Shown here one piece after another: positions 1 to 64,000 of a stretch of 64,000 bases of DNA. The DNA is from Lucinisca nassula (Eukaryota; Mollusca; Bivalvia; Lucinida; Lucinidae), in assembly GCA_963580285.1 (NCBI GenBank), contig OY757017.1:111819245-111883244 (forward strand), in the 5' to 3' direction. How positions within the stretch are numbered: the stretch's first letter is position 1; every line of letters begins with the position of its first letter. A program made the position numbers and the translations under genes. Below the pieces are notes generated by a model. That model saw only the letters and a program-made list of their open reading frames with translations. It was not told the origin of the DNA and ran no database searches.

Positions 1-389
1 TTGACAAACGTTTGTCAATAGACTCTTCCAATAAAAAAACGCCACTGATAGTGATAAATGGGGACCAAATCGTTTTGTTTTTGGCAAATTTTGAACCAGT
101 TATAATAATAATGAAAAAAAAAAAAAAAAAAGAATCAGTATATATTTTGCATAAGTTGTAGCAGTCTGAAGTAGCTGTACGTTCACCGACGTAGGTCTTG
201 TGTGCAGAATTAAAGGAAATACATAGAAAACGCAGAAATTGTAGTTTTTATGAACCAAAAGCTCAGCATGATAACAGGACCATGTAACGGACACCCCTTT
301 AAATCTCACTCTGTACTGAAAATTAAGGGGTTTATAGGTATATACATTATGTTTCTTTATCATAAGTTGTGTATACTCGTTATAATCCT
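1..389. other. Intergenic, no gene seen
   Basis: No convincing coding or RNA gene is visible. The stretch is AT-rich and holds an A homopolymer at about 114-131. Open frames here contain homopolymer translations and no recognisable domain. Confidence 0.6.
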
Positions 390-953
390 GACCCCGTTCA
401 TCGGGGCTTGAAGAAATAGATGGGCTGCATGATGCGTCCACGCAGAGCTGAAACCGGCCGCACATGAGTACTGGTAAACAGCCTAGAGGATCTAAGCCTG
501 CCCAGGCAAAGCGGTGCGAGTCGGACCGTCCATGCTTTTAAACTCTATTGGTTTCATTGTGCGACAGGGCTTGAGATGTAATTTCATCTCAATGTCGGGT
601 AAAAGTCCCACAAAACGATAACACATCCGTGTGCTATAGTGCATTTTCAAACCTCAAAAAGGCATTTTTTCTGATGAAAATTTGTGACATTTTTTCTTAT
701 TTATACTCCAAACATAGGTTTTGGGTGCTTGTTAGAACCGCCTCATCGAGCCGGTTCTAACGAGTACCCACAACCTATGTCTTGGAGCAGAAATAAGGAA
801 AATAATGTTTACCCCCGTAACCCCCGTTTTCTCTATATGAAGTGGGGTTTAGGGGGGTCTTTATATCACGGACTTGATCAAGTAATGAACGTCTCAAAAA
901 TGACGTGTACAGTGTTGACGGGGACGTTAAACCTCAAATCAGACAAACAAAAA
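390..953 (+). mobile_element. SINE-A copy interrupted by a MITE
   Basis: SINE-A is the commonest repeat here, about 300 bp long. It starts near GGCCCCCGCCCATCGGGG, has an internal segment TAGAGGATCTAAGCCTGCCC, and ends GTTGACGGGGACGTTAAACC followed by a CAAA-rich tail. In this copy bases 390-615 carry the first three quarters and 886-953 carry the last quarter including the tail. The missing middle is replaced by the hairpin MITE at 616-885, so the MITE inserted after the SINE. No tRNA-like A and B boxes are evident at its head, so the origin of the 5' region is unknown. Confidence 0.8.
616..885. mobile_element. Hairpin MITE (family H1) inside SINE-A
   Basis: This is a non-coding element of about 270 bp. 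It is built from an inner palindrome of about 70 bp (711-782; arm motif GGTTCTAACGAGTACCCACA) and a smaller inverted pair around CCCCGTTTTCTCTATAT. Its outer ends carry a weak inverted match around CATCCGTG / CACGGACTT. At least a dozen relatives occur in the window. It has no ORF, so it would depend on a transposase encoded elsewhere; the superfamily is not determined. Confidence 0.7.
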
Positions 954-989
954 CTCGTTATAATCGCCGTACGAGCAAACACAACATAT

Positions 990-1000
990 GTTTGGAATAT

Positions 1001-1066
<66 letters not shown>

Positions 1067-1396
1067 TCGGGTTTAACGTCGCTTTCAACAATTTTTCAGT
1101 CATATCACGACGGTGTCTGGTTGCGACAGGGAGCTCAATGCTCACGTTTATAGTGCTGCCTCACTGAAGTATCATGGCCCAGACACATTACATGATACCA
1201 CACCCAGTCACATTATCCTGACACTGGATCGACCAGTCCTAGCTCTACCCCGTAAATCTGAGTGCCAAGCGAGGAGCAGCTAGTACCATTTTTAACGACT
1301 TTGGTATGTCGCGGCCCGGGATCGAACCCGAGACCTCCCGTTCCCCGGAGCGGACACTCTACCAACTGAGCTATCGGGGCCGGTTTGGAATATAAG
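990..1396 (-). mobile_element. tRNA-derived SINE (SINE-C) with perfect TSD
   Basis: On the minus strand a tRNA-like head at about 1382-1310 contains a pol III A-box-like TAGCTCAGTTGGTAGAGTG and a B-box GGTTCGATCCC. A body of about 240 bp follows, ending GCGACGTTAAACCCGAATTC and then a long CA repeat. A perfect 14-bp target-site duplication, GTTTGGAATATAAG, lies at 990-1003 and 1383-1396. The CA microsatellite is therefore the SINE tail. The head is followed directly by SINE body, so this is not a functional tRNA gene. Confidence 0.9.
1003..1063. repeat. (GT)n microsatellite, SINE-C tail
   Basis: About 30 uninterrupted GT units lie between the 5' target-site duplication and the end of the minus-strand SINE-C body. 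The long overlapping valine/cysteine and threonine/histidine frames here are translation artefacts of the repeat. Confidence 0.95.
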
Positions 1397-2117
1397 AAGA
1401 AGAAGAATATCACACATTTTCGTTAGAAATGTAACTATTTTTGGAGATAGAAAAGAAATCGCTGTGTCAAACGGTGGATGCCATATACAAATGACATTGC
1501 GGGGCTTTATATATGCAATATATGCGCCTGATATTTCGGTTAAAATACCACTTAACTAGGTTGTATATCGACACCTCATGACTTGTAAATACATGTATAT
1601 TATCGATGACGCATTGCTCATTTTTTTTAATTTGATGGGAAGAGTTTTATTTCTGACTTTGACATTTTTGAGCTTGCAACCTCTTTGATGGAACCCGTTG
1701 CTAAATATAATAGAAGGACCAATTTTATTCCAGTTTTGCTATCATTTACCTTTAATGCAATCCACTAATTATGAAAAAAAAAACAAAAAAAAAAAAAAAA
1801 AAAAAAAACAATCGTCCCTAATATTTTCCGTGGATTATTTAAATGTTAGAATAATGTATAGGTCTATTCAGATCATAACTGTAAACTCACGATCTTGACA
1901 TATTTTATTGTCGTTGTTGTTGTTGATGGACTTGATAACAGTCCAACAACTTTTGCTCGTTAATTTCTCTAAACTCGTGGTTTTGCAAAGGATATAAAAT
2001 ACGGGGTGTATACCTAAGTCTGTATAGCACTTCAAATTCGTACAATTAAATATCAGACAGAATAAGGGGTGATATATGGACACCCCATATTTCATATAAA
2101 TTGTGGATTTACAGATT
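1397..2117. other. Intergenic, no gene seen
   Basis: AT-rich. It includes an A tract at about 1772-1808 and a short stretch at about 1499-1580 (GGGGCTTTATATATGCAATA) resembling the AT-rich core of the palindrome near 16.2-16.9 kb. Nothing else is recognised. Confidence 0.55.
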
Positions 2118-2182
2118 AGGGTGTTCAGAAGACACCGTGGTGTAGTGGCCTCACAAACCAAGGGTTGTGGGTTCTCCAGACA
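2118..2182 (+). mobile_element. SINE-D tRNA-like head fragment
   Basis: The sequence CACCGTGGTGTAGTGGCCTC followed by a degraded B-box region and GGGTTCTCCAGAC matches the head of SINE-D elsewhere (for example 13436-13520). No SINE-D body follows; an AT-rich AATAATAAT run does. It is a truncated fragment. Confidence 0.6.
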
Positions 2183-2720
2183 ATAATAATAACAATATAA
2201 TCATAATAATAACAAAACAAAAACAGAAGAACCGCCTTGGAACTGTCAGTTAGAAAAAAAACTGGGTGGGGAACTTTGGCACGGAACTAGCTGACCAATA
2301 AAATTAACTAATGGTCAATTCTGAGTACCTGTGCAATAAAATCAACTGTGATGCATAAACACTACGCCCATGATAAATTAATTACAGACACGCATTGTAA
2401 CATGGGTACGCGCAGTTATGCAAGCAAAAGGATTTATTTATTATTTTGACTTATAACGTATAGGGTGCATTCGGAGGAATGCCACATCTTGTTATATTTC
2501 GTATAAAAATATTCTTATTTTCAATATATTTTAAAGATGTACAATTTTAAACAAACTGCATTGCACTAATTATGAACAAAAAAAAAAAAAAAAAAAAAAA
2601 AAACTTAATTCGTCACTCATCAATGGTACAGTCTTCACTGTACAAGGTTGCATGTATAAAAGACTTTATTTATTAGTTTCTTCTCCTGACTGTAATGAGC
2701 ACTATGTCACGCTTCTTAGC
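2183..2720. other. Intergenic with A tract; short dispersed repeat
   Basis: Bases 2228-2250 (GAACCGCCTTGGAACTGTCA) recur with one change at about 22690-22712, marking a dispersed repeat I cannot name. An A tract lies at about 2578-2602. No gene is recognised. Confidence 0.5.
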
Positions 2721-2985
2721 ATTACGAAAACGCGCCTATTCAAATATATTGACAGTTTAACCACCAAAAATGAACATTTTCAGATAAAAAAAAAATCGGA
2801 TATTTTTCTTATTTCGTTTCAAAACATAGATTGTGGGTACTCGTTAGAACCGCATCGACGAGGCAGTTCTAAAGAGTATCCACAATCTAAGAAATTAGAA
2901 AAATAATATTTACCCCTGTAAACCTCAGTTTTGATATATAAAAAATTGGTTAAGGTGGTCAAAATTATATAGGCATGTTCGTGAT
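2721..2985. mobile_element. Hairpin MITE H1
   Basis: The outer ends are ATTACGAAAACGCGCCTATT at 2721-2740 and, inverted, TATAGGCATGTTCGTGAT near 2968-2985. The inner palindrome at about 2822-2889 has the family arms GGGTACTCGTTAGAACCG / TTCTAAAGAGTATCCACA. It is internally non-coding. Confidence 0.75.
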
Positions 2986-3329
2986 GGCAGTGCAAATATA
3001 TGAAATTGAACTTAAACTTTTATTTCGTTTTTTTTTTCTCAAGCACCTGCTATTGGCAGTGCGCGACAAAGGAAACCGGTTTCCGTCCGTTCGTTCGTCC
3101 GTTGGACAATCCCTCAACATTTGCGCTAACCCAAATGTTCAAGTCCACTTCTCAAGAACTACTATCTCAGACTGAACATAGCCTGTGTTGAAATTCTTGT
3201 TATTTTTATTTTTTATTATTATTTAAAATAATCTTGAAGGGCCGTAACGCACCCCCCACCCCCACAAAAAACTTAATTAACTAAGGCGAACCTCTTTTTC
3301 AACTCATGTGGGTCACTTTTCCGTAACAG

Positions 3330-3495
3330 GACACTTCGGCCCCAAAACCACCTCGGCCCCTAGACCCTTCGGCCCCTAGACACCTCGGCCCCAAAACCAC
3401 CTCGGTCCCACATAAAATTGAAACCCTAGACGGGTCGGCCCCCGGACACCTCGGCTCCTAGACACGTCGGCCCCATATACCTAGACACTTCGGCC
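3330..3495 (-). repeat. Left subterminal array, CGGCCCCTAGACACCT motif
   Basis: Roughly nine imperfect units of CCTCGGCCCCTAGACA-like sequence are separated by 10-30 bp. They are the inverse of the array at 5460-5617 and form the left end of the 2.29 kb element. Confidence 0.8.
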
Positions 3496-4017
3496 CCACT
3501 TTGCTTTTCACGGGGCTTCCACTTAAATTGGAGATCGGGTTGGATGCCCGATGAGTTTTTTTTTATTTGATTATTTTGATAGGGAGCCACGAATATTTGA
3601 ACCTATAATATATATATTTATATATTTATCATATATTATAACGTTACTAAATAGAAAATCTATATGTCCATTTAAGAAGAATGGAAGATACATTTGAAAA
3701 TTCCCCTCTTTTATTTCAATGTATAAGTCTAATTGCATTGCAGCATGCTTTCGAGCAGGCTCTTTTTTCTACATTTCTGCTCTTTTGATCATCTATAGGC
3801 TTTTTTATTATCCGAAATAATTCCACACCGCTAAAATACTTTTTAAATTAATTTCAATAAGAACATGATACCTAATTATCCTTATTAATTTGATGGAAAT
3901 CTGGATTGATAGGTGGATGGGGCCGTAAAAAAAATCATTCCTCGGTTTCGCCAATCATGGTGATGATGGGGGATAATCTTATATTTGTTAACATATTCAT
4001 ATATTAATTTATTTTTT

Positions 4018-4325
4018 GGCATCGGTAGCTAAGTCGGATGCGCGTCTGACTGGTGATCAGGAGGACGCAGGTTCGATACCTACCGGGGTCGGCAAACTTT
4101 CTTTCGTGGAGAATGATTATGAAACCTTTTTTTGTCGGTCATTCTCTCCCTTCTGCTGTTTCAAGAAGGGCAGTTGTCACTTTCTGGCGAAAAACAGGTG
4201 CACTGTATTGGTTAACCGCTTACGTATAAGCCGCCCAGGATAAGTATGGATAGGTAAACTGCCCGGCTCGAAAACCAACTAAAACAATGTTGACAGGGCC
4301 GTTAAACTCCAATACAAACACACAA
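4018..4325 (+). mobile_element. tRNA-derived SINE (SINE-B), full length
   Basis: The head at 4018-4095 is tRNA-like: an A-box region GGTAGCTAAGTCGGATGC and a B-box GGTTCGATACC. The body is about 200 bp (conserved GAAGGGCAGTTGTCACTTTC, then TGCACTGTATTGGTTAACCG). The tail is GTTGACAGGGCCGTTAAACT then CCAATACAAACA. The tail closely resembles that of SINE-A although head and body differ. Confidence 0.85.
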
Positions 4326-4739
4326 TTTTTTTATTATTTATTTATTTATTTATTTATTAGGTAATTATCAGTGTTCAGATTCGCAGAACTAGAACTATTC
4401 TCGTAAGTAAACTAATTAATTTAATGTATGCTTGCAATTCAAAAACTGCATGTAAAGCGGTACAGATCGGTTCAGATGGCAGAAGCAATATGATCAGGAT
4501 CTACACTGTTTGCAAAGATAAGAATTATCGTGTTCAGCGGAAATTAATGAATTTCAGGTTAGTACACTATTTAGCAAAAAGTTATACAAGAACAACTAAT
4601 TATTTAAGTTAGTAAAGTGTGAAGCTCAATAAACAACCAGGCGTTACTAATCCCTTTCCCCAATAAAGAGATCCTTGATGATAAACAGATCATTGTTATC
4701 AATTTTCACACATTTGATTGTCATTCTAGCTCATATTAA

Positions 4740-5230
4740 AGGCGGACAGTAACGAGTAAATTGTATAATTTATTTATTTATTTATTAGTCACATTTCTGA
4801 CTATCAGCCGCTCAAATTACTTGATACATGTGTACTATATGTATATATTAGTGGCAAACAGAGTAGATCTGGATGTGCACTGTGCGCAAAGTCTTCTCTA
4901 CTCGTATTTTTGTAGGAATTGCTCAGTATGTTTCCATTGTTATAATTTTTCACACATTTTGAAATTCCCATTTGATTGTTATTTCAGCTCATATTTAAAG
5001 ACGGCCAGTAACAACTATACTGTATAATTTATTTATTTATTTATTAGTCACATTTCAGACCCTCAAATTACTTGATACATGTATATTGTATTCATTTAAA
5101 ATTCGCAGACTGAATGACAGTGTAGATCCATATCAGATGGATCTGGATATGCACTGAGTGCAAAGTCTTCATGGCCCTATATATTTTTGTAGAAAAGGCT
5201 CATTGACTATCAGTATCAAATATTCACAAT
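4740..5230. repeat. Imperfect tandem duplication, about 270 bp unit
   Basis: Two units each start near TGTATAATTTATTTATTTAT (4764 and 5022). They continue with TTACTTGATACATGT and an AGTAGATCTGGAT / GGATCTGGATATGC segment ending in a GCAAAGTCTTC motif. TTTA simple repeats at about 4334-4360, 4770-4787 and 5027-5046 belong to the same structure. Confidence 0.6.
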
Positions 5231-5312
5231 TAGAACAACCAGCTTAACCCCACTTTTCGTGATGCTGACTCAAGCTGTCCTTAAGAGTGTACTCAGAGTA
5301 GTGAACGGTCTG

Positions 5313-5412
5313 ACTCGTACTGCTATTCCTGGCCAGGCTTAGAACCTCTAAGCGGTTTACCAGTAATCATGTCACAGGCTGTCGGTTTCTTGAAGTCCCG
5401 ATGAGCGGGGCC
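5313..5412 (-). mobile_element. SINE-A fragment
   Basis: It contains CAGGCTTAGAACCTCTAAGC and ends at CCCGATGAGCGGGGCC, the inverse of the SINE-A 5' half. The tail half is absent. Confidence 0.65.
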
Positions 5413-5459
5413 GATTTTAACATGATATACATGCCCATACCTTAAAAGGTATCAAAAGT

Positions 5460-5617
5460 AGGGCCGAGGTGTCTTTGGGGCCGAGGTGTCTAGGGGCCGA
5501 GGTGACAGTGGGGCCGAGGTGTCTAGGGCCGAGGTGACTAGGGCCGAGGTGTCTAGGGCCGACTTGGTTTTGGGCCGACCTGTCTAGGGGCCGAGGTGGT
5601 AGTGGGGCCGAAGTGTC
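5460..5617 (+). repeat. Right subterminal array, GGCCGAGGTGTCT motif
   Basis: About nine units of GGGGCCGAGGTGTCTAG-like sequence, the inverted counterpart of 3330-3495. The array ends exactly in the candidate terminal repeat GGGGCCGAAGTGTC. Confidence 0.8.
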
Positions 5618-6494
5618 TGGAAATCAACAAAGTAGCTCTGTGGTCGGTTTGTGTGTGTATGTTGTATTATGGTCCGGAGGCCTACAGTACCAAATAAAAT
5701 ATATTCTGTTCTATTCTGTAGCAAAATTTAATTATTGAGATCACCTTTAGAACTGTTCGGATATTGTCAGAATCGCCTTACTTATGTTTCTGCAAACTGA
5801 AAGACATGCACACACCCGTATATACACTCTTGGTATAAAAGTGGTAAATATTCTTGACCACTCCATGACTGTTCAGATTTTATGAACTTTTCGGAAAGCA
5901 AATGAACACTTTCCGCAACAATTTAACTACTCTACTTAAACTAGAAATTTGGAAGAAATATAAAACTTTAACGCATGTATGACTAGCGGTCTTTTTTGGG
6001 TCATTGGCAAACAGTGTGGAACCAGATCAGATGTCGCACAACGCGGTGTCTGATCTCAGTTTACATTCTTTGCTTAGCGTACTTACATTTTTGTTAAACT
6101 TTCTACACACACACACACAAAAAAAAAAACACCCGACACCCCTATAATTGGAAATGGACCACTCCAAACTCATGGGTTCACAATAACTGCTGATATATTG
6201 TTTACAATGAATTTTAAGCATTATCAATTTCAATGGCCATACAATTTGCACACTCAATAAAGGCTTTTAACGATTGCTTTTCTCCGATCATAAATCGTCT
6301 CTACCTAAGGAGTTTATGCTGCTGTTCCTTACACTAGCATTGGCTGGTCAAATTATCTATGGTCTTATCTCACCAGTAGTGATCCTCCGCTGGACAGTAG
6401 GGTCATTTAACTAACATGCTTATAATTGAGTACCGGGTCTGTAAGACTTTCATTGGTTGAAATGCATTATTTAGTTATTTTTCACGATATTCAA
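5618..6494. other. Intergenic with one hairpin H2 copy
   Basis: No gene is recognised. At 6006-6077 lies a copy of hairpin family H2: GGCAAACAGTGT..GATCAGAT, a short loop, then ATCTGATC-type arms and ..TTCTTTGC. The rest is AT-rich. Confidence 0.55.
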
Positions 6495-6762
6495 TTTCGA
6501 CCCCCGCCGATCCGGACATGAAGAAATAGATGGACTGCATGATGCTTCCACGCAGAGCGGAAACTGACTGCACATTAATACTGGAAAACCGCTTAGAGGA
6601 TCTAAGCCTGCCCAGGCAAAGCGCGTATAAACCCTATTGGTTTCATTTGGCGACAGGTCTTGAGATGTCTTTTCAATCCCATATAATTGGAAGTAACGTC
6701 TTCAACATGACCTATACAGTGTTGACGGGGACGTTAAACCTCAAATCAAACAAACAAACGAT
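6495..6762 (+). mobile_element. SINE-A
   Basis: A slightly diverged copy from CCCCCGCCGATCCGGACATG to GTTGACGGGGACGTTAAACC and a CAAACAAACAAA tail. A deletion of about 15 bp follows CAGGCAAAGCG. Confidence 0.8.
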
Positions 6763-7534
6763 ATTCAGTTTTACTCATATCCGCTCAAAGTGTAATTATT
6801 GTAGGAATGCACATTGCTAATTGTTCAGACATAACGAAAACACATCTGTGTGAAATAGAGCTCTCTTTCAGTTCTCTAAAAAATGTTAACCCAGATATGA
6901 GGCATATATATATATTAAACATATATACAGCCCCACAATACCAACCCAGATATGAGGCATATATATATTATACTTATATAAAGCCCCACAATGCCCTTTA
7001 TGTATGTCGCCCCACAATTATTACGTTCACGAAAAGTACAAAAAAATCCTTGTTTTTATTCGTCTTCTCTAGTGCCATACAGACGGGAAATTTGGTAAAC
7101 GTGTATGCCTCTACGTTACGTGGTTCGGAGTAAAGCCCCAGTCTCACTGTCACGTAGTGAGGGCTATGCTTTACTACATGTAGATTAATTTTGCGCCGTT
7201 TTGTAGAGAAGCGATACCAAGCAATAACTACAAAACCCACTGAAACGTAATAAAACGTAGAAAGTATATTAGGGCGTCGGAAACCGAAAGTTATGCGTAT
7301 TAACGCGCTATACTGCTTTTTACGTTTTATACGTATTGACGTTTTAGTGCGTTTCTTTTCGTACGGGTTTTTGCTAGGTATACGCTACGCTGAGAATTTT
7401 TAAGCAAACGCAGCTGGGTCACATATTTGGCTATATATAGCCATGTGCACTACGCTCCAAATAGCAATTTTGTTGGAAAGTAACTGTCCTGTTGGCTACA
7501 TGCTAGATTTCATGATCAATCTCACCGAAAGAAT

Positions 7535-7645
7535 GATGCCGACCCCGGCATGTATCGAACTCGGGTCCTCCTGATCACCAGCCAGACTAGACTTGTCCAA
7601 GTCCCTACATTTACATTGCATCCGACTGAGATATCGAGGCCGGCG
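7535..7645 (-). mobile_element. SINE-B head fragment
   Basis: On the minus strand it resembles a tRNA-like SINE-B head (GATATCTCAGTCGGATGC, then a diverged B-box region). Only the head and a short body remain. The equivalents in the palindrome arms are at 15545-15625 and 17535-17620. Confidence 0.6.
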
Positions 7646-7667
7646 AATACATTTGTATCACAAAAGT

Positions 7668-8030
7668 TTATCCTGCCCGCGCCCATCGGGCCTGACGAAA
7701 CACATGGGCTGCATTATGCTTCCACGAAGAGCTGAAACCGACCCGCAAACGAATACTGGTAAACCGCTTAGAGACTCTAGGCCTGCCCAGCCAAAGCAAA
7801 ACACGAGTACTGGTAAGCGTCTTAGAGGATCTAAGCCTGCCCTGGCAATGCAAAGCGAGTCAGACCGTCCATGCTTAGAAACCTTATGGGTTTCTTTGGG
7901 CGACACGGCTTGAGATGTCATTTCATCTCAATGTCGGATAAATATTCTACAAAATTGGACGCAACGTCTCCAGAATGACCTTTACAGTGTTGACGGGGAC
8001 GTTAAATCTCAAATCAAACAAACAAAACCT
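7668..8030 (+). mobile_element. SINE-A with internal duplication
   Basis: It runs from GCCCGCGCCCATCGGGCC to a CAAACAAACAAAA tail. The central TCTAGGCCTGCCCAG/CAAAGC segment is present twice (about 7780 and 7830), making this copy about 60 bp longer than usual. The left palindrome arm (15180-15517) shows the same duplication, so it predates copying of the arm. Confidence 0.75.
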
Positions 8031-8212
8031 CAACAATTAAATTCAATTTTTGGTTCGATTGTTTGACAAACGACCCAAATTAAAAATGGGTTTTAGGTTT
8101 TCTTTGCTTAAGTCCACGTGGCTTTCACAAATTTGTAGGAAAATAGCCGCGTTGAGGTCAGAGTATTGCGTCAGAGTGTTATCTATAGAATTTGGACTGG
8201 AATCAAGTGTTG

Positions 8213-8288
8213 TGTTTGACAAACAGTGTAGACACAGATCAGACGCCGCTGAACGCGATGTCTGATCATGGTCTACAATGTTTGCTTA
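8213..8288. repeat. Hairpin H2
   Basis: An imperfect palindrome: GACAAACAGTGTAGACACAG ATCAGACG on the left and CGATGTCTGATCATGG TCTACAATGTTTGC on the right. It is one of more than ten copies of this hairpin family. Confidence 0.7.
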
Positions 8289-8465
8289 CAGTACGCGATA
8301 TCGGATCAGGGTCTATACAAATATCTTACACTACAGGTCTGTAAAAGTTAGTGTTGACGGGGACGTTAAACTTCAAATCAAACAAGTAAAACTGTAAAAG
8401 TTAAGCGAAATGTCAACAGTTAACGTAACCGTTCAGGATCATTTTCCAACCTAGACTCAGATATC

Positions 8466-8765
8466 CGCTCCCGCCCATAGGGGCTTGAAGAAATATATGG
8501 GCTGCATGATGCTTCCGCGCAGAGCTGAATCTGGCCCGCACACTAGTACTGGTAAACCGCTTAGAGGATCTAAGCCTGTCCAGGAACCGCGGTGCGAGGC
8601 GGACCGTCCATGCTAATAAACCCTATTGGTTTCATTGGGCGACAGGGCTTGAGATGTCATTTCATCTCAATGTCGGGTAACGGGCCCACAAAATTGGAAG
8701 CAACGTCTCCAAAATGACCTTTACAGTGTTGACGGGGACGTTAAACCTCAAATCAAACAAACAAA
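8466..8765 (+). mobile_element. SINE-A
   Basis: A full-length copy from CCCGCCCATAGGGGCTTG to the CAAACAAACAAA tail. It interrupts the arm-like repeat; the uninterrupted sequence is seen at about 18360-18380. Confidence 0.85.
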
Positions 8766-8988
8766 GTGCTTCAATGCTTTGATTTATAAAACTTGATATT
8801 TTTCATTATTTCGGCTGCAAACGTAGATTGCGGGTGCTCGTTAGAATCATCCGCAATCTGTAGAATGTATGGTTCAATGGTAGTTTTTACGAATGTAGGG
8901 AAAAATGTCACAGGAATAAACAAGAGGGCCAAATGGCCCTATATTGCTCACCTGTGTACCAGAAACTCTAATATTGATGTTTTAAGAA

Positions 8989-9276
8989 TGCCCATCGGGG
9001 CTTGAAGAAATAGACTGGGCTACATGGTGTTTCTATGCAGAGCTGGAACCAACCACACATGAGTACTGGTAAACAGGTTCTAAGCCTGCCCAGGATGAGT
9101 GATGCCAGTTGGACACCGTCCATGCATAATGACCCTATTGGTTTCACTGGGTGGAAAGGGCTTAAGATATAATTTCACCTCGATGTCGGGCAAATGTCCC
9201 ACAAAACTAGAAGCAACGTCTCCAAAATGACCTACACTGTGCTGACAAGGATGTTAAACCTCAAATCAATAAACAA
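8989..9276 (+). mobile_element. SINE-A, diverged
   Basis: It starts at GCCCATCGGGGCTTGAAG and ends at GTTAAACCTCAAATC plus AATAAACAA. Multiple substitutions make it one of the older copies. Confidence 0.75.
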
Positions 9277-9510
9277 GGGCAGGTAACTCCAAAATTGGTT
9301 GTCTCGTGCAGCCGAAAAAAATCAAACTCTATGTAGACTGAATGTCTCTCCTGATTATCTGCAAGTTTGATGAAGATCAGATCAGAAATGGCGGAGAAAA
9401 GTTGGTAACGTCGTTTGTCCATTGTAAATCTATGGGAAAATTGTTCGCACTTTAAGGGCTGTAACTGCAAAACCTAATGTCAGATTCAAGCCAAATTCAA
9501 ACTCATCTGA

Positions 9511-9806
9511 AAGCCCCCGCCCATAGGGGCTTGAAGAAATATATGGGCTGCATGATGCTTCCACGCAGAGCTGAATCCGGCCCGCACACTAGTACTGGTA
9601 AACCGCTGAGAGGATCTAAGCCTGTCCAGGAACCGCGAAGCGAGGCGGACCGTCCATGCTAAGAAACCCTATTGGTTTCATTGGGAGACAGGGCTTGAGA
9701 TGTCATTTCATCTCAATGTCGGGTAAAAGTCCCACAAAATTGGAAGCAACGTCTCCAAAATGACCTTTACAGTGTTGACGGGGACGTTACACCTCAAATC
9801 AAACAA
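9511..9806 (+). mobile_element. SINE-A with TSD
   Basis: A full-length copy flanked by AACTCATCTGA (about 9500-9510 and 9807-9817). It is inserted into the CCAAATTCAAACTCATCTGA segment of the tandem array. Confidence 0.85.
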
Positions 9807-12712
9807 AACTCATCTGAGGTTTTATGCCTGTTCTCGTTTACTGAAAGTTTCATAAAATATCAGATTAGAAACGGCTGAGAAAAGTTGGTGACACTATTTT
9901 TCACTAATATTTATGCTCAAGGGCATGTAACTCCCAAACTGTGTGCCCATGCATCCCAAATATGGACTCGACGTAAACTGTAAACCCCTCCTGGTTATCT
10001 GCAAGATTGATGACGATCGGATCAGAAATGGCTGAGAAAAAGTGGAGACGTCGTTTTCCCCGTTATAAGTCTACGGGAAAATTTGTCACGCTCAAGGGGA
10101 TGTAGGGATGTAACTGGAAAACCGCTGGTCAGATTCAAACCAAATTCGAACTCGTCCGAGTTTTTATCGATGTCTCATGCGGTCCAAATTCGAACTAAAC
10201 ATTGACTGTAAGCTCCTTCTGGTTATCTGGAAGTTTGATGAAGGTCATGTTAGAAATAGCCAAGCAAAGTTGGAGACATCGTTTTCCCATTGTAAGTCTA
10301 TGGGAAAATTTTTCACCCTCATCGGGATGTAACTGGAAATCCGGTGGTCAGATTCAAGCCAAAATCGAACTCATTAGAGATGTTATGCTTATTCCAATTG
10401 ACCAAAAGTGACAAAAAAAGATGAGATCAAAAACGGTTGCGGAAAGCTGGATACACCATTTTTCGCTAATATTTATGCCCAAGGGCAGGTAACTCAGAAG
10501 TCATTTGACCTGCGTGACCCAAATTCAAACTCAACATAGACTGTATGCCCCTCCTGGTTATCTGCATGGAGACGTCGTTATCCCATTGTTAGTTTATGGG
10601 AAACTCTTTCACACTCAAGATGTTACTGGAAATTAAAACCACTGGTCAGATTCAAGTCAACTTTGAACTCGCTTGAAATTTTATGCTTGTCCTCTTTACC
10701 AAAAGTTACAAAATGAACCAATCATAAACGGCTGAGAAAAGCTGGAGACACCATTTTTTACTTACATTTATGCTCAAGGGCATGCAACTCAGAAGCTGTT
10801 TGTCCCGTGCAGCCTACATTTGAACTCAACGTAGACTGTAAACCCCTCCTGGTTATCTGCAAGTCCAATGAAGATCGGATTAGAAATGGCGGAGAAAAAG
10901 TGGAGACGTCGTTTTCCCCATTAAGTCTATTGGAAAACTTTTTTCACGCTCAAGGGGATGTAACTGAAAAAAGGGGATGTAACTGAAAAAAAAAACCCGC
11001 TCGTCAGATTCGTGCCAAATTCGAACACGTCCAAGATTTTATGCTTGTTCTCGTGTATGACGTTACAAAAAGATCAGATCATAAACGACTGAGAAAAGCT
11101 GGAGACACCATTTTTCACTTATATTTATGCTCAAGGGCAGGTAACTCCAAAACTGTTTGTCCCATGCATCCCAAATATGAACTCGACGTAAACTGTAAGC
11201 CCTTCCTGGTTATCTGCAAGTTTGATGACGATCGGATCAGAAATGGCTGAGAAAAAGTGGAGACGTCGTTTTCCCCATTAAAAGTTATTGGAACATTTTT
11301 CAAAACTGGTCCAAAACCTAATGCAGTCAATCCCCCAACCCAGTGATACTGCACATAAAATTTGATTGGGATTGGCCAGCTAGTCACTTAGATATTCAAG
11401 TTCAAAGGTGTGGACGATTGACGGACGACGGATGGATGGACGGACGACGGATGCCTACCTATACTATAACCTCACCTAGTGTGCCTTCGGCTCAGGTGAG
11501 ACAAAAAGATCAGATCATAAACTACTGAGAAAAGCTGGAGACACCATTTTTCACTTATATTTATGCTCAAGGACAGGTAACACCAAAGCTGTTTGTCCCG
11601 TGCAGCCCATATTCGAACTCGACGTAGACTGTAAGCCCTTCCTGGTTATCTGCGAGTTTGATGAAGATCGGATTTCAAAATTCATCCATAAATAAGAAAG
11701 TTATTGACTTCGTATAAGTTTCGGATGGACGGACGGACAGTGGCAACGCTATATGTCCTCCCACCATTCTTCGAAAGGCGGGGGCATAAAAAGTAGGGCT
11801 TACGGGGGGTTTTCGTATTTTTTCATATTTTTGCTCCTCTTCGTGAAGCAATCTGATCTGGGTCCACACTGTTTACTGTTTGCCAAAATAAAATGTATTT
11901 TTAAACAAAGTTTGTAAGAAGCTGCAGCAGAGTGAATAAATAGGCAACAATTTCCAATTTAGGTTTTCTTGGTATCTTTAGGTCAAAGGGTTTGACACCG
12001 GAAATGTCGGATTTGCAGGCGTTGCCGTTACTTTTATATATTCATTATATATTTATAAAATGGATGATTTCTTTTTTTTTTCTATTTGTGACATTTTTTT
12101 TTCTAAGTTTTACCTGTGACTTTATTTCCATTAGCCTTTTCCTGTGCCATTCTTTCCGCCCACCCCAAGAAGGGACATTTCCTGCCCGATATTTACGAGG
12201 AGATTAAAACCAGAAAACTTGAGTAGACAGGAAAATTAAAACAACAACAAGAACAGAATGGAAGTTAAAACATCATTGTATCTTTGTGCTCACTCATGCA
12301 TTTCCTTTGGCTAAATGCTTTAGCCAAAACAAATTTATCAGGTTTATGAAAAAAAAAAAGCAAAAACAAGAAACATTTTACATTGTAATATATAGTTTAA
12401 TGCATTGTCTGCGTCGCGTGTTCGAGACGTTCGGACGAGTCTTGTCTCCGCATGACCTTAGCTGTTGGTGGGACGTAAAACTCAAAATGCACAAAAGGTC
12501 GATTGATAGGAAATAATTAACGCGTGGCACGTTTGTGGTAGAGTGTCAAAAGCTCAGCCACGCTCGTTATAAACACGATTACGAAACTGACACCTGCTTT
12601 ATCGACGATAATCATCACTAATCAGCCTGAACACAGCAATGTCTACATTCGCTATGCGCCTTATTGATAGTTTTTTTATTTTTTATTATTTTTTTTTTTT
12701 ACTGTACTGAGA

Positions 12713-12900
12713 TTGAACGTCCCCGTTAACTCTATAAGGGTCATTTTGGAGACGTTGCTTCCAACGCTGTGGGACTTTTACCCAACAAAGCTCAAGCCCT
12801 GCCGCCCAATGAAACCAAAAAGGCTCACATGCACTGGACGGTCTGACTCAGATCGCTTCGCCTGGGCAGGCTTAGCAGGACCCATTGTTTCTTCGTGCAC
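12713..12900 (-). mobile_element. SINE-A relative, degenerate (left arm)
   Basis: On the plus strand it reads TTGAACGTCCCCGTTAACTC, then GGAGACGTTGCTTCCAAC and GGGCAGGCTTAGCAGG. The 5' part is missing. Its inverted counterpart is at about 20000-20195. A C homopolymer followed by an A tract lies just beyond, at about 13027-13066. Confidence 0.65.
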
Positions 12901-13562
12901 CTAGTGAGGACTCCGATCAGACAACGCAGATGTATAGGCTGATCTGTGCCTTTGCTGGATGTAACAAGTGTAGAAAATGTTTTGACAGGACTCTTGTATA
13001 CTGTCTCCGAATACATTAAAATAAATACCCCCCCCCCCCCCCCCACCCCAAAAAAAAAAAAAAAAATAAAAACAAAACAAAAAATAATAATATATAAATA
13101 TCTATAAATATATAAAACTACAAAAGAAAATTTAATTTGGCAAATAATATTTGATTAAAATAAGATCATTTTTACAAGGTTATTCGATGCACAGGCAAGT
13201 TAATATGAGGTAGTAAAAACTGGTCACAGGAAAAAAATCACTGAAAAAAAGACGCCGAAAAAAATCACAAATAAAAAATATATGTGAAGACTCTTATGGG
13301 TCTTAAAAGATGGGAAACTCCGTGGTCAGTCCTCGTTAGTCATTGTCAATATTCTGGATTCGAACTTATCAATCAGAACCTTATATAACACATACCAGTC
13401 ATATTTGCCTTATTTTCGGTTCAAAAACATAGATTAGAAGCCTCCGTGGTGTAGTGGTTACGCTACTCGCCTTGTAAAACCAGGGATCGCAGGATCGATC
13501 CCGGGCTTCTCCAGACTTTCGGATGAGTCTTTAAATTAAAGTGTAACTATACCAAATTTAGT

Positions 13563-13604
13563 GACACAGAGGCCTTTCTGATATTTAATCTTCATCAGTG
13601 TGTC
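13563..13604 (-). ncRNA. Hammerhead ribozyme motif, family 1, 3' unit
   Basis: Minus-strand order is that of a minimal type I hammerhead. Stem I strand GACACA is followed by core CTGATGA, a short stem II region (GAT..ATC closed by an A-A mismatch), core GAAA, a two-pair stem III (AG/CT around GC), cleavage triplet CTC, and stem I return strand TGTGTC. Stem I is fully complementary over 6 bp. Very short stem III is known for hammerheads of Penelope-like elements. Weak point: the stem II strands can also pair as CTGAT/ATCAG, which would hide the core. Activity is untested. Confidence 0.7.
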
Positions 13605-14141
13605 TAAACCCTAAAGTTTTGAAACCGAAACGGATGTTGGACAAGACCCGGCAAACACAGCACATCCCCCTCCGAGCACACACCGACCGACGTAGCTCAT
13701 GAGACAGGTCAACTGGAGGCATCAGGCAAGAGACGCCTACCAGAGAACCTATAGGCGTCCCCCACCGAGCCAACATCAGCAAACATGGTCCACACTCCAT
13801 GGAAGTCCCGGGCTTCAGGAAGGAGATGCCCAAAGTAGCGAGGCTTGCAAAATTTATAATATTACAAAAAGTGGCAACCAAATCCGCTAAGATACATGTC
13901 CCACCTGACAAGTCAGTCTTAGTTTTAGAAAAATTAGAAATTTATACTGCAAAAATTAAAGATATAGTATAGTTATTTAAATCAGTACTTGAGTACTGAC
14001 GTCAACACCGTCCGAAAGATCAACCTCAGCACTCAGGAACTGACACTGAGCTGATGATACCCTCGGGGACGAACGAATCATCCACCAGCAGAGATACCGA
14101 CCCAGTGGTTGCAATTAAAGTGTAACTATACCAAATTTAGT

Positions 14142-14183
14142 GACACAGAGGCCTTTCTGATATTTAATCTTCATCAGTGTGTC
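14142..14183 (-). ncRNA. Hammerhead ribozyme motif, family 1, 5' unit
   Basis: Identical to the motif at 13563-13604 in all core and stem positions, 579 bp away. Two ribozymes one monomer apart would release a unit-length 579-nt RNA from a transcript of this locus. That outcome is predicted from hammerhead chemistry and not shown. Confidence 0.7.
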
Positions 14184-15179
14184 TAAACCCCAAAGTTTTG
14201 AAACCGAAACGGATGTTGGACAAGACCCGGCAAACACAGCACATCCCCCTCCGAGCACACACCGACCGACGTAGCTCATGAGACAGGTCAACTGGAGGCA
14301 TCAGGCAAGAGACGCCTACCAGAGAACCTATAGGCGTCCCCCACCGAGCCAACATCTTTAAACCGAGATCCCGTCTCCATATGACCTTAGCTGTTGGTGG
14401 GACGTAAAATTCTAACACTCACTCACTCAAAAACATAGATTGCACCACCCCATTGAGGCTGTCCTAACAACGACCCATAGTCTATATGTAGGCTAAAATA
14501 AGAAAGCATGTCAAAAGTTTCCATTACTTTCTGACATGAAAGATGACATTTTAGCCGTGGCAAGGGCGTATTACAGAAAAGTGAAGACTCTAAGGGATCA
14601 ACAAGGATGGAATACTCCTTTGCTTGTCGTTGTTCGTCGTTGTCAACACTTATTTTGAATCATCATGCTTTTCAGTTAGTTACTCACATAACACTAATAA
14701 AAACATTATTCAAACAAATTTTGAGACTTGTTTTTCCGTGACTGTTTTCCTACCCAAAACTGTATTTTTTTTTCCTGTGTCTTTTTTTCCTACATTCGTA
14801 AAAACTACAATTGAACCATACATTTTACAGATTGCGGATTATTCTAACGAGCACCCGCAATCCACGTTTGCAGCCGAAATAATGAAAAATATCAAGTTTT
14901 TATACATCAAAGCCCTGAAGCACTTTATCTGAGTCTAGGTTGGAAAAGTAACGTAAACTGTTGACATTTCCCTTTGTTTTACTTGTTTGATCTGAAGTTT
15001 AACGTCCCCGTCAACACTAACTTTTACAGACCTGTATTGTAAGATATTTGTATAGACCCTGATCCGAGATCGCGTACTATAAGCAAACACTGTAGACCAT
15101 GATCAGACATCGTGTTCAACGGCGTCTGATCTGTGTCTACACTGTTTGTCAAACACAACATTTGATTCCAGTCCAAATT

Positions 15180-15517
15180 CTATAGATTTTTGTTTTGTTT
15201 GTTTGATTTGAGGTTTAACGCCCCCGTCAACACTGTAAAGGTCATTTTGGAGACGTTGCGTCCAATTTTGTGGTACTTTTACCCGACATTGAGATGAAAT
15301 GAAACCCATAATGTTTCTAAGCATGGACGGTCCGACTCGCCTGGGTAGGCTTAGATCCTCTAAGCCGCTTACCAGTACTCGTGTTTTGCTTTGCCTGGGC
15401 AGGCTTAGATCCTCTAAGCGGTTTACCAGTACTCGTTTGCGGGTCGGTTTCAGCTCTGCGTGGAAGCATCATGCAGCCCATCTATTTCGTCATGCCCGAT
15501 GGGCTCGGGCAGGATTA
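15180..15517 (-). mobile_element. SINE-A in left palindrome arm
   Basis: It reads TTTGTTTGATTTGAGG (tail inverted), continues through the duplicated GGCAGGCTTAGATCCTCTAAGC segment, and ends at GATGGGCTCGGGCAGG. It pairs with 17637-17940 in the right arm, where the internal duplication is missing. A second tail-only fragment lies at about 14985-15040. Confidence 0.8.
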
Positions 15518-15544
15518 ATTTTTGTGATACAAAAGTATTCGCAG

Positions 15545-15625
15545 GCCTCGATAGCTCAGTCGGATGCACGTCTGACTGGTGATCAGGAGGACGCGGGTTT
15601 GATACCGAAAGTTTCGGTGAGATTG
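15545..15625 (+). mobile_element. SINE-B head fragment (left arm)
   Basis: A tRNA-like head CCTCGATAGCTCAGTCGG..ACGCGGGTTTGATACC with a B-box one base off consensus; the body is truncated after about 40 bp. It is the counterpart of 17535-17620 and 7535-7645. A functional tRNA is ruled out because no 3' acceptor half can pair. Confidence 0.65.
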
Positions 15626-16491
15626 ATCATGAAATCTATAGCGGATAGCCAACAGGACAGTTACTTTCCCACAAAATTGCGTGGTGCGGCTAAATATGTG
15701 GCTCAACTGCAATTGCTTCAAATTCTTAGCGTAGCGTATACCAAGCCAAAACCTGTACGAAAAGAAACGCACTAAAACGGCAATACGTTTAAAAACGTAA
15801 AAAGCAGTAGAGCGCGTTAATACGCATAACCTTCGGTTTCCTACGCCTCAATATATTTGCTACGTTTTATTCTACGTTTTATTACGTTTCAGTGGGTTTT
15901 GTAGTTATTGCTTGGCATCGCTTCCCTACAAAGCGGCGCAAAATTAATGTACATGTAGTAAAGCATAGCCCTCACTACGTGACAGTGAGACTGGGGCTTT
16001 ACTCCGAACTACGTAATGTATAGGCATACACACGTTTACGAGATTCGCTAGTGTATGGCACTAGAGAAGGCGAATAAGGATTTTTTTTGTATTTTTCGCG
16101 AACGTAATGTTTGTGGGGCGACATATATAAAGGGTATTGTGGGGCTTTATATATTATGTATAATATATATATACCTCATATCTGGGTTGGTATTGTGGGG
16201 CTCTATATATGTTTAATATATATGCCTCATATCTGGGTTAACATTTTCTACCACTTAACTACGTTTAAGATGTATAGATATCGAGATCAACGATATCGGG
16301 CATGCGTAATGGAACTAAACCAAACACATAAAACGAAGGATTTACTTCTTCGTGAACACTATGTTTGTGGGGCGACATATATAAATTGCAATGTGGGGCT
16401 TTATATATATATAGTATATATGCCTCATACCTCGGTTAAAATTTTGCGCCACTTATCTCGGTTTAGACACGACCACCCCATATCATGACCA

Positions 16492-16613
<122 letters not shown>

Positions 16614-17534
16614 TGGTCATGATATGGGGTGGTCGTGTCTAAACCGAGATAAGTGGCGCAAAATTTTAACCGAGATAAGAGGCATATATACTATATATAT
16701 ATAAAGCCCCACAATGCAATTTATATATGTCGCCCCACAAACATAATGTTCACGAAAATGTAAATCCTTCGTTTTATGTGTTTTGTTTAGTTCCATTACG
16801 CAAGCCAGATATCGTTGATCTCTATATCTATACATTTTTTACCTAGTTAAGTGGTAGAAAATGTTAACCCAGATATGAGGCATATATATATTAAACATAT
16901 ATAGAGCCCCACAATACCAACCCAGATATGAGGTATGTATATATTATACATATATAAAGCCCCACAATACCCTTTATATATGTCGCCCCACAAACATTAC
17001 GTTCATGAAAAATTCAAAAAAAATCCTTGTTTTTATTCGTCTTCTCTAGTGCCATACATCCGCGAATTTCGTAAACGTGTATGCCTCTACGTTACGGAGT
17101 AAAGCCTCAGTCTCACCGCTACGTAGTGAGGGCTATGCTTTACTACATGTACATTAATTTTGCGCCGTTTTGTAGGGAAGCGATACCAAGCAATAACTCC
17201 AAAAAAAAAAAAAAAAAAAAAAAAACCTGAAACGTAATAAAACGTAGCAAATATATTAAGGCGTAGGAAACCGATTGTTATGCGTATTATCGCGCTATAC
17301 TGCTTTTTACGTTTTTATACGTATTGACGTTTTAGTGCGTTTCTTTTCGTACGGGTTTTTGCAAGGTATACGCTACGCTAAGAATTTTAAAGCAAACGCA
17401 GTTGGGTTACATATTTAGCCATATACATGTATAACCGTGTGCACTACGCTCGAAATAGCAATTTTGTGGGAAAGTTACTGTCCTGTTGGCTATCCGCTAG
17501 ATTTCATGATAAATCTTACCGAAAGAATGTTGCC

Positions 17535-17620
17535 GACCCCAGCAGGTATCGAACCCGCGTCCTCCTGATCAGCAGTCAGACGTGCGTACCACTGAGCTAT
17601 AGAGGCCGGCGAATACTTTT
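17535..17620 (-). mobile_element. SINE-B head fragment (right arm)
   Basis: The minus strand reads CCTCTATAGCTCAGTGG and then GGGTTCGATACC. It mirrors 15545-15625. Confidence 0.65.
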
Positions 17621-17636
17621 GTATCACAAAAATTAA

Positions 17637-17940
17637 TCCTGCCCGCGCCCATCAGGCCTGACGAAATAGATGGGCTGCATGATGCTTCAAAGCAGAGCTG
17701 AAACCGACCCGTAAACGAGTACTGGTAAGCGGCTTAGATAATCTAAGCCTGCCCAGGCAATGCGATGCGAGTCGGACCGTCCATGCTTAGACACATTATG
17801 GGTTTCATTGGGTGGCACGGCTTGAGATGTCATTTCATCTCAATGTCGGGTAAAAGTCCCACAAAATTGGACGCAATGTCTCCAAAATGACCTTTACAGT
17901 GTTGACGGGGACGTTAAACCTCAGATCAAACAAACAAAAT
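17637..17940 (+). mobile_element. SINE-A in right palindrome arm
   Basis: Full-length copy from GCCCGCGCCCATCAGGCC to the CAAACAAACAAAA tail. It is the partner of 15180-15517. A tail-only fragment at about 18260-18300 mirrors the one at 14985-15040. Confidence 0.8.
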
Positions 17941-19010
17941 CTCAACAATTAAATTCAATTTTTGGTCGATTGTTTGTCAAACGACCCGAAGTTATAATGG
18001 ATATTAGGTTTTCTTTGCTAAAGTCCACGTGGTTTTAACAAATTTATAGGAAAATAGCCGCGTTGAGGTCAGAGTATTGCGTCAGAGTGTTATCTATAGA
18101 ATTTGGACTGGAATCAAGTGTTGTGTTTGACAAACAGTGTAGACACAGATCAGACGCCGTTGAACGCGATGTCTGATCATGGTTTACCGTGTTTGCTTAC
18201 GTACGCGATATCGTATCAGGGTCTATACAAATATCTTACAATGCAGGTCTGTAAAAGTTAGTGTTGACGGGGACGTTAAACTTTAAATCAAACAAGTAAA
18301 ACTGTAAAAGTTAAGCGAAATGTCAACAGTTTACTTACCGTTCAGGATCATTTTCCTACCTAGACTCAGATACAAGTGCTTCAGTGCTTTGATTTATAAA
18401 AGCTTGATATTTTTCATTATTTCGGCTGCAAATGTAGATTGCGGGTGCTCGTTAGAATCATCCGCAGTGGTTCAGTGGTAGTTTTTTACGAATGTAGGAA
18501 AAAAAGTCACAGGGGGAAAAAAGTTTGGGAAAAACAGTCACGGAAAAACAAGTCACAAAATTTGTTTGAATAATGTTTTCATTAGTGTTATGTGAGTAGC
18601 TTACTGAAAAGCATGATTCAAAATTAAGTGTTGACAACGACGAACAACTACAGGCAACGGAGTATTCCATCCTTGTTGATCCCTTAGAGTCTTCACATTT
18701 CTGTATTACGCCCGTGCCACTGCTAAAATGTCATCTTTCATGTCAGATATAACATAAGTTAGATGGAAACTTTTGACAGTCTTTGTTATTTTAGCCTAAA
18801 TATAGACTATGGGTCGTTGTTAAGACAGCCTCAATGGGGTGGTGCAATCTATGTTTTTGAACCGAAAATAAGGCATATAATGACTGTTATGTGTTATATG
18901 AGGTTCTTATTGATAAGTTCGAATCCAGAATATTGGCAATGACTAACGAGTACTAACCACGGAGTTTCCCAACTTTTAAGACACTTAAGAGTCTTTACAT
19001 TACAATTACA

Positions 19011-19288
19011 TAACGAAAACAGGCCTTTATAATTTTGACCCCCCTTGAACCCCACTTTTATATAGTAAAACTGGGGTTTACGGGGTAAACCTTATTTTTC
19101 TTATTCCTGCTCTATAGATTGTGGGCACTCGTTAGCACCGCCTCATCGATGAGGCGGTGCTAACGAGTGCCCACAATCTATATTTTGAGCAGAAATAAGA
19201 AAAATATCACAATTTTTCATCTTGAACTTTTTATTTTTTCGGTGATAAAGGTGGCAATGTATTTGTATAGGCGTGTTTGCGTAATGAT
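19011..19288. mobile_element. Hairpin MITE H1 in right arm only
   Basis: The ends TAACGAAAACAGGCCTTTAT and ATAGGCGTGTTTGCGTAATG are inverted copies. The inner palindrome at about 19113-19183 is nearly perfect, centred on CATCGATG with arms CACTCGTTAGCACCGCCT. The left arm reads through without it. Confidence 0.8.
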
Positions 19289-19545
19289 ACGCCCGTGAGA
19301 TTAAACTTAGCTAGAAGTAGCATTTTTCGGATGAACGCATTTTTTCTTATTTCTGTCACAAATATACATCGTGGGTGCTGAATCGAACCGGCTCAGTTAG
19401 ATGCTTCTAACAGGTACCCACAATCTATATTTATAAGCAAAAATGAGGACTGTAATGGATAATCCGTAAACCCCATTTTTCTATATATAGGTTTGGGTTT
19501 ACCGGGGTATACGCAACAAATTAGGTTGACAGGACCAATATTCAC
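19289..19545. mobile_element. Diverged hairpin MITE H1
   Basis: It abuts the previous MITE. It keeps the order of hairpin (about 19365-19432, arms degraded) then CCCCATTTTTCTATATATAGG, but its terminal repeats are eroded. It is older than its neighbour. Confidence 0.6.
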
Positions 19546-19999
19546 ACCTTTGAGCAAGTTATATAAACACTGAACTAATTGACAATAACCAACCATCTTT
19601 AACATGGCATCAGAAAAATTGATTAATGTACAATCTTTTATTAGTTGATTTTTTTTTTCTATATTTTTTATTTGTGAATTTTTTTCCGTGATTTTTTTTC
19701 CTGTGACCAGTTTTTACTACCTCATATTAACTTGCCTGTGCATCGAATAACCTTGTAAAAATGATCTTATTTTAATCAAACATTATTTGCGAAATTAAAT
19801 TTTCTTTTGTAGTTTTATATATTTATTATTTTCATTTTTTTTTATTTATTTATTATTATTTATTTTTTTGAATTTATTTTTATGTATTTGGAGACAGTAT
19901 AAAAGAGTCCTGGCAATGCATTTTCTTCACTTATTACATCCAGCAAAGACACATATCAGCCTAAACATCTGGGTTGTCTGATCGGAGTCCTCACTAGGT

Positions 20000-20195
20000 G
20001 CACGAAGAAACAATGGGTGCTACTAAGCATGCCCAAGGAAATTGGTGTGAGTCAGACCGTCCAGTGCATGTTAGCCTTTTGGTTTCATTTGGCGGCAGGG
20101 CTTGAGCTTTGTCGGGTAAAAGTCCTACAGCATTGAAAGGAACGTCTCCAAAATGACCCTTTTAGAGTTTTCGGGGACGTTCAATCTCAATTCAG
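20000..20195 (+). mobile_element. SINE-A relative, degenerate (right arm)
   Basis: Inverted counterpart of 12713-12900: AAGCATGCCCAAGGAAATTG, CAGGGCTTGAGCTTTGTCGG, and tail TTTTCGGGGACGTTCAATCT. Confidence 0.65.
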
Positions 20196-21242
20196 TAAAA
20201 AAAAATGAACAAAATAATAAAAAAAAAAAAATACCCATAAGGCGCATCGCGAATGTAGACCTTGCTGTGTTCAGGCTGATTAGTGATGATTATCGTCGAT
20301 AAAGCAGGTGTCAGTTTCGTAATCGTGTGTATAACGAGCGTTGCTGAGGTTTTGACACTCTACCGCAAACGTGTCATGCTATAATTCTTTCCTATCAATC
20401 GACCTTTTGTGTATTTTGAGTTTTACGTCCCATCAACAACTAAGGTCATACGGAGACAAGACTATTCCGAACGTCTCGAACACGCGACGCAGACAATGAC
20501 CTTTGTACTAAGGCATTGAACTGTATATAACAATGCAAAATGCTTCTTGTTTTTTTTTTTTTTGTTTTTTTCATAAACCTGATGCATTTGTTTTGGCTAA
20601 AGCATTTATCCAAAGCAAATACATGAGTGAGCACACACATTCAATGATGTTTTAACTTTCATTCTGTTCTTACTGATTTTGTTTTATTGTTTTAATTTTC
20701 TTGTCTTCTTTTCTGGTTTTAATCCTCGTAAATATCGGACAGGAAATGTCCCTTCTTGTGTCGGGGTTGGCGATGCTGTTCGGTAAGAAAGGCACTGGAA
20801 AAGGCTAATGGAAATAAAGTCACAGATAAAACTTAAAAAAAAGTCACAAATAGAAAAAATAGAAATCATCCATTTTCAAAATATATAATGAGTAAATAAA
20901 AGTAACGTCAACACCTGCAAACCCGACATTTACCGGTGTCAAACCCTTTGGCCTAAAGATACCAAGAAAACCTGAATTGGAAATTGTTGCCTATTTATCA
21001 CTGTTTATTCACTCTGCTGCATCTTCTTACAAACTTTTTTAAAAATACTTTTTTTTTGGCAAACAGTAAACAGTGTAGACCCAGATCAGATTGCTTCACG
21101 AAGAGGAGCAAAATATAAAAAAATACGAATACCCCCTGTAAGCCCTACTTTTTATGCCCCCGCCTTTCGAAAAATGGTGGAAGGGCATATAGCATTGCCA
21201 CTGTCCGTCAGTCCGTTCGTCCGTCCGAAACTTAAAAAGGCA

Positions 21243-21546
21243 AAGTTGGTTGGTTGATTTGTGGTTTAACGTCCCCGTCAACACTGTAAAGGTCATTTTG
21301 GAGACGTTGCTTCCGATTTTGTGGGACTTTTACCCGACATTGAGATGAAATGGCATCTCAAGACCTGTCACCCAATGAAACGAATAGGGTTTATTAGCAT
21401 GGACGGTGCGCATCGCACCGCGCTTCCTGGACAGGCTTAGATCCTCTAAGCGGTTAACCAGTAGTAGTGTGCGGGCCGAATTCAGCTCTGCGTGGAAGCA
21501 TCATGCATCCAATAGATTTCTTCAAGCCCCTATGGGCGGGGGCCGG
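21243..21546 (-). mobile_element. SINE-A inserted in right arm
   Basis: A full-length minus-strand copy between CTTAAAAAGGCAAAG and ACGAAGTCAATAAC. The left arm reads straight through at about 11700-11730, so this copy inserted after the arms were formed. Confidence 0.85.
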
Positions 21547-21960
21547 CTTAAACGAAGTCAATAACTTATTTTGGGATGGATATTGAAATTACTTTGTAGA
21601 ATTTTTAATTATTATGAGACGATGTGTCACGTGCAAGACCCAGGTCAGTACCGCCAAGGTCAAGGACATACTTAGAGGTCAAAGTTCCAAAAAGGGTCCG
21701 AAACTTAAACGCAGTCAATAACTTTCTTATTCTGGATGGATTTTGAAATTACTTGGCAGAAATGTTGGGCATCATGAGACAATCTGTCTGACACAAAACC
21801 AAGGTCCTTACGGCCAAGGTCAATGTCATACTTAGAGGTCAAATGTGAAAAAAAGGGTCCGAAACTTAAACACCGTCAATAACTTTCTATGGATTAATAC
21901 GAACATAGGCATATTTTCACGCGGGGGCATCCGTGTCCTTTGGACGCATTTCTAGTCTCT
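21547..21960 (-). repeat. Tandem array, about 165-bp unit
   Basis: Two and a half units, each with CAATAACTTNNTTNTGGATG, GAAATTACTTNGNAGAA, CATGAGAC, a CCAAGGTCAA motif and GGGTCCGAAACTTAAAC. It is the inverse of the array at 35330-35980. It ends in GCGGGGGCATCCGTGTCC. Confidence 0.7.
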
Positions 21961-22870
21961 TCATAAAATGGGGGTTAGAGGGGTGTTCATTGCTCGGACT
22001 TGTTAACATTATGAATGGTTGTGATTATCACCAACAATTCTAAGAAAAACAAGATAAAAACCATTTCTTTGACTTTTCTTCCATTATTTATTTCCTACCC
22101 AAACCTGTGACTTTTTTCCGTTACTTTTTTCTTGTGCCTTTCGCTCCTTTATTCCTTCCTGCTGCATAATAAACGTAGATTGTCGCTGCATATACATGAG
22201 CTGGGAAAAGCGGGATTTTCAAATTACAAAATGACGGTTCATCATCATCGTCGTCCTCGTGGCCGTTATGGTCGTCGTCATCATCATAATGCTATATGAC
22301 GACATTCAACTAAAAGCAGTCTCACTTAAATCCATGTTTCAGATATATCAGGAACAGATTACCTCAGAACTATAACGCAGCCAGAATTGTTGCTCTTGTT
22401 CACACTTGATTTGTAAACTTTATCCAGTTCACTTACTGAACCACTCACAAAGTAGAAGTAAAACAAAGATCAGGAATTGATACAATTAACTTACTCCACC
22501 CATAAAAGACACCAAAGGGAAAGAAATACAAACATTAAGCGACCAGACCATAATGGAAACCTAAACAAAGGAAGGCCATAAGGACAGTTACTTTCCCACA
22601 AAATGGCCATATGGTCATCCGAAACTAAAAGACACAAGTGATACACACAGTAAGTAACAAACAACAACATAAAATAAATCGCCACAGAAGAGCCGCCTTG
22701 GAACGGTCAGTGGAAGATTTCCACTGGGAGGCTTAAATCGATTTTACGTGGCCACAATCCTCGCCCTTACTTCCGTCGCGATTTAGACAAATAATTTGTT
22801 CAGTCCACAAACCCACTTTATGTAGGCAAAGTGAGTTTTGCAATGTTATATATTTTTATTTATGCTGCGG
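21961..22870. other. Intergenic, no gene seen
   Basis: AT-rich, with a short CATCATCATCGTCGTC-like simple stretch at about 22228-22290 and the dispersed CCGCCTTGGAACGGTCAGT repeat at about 22690. Short open frames lack domain signatures. Confidence 0.5.
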
Positions 22871-22879
22871 TCATACATA

Positions 22880-23118
22880 CATCCGAGTCAACACTATTTA
22901 GGTCATTTTGGAGACGTTGTTTCCGATTATGTGGAAATTTGTAACATCCCAAAGAAACCGCAGGGGTTTAAGGCTCAGTCAGATTCGCACCAATATGTCT
23001 GGGCAGGCTTTGACCTTCTACGCGGTTTACGAAAACTCGAATGTTCAGTCGGTTTCAGCTCTGAGCAGTCCAGTCTTAATCTATTTCTTCCAGCTCCAAT
23101 GGGTGGGGTGAAGACACA
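22880..23118 (-). mobile_element. SINE-A, degenerate
   Basis: It carries GAGTCAACACTATTTAGGTC, GGAGACGTTGTTTCCGATT, TGGGCAGGCTT and a 5' end CCAATGGGTGGGG in inverse orientation, with many substitutions. It lies about 95 bp upstream of the mariner. Confidence 0.65.
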
Positions 23119-23791
23119 TGAGATACTATGTTTTGAGCAGAAATAAGAACGAAGTATGTTAACCTAGTGCGAGTATCGCAGGCGACGATATTTTGACACA
23201 GACGTTTAAACTACGAGGGTAGGCTGAAAAGTTCTGAGCCTGACCAAGAAGCAGGCATCGAACAGCCATGAAATTTTGTATTCATTAAATCCAAACCTTT
23301 ATTACTTGATTTGACTCAAATGAGTTTAAGTTTACCTGCAATAACGTAGAAATTCTAGACTTTGAAAATTGATACTAGCATGTTTTTGAGGAAATGGACA
23401 AAATCTGGCATCGTGGTGTCATCAAGTACCTCCATAAAAATGGGTTAGCTCCTAAGGGCATTCATGCCGATATGGTTGCTACATTAGGGGATGATGCTCC
23501 TTCGTATGCAACCGTGAAAAGGTTGGCAGCAAATTTTAAGATGGCAAGGACAGCCTTGAAGATGATGACTGGTGTGGACGACCCACAACGGCAACAACTG
23601 AGGAAACCATCAGACAAGTGCACAGGGCCGTGATGGATGACAGGCGTTTAACTGTGAATCAGTTAGCTAACACTGTTGGCATCTCCCGTGAACGAGTAGA
23701 GAACATTCTACACAGTGAATTAGGAATGTCGAAGGTTTCCGCCAGATGGGTGCCACGGCTTTTGACGCCTGACCAAAAGTTGGCCAGACTT

Positions 23792-24217
23792 AATTTTTTC
23801 ATTGCTCTTAAAGGAATACATTTTTGATTTTTATTTGCCTTCACTGCAGCTGGTGTTGTGCCGTGTGGCGGCCGTAAAACGTCTCCCCGTACATCAACCA
23901 TAGTGCAGTTTATATTTTACTTTTGGTCCTTTGAGATCAGCGTGAATATTCTGAGAAATCAGAAATAAATTATTGGTTTAGACTCATATTCTAGACAGGT
24001 TATTTTTTATGCCCCCGCCATTCGATTTATATCAGTTTTTAAATCGACTGCCTATTCGAAATTCGCAAAATTGCAGTATGTTTCCCCTGGCTTTCTTTGC
24101 CGGATCATTACAGGGTCACTGATGAGGCTTTATTAGCCGAAACTACGAAGTATGACCCATCTTCTTTCTTATGAATTTTTTCATTGCTCTTAAAGGAACA
24201 CATTTTTTATTTTTATT
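23792..24217 (+). mobile_element. Hammerhead-bearing retroelement, family 2, 382-bp monomer
   Basis: 44-bp direct repeats at 23792-23835 and 24174-24217 (start AATTTTTTCATTGCTCTTAA; two mismatches) set a 382-bp monomer. The element is one monomer plus 44 bp. Excising it rejoins the transposase frame as ..LARLN-LSQANLAIFEADQ, so it is foreign to the mariner. The junction offers TTAA or AA as target duplication. A ribozyme motif lies just before the 3' direct repeat. There is no ORF. Size and layout match metazoan retrozymes; membership is inference. Confidence 0.82.
24113..24158 (+). ncRNA. Hammerhead ribozyme, family 2, canonical core
   Basis: All hammerhead elements are present in order. 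Stem I GGGTCA (24113-24118); core CTGATGA (24119-24125); stem II GGCT-TTATT-AGCC (24126-24138); core GAAA (24139-24142); stem III C-TACGAA-G plus the A-T pair; cleavage triplet GTA (24150-24152); stem I return TGACCC (24153-24158). Both stems I and II are fully complementary. This is a minimal type I ribozyme with a very short stem III, the form reported for Penelope-like elements. Cleavage is predicted after A24152. Confidence 0.88.
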
Positions 24218-25049
24218 AACCTGTCACAAGCCAACTTGGCTATTTTTGAAGCAGACCAAGATGGTTTTCTTGACCGTTTTGTCACTCAGGATGAGTGTTG
24301 GGTTCATCACTTTGAGCCACAGACAAAAAGACAATCCATGCAATGGAAGCACCCTTGCTCACCCCCTCCAAGGAAGGCAAAGGTCGTCTCCTCTGCAGGA
24401 AAGGTGATGGCATCAGTGTTCTTGGATGCCAAGGGCATAATATTCATAGATTTCTTTCAAAAGGGCAGAACAATTGATGGGGAGTATTATGCAGATCTAC
24501 TAAAACAATTGCGAAAAGCAATTAAGGCTAAACGACACGGAAAATTGACATAAGGGGTCTTGTTTCATCAGGACAATGCGCCTGCTCATAAATCGGTTGT
24601 CGCAATGGCTGCTGCGCATGACTGTGGCTTCACACTTGTCGATCACCCTCCGTATTCACCTGATCTAGCTCCATCAGATTATTTCCTGTTTCCAAACATG
24701 AAAAAGCACTTGGCTTGGCAGCATTATCGGTCAGGCGAGGAGTTGATAGCTTCTGTGGAGGAGTTTTTCAGGGACCAAGATGAGACCTTCTATACAACTG
24801 GGATCCAAGGACTCCAGCATCGCTGGAGGAAGTGTGTGGACAGGAAGGGAGACTATGTTGAAAAATAAGGCACTTTCAGCATGGACAAACCATTGGATCT
24901 TGGTCAGGCTCAGAACTTTTCAGCCTACCCTCGTATCAAGTACCAAGTCCGTGTAATAACTTCTCTTGTAGACCCCACTTCATATGAAAACTAGGTCTCA
25001 CACAGATGCATTTTTTCATTATTTAATTCGATAACACAAACGTATGTTA

Positions 25050-25865
25050 AAAAGATGATATTACACGAGTGGTCATTTCATATGAAATTTATAAACGAGC
25101 CTTTGGCGAGTTTCATACATTTCATATAAAATGACCGCTCATGTAAGGTTCTTTTTATCATATGGACACTTTAAATTGGATTTCATCGCCCTTAAATTTG
25201 ACAAAAAAATCCACATAAATGCATGGCTGACATGGACGTCGTCCTGGCGTTACCGCTAAAGCGTTACCGCTAAAGTGTTGTTTCACGTGTGGTCATACGA
25301 TTTTTATTACACGACGTTATCCACTGCTTATCAACTTCGTCATAGGATAAAAAGAGGATCTTACATGAATGTTCATGTATTATTGAATTTATTAAATGAA
25401 TTGAGAAAAGGGATAAAATGCGAGGCTTGCCGAGCATTTATCCCTTTTCCTCAACGAGTTTAAAGAATTCAATAATACATGAGCACGAATGCACGCTTCT
25501 ATTTATCATATGCCATTTAAAACGCATTTTATTCACGATTATTTTACAAAGATATGAATATTCCGCTATTAGTAAACGCGACGTCGTTAAGGACGTCGTA
25601 CATGCAACGCAACGGGGCTCATCTTACTAATTTGCATATTTACTCGTAATCCACTAGTGGATTACGGAATTTATTACATGGCGTTATTACACTCTTAGAC
25701 GCGACGTCATATGATAAATACAGATCATTCATTCTCCTATTCGAAATATAGAATTTATAAACCTCGGGGGGTAAACCAATCCGATAAAGAAACGAGTGCG
25801 AAGCACGAGTTTCTTTACCGGATTGTTTTACCTCCAGAGGTTTAAACATCCCATATTTAAAACAG
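25050..25865. repeat. Cluster of three large imperfect palindromes
   Basis: Palindromes are centred near 25105 (GTGGTCATTTCATATGAAAT against TTTCATATAAAATGACCGCT), 25428 (about 125 bp; GGGATAAAATGCGAGGC against GCCGAGCATTTATCCC) and 25800 (about 115 bp; GGTAAACCAATCCG against CGGATTGTTTTACC). They lie within 0.8 kb and share no obvious sequence. No gene is recognised; the AT-rich stretch 24936-25050 is also featureless. Confidence 0.75.
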
Positions 25866-26080
25866 GAAAAATGAATAATATGTATTTTACTACTCTTCCA
25901 TAGACTTTTAGGACAGTTTGGATCTCGAATTTTGGATCTGAATTCCCGTTCAATTGACTGTGAACAGCTCAGGTTAACGGTTCAATCAGCATAGTGTTAC
26001 AGAAGCTGGGAGGGAAAAAACTGGATGGGCGCCATTATGAAAGCGCTTTATACAGTTTTGAACCAAAAAAGAAGAAACAA
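25866..26080. other. Intergenic, no gene seen
   Basis: AT-rich unique-looking sequence between the palindrome cluster and a SINE-A. Confidence 0.5.
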
Positions 26081-26384
26081 AGCCCCCGCCCATCGGGATT
26101 TGAAGAAATAGATTGGCTGCATGATGCTTCCACGCTGAGCTAAAACCAATCCGCCTAGGAGTACTGGTAAGCCGCTTTGAGGATCTAAGCCTGCCCGGGC
26201 AAAGTGCTGCGAGTGTCGGACCGTCCATGCTTGTAAACCCTATTAGTTTCATAGGGCGGCAGAGCTTGAGATGTCATTTCATCTCAATGTCGGGAAAAAG
26301 TCCCACACAATTTAAAGCAACGTCTCATAAATGACCTTTAAAGTGTTGACGGAGACGTTAAACCTCCAACCAAACAAATAAAAA
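26081..26384 (+). mobile_element. SINE-A
   Basis: Full-length copy from GCCCCCGCCCATCGGGATTTG to an ACCAAACAAATAAAAAA tail. Confidence 0.85.
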
Positions 26385-26685
26385 AGGGGTTTAGTAATAC
26401 AACAAATTAATTGTGAGATCAAACATTCTATTAAATGACCATATCCCTGTTTTCTTTTTTTCAGCGTTGCATCCGACTCAAACGCCACGTATTATGAACG
26501 TATGTTGATATCGTTTCAGACGTCATTGCAATGACGCAATGAATAACGTCGACGGGACTGAAACTTTCCCGCGTTTGTATATACCGATTTCACCGCAAAA
26601 GCGGTATCTTGTATCTTTCATATAAAGTAGTTCCAGCTAAAGGGCTCAGAGGAAATATTTCTGCTTAGCAAAGTTAAGTCATCAT

Positions 26686-26985
26686 TTTGTTTGTTTGATT
26701 TGAGGTTTAACGTCCCTGTCAACACTGTAAAGGTCATTTTGGAGACGTTGCTTCCAATTTTGTGGGACTTTTACCCGACATTGAGATGAAATGACATCTC
26801 AATTCCTGCCGCCCAATGAAACCAATAGGGTTTATAAGCATGGACGGGCCGACTCGCACCGCTTTGCCTGGGCAGGCTTAGATCCTCTAAGCAGTTTACC
26901 AGTACTCGTGTGCGGATAGGTTTCAGCTATGCGTGGAAGCATCATGCAGCCCATCTATTTCTTCAAGCCCCAATGGGCGGGGGCC
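26686..26985 (-). mobile_element. SINE-A with perfect 13-bp TSD
   Basis: This copy defines the family boundaries. GTTAAGTCATCAT is duplicated exactly at 26673-26685 and 26986-26998. The element runs from the inverted TTTTGTTTGTTTGATTTGAG tail to a 5' end at CCAATGGGCGGGGGCC. The TSD shows that SINE-A is mobilised by reverse transcription. Confidence 0.93.
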
Positions 26986-27364
26986 GTTAAGTCATCATGG
27001 TAGAAATCATAGTATAGGGCCAATCTCTCTGTTATGCATGTAATATACTGATTTATCATTATTTGGCGTTGCGTTTAAGAATGCAAGGTACCTAAACGTT
27101 TCCAAGACTCTTTCTAGACTGTCTGTGTCCTACCTGGTCGCAAACTGCAACAACAGGTTTTCACAAGGGTTTTCTTTATTAATTATGTTAACTAGTCCGT
27201 GAAATGAATACCCTCTAAACCCCACTTTATGTAGAGAAAACGAGGCTTTACAGGGGTATACACTATCTTGCTTATTTCTGCTCCAAGACATAGGTTGTGG
27301 GTATTCGTTACAATCGCCTCAATGAGGCGGTTCTAACGAGCATCACAACCTGTGTTCTGAGTAT

Positions 27365-27969
27365 AATTAAGGCGTAACTATACCACATGTAATGACACAG
27401 AGGCCTTTCTGATATTTAATCTTCATCAGTTCATCAGTGTGTCTCAGCCCCAAAGTTCTGAAACCGAAACGGATGATGGACAAGACCCGGCAAACACAGC
27501 ACCCCCCCCCCCCCGCCTTTGAGCACACACCGACCAACGTACCTCATGAGACAGGTCAACTGGAGGCATCATGCAAGAGACGCCTACCCTAGGACATATA
27601 GGCGTCCCGCACCGAGCCAACATCAGCAAACATGGCCCACACTCCACGAAGTCCGGGGCATCAGGAAGGAGATGTCCAAAGTAGCGAGACTTGCAAAAAA
27701 AAGATATAACAAAAAGTGGCAACCAAATCCGTTAAGATACATGTCTCACCTGACAAGTCTTAGTTTTAGAAAAATTAGAATTTTATTCAGCAAAAAGAAA
27801 TAAAAGTATAACAATAATATAGTTATTTAAATCAGTATTTGAGTTCTGACGTCAGCACCGCATTCAATCTCAGCACTTAGGAACTGATACAGAGCTGATA
27901 ATACCATCGGGGACGAACGAATCATCCACCAGCAGAGATACCGACCCGCTGGTTGCAATTAAGGCGTAA
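27365..27969 (-). mobile_element. Hammerhead-bearing retroelement, family 1, monomer
   Basis: A second family 1 locus. AATTAAGGCGTAA starts at 27365 and again at 27957, giving a 592-bp unit plus about 13 bp of a second unit. Compared with 13536-14354 it is diverged throughout, has a longer C run (about 27502-27513), and shares the same 3' end point relative to the ribozyme (about 34 nt downstream of cleavage). The 5' extent differs (13 bp against 240 bp of the upstream unit), as expected if reverse transcription stops at variable points on a concatemeric or circular template. Confidence 0.8.
27394..27443 (-). ncRNA. Hammerhead motif, family 1, disrupted
   Basis: Stem I GACACA/TGTGTC, the GAAA core, stem III and the CTC triplet match the intact copies. 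The core CTGATGA is duplicated as two adjacent 8-nt repeats (TCATCAGT twice on the plus strand, 27423-27438). An 8-nt insertion in the catalytic core should abolish or strongly reduce self-cleavage; the effect is inferred. Confidence 0.7.
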
Positions 27970-28050
27970 TAAGAAACATATAACAAATAAAGTAGCCTTT
28001 TTAGAGGAATGAAAGAATGCACTAGCTCACACGTGTACATTATCGTAATG

Positions 28051-28314
28051 GATTGACTGCGCTTTCTTGAAGTCTTCAACTTCTTCAAAAAGGTTTGATC
28101 ACATGATAATGAATACCTTGTTTGGTTTGGTTTGGAATGCATTCGAGGCTGCCAGTTTATCCAATGTTGAAGTTTTATTTTAGAAATAAAGGTAATGGTT
28201 GATTTGTAAACACTCGTACAGTAACACCAAACCAAATTGCACATGACTCTTTTCTATAGTATGTGTTCAACAACCGATCAGTCTCATACGGAACCCTGGA
28301 AGGGACAAGCAATT
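28051..28314. other. Intergenic, no gene seen
   Basis: No domain-bearing frame and no repeat match recognised within the window. Confidence 0.45.
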
Positions 28315-28875
28315 TATTTAATAATCTTGTTTGCACAACATAGATCTTGTGTGGACAACATAAAATATTGTGCACACAACTTATTATCTTGTTCGCACAA
28401 GATATTATCTTGTAATCACACGTTATTATCTTGTTCGCCTATTATCTTGTTTTCACAACATAGATCTTGTGCAAAAAACATATCTAGTGCGTTCAAGAAA
28501 TTATCTTGTTCGCACAACTTAATATCTTGTGTGGACAACATACTATCGCACAAGATATTATCTTGTGCTCACAAGTTATTAAATTGTTCGCATATTATCT
28601 TGTTTGCACAACATAGATCTTGTGCAAACAACATAATATCTCGTGCGTACAAGATATTGTCTTGTTCGCACAAGTTAGTTAGCACAATTTAATCAGGCGC
28701 ATAAGATACTATGTTGTCCGCACAAGATCTATGTTGTGTAAACAAGATAATATACTGTGCGAACAAGATAGTATAATGTGCGCACATGATATTTAGTTGT
28801 GCGAATAACATATTATCTTGTGGGCACAAGATAATATCTTGTTCGCACAACTTAATATCGTGTTCGCTAAACATA
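28315..28875. repeat. Palindromic minisatellite, TATCTTGTNCGCACAAGATA
   Basis: About 560 bp is built from dozens of imperfect copies of a 20-30 bp self-complementary motif (ATTATCTTGTTCGCACAAG and its variants), in both orientations. The frames rich in CAHN/LSCSH repeats are translations of it. Confidence 0.9.
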
Positions 28876-29117
28876 ATAAAAGAAATACATGTCTCTTCCC
28901 AGGTTACGTAGTCTGAGGTACTAGTCCATACATATAATTGGAAACTTAAATACAATAAAATTTGACAAAACAAAAAAGAGGAAAATGAGCAATAAGTGTA
29001 AGACTTAAGTAGTTGCCCAATATTCGCATCAATATCTAGAAAAAAAATATATAGCTTGGATCACCTTGGCAAAATAGCCTCTAACCCTTATCCTGCGGAA
29101 AATGACAACCTCTATCT

Positions 29118-29185
29118 TGAAAACAGTGCATTATCCAGATCAGATGGCTTTCGAAGTTGCCATCTGATCAAGATCTCCAGGTACC
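29118..29185. repeat. Hairpin H2, degenerate
   Basis: GAAAACAGTGCATTATCCAG, then ATCAGATGGC against GCCATCTGATCAAG. The outer arms are eroded. Confidence 0.5.
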
Positions 29186-29282
29186 CATACAACACATAGC
29201 AAAGCCTTTTCGGACTACATGAATGCACTGGCTGATCTGAGCTGCATACACTCAAAAACATTTTCACATAGCGCAGTCCGAA

Positions 29283-29551
29283 ACGTTCCCGTCAACACTA
29301 TTTAGGTTATTTTGGAGGGGCTGCTTCCTATTTTGGGGGTCTTTTACCAGACATTGTGATGGAATTACATCTCAAGCCCTGCCACCCAGTGAAACGTACA
29401 TGGTTTTTATTGATGGAACATTCCGACTCACACAACTTTGCCTTAGACCTTCTAAGAGGTTTACCAGTACTCATGTGCGGTCGGGTTCAGCTCTGCGTGG
29501 AAGCATCATGCAGCCCAATCTATTTCTCGAAGCCCCGATGTGCGGGGACCA
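29283..29551 (-). mobile_element. SINE-A with short TSD
   Basis: Minus-strand copy, with AGTCCGAA at 29275-29282 and 29552-29559. It lacks the final A-rich tail, starting at ACGTTCCCGTCAACAC. Confidence 0.75.
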
Positions 29552-29698
29552 AGTCCGAATACGTAAAAAAGTGCGGTTTTCGTTAACTAGTATAAATGAC
29601 ACAAAATATGAAACCAGTGACCCAGCAGACTGCCGTGTTCATTACATAAAGATCCATGCAAGGCAAATCCTTGTTGATCCGATTTGAAAAGAGCAAAG

Positions 29699-30143
29699 TT
29701 TGTTTGTGCTGAGATTTTAAGTCCCCGTCAACACTATTTAGGTCATTTTGGAGACGTTGCTTCTGATTGTGAAGGACTTTTACCCGTCAATAGATAAAAT
29801 GACATCTCAAGCCCTGCCACCAAATGCTACCAAAATGGTTTATATGTAAAGACGGTCCGACTCCCACCACTTTGTGGTTTACCAGTACGGTCTGTTTAAG
29901 CTCGACGTGGAAGCACCGTGCAGCCCAATCTATTTCTCCAAGCCTCGATGGGCGGGGACGTTAATTAGAGTAGAAGTAGCAGTGGTAGTTGTAGGAGTAG
30001 CAGCAGCAGCAGCCCTACCACTCAAAGAAACCGCTGGGGTTTAAAGAGCGGTCTGACTCGCACCACTTTTTCTGGACAGGCTTAGTCGTGAGCCGTTTCT
30101 CAGCAGTTTCAGCTCTGCGCGGAAGCAACAGCAGCCGAATCTA
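29699..30143 (-). mobile_element. Two SINE-A copies, one partial
   Basis: 29699-29960 is a nearly full minus-strand copy ending CGATGGGCGGGGAC. 30020-30143 repeats only the middle (ACTCAAAGAAACCGCTGGGG, then TTTCTCAGCAGTTTCAGC). They are separated by a short TAGNAGTAG/AGCAGCAGC simple stretch. Confidence 0.7.
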
Positions 30144-30274
30144 ATAAAGAACATGGTGAACGATACATTGATTTTTTAATGAGTGCTGACGCAGATCAAC
30201 ATAGAAAACTCGCGAGAAATACATTATAAACCTAACTTTGTTATAGAATAAAGTAGGTCTCTTGCCAAGAACTG

Positions 30275-30306
<32 letters not shown>

Positions 30307-30699
30307 AACAAAAAAAAAACAAAAAAAAAAACTGCACTTCGATATGATAACACCCTTATGAAACGTAAATCGGAGTTTACAAGTGTTAACTTGTCAAAAC
30401 CTTTACATAAGGAAGAGTAGAACGTTTGTGGTGTTTTTGCCTTCTTTAAAGGAGAAGTGACGCCTTAAAGTCCCCATCGAATGAGGGTGACGGTTTTTAA
30501 ATGCTATTCGCACCATCGTTTAATACACTGAAAAAATGCCTTAATAATAAATTGAAGGTAAGGCTAATTTGTTTTAATGATATCTTTGTCATATAATTTG
30601 GCCATTAAGTAAAGAAACTTAATTCCTTCCAAAATGTTTTGAATACCCAGGTGGGCTAAAATAGACGCTGTTTCATTCCTTCCTGGTATATCTGCTTCA
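30144..30699. other. Intergenic with C/A homopolymers
   Basis: Bases 30276-30296 are a C homopolymer running into an A-rich tract to about 30331. Nothing else is recognised. Confidence 0.55.
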
Positions 30700-30865
30700 T
30701 CTCTCTAAACACCACATTACATAGAGCAAACTGGGATTTATAGGGTTATTCACTATTTTGCTTATTTCGGCTCCAGGACATAGGTTGTGGGTACTCGTTA
30801 TAGCCGCCTCAATGAGGCGGTTCTAGCGAGCACGCACAACCCATGTTTTCGAGTTAAAATAAGAA
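30700..30865. mobile_element. Hairpin MITE H1, truncated
   Basis: It contains the CACATTACATAGAGCAAACT part and the inner palindrome (about 30777-30848, arms GAACCGCCTCATTGAGGCGGC-like with changes), then stops at AATAAGAAAACAAGAG. Confidence 0.7.
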
Positions 30866-30984
30866 AACAAGAGCTGTCACTGTAAGCGACCAATGCCCCC
30901 CGCGGGGACAATTTTCATGTCGGTTAAAGTTTTTGTGACGGACAGACAAACAGACAGACAGNNNNNNNNNNNNNNNNNNNNNNN
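30866..30984. other. Repeat head ending in an assembly gap
   Basis: ACAAGAGCTGTCACTGTAAG followed by CCCCCCGCGGGG resembles the start of the ACAAGAGG-type repeats, and a GACGGACAGACAAACAGACA simple run leads into 23 Ns at 30962-30984. The array was probably not resolved in assembly. Confidence 0.8.
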
Positions 30985-31349
30985 ATAGTTGCTCCATACT
31001 TGTGTACACAGAAATGTGTTAAGAAAAAATACTTTTCTAAACTTATTTTAAATTAAGCTATAGGATATATAAATATTTTTTCACCTTTAATTCAGGTAAC
31101 AATATATACAAATAAAGAATAAAGAATAGTCAGTTATTATGAATACATATTCCCGGCTATTTAAATATTATTTTCATTTAAATAAACTGTTATTTTTATT
31201 ATGTTTATACATCTTCTAAGTTTTCATATCTCAAATGAAAATTCAAATATTTCAGCCTCAAATTTCATGGGAAAAAGTGACAATTAACAAGAAAAAGATA
31301 TAAAATTTTACTAATATTTTAAAATAACAAACCAAGATATAATCATTAT

Positions 31350-31645
31350 GATAACTGTGACACCCGTGCAACATAGGGCATTTTTCACATCTCCAAAATG
31401 ACTATTTTTCTGAGGAAAATCTGTGATATTTTCCTTATAAATACTGCAAACATAGGTTGTGGGTGCTCGTTAGAACTGCCTCATTGAGGCGGTTCTAACG
31501 AGTACCCACAACCTATGTCTTGGAACAAAAATAAGAAAATTAATATCTACCCCCGTGAACCCCAGTTTTCACTATATAAAATGGGGTTTAGGGGGTGTTA
31601 ATTTCACGGACTTGTTCATGTGATGAATTCTGAGCCACATCATGA
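31350..31645. mobile_element. Hairpin MITE H1
   Basis: The inner palindrome is nearly perfect over about 68 bp (31452-31519). It is followed by GAACCCCAGTTTTCACTAT and ends TTCACGGACTTGTTCATGTG. It lies head-to-head with the next copy. Confidence 0.8.
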
Positions 31646-31664
31646 TAAAATCATTTTTTTTTTT

Positions 31665-31895
31665 CATCATGTTAACAAGTCTGTGAAAGGAACACCCCTG
31701 TAAACCCCATTTTATATAGAGAAAACTGGGTTTACAGGGGTAAACATTTTTTTTGTTATTACTGCTCCAAGACATAGGTTGTGGGTACTCATTAGAACCG
31801 CCTCAATGAGGCGGTTCTAACGAGCACCCACAATCTATGATTGCAGAAAAATAAGAAAAAATATGTATTTTTATCAGAAAAGTAGCCATTTTGCA
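31665..31895. mobile_element. Hairpin MITE H1, inverted neighbour
   Basis: It starts GTTAACAAGTCTGTGAAAGG, the inverse of the previous copy's end, and carries a palindrome at 31773-31839. Only about 20 bp separates the two. Confidence 0.8.
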
Positions 31896-31896
31896 G

Positions 31897-32345
31897 ACTA
31901 TTTTGTGTGGGTGCTGCAGGAAAAAATCAAAGCAATAACAGCACTAGTACTGAAGGACCCACTGTCTATCACTACAGACTTGATAAATGTGCTGAACTGG
32001 GACTTAGAGTATTTCATTAATGATTTAATATCCTGTAGGCCTCCACTGCACTGTTTGCCAAGTTGTTTAGAGATAACCCTCTTCACACAGCATTCTGTAT
32101 CACAATGACAGGAAAAGCGTCATCCATGGCTATGAATTTGATTGATGGATTGTTTTTTGTCAACCCTTGTGGCTCATTTAATTTATGTTGTCTCCCAGAG
32201 AAGGGAGAAAAGAGATAGTACTGGAGATGAAAGAGAGGAACAGAGGAGAAAGAGGAAAATAAAAGGAAGTGTAGAAACAGAAATAACCTTCCCTCTACCC
32301 TTACCAGTTGCAGGACAGCAGGCCTTGTTCAACTTTAATTTAAGC
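31897..32345 (+). pseudogene. Unrecognised protein-coding relic
   Basis: Protein-like sequence continues across three frames. The first reads LVLKDPLSITTDLINVLNWD.. to CRPPLHCLPSCL. A shift near 32064 gives RDNPLHTAFCITMTGKAS.. to FVNPCGSFNLCCLPEKGEKR, and a second shift gives EERREEQ-like charged sequence and VAGQQALFNFNLSQYQ. Amino-acid composition is non-repetitive and hydrophobic patterning is regular, which favours former coding sequence. I do not recognise the family. It directly follows a MITE and precedes a truncated SINE-A. Confidence 0.35.
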
Positions 32346-32424
32346 CAATATCAGATGACCCCACCCCCCCCACACACACACACACAAACACCTGTGATGC
32401 AAGATACAAGTCACCTTTGCATGG

Positions 32425-32571
32425 ATTTGTTTCATTGGGCAGCAGGGCTTGAGATGTCATTTCATCTCAACGTCGGGTAAAAGTCCCACAAAACTGGAAG
32501 CAGCATCGCCAAAATGACCTTTACAGTGTTGACAGGGATGTTAAACCTCAACTCGAATCGAACCTTTGCAT
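32425..32571 (+). mobile_element. SINE-A, 5'-truncated, with TSD
   Basis: Only the 3' half is present (TTTCATTGGGCAGCAGGGC to GTTGACAGGGATGTTAAACC). A 12-bp duplication ACCTTTGCATGG lies at 32413-32424 and 32572-32583. A truncated copy with intact duplication shows that 5' truncation happened during insertion, as in LINE-driven target-primed reverse transcription. Confidence 0.88.
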
Positions 32572-32583
32572 GGCAATAAATAA

Positions 32584-34079
32584 AAACAACCTATTTTTTT
32601 TGTAAAAAGAACATTTGGGTGAGGTCAGTGATAGGCATGTTGACATCAGCAACAAAATTTTGCTTGTGTAATATAACTTTGGGTTGACTGATAAACAATC
32701 CACCCAAAAACAGAAAAAAAAAATACAAATGTAGTTGATATTACCCCATTTTCAAGCAAGTGAGAAATTACAGCTTTCAACATATCATTTGAATAACCTA
32801 AGATTTTATAGTAAAAGCAGACGGCTGATGACTTTCCCCATCTGCTTGATGAAAATGTCATTTACTAGGTAGTTCAGATTCCTAATGGAGCTGGTTCTAC
32901 TACATTTAGAGTGATTTGTTGCTTCAAAAATTCTTACTACATAGATCATAGTACTTCTGCAGGAGTCATTAGCAAATGATACAGCAGAATTGATATTACA
33001 GATGCTTTTTCTACCTCCTTTTCTTGAAGAGCCATTACTGGCACACCATTTTTAACTCCTGACATTGAAGAGTTATTTTCATGTGACCCATAAATGACAT
33101 CATATCCCATGGATAATAAATCATTTTTAAGTGTCACTATCTTTCTGCCTCATTGCAATGTCTTACAGCTGAAACAACTGATTTACAATGGCAGTGGGGA
33201 AGGAAAAAAGGATTTTAGAACATAGACTGAAAAAGGGGTCTACTCTTAAAGGAAAGAATTTGCTCCTCAGGAGCAAATTCGTTCCTTTAAGAGTTGACCC
33301 CTAATGGCATGGAAAACAAAAATACTTTCGCAGAAGTTGTCTCCCCTGAAGGTGTTCCCATTCCCTTAAACTAAGTGAAGCCTGATTCTGGCTACTCAGA
33401 CCATGAGTGTTATTTTTACAAGTTCCAGCTCAGTTTGGTTACAGCTTGATGACATTTTAATAAGGCATTCTCTGAGTGTTAAACAGGCTCTAAATTCATC
33501 ACATGGACATGAAAGAAGTTTGTTGGAACAGCCTAGGGTAAGACAAAGCACTTATGGAAATCAGCTATTTGTCATAAGACTTACTATCTTCCAGGTTTGT
33601 GACCAGGTGAGACGCGGAATACAGTCTTCACGAAAAGCGCATGCACGATTGTTTGACAAAACTGGCATTTTTGCATTTTGTCCTGCAAAAACTTTTAGTC
33701 TGTCTGACAAATGTCCCGTGAATCTATCAACGAAATTATTTTCTGCCAAAAAATATGCATTCAGTCCTGCAGATATTTATTGTACCCTACAAAGCCCGAC
33801 AGCTGTCCTGCTGCATCAATAGAAAAGATTTTGCTGAAGACTGGAATCCAAATTCTTTATAACACTTTTGTTGGGCTGGAAAGCTGGAATTGTGTTAGTT
33901 AACCCATTGTATATTAAAGGACTCTTCCAATGCTATATGTTGGACAAGTTCATTTGTCCTATAAGGGTAGTAGGCCTATCTTTTCATATTTATTCTATTT
34001 TTTACTGAAAATTCTGTTAGCAAATAGTGCTAATACCCACAACCTATGTCTTGAAGCAGAGATAAGGAAAAATTTGTTT
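32584..34079. other. Intergenic with a 67-bp palindrome
   Basis: 33235-33301 is a near-perfect palindrome (GGGGTCTACTCTTAAAGGAA against TTCCTTTAAGAGTTGACCCC, centre GCTCCTCAGGAGC). A moderately long open frame at 33403-33822 and its antisense show no domain I recognise and are not called. Confidence 0.6.
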
Positions 34080-34396
34080 TTCTACAAAAACACAGATGTC
34101 TCCCCACTTTTTTACCTCAAAGTATGACATTGACATTGGGGGTACTGACCTGGGTCTTGTGTGCAACACATCATCTAATGAAGGTGAACATTTCTGCAAA
34201 GAAACTTTATAAAGTCCATCGAGAAAAAGAAAGTTATTGACTGTACATGAAAATAAAAAAATTTTACCTTTGACCGCTAAGTATGACCTTGACTTTGGAG
34301 GTATCGACCTGTGTCTTATATGTGGCACATCATTTCATGATGGTTAACATTTCTGCCAAGTAATTTCAAAATCCATCAAGGAACAAGAAAGTTACT
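34080..34396 (+). repeat. Tandem array, about 165-bp unit, two units
   Basis: Two units with TGACCTTGACTTTGGAGGTA-type sequence, GTGNAACACATCATNTNATG and AATTTCAAAATCCATCAAG. It is the same family as 35330-35980. Confidence 0.7.
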
Positions 34397-34582
34397 GTTT
34401 GTTTGTTTGCTTTTTGGAGTTGAATGGCCCAGTCAACACTATTTTGGTCATTTTTGAGCCGGTCAGTTTACGTATCCACACTTTTCTTGGGCAGGCTTAT
34501 ATGTAAGCTGTTAACCAGTACAGTGCACATTCTTTTGCCAGAAACTGACGACTGCCCTTCTTGAACCAGCAAAAGGGAGTAA
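34397..34582 (-). mobile_element. SINE-B, 5'-truncated
   Basis: Inverse tail GTTTGTTTGCTTTTTGGAGT, GCCCAGTCAACACTATTTTG, and body to GACGACTGCCCTTCTTGAAC. The tRNA-like head is missing. Confidence 0.75.
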
Positions 34583-34746
34583 TTAACTACTGAGAGCCTG
34601 TAATTAACTACTGAGACAATGAAATTCACCCTTCAATGAATACATTGAATCACGCAAGTCACATGATCATTAAGTGACATCAAAATGAATCATGTTTTTT
34701 TCTCCTATAGTAAGTCCATGATGTTGTTCGGCTGTTAACCCTTTGT

Positions 34747-35045
34747 TTTGTTTGTTTGATTTGAAGTTTACATCCCCATCAACACTATTTAGGTCAATTT
34801 GGAGACATTGCTTCCAATTTTGTCAGACTTTTACCCGTCATTGAGATGAAATGACATCTCAAGACCTGCCGCCCAATGAAACCAATAGAGTTTATATGCA
34901 TGGATGGGCCAACTCGCACCACTTTGCCTGGGAAGGCTTAGATCCTCTAAGCGGTCTACCAGTACTCGTCTGCAGATGGTTTCAGCTCTGCGTGGAAGCA
35001 TCATGCAACCCAATCTATTTTTCCAAGCCCCAATGGGTACGGGCA
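34747..35045 (-). mobile_element. SINE-A with 14-bp TSD
   Basis: TGTTAACCCTTTGT is duplicated at 34733-34746 and 35046-35059. The 5' end is CCAATGGGTACGGGCA. Confidence 0.9.
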
Positions 35046-35161
35046 TGTTAACCCTTTGTATATGCGTGGGCTTTTCCACTGTTATATGTTGGACAAGTCC
35101 ATATGTCATTCAGATCTATTTTTTTTCATTTTAATTCTATTTTTGATGGAAAATCCTGTTA

Positions 35162-35240
35162 GCAAACAGTCACGTGTAGACCCTGATCAGACGCAGCATG
35201 ATGGGACATCTGATCGGGGTCAGAGTGCACTGTTTGTCTA
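35162..35240. repeat. Hairpin H2
   Basis: AGCAAACAGTCACGTGTAGA, CCTGATCAGACGC, a loop, then ATCTGATCGGGGTCAG and GCACTGTTTGTC. Confidence 0.65.
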
Positions 35241-35329
35241 AGTCCCTTTTTACAGGTGGGTTATATATTGAAAAGCCATCTGTAAATAATTTCTTCTATC
35301 AATTTTCAGGTCCGATACCAGGTCAGACT

Positions 35330-35980
35330 AGAAATGCGTCCATAGGACACAGATACCCCCGCCTGAAGTATGTCTATGTTCGTATTCATCCATAGAAAGT
35401 TATACACCGTGTTTAAGTTTTGGACCCTTTGTATGCCATTTGACCTCTAAGTATGACCTTGACCTTGGAGGTACGGATCTGGGTTTGCATGTGACACATC
35501 GTCTCATGATGGTTAACATTTCTTCAAAATAATTTCAAATCCATCCAGAAATAAGTAAGTTATTGGCTGGGTTTAAGTTTCGGACCCTTTTTTGACCTTT
35601 GACCTCTAAGTATGACCTTGACCTTGGAGGTACAGACCTTGGTTTTGCATGTGACACATCGTCTCATGATGGTTAACATTTCTACAAAGTAATTTCAAAA
35701 TCCATCCAGAAATAAGAAAGTTAATGACTGCGTTTAAGTTTCGGACCCTTTTTTTGACCTTTGACCTCTAAGTATGACCTTGACCTTGGAGGTACGGACC
35801 TGCGTTTGCACGTGAAACATCGTCTCATGATGGTTAACATTTCTGCAGAGTAATTTTAAAATCCATCAAGAAATAAAGAAGTTATTGACCGCGTTTTAGT
35901 TTCGGACGCACGGACGCACGGACGAACGGACAGGGGCAACGCAAATGCCCTTTCCACCATTCTTCGAATGGCGGGGGCAT
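35330..35980 (+). repeat. Tandem array, four units of about 160 bp
   Basis: Each unit carries GTTTAAGTTTCGGACCCTTT, TGACCTCTAAGTATGACCTT, GGAGGTACGGACCTGNGTTT and CATCGTCTCATGATGGTTAA. It terminates in ACGGACGCACGGACGAACGG and GAATGGCGGGGGCATAA, the same end as near 11780. Confidence 0.85.
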
Positions 35981-36350
35981 AATAAAAATAATGTAAATAC
36001 AAGCAAGGAATTTCATTTTACATTGTATAGACAGGGGTCATTTAACTCTTATCATGCTGTTCACGACAACCCCTATCTTTGAAAACAGTGTAGATCCAGA
36101 TCAAGGTCTATACTGTTTGGCATTCAATTTGTGAATTTGTAGCAATTAATTACATCAAGTAATTTGATTGGTTGATAGACAGAAATGGGTGTGGCTTAAA
36201 TGAATATTCAGCAAGATAAGGGTTAATTTGCATGTGATCCAATGCTAGTCATACATACATGCAAAAGGAGTAATTAATTACCATAAATAGTCATTTGTTA
36301 TGTAATCTATATACTGTTTGTTTTTTCTTTTGTTTAAATAACAAGGTATC
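35981..36350. other. Intergenic with a short H2 hairpin
   Basis: 36085-36125 is a shortened H2 copy (AACAGTGTAGATCCAGATCA against GGTCTATACTGTTTGGC). No gene is seen. Confidence 0.5.
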
Positions 36351-36657
36351 TTGTTTGTTTGTTTGTATCGGAGTTTAACGGCCCAGTCAACACTATTTTA
36401 GGTAATTTTTGAGCCGGCCAGTTTACCTATCCACACTTTCCTGGGCAGGCTTATACATAAGCAGTTATCCAGTACAGTACACATTCTTTGCCAGAAACTG
36501 ACAACTGCCCTTCTTGAATCAGCGGAAGGGAGAGAATGACCGTAAAAAAGATTTCAAGATCAATCTCCTTTGTTGCCAACCCCCACAGGTATAGAAGCCA
36601 CTTTCTCCTGATCTCCAGTCAGAGGCTCATCCGACTCAGCTACTCAGCCAGAGGCCA
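36351..36657 (-). mobile_element. SINE-B, full length
   Basis: Inverse tail TTGTTTGTTTGTTTGTATCG, GAGTTTAACGGCCCAGTC, body with GACAACTGCCCTTCTTGAAT, and a tRNA-like head degraded at the B-box (CCCCCACAGGTATAGAAGCC). It ends at CTACTCAGCCAGAGGCC. Confidence 0.82.
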
Positions 36658-36694
36658 GTAACATGGGATCTACTTTGGACCCCAGCAAAAGCCA

Positions 36695-36980
36695 TCAGGA
36701 ATTCACGCCTATATAAATTTGACCCCCTTGAACCCCACTTTTATATAGTAAAACTGGGGTTTAAAGGGGTAAACCTTATTTTTCATATTTCTTCTCGTAA
36801 ATATAGATTGTGGGTACTCGTTAGAACTGCCTCAATGAGGCGGTTCTAACGAGTACCCACAATCTATATTTTGAGCAGAAATAAGAAAAATATCATACAT
36901 TTTCATCTTAAAATTTTCTTTTTTTCGGCGATAAAGTTCACAATGTATTTGTATAGGCTTGTTTTCGCAATGATTACAAA
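36695..36980. mobile_element. Hairpin MITE H1, well preserved
   Basis: Ends TTCACGCCTATATAAATTTG and TATAGGCTTGTTTTCGCAAT. The palindrome at 36799-36870 is perfect over about 30 bp per arm except one base. No ORF. Confidence 0.82.
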
Positions 36981-37019
36981 GAGGTTGTGGAGTACTGTAA
37001 AACTCCTAAAGATTCAGAC

Positions 37020-37200
37020 ACCTTGAGAACTTGCTGTAATTCTCCAAAAATTTTGACAAATTTGTTCAACAAACAAAAGTGCAGATGGAATGGCAAACAG
37101 TGTAGACCCTGATCAGACTGCTCCTTCAGGAGCAGTCTGATCTGGGTCTGCACTTTTGCTTAGGCCTGTCTGTCCCAATACATAGGATCATTACGGTAAT
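37020..37200. repeat. Dispersed repeat containing hairpin H2
   Basis: CTTGCTGTAATTCTCCAAAA, then an H2 hairpin at 37093-37162 with perfect inner arms GATCAGACTGCTCCT / AGGAGCAGTCTGATC, then TCTGTCCCAATACATAGG. A second copy of the whole block, with a shrunken hairpin, lies at 51830-51985. Confidence 0.75.
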
Positions 37201-37326
37201 TACTACAGGTATTATTTCCTGCAACTGTTTTGGTTGTCTTTTTATCTTCAGTCAAAGGGAGACTATCCATCACAGCTCCACATAAGGGGGAAAAATTAGG
37301 ATGCTTTAGGGATATTATAACATGTG

Positions 37327-37425
37327 TGTGTGTTTGAGTTTTTACTTCCTACCAACAGCTAAGGTCATACAGAGAGGGGACCCTGCAGGTTTAAAGACCC
37401 ATCCGATAGTATGGAAAAGCCCAGG
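37327..37425 (-). mobile_element. SINE-D, truncated
   Basis: GAGTTTTTACTTCCTACCAA, CAGCTAAGGTCATACAGAGA and CATCCGATAGTATGGAAAAG match the SINE-D body; the tRNA-like head is missing. Confidence 0.65.
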
Positions 37426-37499
37426 ATAACCCAGGAAGAAAAAAAGAAAAAAAAAAACAAACAAAAAAAAAACATGTTGAATGGTCTCAATGAAAATTT

Positions 37500-37750
37500 A
37501 TCAAAGGACAAGCTCATCATGTAAACAAGTCTGTGAAATGAACACCCCTCTAAATCCCACTTTATATAGAAAACTTAGGATTACAGGGGTAATTACATTA
37601 TTTTGCTCATTTCTAGTCCAAAACATAGGTTATGCCGGTACTTGTTAGAACCGCCTCATTGAGGCGGTTCGAACAAGTACCCATAACCTATGTTTGGAGT
37701 ATAACTGACAAAAAATATTACAAATTTCATCAGAAAAATTAGCCTTTGGG
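37500..37750. mobile_element. Hairpin MITE H1
   Basis: GTAAACAAGTCTGTGAAATG, CCCACTTTATATAGAAAACT, and palindrome 37622-37694 with arms TACTTGTTAGAACCGCCTCA / TGAGGCGGTTCGAACAAGTA. Confidence 0.78.
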
Positions 37751-38026
37751 GATATGGAAGAATCCACTATGTCACAGCAGCAAAAAATGCCTGATTTCTT
37801 TGTTTTGTACATCATTCTATTATACCATTTCACGCTCAAATGAGTTGAGCTGAGCAAGAACATTATTCTATAACCTCAAGCAATGCCCAATATAATAACA
37901 CTGTCTACAGTACATTTTAACCCATTTTGTACCAAATGGAATCTTTCATCTTATATATAGCACAAGTCCATTTCAAAATTTAGTGGTTCTTCAAAATTTA
38001 GGAGGTAAATGGCTGAAGGTTTTGCA

Positions 38027-38094
38027 AACAGTGTAGGTCCTGATCAGATGCCGCATTCTGCGGCATCTGATCTGGACCTACACTGTTTGCCACT
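38027..38094. repeat. Hairpin H2, best preserved copy
   Basis: A 68-bp near-perfect palindrome: GCAAACAGTGTAGGTCCTGA TCAGATGCCGCA, centre TTC, then TGCGGCATCTGATC TGGACCTACACTGTTTGC. It gives the family consensus. Confidence 0.85.
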
Positions 38095-38537
38095 TACCCG
38101 TTTTGGGATTTCCAGTACGATATGGGTTAAAACTGCAATATGCAAAATCAATCTTATGAGCGCCAGGTGAGTCTGTCAACACATATGTAATATTTCTTGT
38201 TTATTTGCAAAGTAATACCTCCTTGCTTCTGAAATGCTTGATTACTTGATGAAACATCGACTTGTTTAGATACATAACTTTTCCTGCAAAGTGCTATGAG
38301 ATCAAAGCAACGGGCTGTTAAACAGTCATATAATCCCTCTGAGAAACAAGCAATTATATTTACATTCAAAATGAACATTATTTTTACATTTATCATCCGG
38401 AAAGCTACTACGCAAACAAAAAAATAATGCACAAATAGTGATGAGGAAGTGGAAAAAAGAAATGTACGATGACAGATGAAGACAGACAAGAAAATCAAAG
38501 AGTGAGAAAAAAAGGAAATACATTTACAAGATTAACA
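38095..38537. other. Intergenic, no gene seen
   Basis: AT-rich, with short antisense hydrophobic frames only and no family recognised. Confidence 0.45.
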
Positions 38538-39110
38538 ACAAGAGGCCCATGGGCCACTATGCTCATTAGAGCTCACAGGGGCACTGCCTACTGGCAGCCA
38601 TGCATTTTAATAAACCATGGAAGCCCTGAGCCCAAGGAGGCTACAGATAATATTTGGAACCAATCAGTCCAGTGGCTTCAGAGGAGATTTTGCTTAAATG
38701 AGTTGATGCAAGGCAACAGATGACAAATGACAATTGCCCATCTGTGGCAGCCGATGGATAGGCCTAAAACCATAATGAAAGATAGAACATTGCTTAAGGA
38801 ACATTTCTATGAAAGTTTGTCAAAATGTTTTGAAAGGTGTAAATGTCATTTTTCACTTTTTCCCCGTTATAAGTCTAAGGAAAATCTAAGTTGCCACAGC
38901 AACCAAACTAAACAGCCCATTTTCATAAAAAATGTATAACCCGTAAAGGCAAATATAGTGAATATTTCCATAAAACCTCAGCCTCCTAGAGCATATGGTA
39001 TCTGAGGAGATGATTTATTTATTTATTTTTTTTTTAGCTGAATTTGCCCAGTGACTGCAGAGGAGATGTTGTTTGAATGTGTTGATGGATGACAAACAAC
39101 GATGGACGAC
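38538..39110 (+). repeat. ACAAGAGGCCC-headed repeat, partial
   Basis: It starts ACAAGAGGCCCATGGGCC and shares with 8917-11501 CCCCGTTATAAGTCTAAGG-type sequence. It ends near GATGGATGACAAACAACGATG without a right terminus. Confidence 0.55.
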
Positions 39111-39139
39111 CATTATATATAGCTGCACTGTTCTTGTTG

Positions 39140-39680
39140 CTGTGTTGCTGTGATGTCAGAGTGTAGTGTAATGCTGTGATGTTTGAGTGCAGTGTAATGC
39201 TGTGATGTCAGAATGCAGTGTATTGCTGTGATGTCTCAGTGCAGTGTAATGCTGTGATATCAGAGTAAAGTGTGATGCTGTGATGTCACAGTACAGTGTA
39301 ACGTTTTGATGTCAAAGTGCGGTGTAATTCTGTGATGTTGGAGTGCAGTGTAATGCTGTGATGTCAGAAAGCAGTGATGACAGAAAGCAGTGCAATGCTG
39401 TGTTGTCAGAGTGTAGTGTAATGCTGTGATGCTGGAGTGCAGTGTAATGTTGTGATGTCAGTGTATTGTAATGCTGTGTTGTCAGAGTGTAGTGTAATGC
39501 TGTGATGTTGGAATGCAGTGTAATGCTGTGATGTCAGAGTGTAATGTAATGCTGTGTTGTCGGAGTGTAGTGTAATGCTGTGATGTTGGAGTGCAGTGTA
39601 ATGTTGTGATGTCAGAGTGTATTGTAATGCTGTGTTTTCAGAGTGCAGTGTAATGCTGTGATGTCATGGTGCAGTGTAAA
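39140..39680. repeat. Minisatellite, about 26-bp unit
   Basis: About 20 imperfect units of TGCTGTGATGTCAGAGTGCA GTGTAA; alternating variants have GATGTTGGAG or GTTGTCAGAG. Confidence 0.92.
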
Positions 39681-39775
39681 GAGGGTTATCTGTACTGGGT
39701 TTAAATGAGTTGGTAAACCATTATATGATTAGGGTCCAAACAAGTGACAATAGCATACAGTGTAGACCCAGATCA

Positions 39776-40183
39776 GAAGCATTGTGGGCATTTGTTAGAA
39801 TCGCCTCGATGAGACGATTCTAACAAGTACCAACAACATGTGTTTCTGAAGAAAATTAAGGGAAATTATCCTTTAATTATTCTTGACAAATTGCAACATG
39901 TGCCCACAACATGTGTTTCTGAAGAAAATTAAGGGAAATTATCCTTTAATTATTCTTGATAAATTGCAACATGTGCCCACAACATGTGTTTCTGAAGAAA
40001 ATTAAGGGAAATTATCCTTTAATTATTCTTGACAAATTGCAACATGTGCCCACAACATGTGTTACTGAAGAAAATTAAGGGAAATTATCCTTTAATTATT
40101 CTTGACAAATTGCAACATGTGCCCACAACATGTGTTTCTGAAGAAAATTAAGGGAAATTATCCTTTAATTATTCTTGACAAAT
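39776..40183. repeat. Five 73-bp tandem units after a hairpin stub
   Basis: 39776-39835 is a diverged H1 palindrome. Starting inside its right arm, the sequence TGTTTCTGAAGAAAATTAAG..GACAAATTGCAACATG recurs with an exact 73-bp period (anchors at 39841, 39914, 39987, 40060, 40133). Units are nearly identical, so the expansion is recent. Confidence 0.93.
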
Positions 40184-41235
40184 TCCATCAACTTGAATCA
40201 TGTTAGAACAACTAGGCTAAATATTTGAAAAGCTAGATCATTACTTCACTGAATGAATAAAGGCATCATTGCATTTCCTTTGCAAGTCCTCAATAAAACT
40301 TTCTCCCGAACTTTCTAATGCAACCCCCTTATTTTTATATTTTTCTAGTTTATTTTACAGCCTTTCACTTATTTCTAGCCGTTCGTTAATTGATGGTAGA
40401 CAGAAACCAGCATACCTGAAGAGAAAAGCATCATACCTTCCTATGCAGAACTTGGCATGTCATATGACACTGGAGCAAGCGGTGTGAAATGCAACGCCCT
40501 ATTCTCTTTTAAATGAATAAATAACAAATAAATACCAATACCACAAAAGTACTAAATTTAATTATGATATACCATTTATCCTATAATTGAGTAAGAAATT
40601 ACAAAAGCCGGCAAGGTGCAGCTTTTTATTTGCATCATTGTTTGCATTACAAACAACCAAGAAAAGGAAGAAGATGATGATTGATGATGATGAGGATGAT
40701 GATGAGGATGATGATGTTGAAAGAATTTGCTACCTAAAGCCATACTATGGAGTGATTCTTTGCAAAAATTGTAACTCTAGACTCCGCGAAACACAACATT
40801 ATTCTTTATCAATAATCAAGTTTTCAGCAGGAGAGGACTGATTAGAAATGATTAATTTTCTGCTTTGTTTTCTCCTGCAATTTACTGCCTCATTGAGGCA
40901 GTTCTCACGAGCACCTGCAAAGCAATTTTAAACTTGAAATGTTTTCCGAGGAAAACAATGTCCCCACACCATAATATATATCTTAAACACCCATTTGACT
41001 TTAAATAACTACGTTAAGGTCACCAAAATGTAAGCTGCAAAAAACTAATAGTTTTCGCAAGCCTGTGACCATAAAAAAGCAGTCTTTAAAAAGCTCAGAT
41101 CACCAGAATCTAATCAAATTTGGTAGACTGTAATTAAATATTGTGCCAATTTTGACCAACATTCATCAATTCTTAAATGATATTTACAGATAAGCCCTTT
41201 TTTTTAGTCAAGTCACGAGTAAATGCACTATATAC
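40184..41235. other. Intergenic, no gene seen
   Basis: It contains a GATGATGAGGATGATGATGA simple stretch at about 40676-40712 and a small H1 relic at about 40888-40922. The frame across the GAT repeat gives an acidic run only. Confidence 0.5.
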
Positions 41236-43060
41236 AAGAGGGCCCAGAGGGCCCCGATTCGCTCACCTGAATGTCACTGTCTCTAGTACATTCTATTTTT
41301 AGCTCTGGTGGCCATCTTCTTGATCAGAGTGGAATGATCTTAGCTATTTTGGTAGGGTGTCACCTAGGCAACATTCCTTTGAAGTTTGAATCAAATTGAC
41401 CCAAGGGTTTAGGAAGAGTTCGCATTTGAAGCAAATTTAAAATGTTTTTCTATTTTTAGCTCTGGTGGCCATATTGTTCATCAGTGCGAGACCATTTTAG
41501 CTATTTTAGTAGAGAGTCATCTAAGCAACATTCCTATGAAGTTTGAATGTAATTGGCCCAAGGGTACAGGAGGAGTTGTGGTTTTTTTTTTATTATTTTT
41601 AGCCCTGGTGGCCATCTTGTTTATCAGAGTGGAATGATTTGACCTATTTTGGTAGGGAGTCACCTGGGCAACATTCCTGTGAAGTTTGAAGTAAATTTAC
41701 AATGTTTTTCGATTTTTAGCTCTGGTGGCCATTTTGTTCATCGGAGCGAGATCATTTTACCTAATATGGTAGAGGGTCAACGACATAATATTCCTGTGAC
41801 GTTTGAATCAAATTGGCCCAAGGGGTAAGGAGGATTTGTCGTTTGAAGAATTTTTCTATTTTTAGCTCTGGAAGCCATCTTGTTAGACAGAACGGAACAA
41901 TTTTAGCTATTTTGGTAGGGAGTCAACGATTTAATATTCCTGTGAAGTTTGAATCAAATTGGCCAAAGGGGTGAGGAGGAGTTGTTGTTTGAAGATTTTT
42001 TCTATTTTTAGCTCTGGTGGCCATCTTGTTCACTGCGTTGAATGATTTTAGCTATTTTGGTAGGGACTCACCTAACTAACATTCCTGTGAAGTTTGAATC
42101 AAATTGGCCCAAAGGTTGAGGAGGAGCTCGCGTTTTGACGTAATTTTACAAAGTTTTTCTGTTTTTAGCTATGGCGGCCATTTTGCTCATCAGGGCGAAA
42201 ACGTTTTAGCTATTTTGGTAGTGGGTCATCTAAGCAACATTCCTATGAAGTTTGAATGAAACAGGCCCAAGGGTAAAGGAGGAGTAGTTGTTCGAAGATT
42301 TTTTCTATTTTTAGCTCTGGCGGCCATCTTGTTAGTCAGAGTGGAATGATTTTAGCTATTTCTTTAGGGAGTCACCTACATAACATTCCTGTGAAGTTTG
42401 AATCAAATTGGCCCAAGGGTTAAGGAGAAGTTCGTGTTTGAAGCAAATTTACGATGTTTTTCTATTTTCAGCTATGGCGGCCATTTTGCTCATCAGAGCA
42501 GAACCTTTTCAGCTATTTTGGAAGATGGTCACCTAAGCAACATTCCTATGAAGGTTGAATAAAATTGGCCCAAGGTACAGGAGGAGTTGTCGTTTAAAGA
42601 TTTTTTTTTTCTATTTTTAGCTCTGGTGGCCATCTTGTCAGAGCATAACGATTTTAGCTATTTTGGTAGGGAGTCATTTGGGCAACATTCCTGTGAAGTT
42701 TGAATCAAATTGGCTAAGTGTTGAGGAGGAGTTTGTGTTTGAAGCAAATGTACAATGTTTGTCTATTTTTAGCTATGGTGGCCATTTTGCTCATCAGAGC
42801 AATACCTTTTAAGATATTATAGTAGAGGGTCACCTAAGCAACATTCTTATGAAGTTTGAATTAATTTGGCCCAAGGGTAAAGGAGGAGTTGTCTTTTAGA
42901 GAATTTTCTATTTTTAGCTTTGGCGGCCATTTTGTTCACCGGAGTGGAAACGTTTTAGCTATTTTGGTAGAAGGTCACCTAAGCAACATTCCTATAAAGT
43001 TTGAATGAAATTGGCCTTAAGGTAAAGGAGTTGTCGTTTAAAGATTTTTCTATTTTTAAT
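41236..43060 (+). repeat. Tandem array, about 12 units of about 147 bp
   Basis: The head is ACAAGAGGGCCCAGAGGGCC then GCTCACCTGAATGTCACTG. Units begin TTTTTAGCTCTGGTGGCCAT and carry TTTTAGCTATTTTGGTAGGG, CAACATTCCTGTGAAGTTTG and AATTGGCCCAAGGG. Unit starts lie near 41299, 41452, 41598, 41715, 41860, 42006, 42163, 42307, 42466, 42615, 42766 and 42911. Two subtypes roughly alternate (GCTCTGGTGG and GCTATGGCGG). Confidence 0.9.
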
Positions 43061-44374
43061 GACAGATTCAATCTGTCGTTTCTATCTATCCTGCGTGTTG
43101 TAAAGTAGTTCCGGCTTTCTTTCAACTTTCTTCCGGCTTTGACCGCCAACGAAATATGAGTCTGCACAAAAATGTAGTCCGCTTTGGCGCAGTTATCAAA
43201 ATTGTACATCCTATAATCGCAATACAAACTTTTGAAGCAGACGACTTGACGATTTTATCTTACCTTTCAGAGAATAGATTCAGCATTTCAAATGAATCAG
43301 CTGCATCATGCGAGACTGTATACCAAGATCAATGCGGCACCTGCTCAGACGGCTGCTCAGGTTTTACACTGTTTTCTAACAGTGCTGTCAATATTTAATC
43401 CTTAAAGACCAGCCGGTCAGCTGCAGATCAGAATATTAATGGGTTTTCCGTCATTCGAGGTCAAGCCTTGGTCAGTTACAACTAGGTGTATATAAGGCTT
43501 TGCGTGAAAGACTGTCCCTTTCAACCCTGGAATATGGTACAGATACCTATGCAAACAGTGTAGGTCCTGTGACATAATTCTAGGTGCCATATTTAGCAGA
43601 ATGGACGAGCCCAACTTCAGTTATGGAAGAGTACACTCCAGAAACTCAAGGCAATGAATAAATCAAAGCACTGACAACACTCATGACGACTATCTCTAAA
43701 TGCAGGCTGGTCATGAACGAGGACTTGGACTTATCCGTTTAAACTTAACGGATGTTAGTAACTGATGCAAAAAATGTAGAACAAGATCAGCACCGTGTTC
43801 TGTGGCGTTTGATCTTAGTCTACATTGTTTGCCAGATCGAACATTTTATTCAAGTGCAGATTTTACAGATAACACTTACATGTACCCAAGACTGACAAAT
43901 GACCCGGCTATGTTTGGGTTGATTGTTTGGCATTCGACCCGAAGTTACTAATCATGTAATAAAACAGCGATTCAGAGCGAACGTCTACGTGACCATCACT
44001 GACTTCTCAGAATAACCTTTTTCTTTCAAAAAAAAGCCGCAGTGAGATCAGGGTATTCCATAAGACTCAAGAGGGTCATCCTGGAATATTAGGGTGTGCT
44101 TGGCAAACAGTGTAGACCCAAGTTCGGACGCTGCAGAACGCGCTTCTTATAAAAATATTCACTATTTGTTTGGAATTTCAGAGTTAAATAAAACAGTATA
44201 ATTACAGCCCAGGACCTTTACCCCAACCTACATCCCACCAACACTTTCGGTGCTTTGATTTTGAAACCAAACGATTGCATGATTACAACACGCTGAGGCA
44301 CCATGCCCTTACGCTAAAAAGGTTAAATCAATCAACCGTGACGTATGGTTACCACTCCGGTCACGATCCTGTGT
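43061..44374. other. Intergenic with H2 hairpins; possible short exon
   Basis: H2 hairpin copies lie at about 43768-43836 and, partially, at 44101-44150. A plus-strand frame at 43156-43395 has ordinary composition but no recognised domain and is not called as a gene. Confidence 0.5.
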
Positions 44375-44676
44375 TTTGTTTTGTTCGATTTGAGGTTGAA
44401 CGTCCCCGTCAACACTGTATAGGTCATTTTGGAGACGCTGCTTCCAATTTTGTGGGACTTTTACCTGACACTGAGATGAAATGACATCTCAAGCCCTGCC
44501 GCACAATGAAACCAATAGGGTTTATATGCATGGACGGTCCGACTCGCACCGCTTTGCCTGGGCAGGCTTAGATCCTCTAAGCAGATTACCAGTACTCGTG
44601 TGTGGGTCGGTTTCAGCTCTGCGTGGAAGCATCATGCAGCCCATCTATTTCTTTAAGCCCCGATGGGCGGGGGCCA
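44375..44676 (-). mobile_element. SINE-A
   Basis: Full-length minus-strand copy ending CGATGGGCGGGGGCC. ATCCTGTGT flanks it at 44366-44374 and about 44680-44688. Confidence 0.88.
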
Positions 44677-44846
44677 ACAATCCTGTGTACCATCTTCACA
44701 CCAGCACTGATAGAAACCACATGTTCAGTATCAAACTTTTGATGTGTGATGTAAGGTCGTGCCTAGAAAAGAAGAAATTGTATTTTGGTCTCAAAAAGCA
44801 TCAAGTGAGAACATTGCAACATTTTTCATTAAACCCTGGACTATAA

Positions 44847-45015
44847 GAGTGAGTGAGTGAGTGTTTGAGTTTTACGTCCCACCAATAGCTAAGGTCATAC
44901 GGAGACGATAACTCGGTTTAAAGACACATCCAAAAGTCTGGAGAAGTCCGGTATCGATCCTGCGATCCCTGGTTTACAAGGTGAGTAGCATAACCACTAC
45001 ACCACAGAGGCTTCT
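44847..45015 (-). mobile_element. SINE-D, full length
   Basis: Inverse tail GAGTGAGTGAGTGTTTGAGT, body TTTACGTCCCACCAATAGCT, then a B-box complement GGTATCGATCC and an A-box complement ACCACTACACCACAGAGGC. Confidence 0.88.
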
Positions 45016-46129
45016 AATGGACAGCTAGAAGCTGGTCAGAAAGCGGATGGCGTTGACTCTGATTTTGGGTGCCACATGTGTGTGATCTATTTGTCTGTTG
45101 GAGCGACATCTTACTATCAACAGAAGACGCTAGTGGACGTTGACATAGCGGAAGACCGACGTCAGTACGTCAAGTTCGATTCATCCGACAGACGCATATG
45201 CGAAACAGATTTTCGCCGGCATCTACTACACTGTACCTGTAGATAAACAATGGGTTTCAACTACCGACTAATAAGCACTGACACTGTTAGTCACCCTTAT
45301 GCGATGCACTTTTGAGAGCTAAACGTCCCTGTCGTGACCAAAATTAAGACGTCGAAAAAGTACGGAACATTTACGCTGGTGCATGAAATACGTACATGTA
45401 TATTGGTGTCTAAGCGACTCGCGTGATATGCGTTTCAGTGACACATCGCAATTCAGCGTGAATCATGACGATTGTCGTTTCGGGATGTTTCGACATATAG
45501 GTGTAGGGTATGCCGAGGCGACGCGTGCGTAATAGAGCATAACATATCGAATGGAATAACCGAAATGGTATGTCGAGCTATTGCATGTAGCTAACGCCAT
45601 TAAGAACATTCAATATCATGGCTGAGACATTAACTGAACAGTGAGACGTTACATCAATCAAGTGCGTCGGCCTCACGTGGTTCCATTTATTTGTTTACGC
45701 TCAGAATCCGGGATATCTAATCAAGCAGGTTTATAGTGCTGTTATTACTCAAAAATGTCTTCAAGCCAACGTAATTCATGTACTGGACTGACCAGCCTTT
45801 CTCCTCCTATCTCTTTGTGAAAAATAGAGTATCTTTTGGGGGGAGGTATCCACAACCGACCAGACAAAAATGTTACTAATTGACAGTAGCATTTTTAAAA
45901 CTTGAATTTTAATGTTTGGTTTTGAAAACGTAAATAGTTTCTTTCCAAAATTTGAAACATCGAATGGCATTTCATGATACCATCGGTATATAGACATCTG
46001 CAAACATATCATACAATGGAATTTGCAGAACTACTTTTATAAATTTTAAGATCTTTTTAGAAAGGTTGTCTGTAAGTTTTCACAGTGTTTTGATTTTCTC
46101 ATAGAATCTGTCATATCAGTGCCTTTGGC
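45016..46129. other. Intergenic, no gene seen
   Basis: Less AT-rich than its surroundings between about 45040 and 45560, but no frame with a recognised domain. Confidence 0.45.
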
Positions 46130-46575
46130 ACTTTGATTAGTTCTGGCGGCCATCATGTTCAGAAGAGCAGAACAATTTAAGCTATTTTTGTAGAGGGTCA
46201 CCTCAGCAATATTCCTATGAAGTTTTATTGAAATTGGATCAAGGGTTAAGGAGGAGTTTAGCATTTAAAGCAAATTGTTGACGCCGCACGACACACGACG
46301 CACGAGGGACATTGACCGATCACAATAGCTTATCATGAGCACTTGGTGCTCAGGTGAGCTAACAAGAGGGCCCAGAGGGCCCTGATTCGCTCACCTGAGT
46401 GTCACTGTCTCTAGTACATTCTATTTTCGGCTCTGGTGGCCATCTTGTTCGTCAGAGTGGAACAATTTTAGCTATTTTGGTAGGGAGTCACCTAGGCAAC
46501 ATTCCTGTGAAGTTTGAATTAAATTGGCCCAAGGCTTTAGGAAGAGTTACCGTTTTAAGCAAAGGGGGTCTTTCA
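46130..46575. repeat. Right end of one array element abutting the head of the next
   Basis: 46130-46361 is one 147-bp-type unit followed by a terminal part with CACGACGCACGAGGGACATT and TGGTGCTCAGGTGAGCTAA. At about 46362 a new ACAAGAGGGCCCAGAGGGCC head begins and carries one unit. The two ends are adjacent with no spacer. Confidence 0.8.
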
Positions 46576-48244
46576 TTTGTGCCCATGCATGTTTTTTCTT
46601 TAAACTTTGTATATTAATAACTCAGCATATACAACCTATAAAAATGTATTTAATAAATTATATAAATCAAAGTAGGACTCAGGAGGCCACTCTAACTGAC
46701 TCCCTCCATGAGCTGGTATCTGTCTCTAAATAATTGGTCTTAAATCTTATGTTTTATTTAGTTTCAAGATCTGTGAACTGGATTGAATGCAGAACTCCAT
46801 AGGCATTCCTTTGATACTAAAAAACCTTTTGAATTAATTAAAGTTTACATTTTCTGATAAAATAATTATCAAAAATCTCATTTTTTAATTAAAATTTTAA
46901 AAAAATTATAAAAATTCAATCCCTAAGATAAATATGTTCTAGTCTTTGTCAAGATTTCATTTTGCTAGGAAAACTTGCCATATGTATCTTCTTTAGCTAT
47001 ACCAAATTTCATGAAAATCCAAAACCGGTAACACTGTAGTTTTACACCTTAAATGGATGTAAGTCGTTTCTGAAAAATTTACTATTTTATTGAAATCATC
47101 CAAGAACCTTACAAAAAGGCAATTCGTAACACTTACGTAATAAAAATGAGATTATACAAATCAAAATGAATACATATTAAGCTGATCTAGCTTAGAAACT
47201 ATTAAAATATCATGAATTTCTGATATTTTCCATTCATTTATACACTATGATCTATCCAAAATAGTAGATAGTAAAACATTAAATCAAAAGGTATTCTAAT
47301 CAACAAATTAGGCTTAACAACATATATTGCTTTTTTATTAGCAGCAAAATTATTGTGAACATGTGCAACTTTATTTAATGACTTTGCATAAGTCATGCTA
47401 CTCAAATAAGTGTAAGGCAAGGAGATCCATTATTTTCATTTCCATACCAAGCTGGTATGCAAGGACGCAATGGTCAGTGGTTTGTTGTTACTAGTAAAAA
47501 TAGTTCTGTTGATAAATCCATGACCAGATTAAGCCTTAGATATACTCTGTCTTTATGAACGCTGGATTATTATCCTAACAAAAAGTAACAGTAATTATTG
47601 GTTAGTATTTCCAAAAATCGAAATGTCACTGATTTTGAGTTTCTGTTGCAAAAGATATCATTCATGGATGAGGCGCAGAATATTTGGTGTAAACAAAGCT
47701 GTCCCATGACCTAGAGAAATTTTGCTATTAGACGGGGAGAGAAACAGTTTCCTTCCATATAGTACACATGCATAAATATCTCTTTTCTGCATTGGTATTG
47801 TAATTGTTGACGTTTCTTTAGTGTCTTATTTTTTCTGTTTACTTTGTCAATATAGTGGTTAATTTATCGGAAGCGAGCTTTTAGTATTTGTTTCTGGTTG
47901 TAAAACTTTCAACCACTTCTTGAATGTTTCTGCTGAATGCAAGTTCACTATTTTTTTTAAGCACTGTTCTTGCTTGCTTTTTGTTCATTAATAATTACCA
48001 GTATATTTCTGTGCAATGTATCTCTCAGCTTAGAAAGAGCATTGCAGTGTTTGGACAGAAAAAACATCACCATGTATTTACTGAAAATAATTTAAAATCC
48101 TATGAGTAATGCGATAACTACTCACAAATTGAATAATTATTATCAACAGTTTAAATGCTTCTTGATATCTTACATAATGTGCTTTGTAATTACTGCAACA
48201 ACTGCTGAGATAGGTAAATGAAGTGAAAGACCTATATAAATATA
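46576..48244. other. Intergenic, no gene seen
   Basis: Strongly AT-rich, with no repeat match in the window and no credible ORF. It may be unique sequence inside the second array element. Confidence 0.45.
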
Positions 48245-49094
48245 CAGTTGAACCTGCGGGGGTGACCACCTGTCTTAAGCGATTTACTGTCTTGAACGAC
48301 CGTCATGCAATCCTCCCGAGCGATTTTCAATGTTAAATTACCTGTCCTGAGCGCCCACCTGCCCAACGCGACCAACGACCGCTTAAAACTTGTCCTAATT
48401 GTAAAATTTCCCTGCCTTGTGCGACCAAATAAGTTTACTGTGACACCGGAAGATCAACCGGTGCGCCAGTACAAATAATTACCTCTCTTCATATTGTCTT
48501 TGGAAACCAAAATTATGACACTGATTATGACAAGTGCGTGGATTTAAATTAATTGTTTGCCAATTATAATTGATACATGCGCTGATTGACGCTAATTGGA
48601 TTGTTTGGTCATAATGCGTGACGCTACTTAATGTTTGAATAGGCGCGAAAATATACCGAACGAATTACGGCCGTCTCGGCAAACTATCATTCAGACTTGT
48701 ATCGGCGGCTCGGTAAACTGCCACCATAACTTGTATCGGCGTCACGGCAAACTACTATCATCAGTTGAACATATTTGTTTAGTCTATTTTTAATTGTTTC
48801 ATCTTTAAACACCTTATTTCCAAAATCTTTTGAATTCATAGTTTTCACATTATCATACATTTAAATTAATATTCATTTTTTTTTTATTCATTTTAAAATT
48901 ACCTTTTAGAAGCAACACTTTTCTGTAGATAAATGCATATATTTCAACAATGATCTCATAAATTGCATAGTGTGATTAAAAAAAAAAAAAAAAAAAAACA
49001 TCTTGATTTATCCTCCCTGCCTTAAGAGACCACCTGTCTTGAGAGACCACTTTTTGTTTTTCCCAAAGGTGGTCTCTCAAGACAGGTTTGACTG
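48245..49094. mobile_element. pogo/Tigger-like non-autonomous transposon
   Basis: Ends CAGTTGAACCTG (48245) and, inverted, CAGTCAAACCTG (to 49094), flanked by TA on both sides. CAGTNNAACCT termini with TA duplication are characteristic of the pogo group of Tc1/mariner. Next to the right end is a strong hairpin (GAGAGACCACTTTTTG against CCAAAGGTGGTCTCTCAA). The 850-bp interior has no transposase, so it is non-autonomous. Confidence 0.75.
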
Positions 49095-50279
49095 TATAGG
49101 CAACACAATCATGATCACATAAGTTTTGTAACACTGACAAATGTACGACCATGTGAATTCTTAAACAAATTCAAATGGCTTTGGAATACAGCTTCAGGAA
49201 GCCGTTTAATTTCGTTCATAGGGGCTATACAAAAAAGATAGATTGGCTAGTGCCTATGCAGATACAAATTCTGAAAACTTAATGTCCAGGAAAAGTAATC
49301 TCAAGTGTTATTGATTTTCCCTAGAGTTAACCTTTCTTTTTAAATGGACAGTTAGGGTTAAATAAACAAACAACAGTTTGACTTGAGAGTCATTTATCTC
49401 CAGTTGGATAACAAATCTCACAAAATCTGAAGCACCATCTAACGTGACTGGTATGTTGTTGATTTGAATGTTAAATCTAAACATCACCTTAGCACCATTG
49501 CCAAATTATACAAGAAAGACAGAAAGAAAACTGTGCACATGATTACATGGGTGCGTTTGATGACGTTAGGGGGCAAATTTACTTAAATGGATGTTTTAAA
49601 ATAATACTTATAATTATGCTATGAACTACGTACACAAACCATACTATACTATAGCCATCCAAATTGAAAGCAATAGTAAAGTATTATTAAACAGCATGAC
49701 CAAAACATGATAATCATATAATTTCACATTTTGCTGAATCAGGACTATCAGTATTCAGTCTGTTAAAACACAATGTTACCGGTCCTCAATTTCCATCAAA
49801 ATTCATCAACACGTTCCTAAGATATGTGGGTAGTTTTTATGCTAATTTGGTGTCTTGACAAATATTGGAACATGGCAATAATGCATATAAATTTTTAATG
49901 AATACAAAAATAGGAGCTGAAATATGGGGACACCATCAAAGAAAACTGAATGCGCAGCCACTATTTCTAGACATAAGAGGTCATTCATAGTATCAACTAA
50001 CTCACCAATTATGGCTTTATTTCATAAAATATAGCGGCATTAGATATATGAAACTATGAATACTGTAGACAAGTTTATATGAGAGTACTCTCTGTTGTGA
50101 TAGAGACTTCATAAAATATGTAATAAATTCACTACGGAAATAAAATTTAAAAGTGAATGCATCGTAATTATAATGGTTATACCCAAGGCAATTATTGTGC
50201 ATAATTTCATCAAAATCCAACCGTATGCAGAAACCAATGGAAATTTCCTATACCTTGAAAGACCCCCTTTACAATATTT
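49095..50279. other. Intergenic, no gene seen
   Basis: AT-rich. No domain-bearing frame or recognised repeat. Confidence 0.45.
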
Positions 50280-51541
50280 TTGCAGTTTTAGCTCTGGTGG
50301 CCATTTTGTTCACCAGAGCGGGATCATTTTAGTGTTTTAACTATTTTGATAGAAGGTTATTTTTTTGTAGTTTGAATGAAATTGGCCCAAGGTTACAGGA
50401 GGAGTTGTCGTATCAAGATTTTTTTCTATTTTTAGTTCTGGCACCCATCTCGTTTGTCAGAGTGGAACAATTTTAGCTATTTTGGTATGGAGTTGTCTAC
50501 GAAACATTCCTGTGATGTTTGTATCAAATGGGCCGTAGGGTTTAGGAGGAGTTTGTGTTTGAAGCAAATTTACGATGTTTTTCTATTTTTAGCTATGGCA
50601 GCCATTTTGCTCATCAGAGCAGAACTGTTTTAGCTATTTTGGTAGGTCACCTAAGCAACATTCCCATGAGGTTTGAATGAAATTGGCCCATGTTTACAGA
50701 AGTTGTCTTTTCAAGTTTTCTCTATTTTTAGCTCTGGCGGCCATCTTATTCATCAGAGCAGAACGATTTTAGCTATTTTGGTAGGGAGTCACCTAGGCAA
50801 CATTCCTGTGAAGTTTGAATCAAACTGACCCAAGGGTTTAGGAGGAGTTTGTTTTTAAATCAAATTGTTGATGACACACACTGCAGGATGGACGACAGAC
50901 ATTCACTGATCACAATACCTAACCATGAGTTTGAATGAAATTGGCCCATGTGTACAGAAGTTATGTTTTCAAGATTTTTTTCTATTTTTAGCTCTGAAGG
51001 CCATCTTATTCATCAGAGCAGAACGATTTAAGATATTTTGGTAGGGAGTCACCTAGGCAACACTCCTGTGAAGTTTAAACTGGCCCAAGGGTTTAGGAGG
51101 AGTTTGTATTTGAAGCAAATTTACTATGGTTTTCTCTTTTTTTATCTCTGTTGGGCATTTTGTTCATCGGAGCAGAACCATTTTAGCTATTTTGGTAGCG
51201 GGTCACCTAAGCAACATTCCAATGAAGTTTGAATGAAATTGGCCAAAGGGTACAGGAGGAGTTGTCGTTTAAAGATTTTTTCAATTAGCTCTGGTGGCCA
51301 ACTTGTTCGTCAGAGCGGAACAGTTTTAGCTATTTTGGTAGGGAGTCACCTGGGCAACATTCCTGTGAAATTTGGATCAAATTGGCCCAAGGGTTTAGGA
51401 GGAGTTTGCATTTAAATCAAATTGTTGACGAGGAGTTTGCATTTAAATCAAAATGTTGAGGACGCACAAGGCAGGACGGAAGACGGACATTTACTGATCT
51501 CAATACCTCATTATGAGCACTTCATGCTCAGGTGAACTAAA
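50280..51541 (+). repeat. Tandem array, about 147-bp units, with right terminus
   Basis: About seven units start near 50287, 50431, 50588, 50727, 50985, 51136 and 51284. Two degenerate internal ends (GATGACACACACTGCAGGAT near 50870) occur, and the final terminus is TGAGCACTTCATGCTCAGGTGAACTAA. Confidence 0.82.
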
Positions 51542-52029
51542 AATGAATGACAAAGAAAGGTCCAAATCTAACTACCAATCCCCTCAGTCATATCAGAACC
51601 TTCCTGCTCTCATGAAGCATCAACATCTTCATTCTACCCAACTGGGCAAACAATAATGACTCTTATCTATCCCTGAAGCTAATCTGTGTCAATACTGACC
51701 ACAGGACCCAAAGACAGGTCTCTTAGGCTAGAAACCGTCTTATCAAACAATGCCAATTTTATTCAGCGCATTAAGTCATAAAAATCATATGACCACATGT
51801 GTAATACCATTAAAATACTAAAAATTCAGACACCTTTAGGACTTGCTGTAATTCTCCTAAGATTTTAACAAATTTATTTCACAATCCAGCAAGGAGCCCA
51901 AAAGGTGCAGACAGGATGGCAACCAGTGTAGACCCTGATCTGGGTCTGCAGTGTTTGCTCAGGCCTATCTGTCCCAATACTTCATTACGGTAACACATGG
52001 CTATTAAAATAATGACGCCATCCAAGACA
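51542..52029. repeat. Dispersed repeat with shrunken H2 hairpin
   Basis: 51830-51985 is a second copy of the block at 37020-37200. Here the hairpin (51919-51962) has lost its inner arms and reads AGTGTAGACCCTGATCTGGG TCTGCAGTG. The rest of the interval shows nothing recognisable. Confidence 0.6.
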
Positions 52030-52045
52030 AACCTATGTTTTTCCT

Positions 52046-52212
52046 TGAGTGAGTGAGTGAGTTTTAGTTTTACGTCCCACCAACAGCTAAGGTCATACGG
52101 AGACGGGACCTCGGTTTAAAGACTCATCCGAATGTCTGGAGAAGCCCGGGATCGATCCTGCGATCCATGGTTTACAAGGCAAGTAGCGTAACCACTGCAC
52201 CACGGAGGCTTC
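52046..52212 (-). mobile_element. SINE-D, full length with 16-bp TSD
   Basis: CTATGTTTTTCCTTGA flanks both ends (about 52031-52046 and 52213-52228). The tRNA-like head is intact: the A-box complement GCGTAACCACTGCACCACGG and B-box complement GGGATCGATCC are present. The body ends TTTACGTCCCACCAACAGCT. Confidence 0.9.
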
Positions 52213-52547
52213 TATGTTTTTCCTTGAACTTCTTTTAATTTCTTCGACAATAAAATCTGATTTAAAATTGTTATACTAAAAGCAAAATCTTACACTCATG
52301 GCCATTTCATATGAAATTCCTGAAAGGACTACTTGTATGAGATCCTCTATATGTGGAACAGTGCCTACTATCGTGGCTACAGATATAACATGAACCAAGT
52401 TATGCCTATTTTGCCATTTACAAACAACAAGGATGCAGATCAGCCTGTACATCTATAGAGTTTGATCAGCAAATTTGTGTTCACTGTTCGGGTAGAACAA
52501 TATCTCTAGTTTCTGTATATAAAAATCCAAGCATGTTGCCAGTCTGG

Positions 52548-52591
52548 CAGGAGCATATAATTTCACTCATGAGTGAAATTATATGCTCCTG
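52548..52591. mobile_element. 44-bp perfect palindrome with 8-bp flanking repeat
   Basis: Starts CAGGAGCATATAATTTCACT and ends with its exact complement ..CTCCTG; arms of 21 bp around a central AT. CAGTCTGG occurs directly on both sides (52540-52547 and 52592-52599). An 8-bp duplication with CAG...CTG-type ends is the hAT signature, so this may be a minimal hAT-type hairpin insertion. Such a small element is unusual and the classification is inference. Confidence 0.7.
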
Positions 52592-52829
52592 CAGTCTGGT
52601 CAATGAGTGGGCCAATGTGTGTATTATCTGGAGCCAGCTGTTCGTTTAATATGGCTAATATGCTAAATATTTTTGCTGAAAAAAAAAAGTGAGCAGCTTT
52701 TGCTCACATGTTTCAGCAAAAATACCAAAAGTCTTGATATCTTACTTGCAAGAGCATTTAACAATATGACCACTTCTTAGTTCGTTAAGCTAACCAGGTT
52801 TTGAAAAACCGGCCCCTGGCCCAAAGCCC

Positions 52830-53199
52830 AAAGACAGATTTCTCATGAAGGGACTTGCATATGAGATGACTCATGAGAAAATGGGTCTTCAGAAAAGTGG
52901 GCTCAGTGAAGAATTACTGCATAATCACTCTGCCCGATTACAGCCAGTCCTGTATTTGAGTCCAGTTGTTCAAAGCAAGCTCTTCAGCTGTCAAAATGTT
53001 AATTTTCCTAACAAGTACAAACCTAGTACAGTGGTATTTTTGCTGAAAAAATGTGAGTGCAAAAGCTACTCAAGTTTATTCAGCAAAAATATTAGTATAT
53101 TTGCCATATTCAAGCAGTAAAGTTTTAACAATACCTTGACTAATGTCATTGTTATTTTTGATCATCTGGACCACCCATGCATGAGAAATTCTGGGTGAA
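52830..53199. repeat. About 250-bp repeat unit, first copy
   Basis: Shares AGTTGTTCAAAGCAAGCTC, GTATTTTTGCTGAAAAA, TATTTGCCATATTCAAGCAG and CATGAGAAATTCTGGGTGAA with units at about 55680-55915 and 55916-56180. The units were a tandem array before the MITE inserted. Confidence 0.65.
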
Positions 53200-53680
53200 C
53201 ATCACGAAAACAGGCCTATATAATTTTGACCCCCTTGAACCCCACTTTTATATAGTAAAACTGGGGTTTCCAGGGGTATACCTTATTTTTGTTATTTCTG
53301 CTCTAAAATATAGGAGGTTTTAGGGATTCCGTTTATGACGTCATTCTTGCGCGTGCGCAAAGCACTGGCCGTCAATTGAATCGGCCATCGCTATTCAAAT
53401 GCATTGGCGGAACTTAAAATGCTAACAATATTCCGACATTTTGAGAAAAAATATACCCGTTTACATTGAAATAATGCCTCGAGAAGGAAAGCATGATATT
53501 TTGCTTTTATTACTGAAATTCATTTATCCTGGATCCGTTTTAATTGACGAAAATCCGTCTTCGTGAATGACCCATTTGAGATACCGTTATTCACGAAAGC
53601 TTACTTACAAAATAAGTTTTTACGTAACTTTTCGTTTTATTCGCCATCCAAGTATAGCTATCACATATGGACAGAACTTA

Positions 53681-53752
<72 letters not shown>

Positions 53753-53763
53753 CATCCATCCAT
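53681..53763. repeat. (ATCT)n microsatellite
   Basis: About 18 TATC units grading into CATC. The Ser-Ile-Tyr-Leu frames here are artefacts. Confidence 0.95.
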
Positions 53764-54316
53764 CAATCATACTGACAGTCGAAATAAGCTAATGAGTGGA
53801 CTGACGGACAGGCGTCGAGTCAACGTTGGTTAGACGTCATGCCGTCGACACCCACTCCAACACACTTCAATGACACATGACCGTTGGGATGAGAGAGAGA
53901 GAGAGAGGTTTGACTGACAAACTGAAAGTACACAGAATGACGACAGACAGACCGACTGACTGAATGACTGACTAACAGATGAACGAACGGACAGTTAGAC
54001 AGAAAAATAAACATACTGACAGTCGAAAAAAAAAAAACAACTAATGAGTAGACTGACAGACGGGCATCAAGTAAACGTTGGCTCTACGTCAAGCCGTCGA
54101 CACCCACTCCAACTCACTTCATTGTCACGTGCCCGTTGAGATGAGAGAGGTTTGACTGATCCCTGTATCCAAGAAGTTATTGTAGAGCTAAGCTAATAAG
54201 CCATTAATCCTTTTTATACCAAATGGAATCTTCAGTAGGAGTCCAGGAGTCCATTTCAAAATTTAGGGTTGTCAGGTTGTGTTTCTTCAAAGTTTATTTG
54301 GAAAATGGCTAAACTT

Positions 54317-54390
54317 TTTGCAAATAGCGTAGGCCCTGACCAGACGCCACATTCTGTGGCGTCTGATCTGGGCCTGCACTATTTGCCAGG
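54317..54390. repeat. Hairpin H2
   Basis: GCAAATAGCGTAGGCCCTGA CCAGACGCCACA, centre TTC, then TGTGGCGTCTGATC and CTGCACTATTTGC. Confidence 0.75.
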
Positions 54391-54412
54391 GTACCTGTTT
54401 TGGGGTTTCTGG

Positions 54413-54720
54413 TTTTGTTTTTGTTTGATTTGAGGTTTAACGTCCCCGTCAACACTGTAAAGGTCATTTTGGAGACGTTGCTTCCAATTCTGTGGGACTT
54501 TTACCCGACCTCGAGATGATATGACATCTCAACCCCTGCCGCCCAATGAAACCAATAGGGTTTATAAGCATGGATGGACGGGCCGACACGCACCGCTTTG
54601 CCTGGGCAGGCTTAGATCCTCTAAGCGGTTTACCAGTACTCGTGTGCGGGTCGGTTTCAGCTCTGCGTGGAAGCATCATGCAGCCCATATATTTCTTCAA
54701 GCCCCGATGGGCGGGGGCGG
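54413..54720 (-). mobile_element. SINE-A with 13-bp TSD
   Basis: TTGGGGTTTCTGG is duplicated at 54400-54412 and 54721-54733. The element is close to consensus throughout and ends CGATGGGCGGGGGCGG. Confidence 0.92.
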
Positions 54721-55123
54721 TTGGGGTTTCTGGAACCAAATGGATTAATGTAATGGCTGGGCAGGTTGAACAAATCTACAAACCTACCAGATTTTACTGC
54801 AAAATCTTGCACTTGCGAAGGAGTGTTTCATTCTCATGCACTGAAAGGGTGTTCTATGTTTGTTTTTAATTTAATGTTCCAATCCCACTGAGTCTTGATA
54901 GGTCCGAGCACTGGGCAAATGACATCTTATTAAGCAACGCCGTATTATCGCCAGCGCAACGTTCTGGCATTTCATCGACGTTGCAAAGTCAAATTCAGTG
55001 CATCGCTTTGATGTTGATTTGATGTAGACACGACGTTGTTGACACATTACATGTCGATTGACGTGGATTTATTTAACGACAAACTAAGTTACAATTACCT
55101 ATGCTCGATAATTGCTGGTACGC

Positions 55124-55124
<1 letters not shown>

Positions 55125-55160
<36 letters not shown>

Positions 55161-55179
55161 AACATGTAGGCCATGGCAC

Positions 55180-55219
<40 letters not shown>
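55125..55219. repeat. Two (GA)n tracts
   Basis: GA runs at about 55127-55159 and 55182-55219 are separated by ACATGTAGGCCATGGCAC. Confidence 0.93.
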
Positions 55220-55222
<3 letters not shown>

Positions 55223-55679
55223 CCTTTTGGGTCGTACGTACAATATATCTTTAAGAGCAATAACACTTTGGATTTGCGGCGAAATTTCACAACTGGCAGC
55301 ATATCAGTGTTTCTTCCATTATCTTACATTAGAATTCGCCAAAAGTTTAAAAGAATTCCACTGTGTTACGCTGTAATTAACACTTTATCTGTCCCACTGC
55401 CTTGAAGCAATACGGCCGTTGACGGCCAGGGCTTTCCCCGTTCTATTTTTAGAACCGGAAGTACGTCACGAAAAAAGCTCCTATAGATTGTGGGTACTCG
55501 TTAGAACTGCCTCGATGAGGCGGTTCTAACGAGTGACCACAATTTATATTTTGAGCAGAAATAAGAAAAATATCACAATTTTTACTCATAAAATTTTCAT
55601 TTTTTTTCGGCGATAAAGGTGGCAATGTGTTTGTATAGGTGTGTTTGCGTAATGAAACAGCATCCATTTATCAGAGAAT

Positions 55680-56180
55680 ACGGTGATCACAGCCGAGTTG
55701 TTCAACGCATCATTTGTTTAACAAACTTGTTAGTTGCCTAAATGTTAACTTTTCTAGCAAGAACAATATCTAATACAGTGTGTTTTTTTTTGCTGAAAAA
55801 TGTTGAGCGAAAATTTAAGAATATTCGTCATATTCAATCACTTTTAACAATATCTTGACTAATGATGTTGTTATTTTTTATCATCTGGGCCATGCATGAG
55901 AAATTCTGGGTGAAACAGCATCCACTAAACAGAGAAGACACTCATCACGGTCCAGTTGTTCAATGCATCATTTGTTTTACAAGCTCATAAGGGGTCAAAA
56001 TGATAACTGTTGTAGAAAGTACTGTATGTGAAACAGTTGTGTTTTTGCTGAAAAAAATTTGAGTAGCTTTTGCAAATGCAAAAGCTAGAGCTCTACTCAC
56101 ATTTTTTTTCCAGCAAAATTTAAGTATATTTGCCATATTAAATGATTAAAGTTTTATCGACACATCAACTAAATGACATT
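55680..56180. repeat. About 250-bp repeat, second and third copies
   Basis: Two direct units each contain GAGAA(T)AC..CAGTTGTTCAA, TTTTTGCTGAAAAA and TATTCGTCATATTCAA or TATTTGCCATATTAAA. They continue the unit at 52830-53199 across the MITE insertion. Confidence 0.7.
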
Positions 56181-56965
56181 ATTTGAGCCAGCGCAAGACA
56201 AAATCTACAAGAAGTCTTGAGCCACCAGCGAAGACTCAGATCAGCCTGCGCATTCCAGCAGTCTGATCAGTGTCTTCGCTGACCGCATGTACCTATTATA
56301 GGCTATGGTAGGGTGACAATCTGGACCAAAAAAATGGGAACCCATACCCCCCCGTATAACAAGACAAGTCATATACCAAAATGTTCGTCAGGATCTGTAG
56401 TATCTGAAACTGCCGGCATAAATTGGCATAAATGATGGCGAGCTGAGAAATCCAAGATGGCGTCCAAGATGGCCGCCATAGCTGTAAAATCCAGTTTTTC
56501 GTAAACTATGAATATAAATACCACAAATCATCTTCAAAACTTATTTTAATTTATTTTTTCTAGTGTAGAAAGAAGATTTGTGCTAGAATGTAGATCAACT
56601 TTTTAGGTTTGACTTGAAAACCGGTGAAAAAAATGATATTAGATTGTTTTTGTGTCTAGTTTCATAGGTGGTACATAAAAGCAATTCTGATGTTTCAAAA
56701 TTTTAACAGTTTTTACATATCTATTGTTTTATTTTAACTAAGACACTATTCTAAAATACATTTAACACTATTCTAATATACATTTATGGTTGGTTATGAC
56801 TTTTTTACCATCAATTTAGCCCCAGGATTACCCCACCCACTCAGTTTACAAGTAAAATTCATTCACATAAATGCTCACAAACAAGGGATTTGTAGGCGTG
56901 TGCTTCATTTTAGACAATTAAGTAGTAGAGGACATTCACAATAATGCTTAGTTCTGTTTTCATAT

Positions 56966-57265
56966 CGTCTCAAAAACATGCCCATATGTTTTTGACCCCC
57001 TTGAATCTCACTTTTTTTTTTTATAGAAAACGGGTTTTCAGGGGTAAGCATTATTTTTCTAATTTATGCTTAAGGACATAGCTTGTGGGTGATTGACAGC
57101 ATAGCCACATTGGGAGGGTTCTAACGAGTCCCATCAATCTATGTTTTGAACAGAAATAAGAAAAATATCATTATTATCTGGATTTTTTTGGGGGGATGGG
57201 GTGAGGGGATGGTAGTAAAATCTTCCAATAGATTTGAATTATGCGTGTTTTCGTAATGTTATGTA
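56966..57265. mobile_element. Hairpin MITE H1, degenerate
   Basis: GACCCCCTTGAATCTCACTT, an eroded palindrome (about 57075-57142) and an end GAATTATGCGTGTTTTCGTA. It is absent from the right arm near 62240. Confidence 0.7.
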
Positions 57266-57584
57266 TTTAGCCATTTGAAACACCACCTCTTTATAATACG
57301 GTTTTCTGAATCCAAGCATAAACCTCTTAGTTAAACAGTGTTATATCCAAATAAAAAGGTAGAAAAGTGTAAAATAACTTCCTTTACATGTTTTTTGTCA
57401 TTTTTTTCTATGCAAATAGTTAGGGGTTTGGGCCTTAAACAGTGTTATATAAAAATGTGTTATGTGTATGATTGTGCTGTACTAATAGGCCATATCAGAC
57501 TACAAGTACATGTTTTAAAACTGTTGTAGTCCTCGGTATAAACATGAGCTAGTATTGTAAACAAGTTCTTACAAATGCTAGTTT

Positions 57585-57902
57585 TTGTTTGTTTGTTTGT
57601 TTGTTTGTTTGAATTGGGGTTTGACGTCCCCGCCGACATTATTAAAGTCATTTTGGAGACATTGCTTCCAATTTTGTGGAACTTTTACCCGACATTGAGA
57701 CGAAATGACATCTCAAGCCCTACCGCCCAATGAAACCAGAAGGCTTATATGCATTGGACGATCTGACACACACCGCTTTGCCTGGGCAGGCTTAGTCCTT
57801 CTTAAAAGCGGTTTAACAGTACTCGTGTTTGGTCAGAGTCCGCTCTTCCAGGAAGCACCATGCAGCCCAATCTATTTCTCCATGCCCGATGGGCGGGGGC
57901 GA
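57585..57902 (-). mobile_element. SINE-A with 17-bp TSD
   Basis: CTTACAAATGCTAGTTT (57568-57584) recurs with one change at 57903-57919. The tail is an expanded GTTT repeat. The 5' end is CGATGGGCGGGGGCGA. Confidence 0.9.
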
Positions 57903-57916
57903 CTTACAAATGTTAG

Positions 57917-58150
57917 TTTGTTTGTATTGGGGTTTAACGGCCCAGTCAACACTATTTAGGTCATTTACTTATCCACACTTTTCCTGTGAACGCTTATACG
58001 TAAGTGATTAACCAGTACAGTGCACATTCTTTCGCATCAGCGGAAAGAAGAGAACGACCGTAGAAAGGATTTCATGATTAATCTCCACGAAAGAATGTTG
58101 CCGACCCCGGCAGGTATCGAACCCGCGTCCTCCTGATCACCATTTATGCG
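57917..58150 (-). mobile_element. SINE-B inserted in the SINE-A target duplication
   Basis: It follows the SINE-A TSD directly, and CTTACAAATGTAAG returns at 58151-58164. The order is GTTTAACGGCCCAGTCAAC, body, and a tRNA-like head with B-box complement GGTATCGAACC, truncated before the A-box. Two unrelated SINE families used the same target within 20 bp. Confidence 0.85.
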
Positions 58151-58164
58151 CTTACAAATGTAAG

Positions 58165-58559
58165 ACCTATTCCAACATGCTTTACTACTTGCAAGCTTGA
58201 GTCCATTGTTGTACTTTCTATGAGCAAATGCAGTCATCACTATACTGATCAGGCTATTTACAACCATATTAGTTAAAAGAGAGAGGCTGCTTGCATCTGT
58301 GTTATGAGCTGTGGAATGAATAACCCAAATTCAGGATCAACCATATGCCCTAGGTCTATAGGGCTAGGCAAATTAATCTTAGATTTTATACCTCCCCATC
58401 AAATCAGTAGCTGATATGTACACCTGTACAAATGGAGCAAAAAAACAACAACAAAAAATTGGTGGTATATGACAAGGTCTAACTCTGGATTTTTGGAGCA
58501 CCATTGTTGCCTAATGTGTTTGTCTGAACAGCAAACCTACAGAAAAATTGCTGCTGCCT
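58165..58559. other. Left arm of palindrome, no gene seen
   Basis: Mirrors about 61690-61780 at its right-hand part (AATTAATCTTAGATTTTATA). No protein frame is recognised. Confidence 0.5.
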
Positions 58560-58760
58560 TAACTGGCCCTGAGACATTTGACTCAATACCAAGATCTGAA
58601 ATCTCTTGAAGCTTGAAGTCTAATTTAGGCATTCTTCTTGCCTATACTATATATGTAAAGAAGAGCAGGTATCACATCCTGTAAGGCAATACAGACAGCA
58701 TAATTGCCCTTTCATCTGGCTCTAGCTTCCTGAAAACAGTGTGAACTGGAATACCTGAAA
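58560..58760 (-). pseudogene. Inverted copy of the gene relic's C-terminal part
   Basis: The minus strand encodes IPVHTVFRKLEPDERAIM and SVLPYR before stops, the same peptide as on the plus strand at about 61465-61535. It shows that the palindrome arm includes part of the gene. Confidence 0.6.
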
Positions 58761-58764
58761 CTGA

Positions 58765-58912
58765 AACCAATACAGCTTATAAGCATGGACGGTCTTACTC
58801 GCACCGCTTTGCCTGAACAGGCTTAGATCCTCTAAGGGGTTTACCAATGCCCATGTGCGGTCGGTTTCAGCTCTGCGTGGAAGCATCATGCAGCCCGATG
58901 GGGGTGGGGGAG
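58765..58912 (-). mobile_element. SINE-A, partial
   Basis: AAACCAATACAGCTTATAAG to GCAGCCCGATGGGGGTGGGG; the tail half is missing. Confidence 0.75.
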
Positions 58913-59159
58913 GGCGAAGACATTTGGACAATATAGCTACTGGAGATGAGAGATACGATAAGAAGTTTGATAAGTTGCCATAAAATGGGTCAAAAGCCAT
59001 TTGAGTCATTCATGCAGGAAAGACTCATACCCATAGCTAGTTAGGCAGTCCAAAGAACAGTCTTATGAGCCTTTGCCTGGGTCAAAACTCCAGACTATGA
59101 GAGATATCAGGTCAATGGCACAGGTGTCTGGGGAAACCAGTCTGAGGAACTGACTGCCA

Positions 59160-59575
59160 CCGGTGAAAAGATATATGCTTTCTATACATCAATTCATTCA
59201 TTCAAGGTCTTGTCTTTCAAAAATGCTCATGATCACGCGAGTTTGTTTACAGATGAAGAATGTATGGTGTCTACCAATAAGTCGGATTTCCTTGAAAAAC
59301 TAGAAAGACTTGCTGGTTGTATAGTATTTGACGGGATGTCTGTACTTAAAATGTTGCAGCATTCATCATGTCTCAAACTGACATATCAACAGATGGTTGC
59401 TATGTTTTGGTCTTACAGTCTTTTTACCATTATTTGGGTAGCTACCATTCACGTCGGTTTTGACAGGAATGAGGAAAACAGTCTCAAATCACAGACCCAA
59501 CAAAAGTGTGGAAAGAATGTTTCTTCACACGTGCCTGTGTCTACGAGGAAAAATATAGTAACTGGTGATTGATAG
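59160..59575 (+). pseudogene. Uncharacterised gene relic, N-terminal part
   Basis: An open frame of 120 codons (59210-59572) contains CIVFDGMSVLKMLQ, a stretch of about 40 residues, then VGFDRNEENSLKSQTQQK. I associate a DGM..(V/F)FDRY..NSLK arrangement with uncharacterised mollusc and cnidarian proteins that later carry a VSSDTDVLVLL-like segment and a CDTTS-like motif; that association is from memory. The matching later segments lie downstream at 61275-61720 in the same orientation, after two insertions. Confidence 0.5.
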
Positions 59576-59620
59576 ATACTTTCAAGCAGTAAAAGCAAGA
59601 ACTTTACATGAGATACCTTA

Positions 59621-60940
59621 TGCTATGTTCCCACTATCACGATTCGTGCCACGATTGCAATCGTGTTCTTAATCGTGGATTAATCGTGGTGATCCTATCA
59701 GATCTTATCAGACCTTGAGGTCAGTCGTGGCAATCGTGTTAATCGTAGAAAATTTTTGAACGGTTCAAAATTTTATCACGATCAACACGATCGATTGTCA
59801 AATCGGGATCATCGTATCACATCGTGTTGCATCGTAACAAAGCGCGACGGATCGCATCTAATCGTGCTTCCAAATCGCGGTGATCGGGGCCAATCTTGGA
59901 CAAAACAAAGTCCGCGTTCTGTTGAGATGTGTTGCGATCTCACAAGATCTGTCACGATTTGTTACGCTCTGTCGGGTGCGATTGCTCAAGACCTTTCAAG
60001 AATGACTCGTGATCAGATACGAGATGATACGAGTAAATGCGATCAGATACGAGTAGGCTACGTTTTTATACGAACGTTCACGATCTATTACGAGTTCTCA
60101 AGATTTAATGCGACTCATTCAGCGATCTGCTCATGAGAGTGTGAGTGAGTGTATCTCAGTTTTACGTCCCACCAATAACTAAGGTCATACGGAGACGGAA
60201 CCTCGGTTTATAGACTCATCCGAAAGTCTGGAGAAGCCCGTGAACGATCCTGCAATCCCTGGTTTATACAGGCCTTTGCTAGTATTTTTAAAGCCTTTGA
60301 ATGATGCCACCCAAAGGTAATGGAAGCTAAGAATGGAAAAGGCAAGCCTGAACCATTCCTGTCAGAGAAATTGCCACATTGTCATCATCCGCAACTCCTA
60401 CCATCATCAATGGCTGAGGCTCAGTGTTTATGCTGTAAAAGTTCAAGAAACAATTAAGTCCATGGTCAGTCCGCCGGCTGTATATATACCAGTCGGGGTC
60501 AAGTCGTAGCTCAAATCGTGATCGCCCTCGATCATGATCGTGAATAACATCGAGACGACAGTCGTATGCTATCGTAACAGAGCGCATCTGCTCGTGATGA
60601 GCGTATAAGAACGTATCTGCACGTATCAGATCGTCCCGATTCGGGGTACTCGATCGTGATGATCGTTTCAGATCGAGACCAAGTCGTAGACTCGATCGCA
60701 ACAATCCTATCGGAACGCATTTGATCGTATCTGAACGTGAGAGCAGTCAGTGGCTGATCGTGATACCTGAAATTGACAAATCGTGATTGGATTGCATCCG
60801 AGCGCAACGAATCGTACCAGAACGTATCGACTCTCATCACCTCGTAGCCAAACCTGAACTTTCAGAGAATATTCCACGACCAGCTACGAATGGCCAATCG
60901 TGGCGTTCGTAACGGATCGCACGACAGTGGGAACCTAGCA
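59621..60940. mobile_element. PIF/Harbinger-like non-autonomous element
   Basis: Terminal repeats TGCTATGTTCCCACTATC (59621) and, inverted, TGCTAGGTTCCCACTGTC (to 60940), flanked by TTA on both sides (59618-59620, 60941-60943). A 3-bp TWA target duplication is the Harbinger hallmark. The subterminal regions are dense in ATCGTG/CACGAT and GATCGTAT/CGTATCAG motifs, which form many small hairpins. A SINE-D (60135-60269) is inserted. No DDE frame is visible; 60270-60480 is unrecognised. Confidence 0.78.
60135..60269 (-). mobile_element. SINE-D, head truncated
   Basis: GTGTGAGTGAGTGTATCTCA, TTTACGTCCCACCAATAACT and ACTCATCCGAAAGTCTGGAG; it stops at CCCTGGTTTATA before the A-box. Confidence 0.78.
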
Positions 60941-61029
60941 TTACTGAAAATTGTCATGAGCTTCTTAAGAAGAATGCTACTGTTGTTGGTGCAGGTTGAC
61001 TTGAGAACAAGGCTCTGAAGTTTCCGCTG

Positions 61030-61230
61030 ATGGAGCACTGTGGTGCAGTTGTAAAGCATTGGATTTGAGATCGAGAGGTAGCCGGTTCGATCCCCACAAG
61101 CGCCACGTGTTGTTTCCTTGAGCAAGGAACTTTATCCACATTGCTTAGTACTTGTTCCTATCCAGGAAAAGAGGGCCACATGGAAGATTAGTACTAGTAC
61201 TAAATGTGTTATCCTCTATAAATATGGTCG

Positions 61231-61268
<38 letters not shown>
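61030..61268 (+). mobile_element. tRNA-derived SINE (SINE-E) with (ATT)n tail
   Basis: Head: an A-box-like TGTGGTGCAGTTGTAAAGCA and a B-box GGTTCGATCCC. Then CCTTGAGCAAGGAACTTTAT CCACATTGCT, a body motif shared by SINEs of many animals, and an (ATT)n tail at 61231-61268. It is the only SINE-E in the window. It separates the two parts of the gene relic. Confidence 0.88.
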
Positions 61269-61274
61269 CATGTT

Positions 61275-61720
61275 GTTACTGTTCAGCATGAACTTTATTC
61301 CAACCGTGAAGAAGCTGATAGTAGAATGATTTGCAACTAGCCGTTGCAGGTTCTCTTGTTGTCAGTTCTGATACCGAAGTTTTCTTTCTACTTGTGCATC
61401 ACTTTAACCTACTTTATGCTGATGACAGGCAGAAAAGGTATTCATGCTGACTGCACCAGGTATATTCCAGTTCACACTGTTTTCAGGAAGCTAAAACCAG
61501 ATGAGAGGGCAATTATGCTGCCTGTATTGCCTTGTGGGTTGTGATACCTGCTCTTCTTTACCTAGTTCAGGCAAGAAGAAGGCAATTCATGTTCTGCCTA
61601 AACCAAACTTCCAGCTTCAAGAGATTTCAGATCTTGGGACTGAGTCAAATGTCTCAGGCTAGTTAAAGCAGTAGCAATTTCTTTTTAGTGCACAGGTGTG
61701 CATATCAGTTACCGATTTGA
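61275..61720 (+). pseudogene. Uncharacterised gene relic, C-terminal part
   Basis: Consecutive peptides in shifting frames: QHELYSNREEADSRMI (about 61283-61330), VVSSDTEVFFLLVHHFNLLYADDR (about 61352-61425; frame changed), IPVHTVFRKLKPDERAIM with LPVLP (about 61465-61535), then FQLQEISDLGTESNVSG-like residues. The SNHEEADTRM and SSDTDVLVLLVHH patterns fit the same uncharacterised family as 59160-59575. Frameshifts and stops show it is dead. Confidence 0.55.
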
Positions 61721-61781
61721 TGGGGAGCTATAAAATCTAAGATTAATTTGCCTAGCCCAGTAGACCTAGGGTATACAGAGT

Positions 61782-62000
61782 AAACCGCTTAGAGTTTCTA
61801 AGCATGCCCAGGAAATGGGTTGCGAGTTGGACCATCCTTGCATATAAAACTTTTTGGTTCAAATGTGTGGCGGGGCTTGAGATGTCATTTCATCTCAATG
61901 TCGGGGAAAGTCCCACAAAAAATTGGAAGCAATGTCTCCAATATGCAAAATGACTGATACAGTGTTGACGGGGGACGTTGTACCTCAGATCAAACAAAAT
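61782..62000 (+). mobile_element. SINE-A, 5'-truncated
   Basis: From GTAAACCGCTTAGAGTTTCT to GTTGACGGGGGACGTTGTAC and a TCAAACAAAATAT tail. It is absent from the matching place in the left arm. Confidence 0.78.
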
Positions 62001-62349
62001 ATAACCTAATTATACAGCATATCCACTTTATAACACGTTTTTATAACACAGTTTTAGATATAACACTTTATAACCCCAAAAATCTAGCCAGTTACACAGC
62101 AAAAATGACAATAAAAGTCATTTTGGATCAATTTGATAAACACTATTTTGCTATTTTGTTTGGATGTAGCACTGCTTAATTAAGACGGTTAATGCTCAGA
62201 TCCCGAAAACAGTGTTATAAAGAGGTGGTGTATCCTAATGGCTGATCAGATAATAAAGTATGAAAACAGAACTAAGCATTAGTTTCAATGCTCTCTTCTA
62301 CGTGTTGTGTAAAATGAAATCCTCGCCTGCAAATCCCTTGAGTGTGAGT

Positions 62350-63060
62350 ATTATGTGAATGAATTGTACTGGTAAACTGAGTGGGTGGGGTTATCCTGGG
62401 GCTAAATTTATGGCAAAAACAGTCATAACAAATCATAAATGTACTTGGAAATAGTGTTAAATGTATTTTAGAATAGTGTCTTAGTTAAAATAAAACAATA
62501 GATAAATAAAAATTGTTTAAAATTTTGAAACATCAGCATTGCCTTTATGAACCACCTATGAAACTTGACACAAAAACGATGAAATGTCTTTTATTTCACC
62601 GGTTTTCAAGTCAAACCTAAAATGTTGATCAATATTCTAGCACAAATCATCTTTACTATACCAGAAAAATAAATTAAAATAAGTTTGTAAGATGATTTGT
62701 GGCAATATTATGTGAATAAATTTTACTGGTACACTGAGTGGGTGGGGTAATCCTGGGGCTAAAATGATGGTAAAAAAGTCATAACCAACCATAAATGTAT
62801 TTTAAAATAGTGTTAAATGTATTTTAGAATAGTGTCTTAGTTAAAATAAAACAATAGATATGTAAAAACTGTTTAAATTTTGAAACATAAGAATTGCCTT
62901 TATGTACCACCTATGAAACTAGACACAAAAACAATAAAATATCATTTTTTTCACCGGTTTTCAAGTCAAACCTAAAAAGTTGATATATATTCTAGCACAA
63001 ATCTTCTTTCTACACCAGAAAAATTAATTAAAATAAGTTTGTAAGATGATTTGTGGTATT
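62350..63060. repeat. Tandem duplication, about 355 bp, in right arm
   Basis: GTGAATGAATTGTACTGGTA..GTGGGTGGGGTTATCCTGGG, AGTCATAACNAATCATAAAT and TTCACCGGTTTTCAAGTCAA appear twice (first unit about 62350-62705, second about 62706-63060). The left arm has a single unit (56510-56870), so the duplication is specific to this arm. Confidence 0.8.
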
Positions 63061-63526
63061 TATATTCATAGTTTATGAAAAACTGGAATTTACAGCTATG
63101 GCGGCCATCTTGGATGCCATCTTGGATTTCTCAGCTCGCCATCATTTATGCCGGCAGTTTCAGATACTACAGATGCTGACGAACATTTTGGTATATGACA
63201 TGTTTTGTTACACGGGGGGGGGTATGGGTTACTACCAGAAATAGTGGACTTTTTGGCCCATTGTCACCCTACCACTAATATCTATCCAAAGAGTGATAAG
63301 CATAAGGTCTTGTCATAGTGGATGAGTGTGTAGATTGATTTGAGTCTGTGCTGGTCACACCAGTCTTATTGTAGGCTTTGTTATGCGCTGGCTCATTTTT
63401 TAAACTTCAGAAGTACTGGCCCAGATGTGTAGGCTTATCTGAGTCTTTGCTATGCATATGTCCAAAGACACAACTTTGCTTTTTGCAGCTCATTTGTCAG
63501 AGAAAGTAATTAATATTCCTCTTGTT

Positions 63527-63686
63527 GTGTGGGTTTGAGTTTTACGTCCCACCAACAGCTAAGGTCATACAGAGACAGGACCTTGGTTTAATGACTCATC
63601 AAAAAGTCTTGAGAAGCTCAGAATCAAACCCACAGCCCCAGGTTTATGAGACAAAAAGCTAAACCATAAAACCACAGAGGCTTCTA
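63527..63686 (-). mobile_element. SINE-D, diverged
   Basis: GTGTGGGTTTGAGTTTTACG, TCCCACCAACAGCTAAGGTC and a head complement AAACCATAAAACCACAGAGG. The B-box complement is mutated (CAGAATCAAACC). Confidence 0.8.
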
Positions 63687-64000
63687 ACTCTTGTTTTTTT
63701 GTTGTTTTTTTTTTTTCTTAAAATAGACTGTGGGTGCTCAATACCATTTAAGCAGATATTATAATTGCAAGGACTCATTATCATGATGAGTGTGGTTTAT
63801 AAAGGTGCTTACTACATAGAATTATCAACATGATGTTCTCCAATGTCCATGTGATGGATACCTCTTTCAAACCCACTTTATATTAAGACAAGAATTTGTG
63901 TCTATGATTGTAGTTCTTGAGAAATGAACTTAGACATGTGCACTGTCCTTGGGGTTGATACAGATGTGGATGGGATGACAAACAAACTGATGAAACGATG
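63687..64000. other. Intergenic, no gene seen
   Basis: Starts with a T-rich run; a short H1-like ACTGTGGGTGCTC fragment occurs near 63727. Nothing else is recognised. Confidence 0.5.

Follow-up and report, generated by a model that had tools for sequence, protein, structure and literature searches.

The non-LTR retrozymes of metazoans are described in the available text of PMC7229834 as 150-450 bp repeats with a GC content below 45% that carry type I hammerheads, have no LTR, PBS or PPT, and are expressed as circles, with RNAs of 170-400 nt. The mussel units measure 350-390 bp, with most loop-loop contacts absent, and their RNA was found to be mostly circular. Flanking duplications, when present, are longer than 4 bp in the same source, and duplications of 15 bp were reported for Nematostella retrozyme copies (PMC4918200, in the part available). 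The authors of PMC7229834 proposed a model in which a primed circular RNA yields tandem cDNA and called Penelope-like elements a strong candidate for the mobilisation of retrozymes; as far as the available text goes, the enzyme that moves animal retrozymes was left open.

Among Penelope-like elements, the closest described system is PAc (Poseidon of Anolis), for which the available portions of PMC11167929 report DNA cutting at AT-rich sites. Reverse transcription of PAc begins most often 111-118 nt into its ORF and the hammerhead cut lies at 26, which, by our own subtraction of these published numbers, places the start 85-92 nt past the cut. In vitro, unprocessed RNA was the main substrate, and ribozyme mutants inserted equally well.

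In the 64-kb stretch of DNA analysed here (the window), we confirmed the observation of a hammerhead-bearing insert in a mariner element. The features of the locus are as follows.

23212-24935, plus strand: dead mariner element with a transposase of the SETMAR/Mos1 kind, recognised from its TIRs, Pfam and relatives
23792-24217, plus strand: probable retrozyme insert of 426 bp, made of a 382-bp unit and 44 bp
23792-23835, plus strand: first copy of the 44-bp overlap, without the hammerhead
24174-24217, plus strand: second copy of the 44-bp overlap, its 3' end being the putative start of reverse transcription
23790-23793: TTAA at the 5' junction
24216-24219: TTAA at the 3' junction
24113-24158, plus strand: type I hammerhead ribozyme, with a predicted cut between 24152 and 24153
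24076-24113, plus strand: upstream stretch predicted from the circular MFE and pair probabilities to pair with, and block, the hammerhead core

The terminal inverted repeats of the mariner (23212-23249 and 24898-24935) are 38 bp long and 100% identical, and Pfam Transposase_1 was recognised on 24218-24553 (E 3e-21). Among the matches listed, relatives were 76-77% identical over the entire 300-aa query and one was 82% identical over 78% of the query; the solved structures matching the transposase include SETMAR and Mos1, and the element is putatively of the DD34D type. Besides the insert, a frameshift at about 23537-23560 and an in-frame stop at 24551-24553 were found, and the mariner is thus dead even apart from the insert. 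The preliminary description had claimed that the mariner frame rejoins once the insert is removed. This proved correct: codon CTT, ending at 23791, and AAC, at 24218, join to restore R-L-N-L-S-Q. Since the length of the insert is divisible by three, an open frame alone is weak evidence; more weight rests on the alignment across the joint. No gap was found at the joint in 15/15 aligned relatives, which were picked from the best 120 of 2454 found, two of them being gapped elsewhere and one incomplete at its end. No codon was therefore gained or lost at the target. This alignment supports an insertion into a pre-existing mariner, with the empty site resolved. As the mariner is a gene of known sequence, both junctions can be read to the base, bar a 4-bp ambiguity.

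The 44-bp direct repeats with a 382-bp period that had been claimed were also found, with 42/44 positions identical (BLAST E 7e-15), the insert corresponding to 1.12 units. If identical at insertion, the two copies have diverged by 4.5%, with a 95% interval (0.6 to 15%) too wide to date the insertion. TTAA is present at both junctions and only once in the joined empty site, and the flanking duplication is thus 0-4 bp long; if all 4 bp of TTAA were duplicated, the element itself would account for 23794-24215. The repeat starts with AATT and finishes with TATT, without TG..CA, and no primer site adjoins it: past the first repeat, a TGG is not met until offset 15 (plus strand) or 14 (minus strand). 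Inspection by eye showed that the stretch before the right repeat, in plus orientation, is pyrimidine-rich and not purine-rich. The ends of the insert are not inverted, also by eye, and the DNA-transposon reading was rejected on this ground. On the plus strand, each reading frame of the insert contains stops, and a search for ORFs of at least 110 aa found none inside it. The GC content of the 382-bp unit is 38%, a weak piece of evidence given that the window as a whole has 39%.

A blastn search (word 7) detected no second copy of the unit in the 64-kb window. The other window matches to the insert with E below 0.01 were three, of 25-28 bp, around TATGCCCCCGCC(A/T)TTCGA: a short stretch at 24000-24025 is common to 35964-35991, 11771-11795, and 21146-21170, and its 18-base core, TATGCCCCCGCCATTCGA, is identical at 35964-35991 and one base off at 11771-11795 and 21146-21170. 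The copies of this dispersed repeat run on into GAAGAATGGTGG or GAAAAATGGTGG, whereas the retrozyme unit does not. Having this stretch in common with a dispersed repeat, the unit is possibly of chimeric origin.

Read in order, 24113-24158 consists of GGGTCA / CTGATGA / GGCT-TTATT-AGCC / GAAA / CT-ACGA-AG / TA / TGACCC. Every core letter of the hammerhead is present. Stem I has six pairs and stem II four, stem III has two pairs plus the A-U core pair and is capped by a tetraloop, and the triplet GTA occupies 24150-24152. The canonical core (CTGATGA/GAAA with GTA), the perfect six-pair stem I, and the 4-bp stem II of the preliminary description were therefore all recovered, with all three stems intact. 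A structural descriptor scan of both strands of the whole window gave this segment as its sole match, and in dinucleotide shuffles (n=200) the loose descriptor matched once and the strict one never, leading us to reject a chance match as the source of the hammerhead. The looser pattern CTGANGA...GAAA matched 24 times in the window against 5.27 expected, a number reached in 0/100 shuffles. Many of these matches lie in repeat arrays and the stems are formed by the one at 24119 only, so that the core letters alone are no evidence for a hammerhead. One such array, at 39822-40184, consists of five tandem 73-bp units (97% matches) carrying the letters CTGAAGA...GAAA, and the descriptor scan gave no match in it.

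The preliminary description had made the ribozyme depend in part on a covariance-model hit, and in this respect the result went against it, no Rfam hammerhead reaching the gathering score. The sole match at gathering level in the whole window was a tRNA elsewhere. When 601 nt were searched, Hammerhead_3 scored 17.5 bits (E 0.73; gathering 48.5), and the HtrA thermometer scored 16.2 bits, below threshold, on the opposite strand of the same segment. When 56 nt were searched, Hammerhead_3 rose to 20.9 bits (E 0.0075), still sub-gathering, followed by RAGATH-1-hammerhead with 17.0 bits (E 0.37) and by three other, still weaker, RNA families. We did not take the sub-gathering score as refuting, because the best-matching model is that of a type III hammerhead, whose open helix is placed differently, and because only the best match of each clan is reported, which could hide a weaker type I match. 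The Rfam outcome nevertheless still stands against an easy assignment.

The folding of the ribozyme was predicted in several contexts. The MFE structure of 24105-24165 (61 nt) is the hammerhead fold, although its stability is not exceptional (z -1.27; 26/200 shuffles equally stable). Stem I has a pair probability of 0.94 in this context, with 0.63 for its last pair, and stem III of about 0.3, a value also obtained with 46 nt. In the whole insert, the probability falls to 0.33-0.34 for 5/6 pairs of stem I and to about 0.1 for stem III, that of stem II being at least 0.95; for stem I, it is 0.17 in the context 24070-24217 and 0.02 in an RNA ending at 24158. The MFE of the 382-nt circle, in which the ribozyme is blocked by pairing of the letters of 24076-24084 and 24105-24113 with the hammerhead core, is -82.1 kcal/mol, compared with -81.5 when the hammerhead is forced. 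From these low stem I probabilities in long contexts and from the circle MFE, the hammerhead is predicted to face competition from a blocked form. In the available text of PMC7229834, ribozyme blocking is described for plant retrozymes, some mussel circles being the exception among animal ones. The circle shows no more than moderate folding (z -1.9; 8/200 shuffles at least as stable), with a paired fraction of 60% versus 57% in shuffles, lower than the self-pairing 'above 70%' given in the part of PMC4918200 available.

In agreement with the retrozyme assignment made earlier, the ribozyme type, unit size, GC content, and absent LTR signs fit the description of metazoan non-LTR retrozymes in the available text of PMC7229834. 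The locus has a canonical type I hammerhead, a unit of 382 bp with a GC content below 45%, no LTR, PBS or PPT, and no protein gene among ORFs of at least 110 aa. With the retrozymes of Mytilus galloprovincialis in particular, it has in common a type I hammerhead with a short stem III, a similar unit size (382 versus 350-390 bp), low GC, and the lack of LTR ends and of a primer site. This likeness is one of description, not of letters, and here 1.12 units with one ribozyme are present. A flanking duplication longer than 4 bp was not found (0-4 bp here), a difference that the 'when present' of the same source makes not strictly defining. The 'minimal type I' form to which the hammerhead had been assigned did not hold up: that form is the Penelope/Terminon one, and stem III here, with two pairs and a tetraloop, is of the canonical invertebrate form. 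We conclude that the element fits a non-autonomous metazoan non-LTR retrozyme, a kind already known from animal genomes.

The plant LTR retrozymes resemble this locus in their hammerhead and in the circular RNA, which is presumed here, and like them this locus may be flanked by a 4-bp duplication; however, according to the available parts of PMC4918200 and PMC7761336, they have a type III hammerhead, LTRs of about 350 bp, a PBS and a PPT, with repeats 600-1000 bp apart. A hammerhead pattern of 31 positions had 0 matches in a viral contig collection, as had a 20-base pattern from the unit, and a looser hammerhead pattern had 0 matches in viral contigs and in prokaryote genome contigs; as the collections scanned were viral and prokaryotic, these zeros say little. 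The literature search returned no publication recognisable as being about this locus.

The insert is continuous across the predicted cut (24152/24153) and longer than one unit. Counting 24153 as +1, the overlap that opens the insert begins at +22, and the last position of the insert is +65, in U-rich sequence 65 nt past the predicted cut, after UUUUUUAUUUUUAUU. Because the cut is read through and the length exceeds one unit, the template was not one cleaved linear monomer, a candidate that we therefore ruled out. The clean insertion site points to an RNA template exceeding a single cut unit. The claim of reverse transcription over more than a unit length accordingly stood, with 382 + 44 bp and an unbroken cleavage point, and a retrozyme insertion from such a template is very probable. 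In contrast, the claim that a 382-nt RNA would arise by self-cleavage of transcripts from this locus was not upheld, since the insert has one hammerhead core on the plus strand and none on the minus strand. One ribozyme would make one cut and give two pieces, each still joined to mariner sequence. The 382-nt circle is thus the presumed parent molecule and not a product of this copy, which can itself give rise to no unit circles.

A circle in particular is a fairly probable template. It is rather unlikely, though far from negligible, that the template was instead a linear uncleaved multimer, or a pair of monomers copied in succession through a precise template jump. Any template longer than 426 nt would yield identical anatomy, PAc uses mainly unprocessed RNA in vitro and its insertion is unaffected by hammerhead mutations (PMC11167929, available portions), and folding predictions for long contexts leave the present ribozyme blocked for the most part; against this, mussel retrozyme RNA is chiefly circular in the available text of PMC7229834. 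The two differences in 44 positions do not discriminate, as mutation after insertion and two different units fit alike. An origin as a very small LTR-type element of the TRIM/SMART class, its LTRs being the 44-bp repeats and the hammerhead a coincidence, is extremely improbable. The LTRs of such elements have TG..CA ends, and this reading was rejected for lack of LTR-type ends: the repeat runs AATT...TATT without TG..CA, the nearest TGG (offset 15 plus, 14 minus) does not adjoin, and the tract before the right repeat is, by eye and in plus orientation, pyrimidine-rich instead of purine-rich, even though the terminal repeats are direct, a 4-bp flanking duplication is possible, and TRIMs are reported from bivalves in the available part of PMC10886601.

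The hammerhead could also derive from a truncated Penelope-like element instead of a retrozyme, type I hammerheads and partial tandem ends being reported in both classes (available parts of PMC7761336 and PMC11167929). This is very unlikely, as Penelope-like hammerheads are minimal, with a helix III usually devoid of non-conserved nucleotides (PMC7761336, in the part available). In addition, a gene for a reverse transcriptase and GIY-YIG endonuclease would not fit in a 382-bp period, and the insert has no ORF of 110 aa or more. It is likewise improbable that the motif has decayed to a relic unable to cleave, or matches by chance. The Rfam scores below gathering, the weak stem III, the predicted blocking, and the triplet GTA, GTC being commoner in hammerheads, all speak for this reading, but the core letters and all three stems are intact, the strict descriptor matched in 0/200 shuffles, and the motif sits in a 382-bp unit with an overlap.

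Returning to the retrozyme insertion, the junction geometry is reminiscent of Penelope-like elements that initiate internally, and by analogy we infer that the enzyme may have been Penelope-like. In the available portions of PMC11167929, PAc likewise has a hammerhead, a partial tandem end, an AT-rich target, and a 3' end past the ribozyme cut (85-92 nt, versus 65 nt here). It differs in encoding its own reverse transcriptase and endonuclease, in its smaller hammerhead, in its cut motif (most commonly ATT, versus TTAA here), and in its start (an AC-rich stem-loop, versus U-rich sequence here). Going by the literature, a multi-unit retrozyme locus elsewhere in the genome would be transcribed, and the 382-nt units released from this parent RNA by its hammerheads would be circularised by an RNA ligase of the host. 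The junctions would then be explained by a reverse transcriptase taken over from an autonomous retroelement, possibly a Penelope-like one. It would have cut the DNA at an AT-rich TTAA site, begun copying within the U-rich stretch 65 nt beyond the ribozyme cut, and synthesised cDNA over one lap of the circle and 44 nt before the other end was joined. A rolling-circle mechanism in which a Penelope-type enzyme copies the hammerhead circle, with a fixed U-rich start at +65, a lap plus 44 nt, and a TTAA target, is put forward tentatively and, taken as a whole, is somewhat doubtful. If true, the mover of animal retrozymes would be settled, and the 'tail' past the hammerhead would be a mobilisation signal common to retrozymes and Penelope-like elements. 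Junctions compared in this way over numerous copies would tell circle from multimer, and LINE-type from Penelope-type machinery.

Elsewhere, the window has the appearance of animal DNA and contains many dispersed and tandem repeats. An array of 21-bp-based units of the ATCTTGTTCGCACAAGAT type at 28287-28910 aligns with its reverse complement (about 68% matches), as does a large inverted repeat of 2.7 kb at 15193-17939 (84%). A 167-codon ORF at 59069-59572 has one protein relative, 49% identical over 73% (E up to 0.001). ARAGORN predicted a tRNA-Thr at 4017-4093 and a tRNA-Ser at 17532-17608, of which only the latter reaches the Rfam tRNA gathering score; tRNA-Thr-like sequences are present in some bivalve Helenus elements, according to the available part of PMC10886601.
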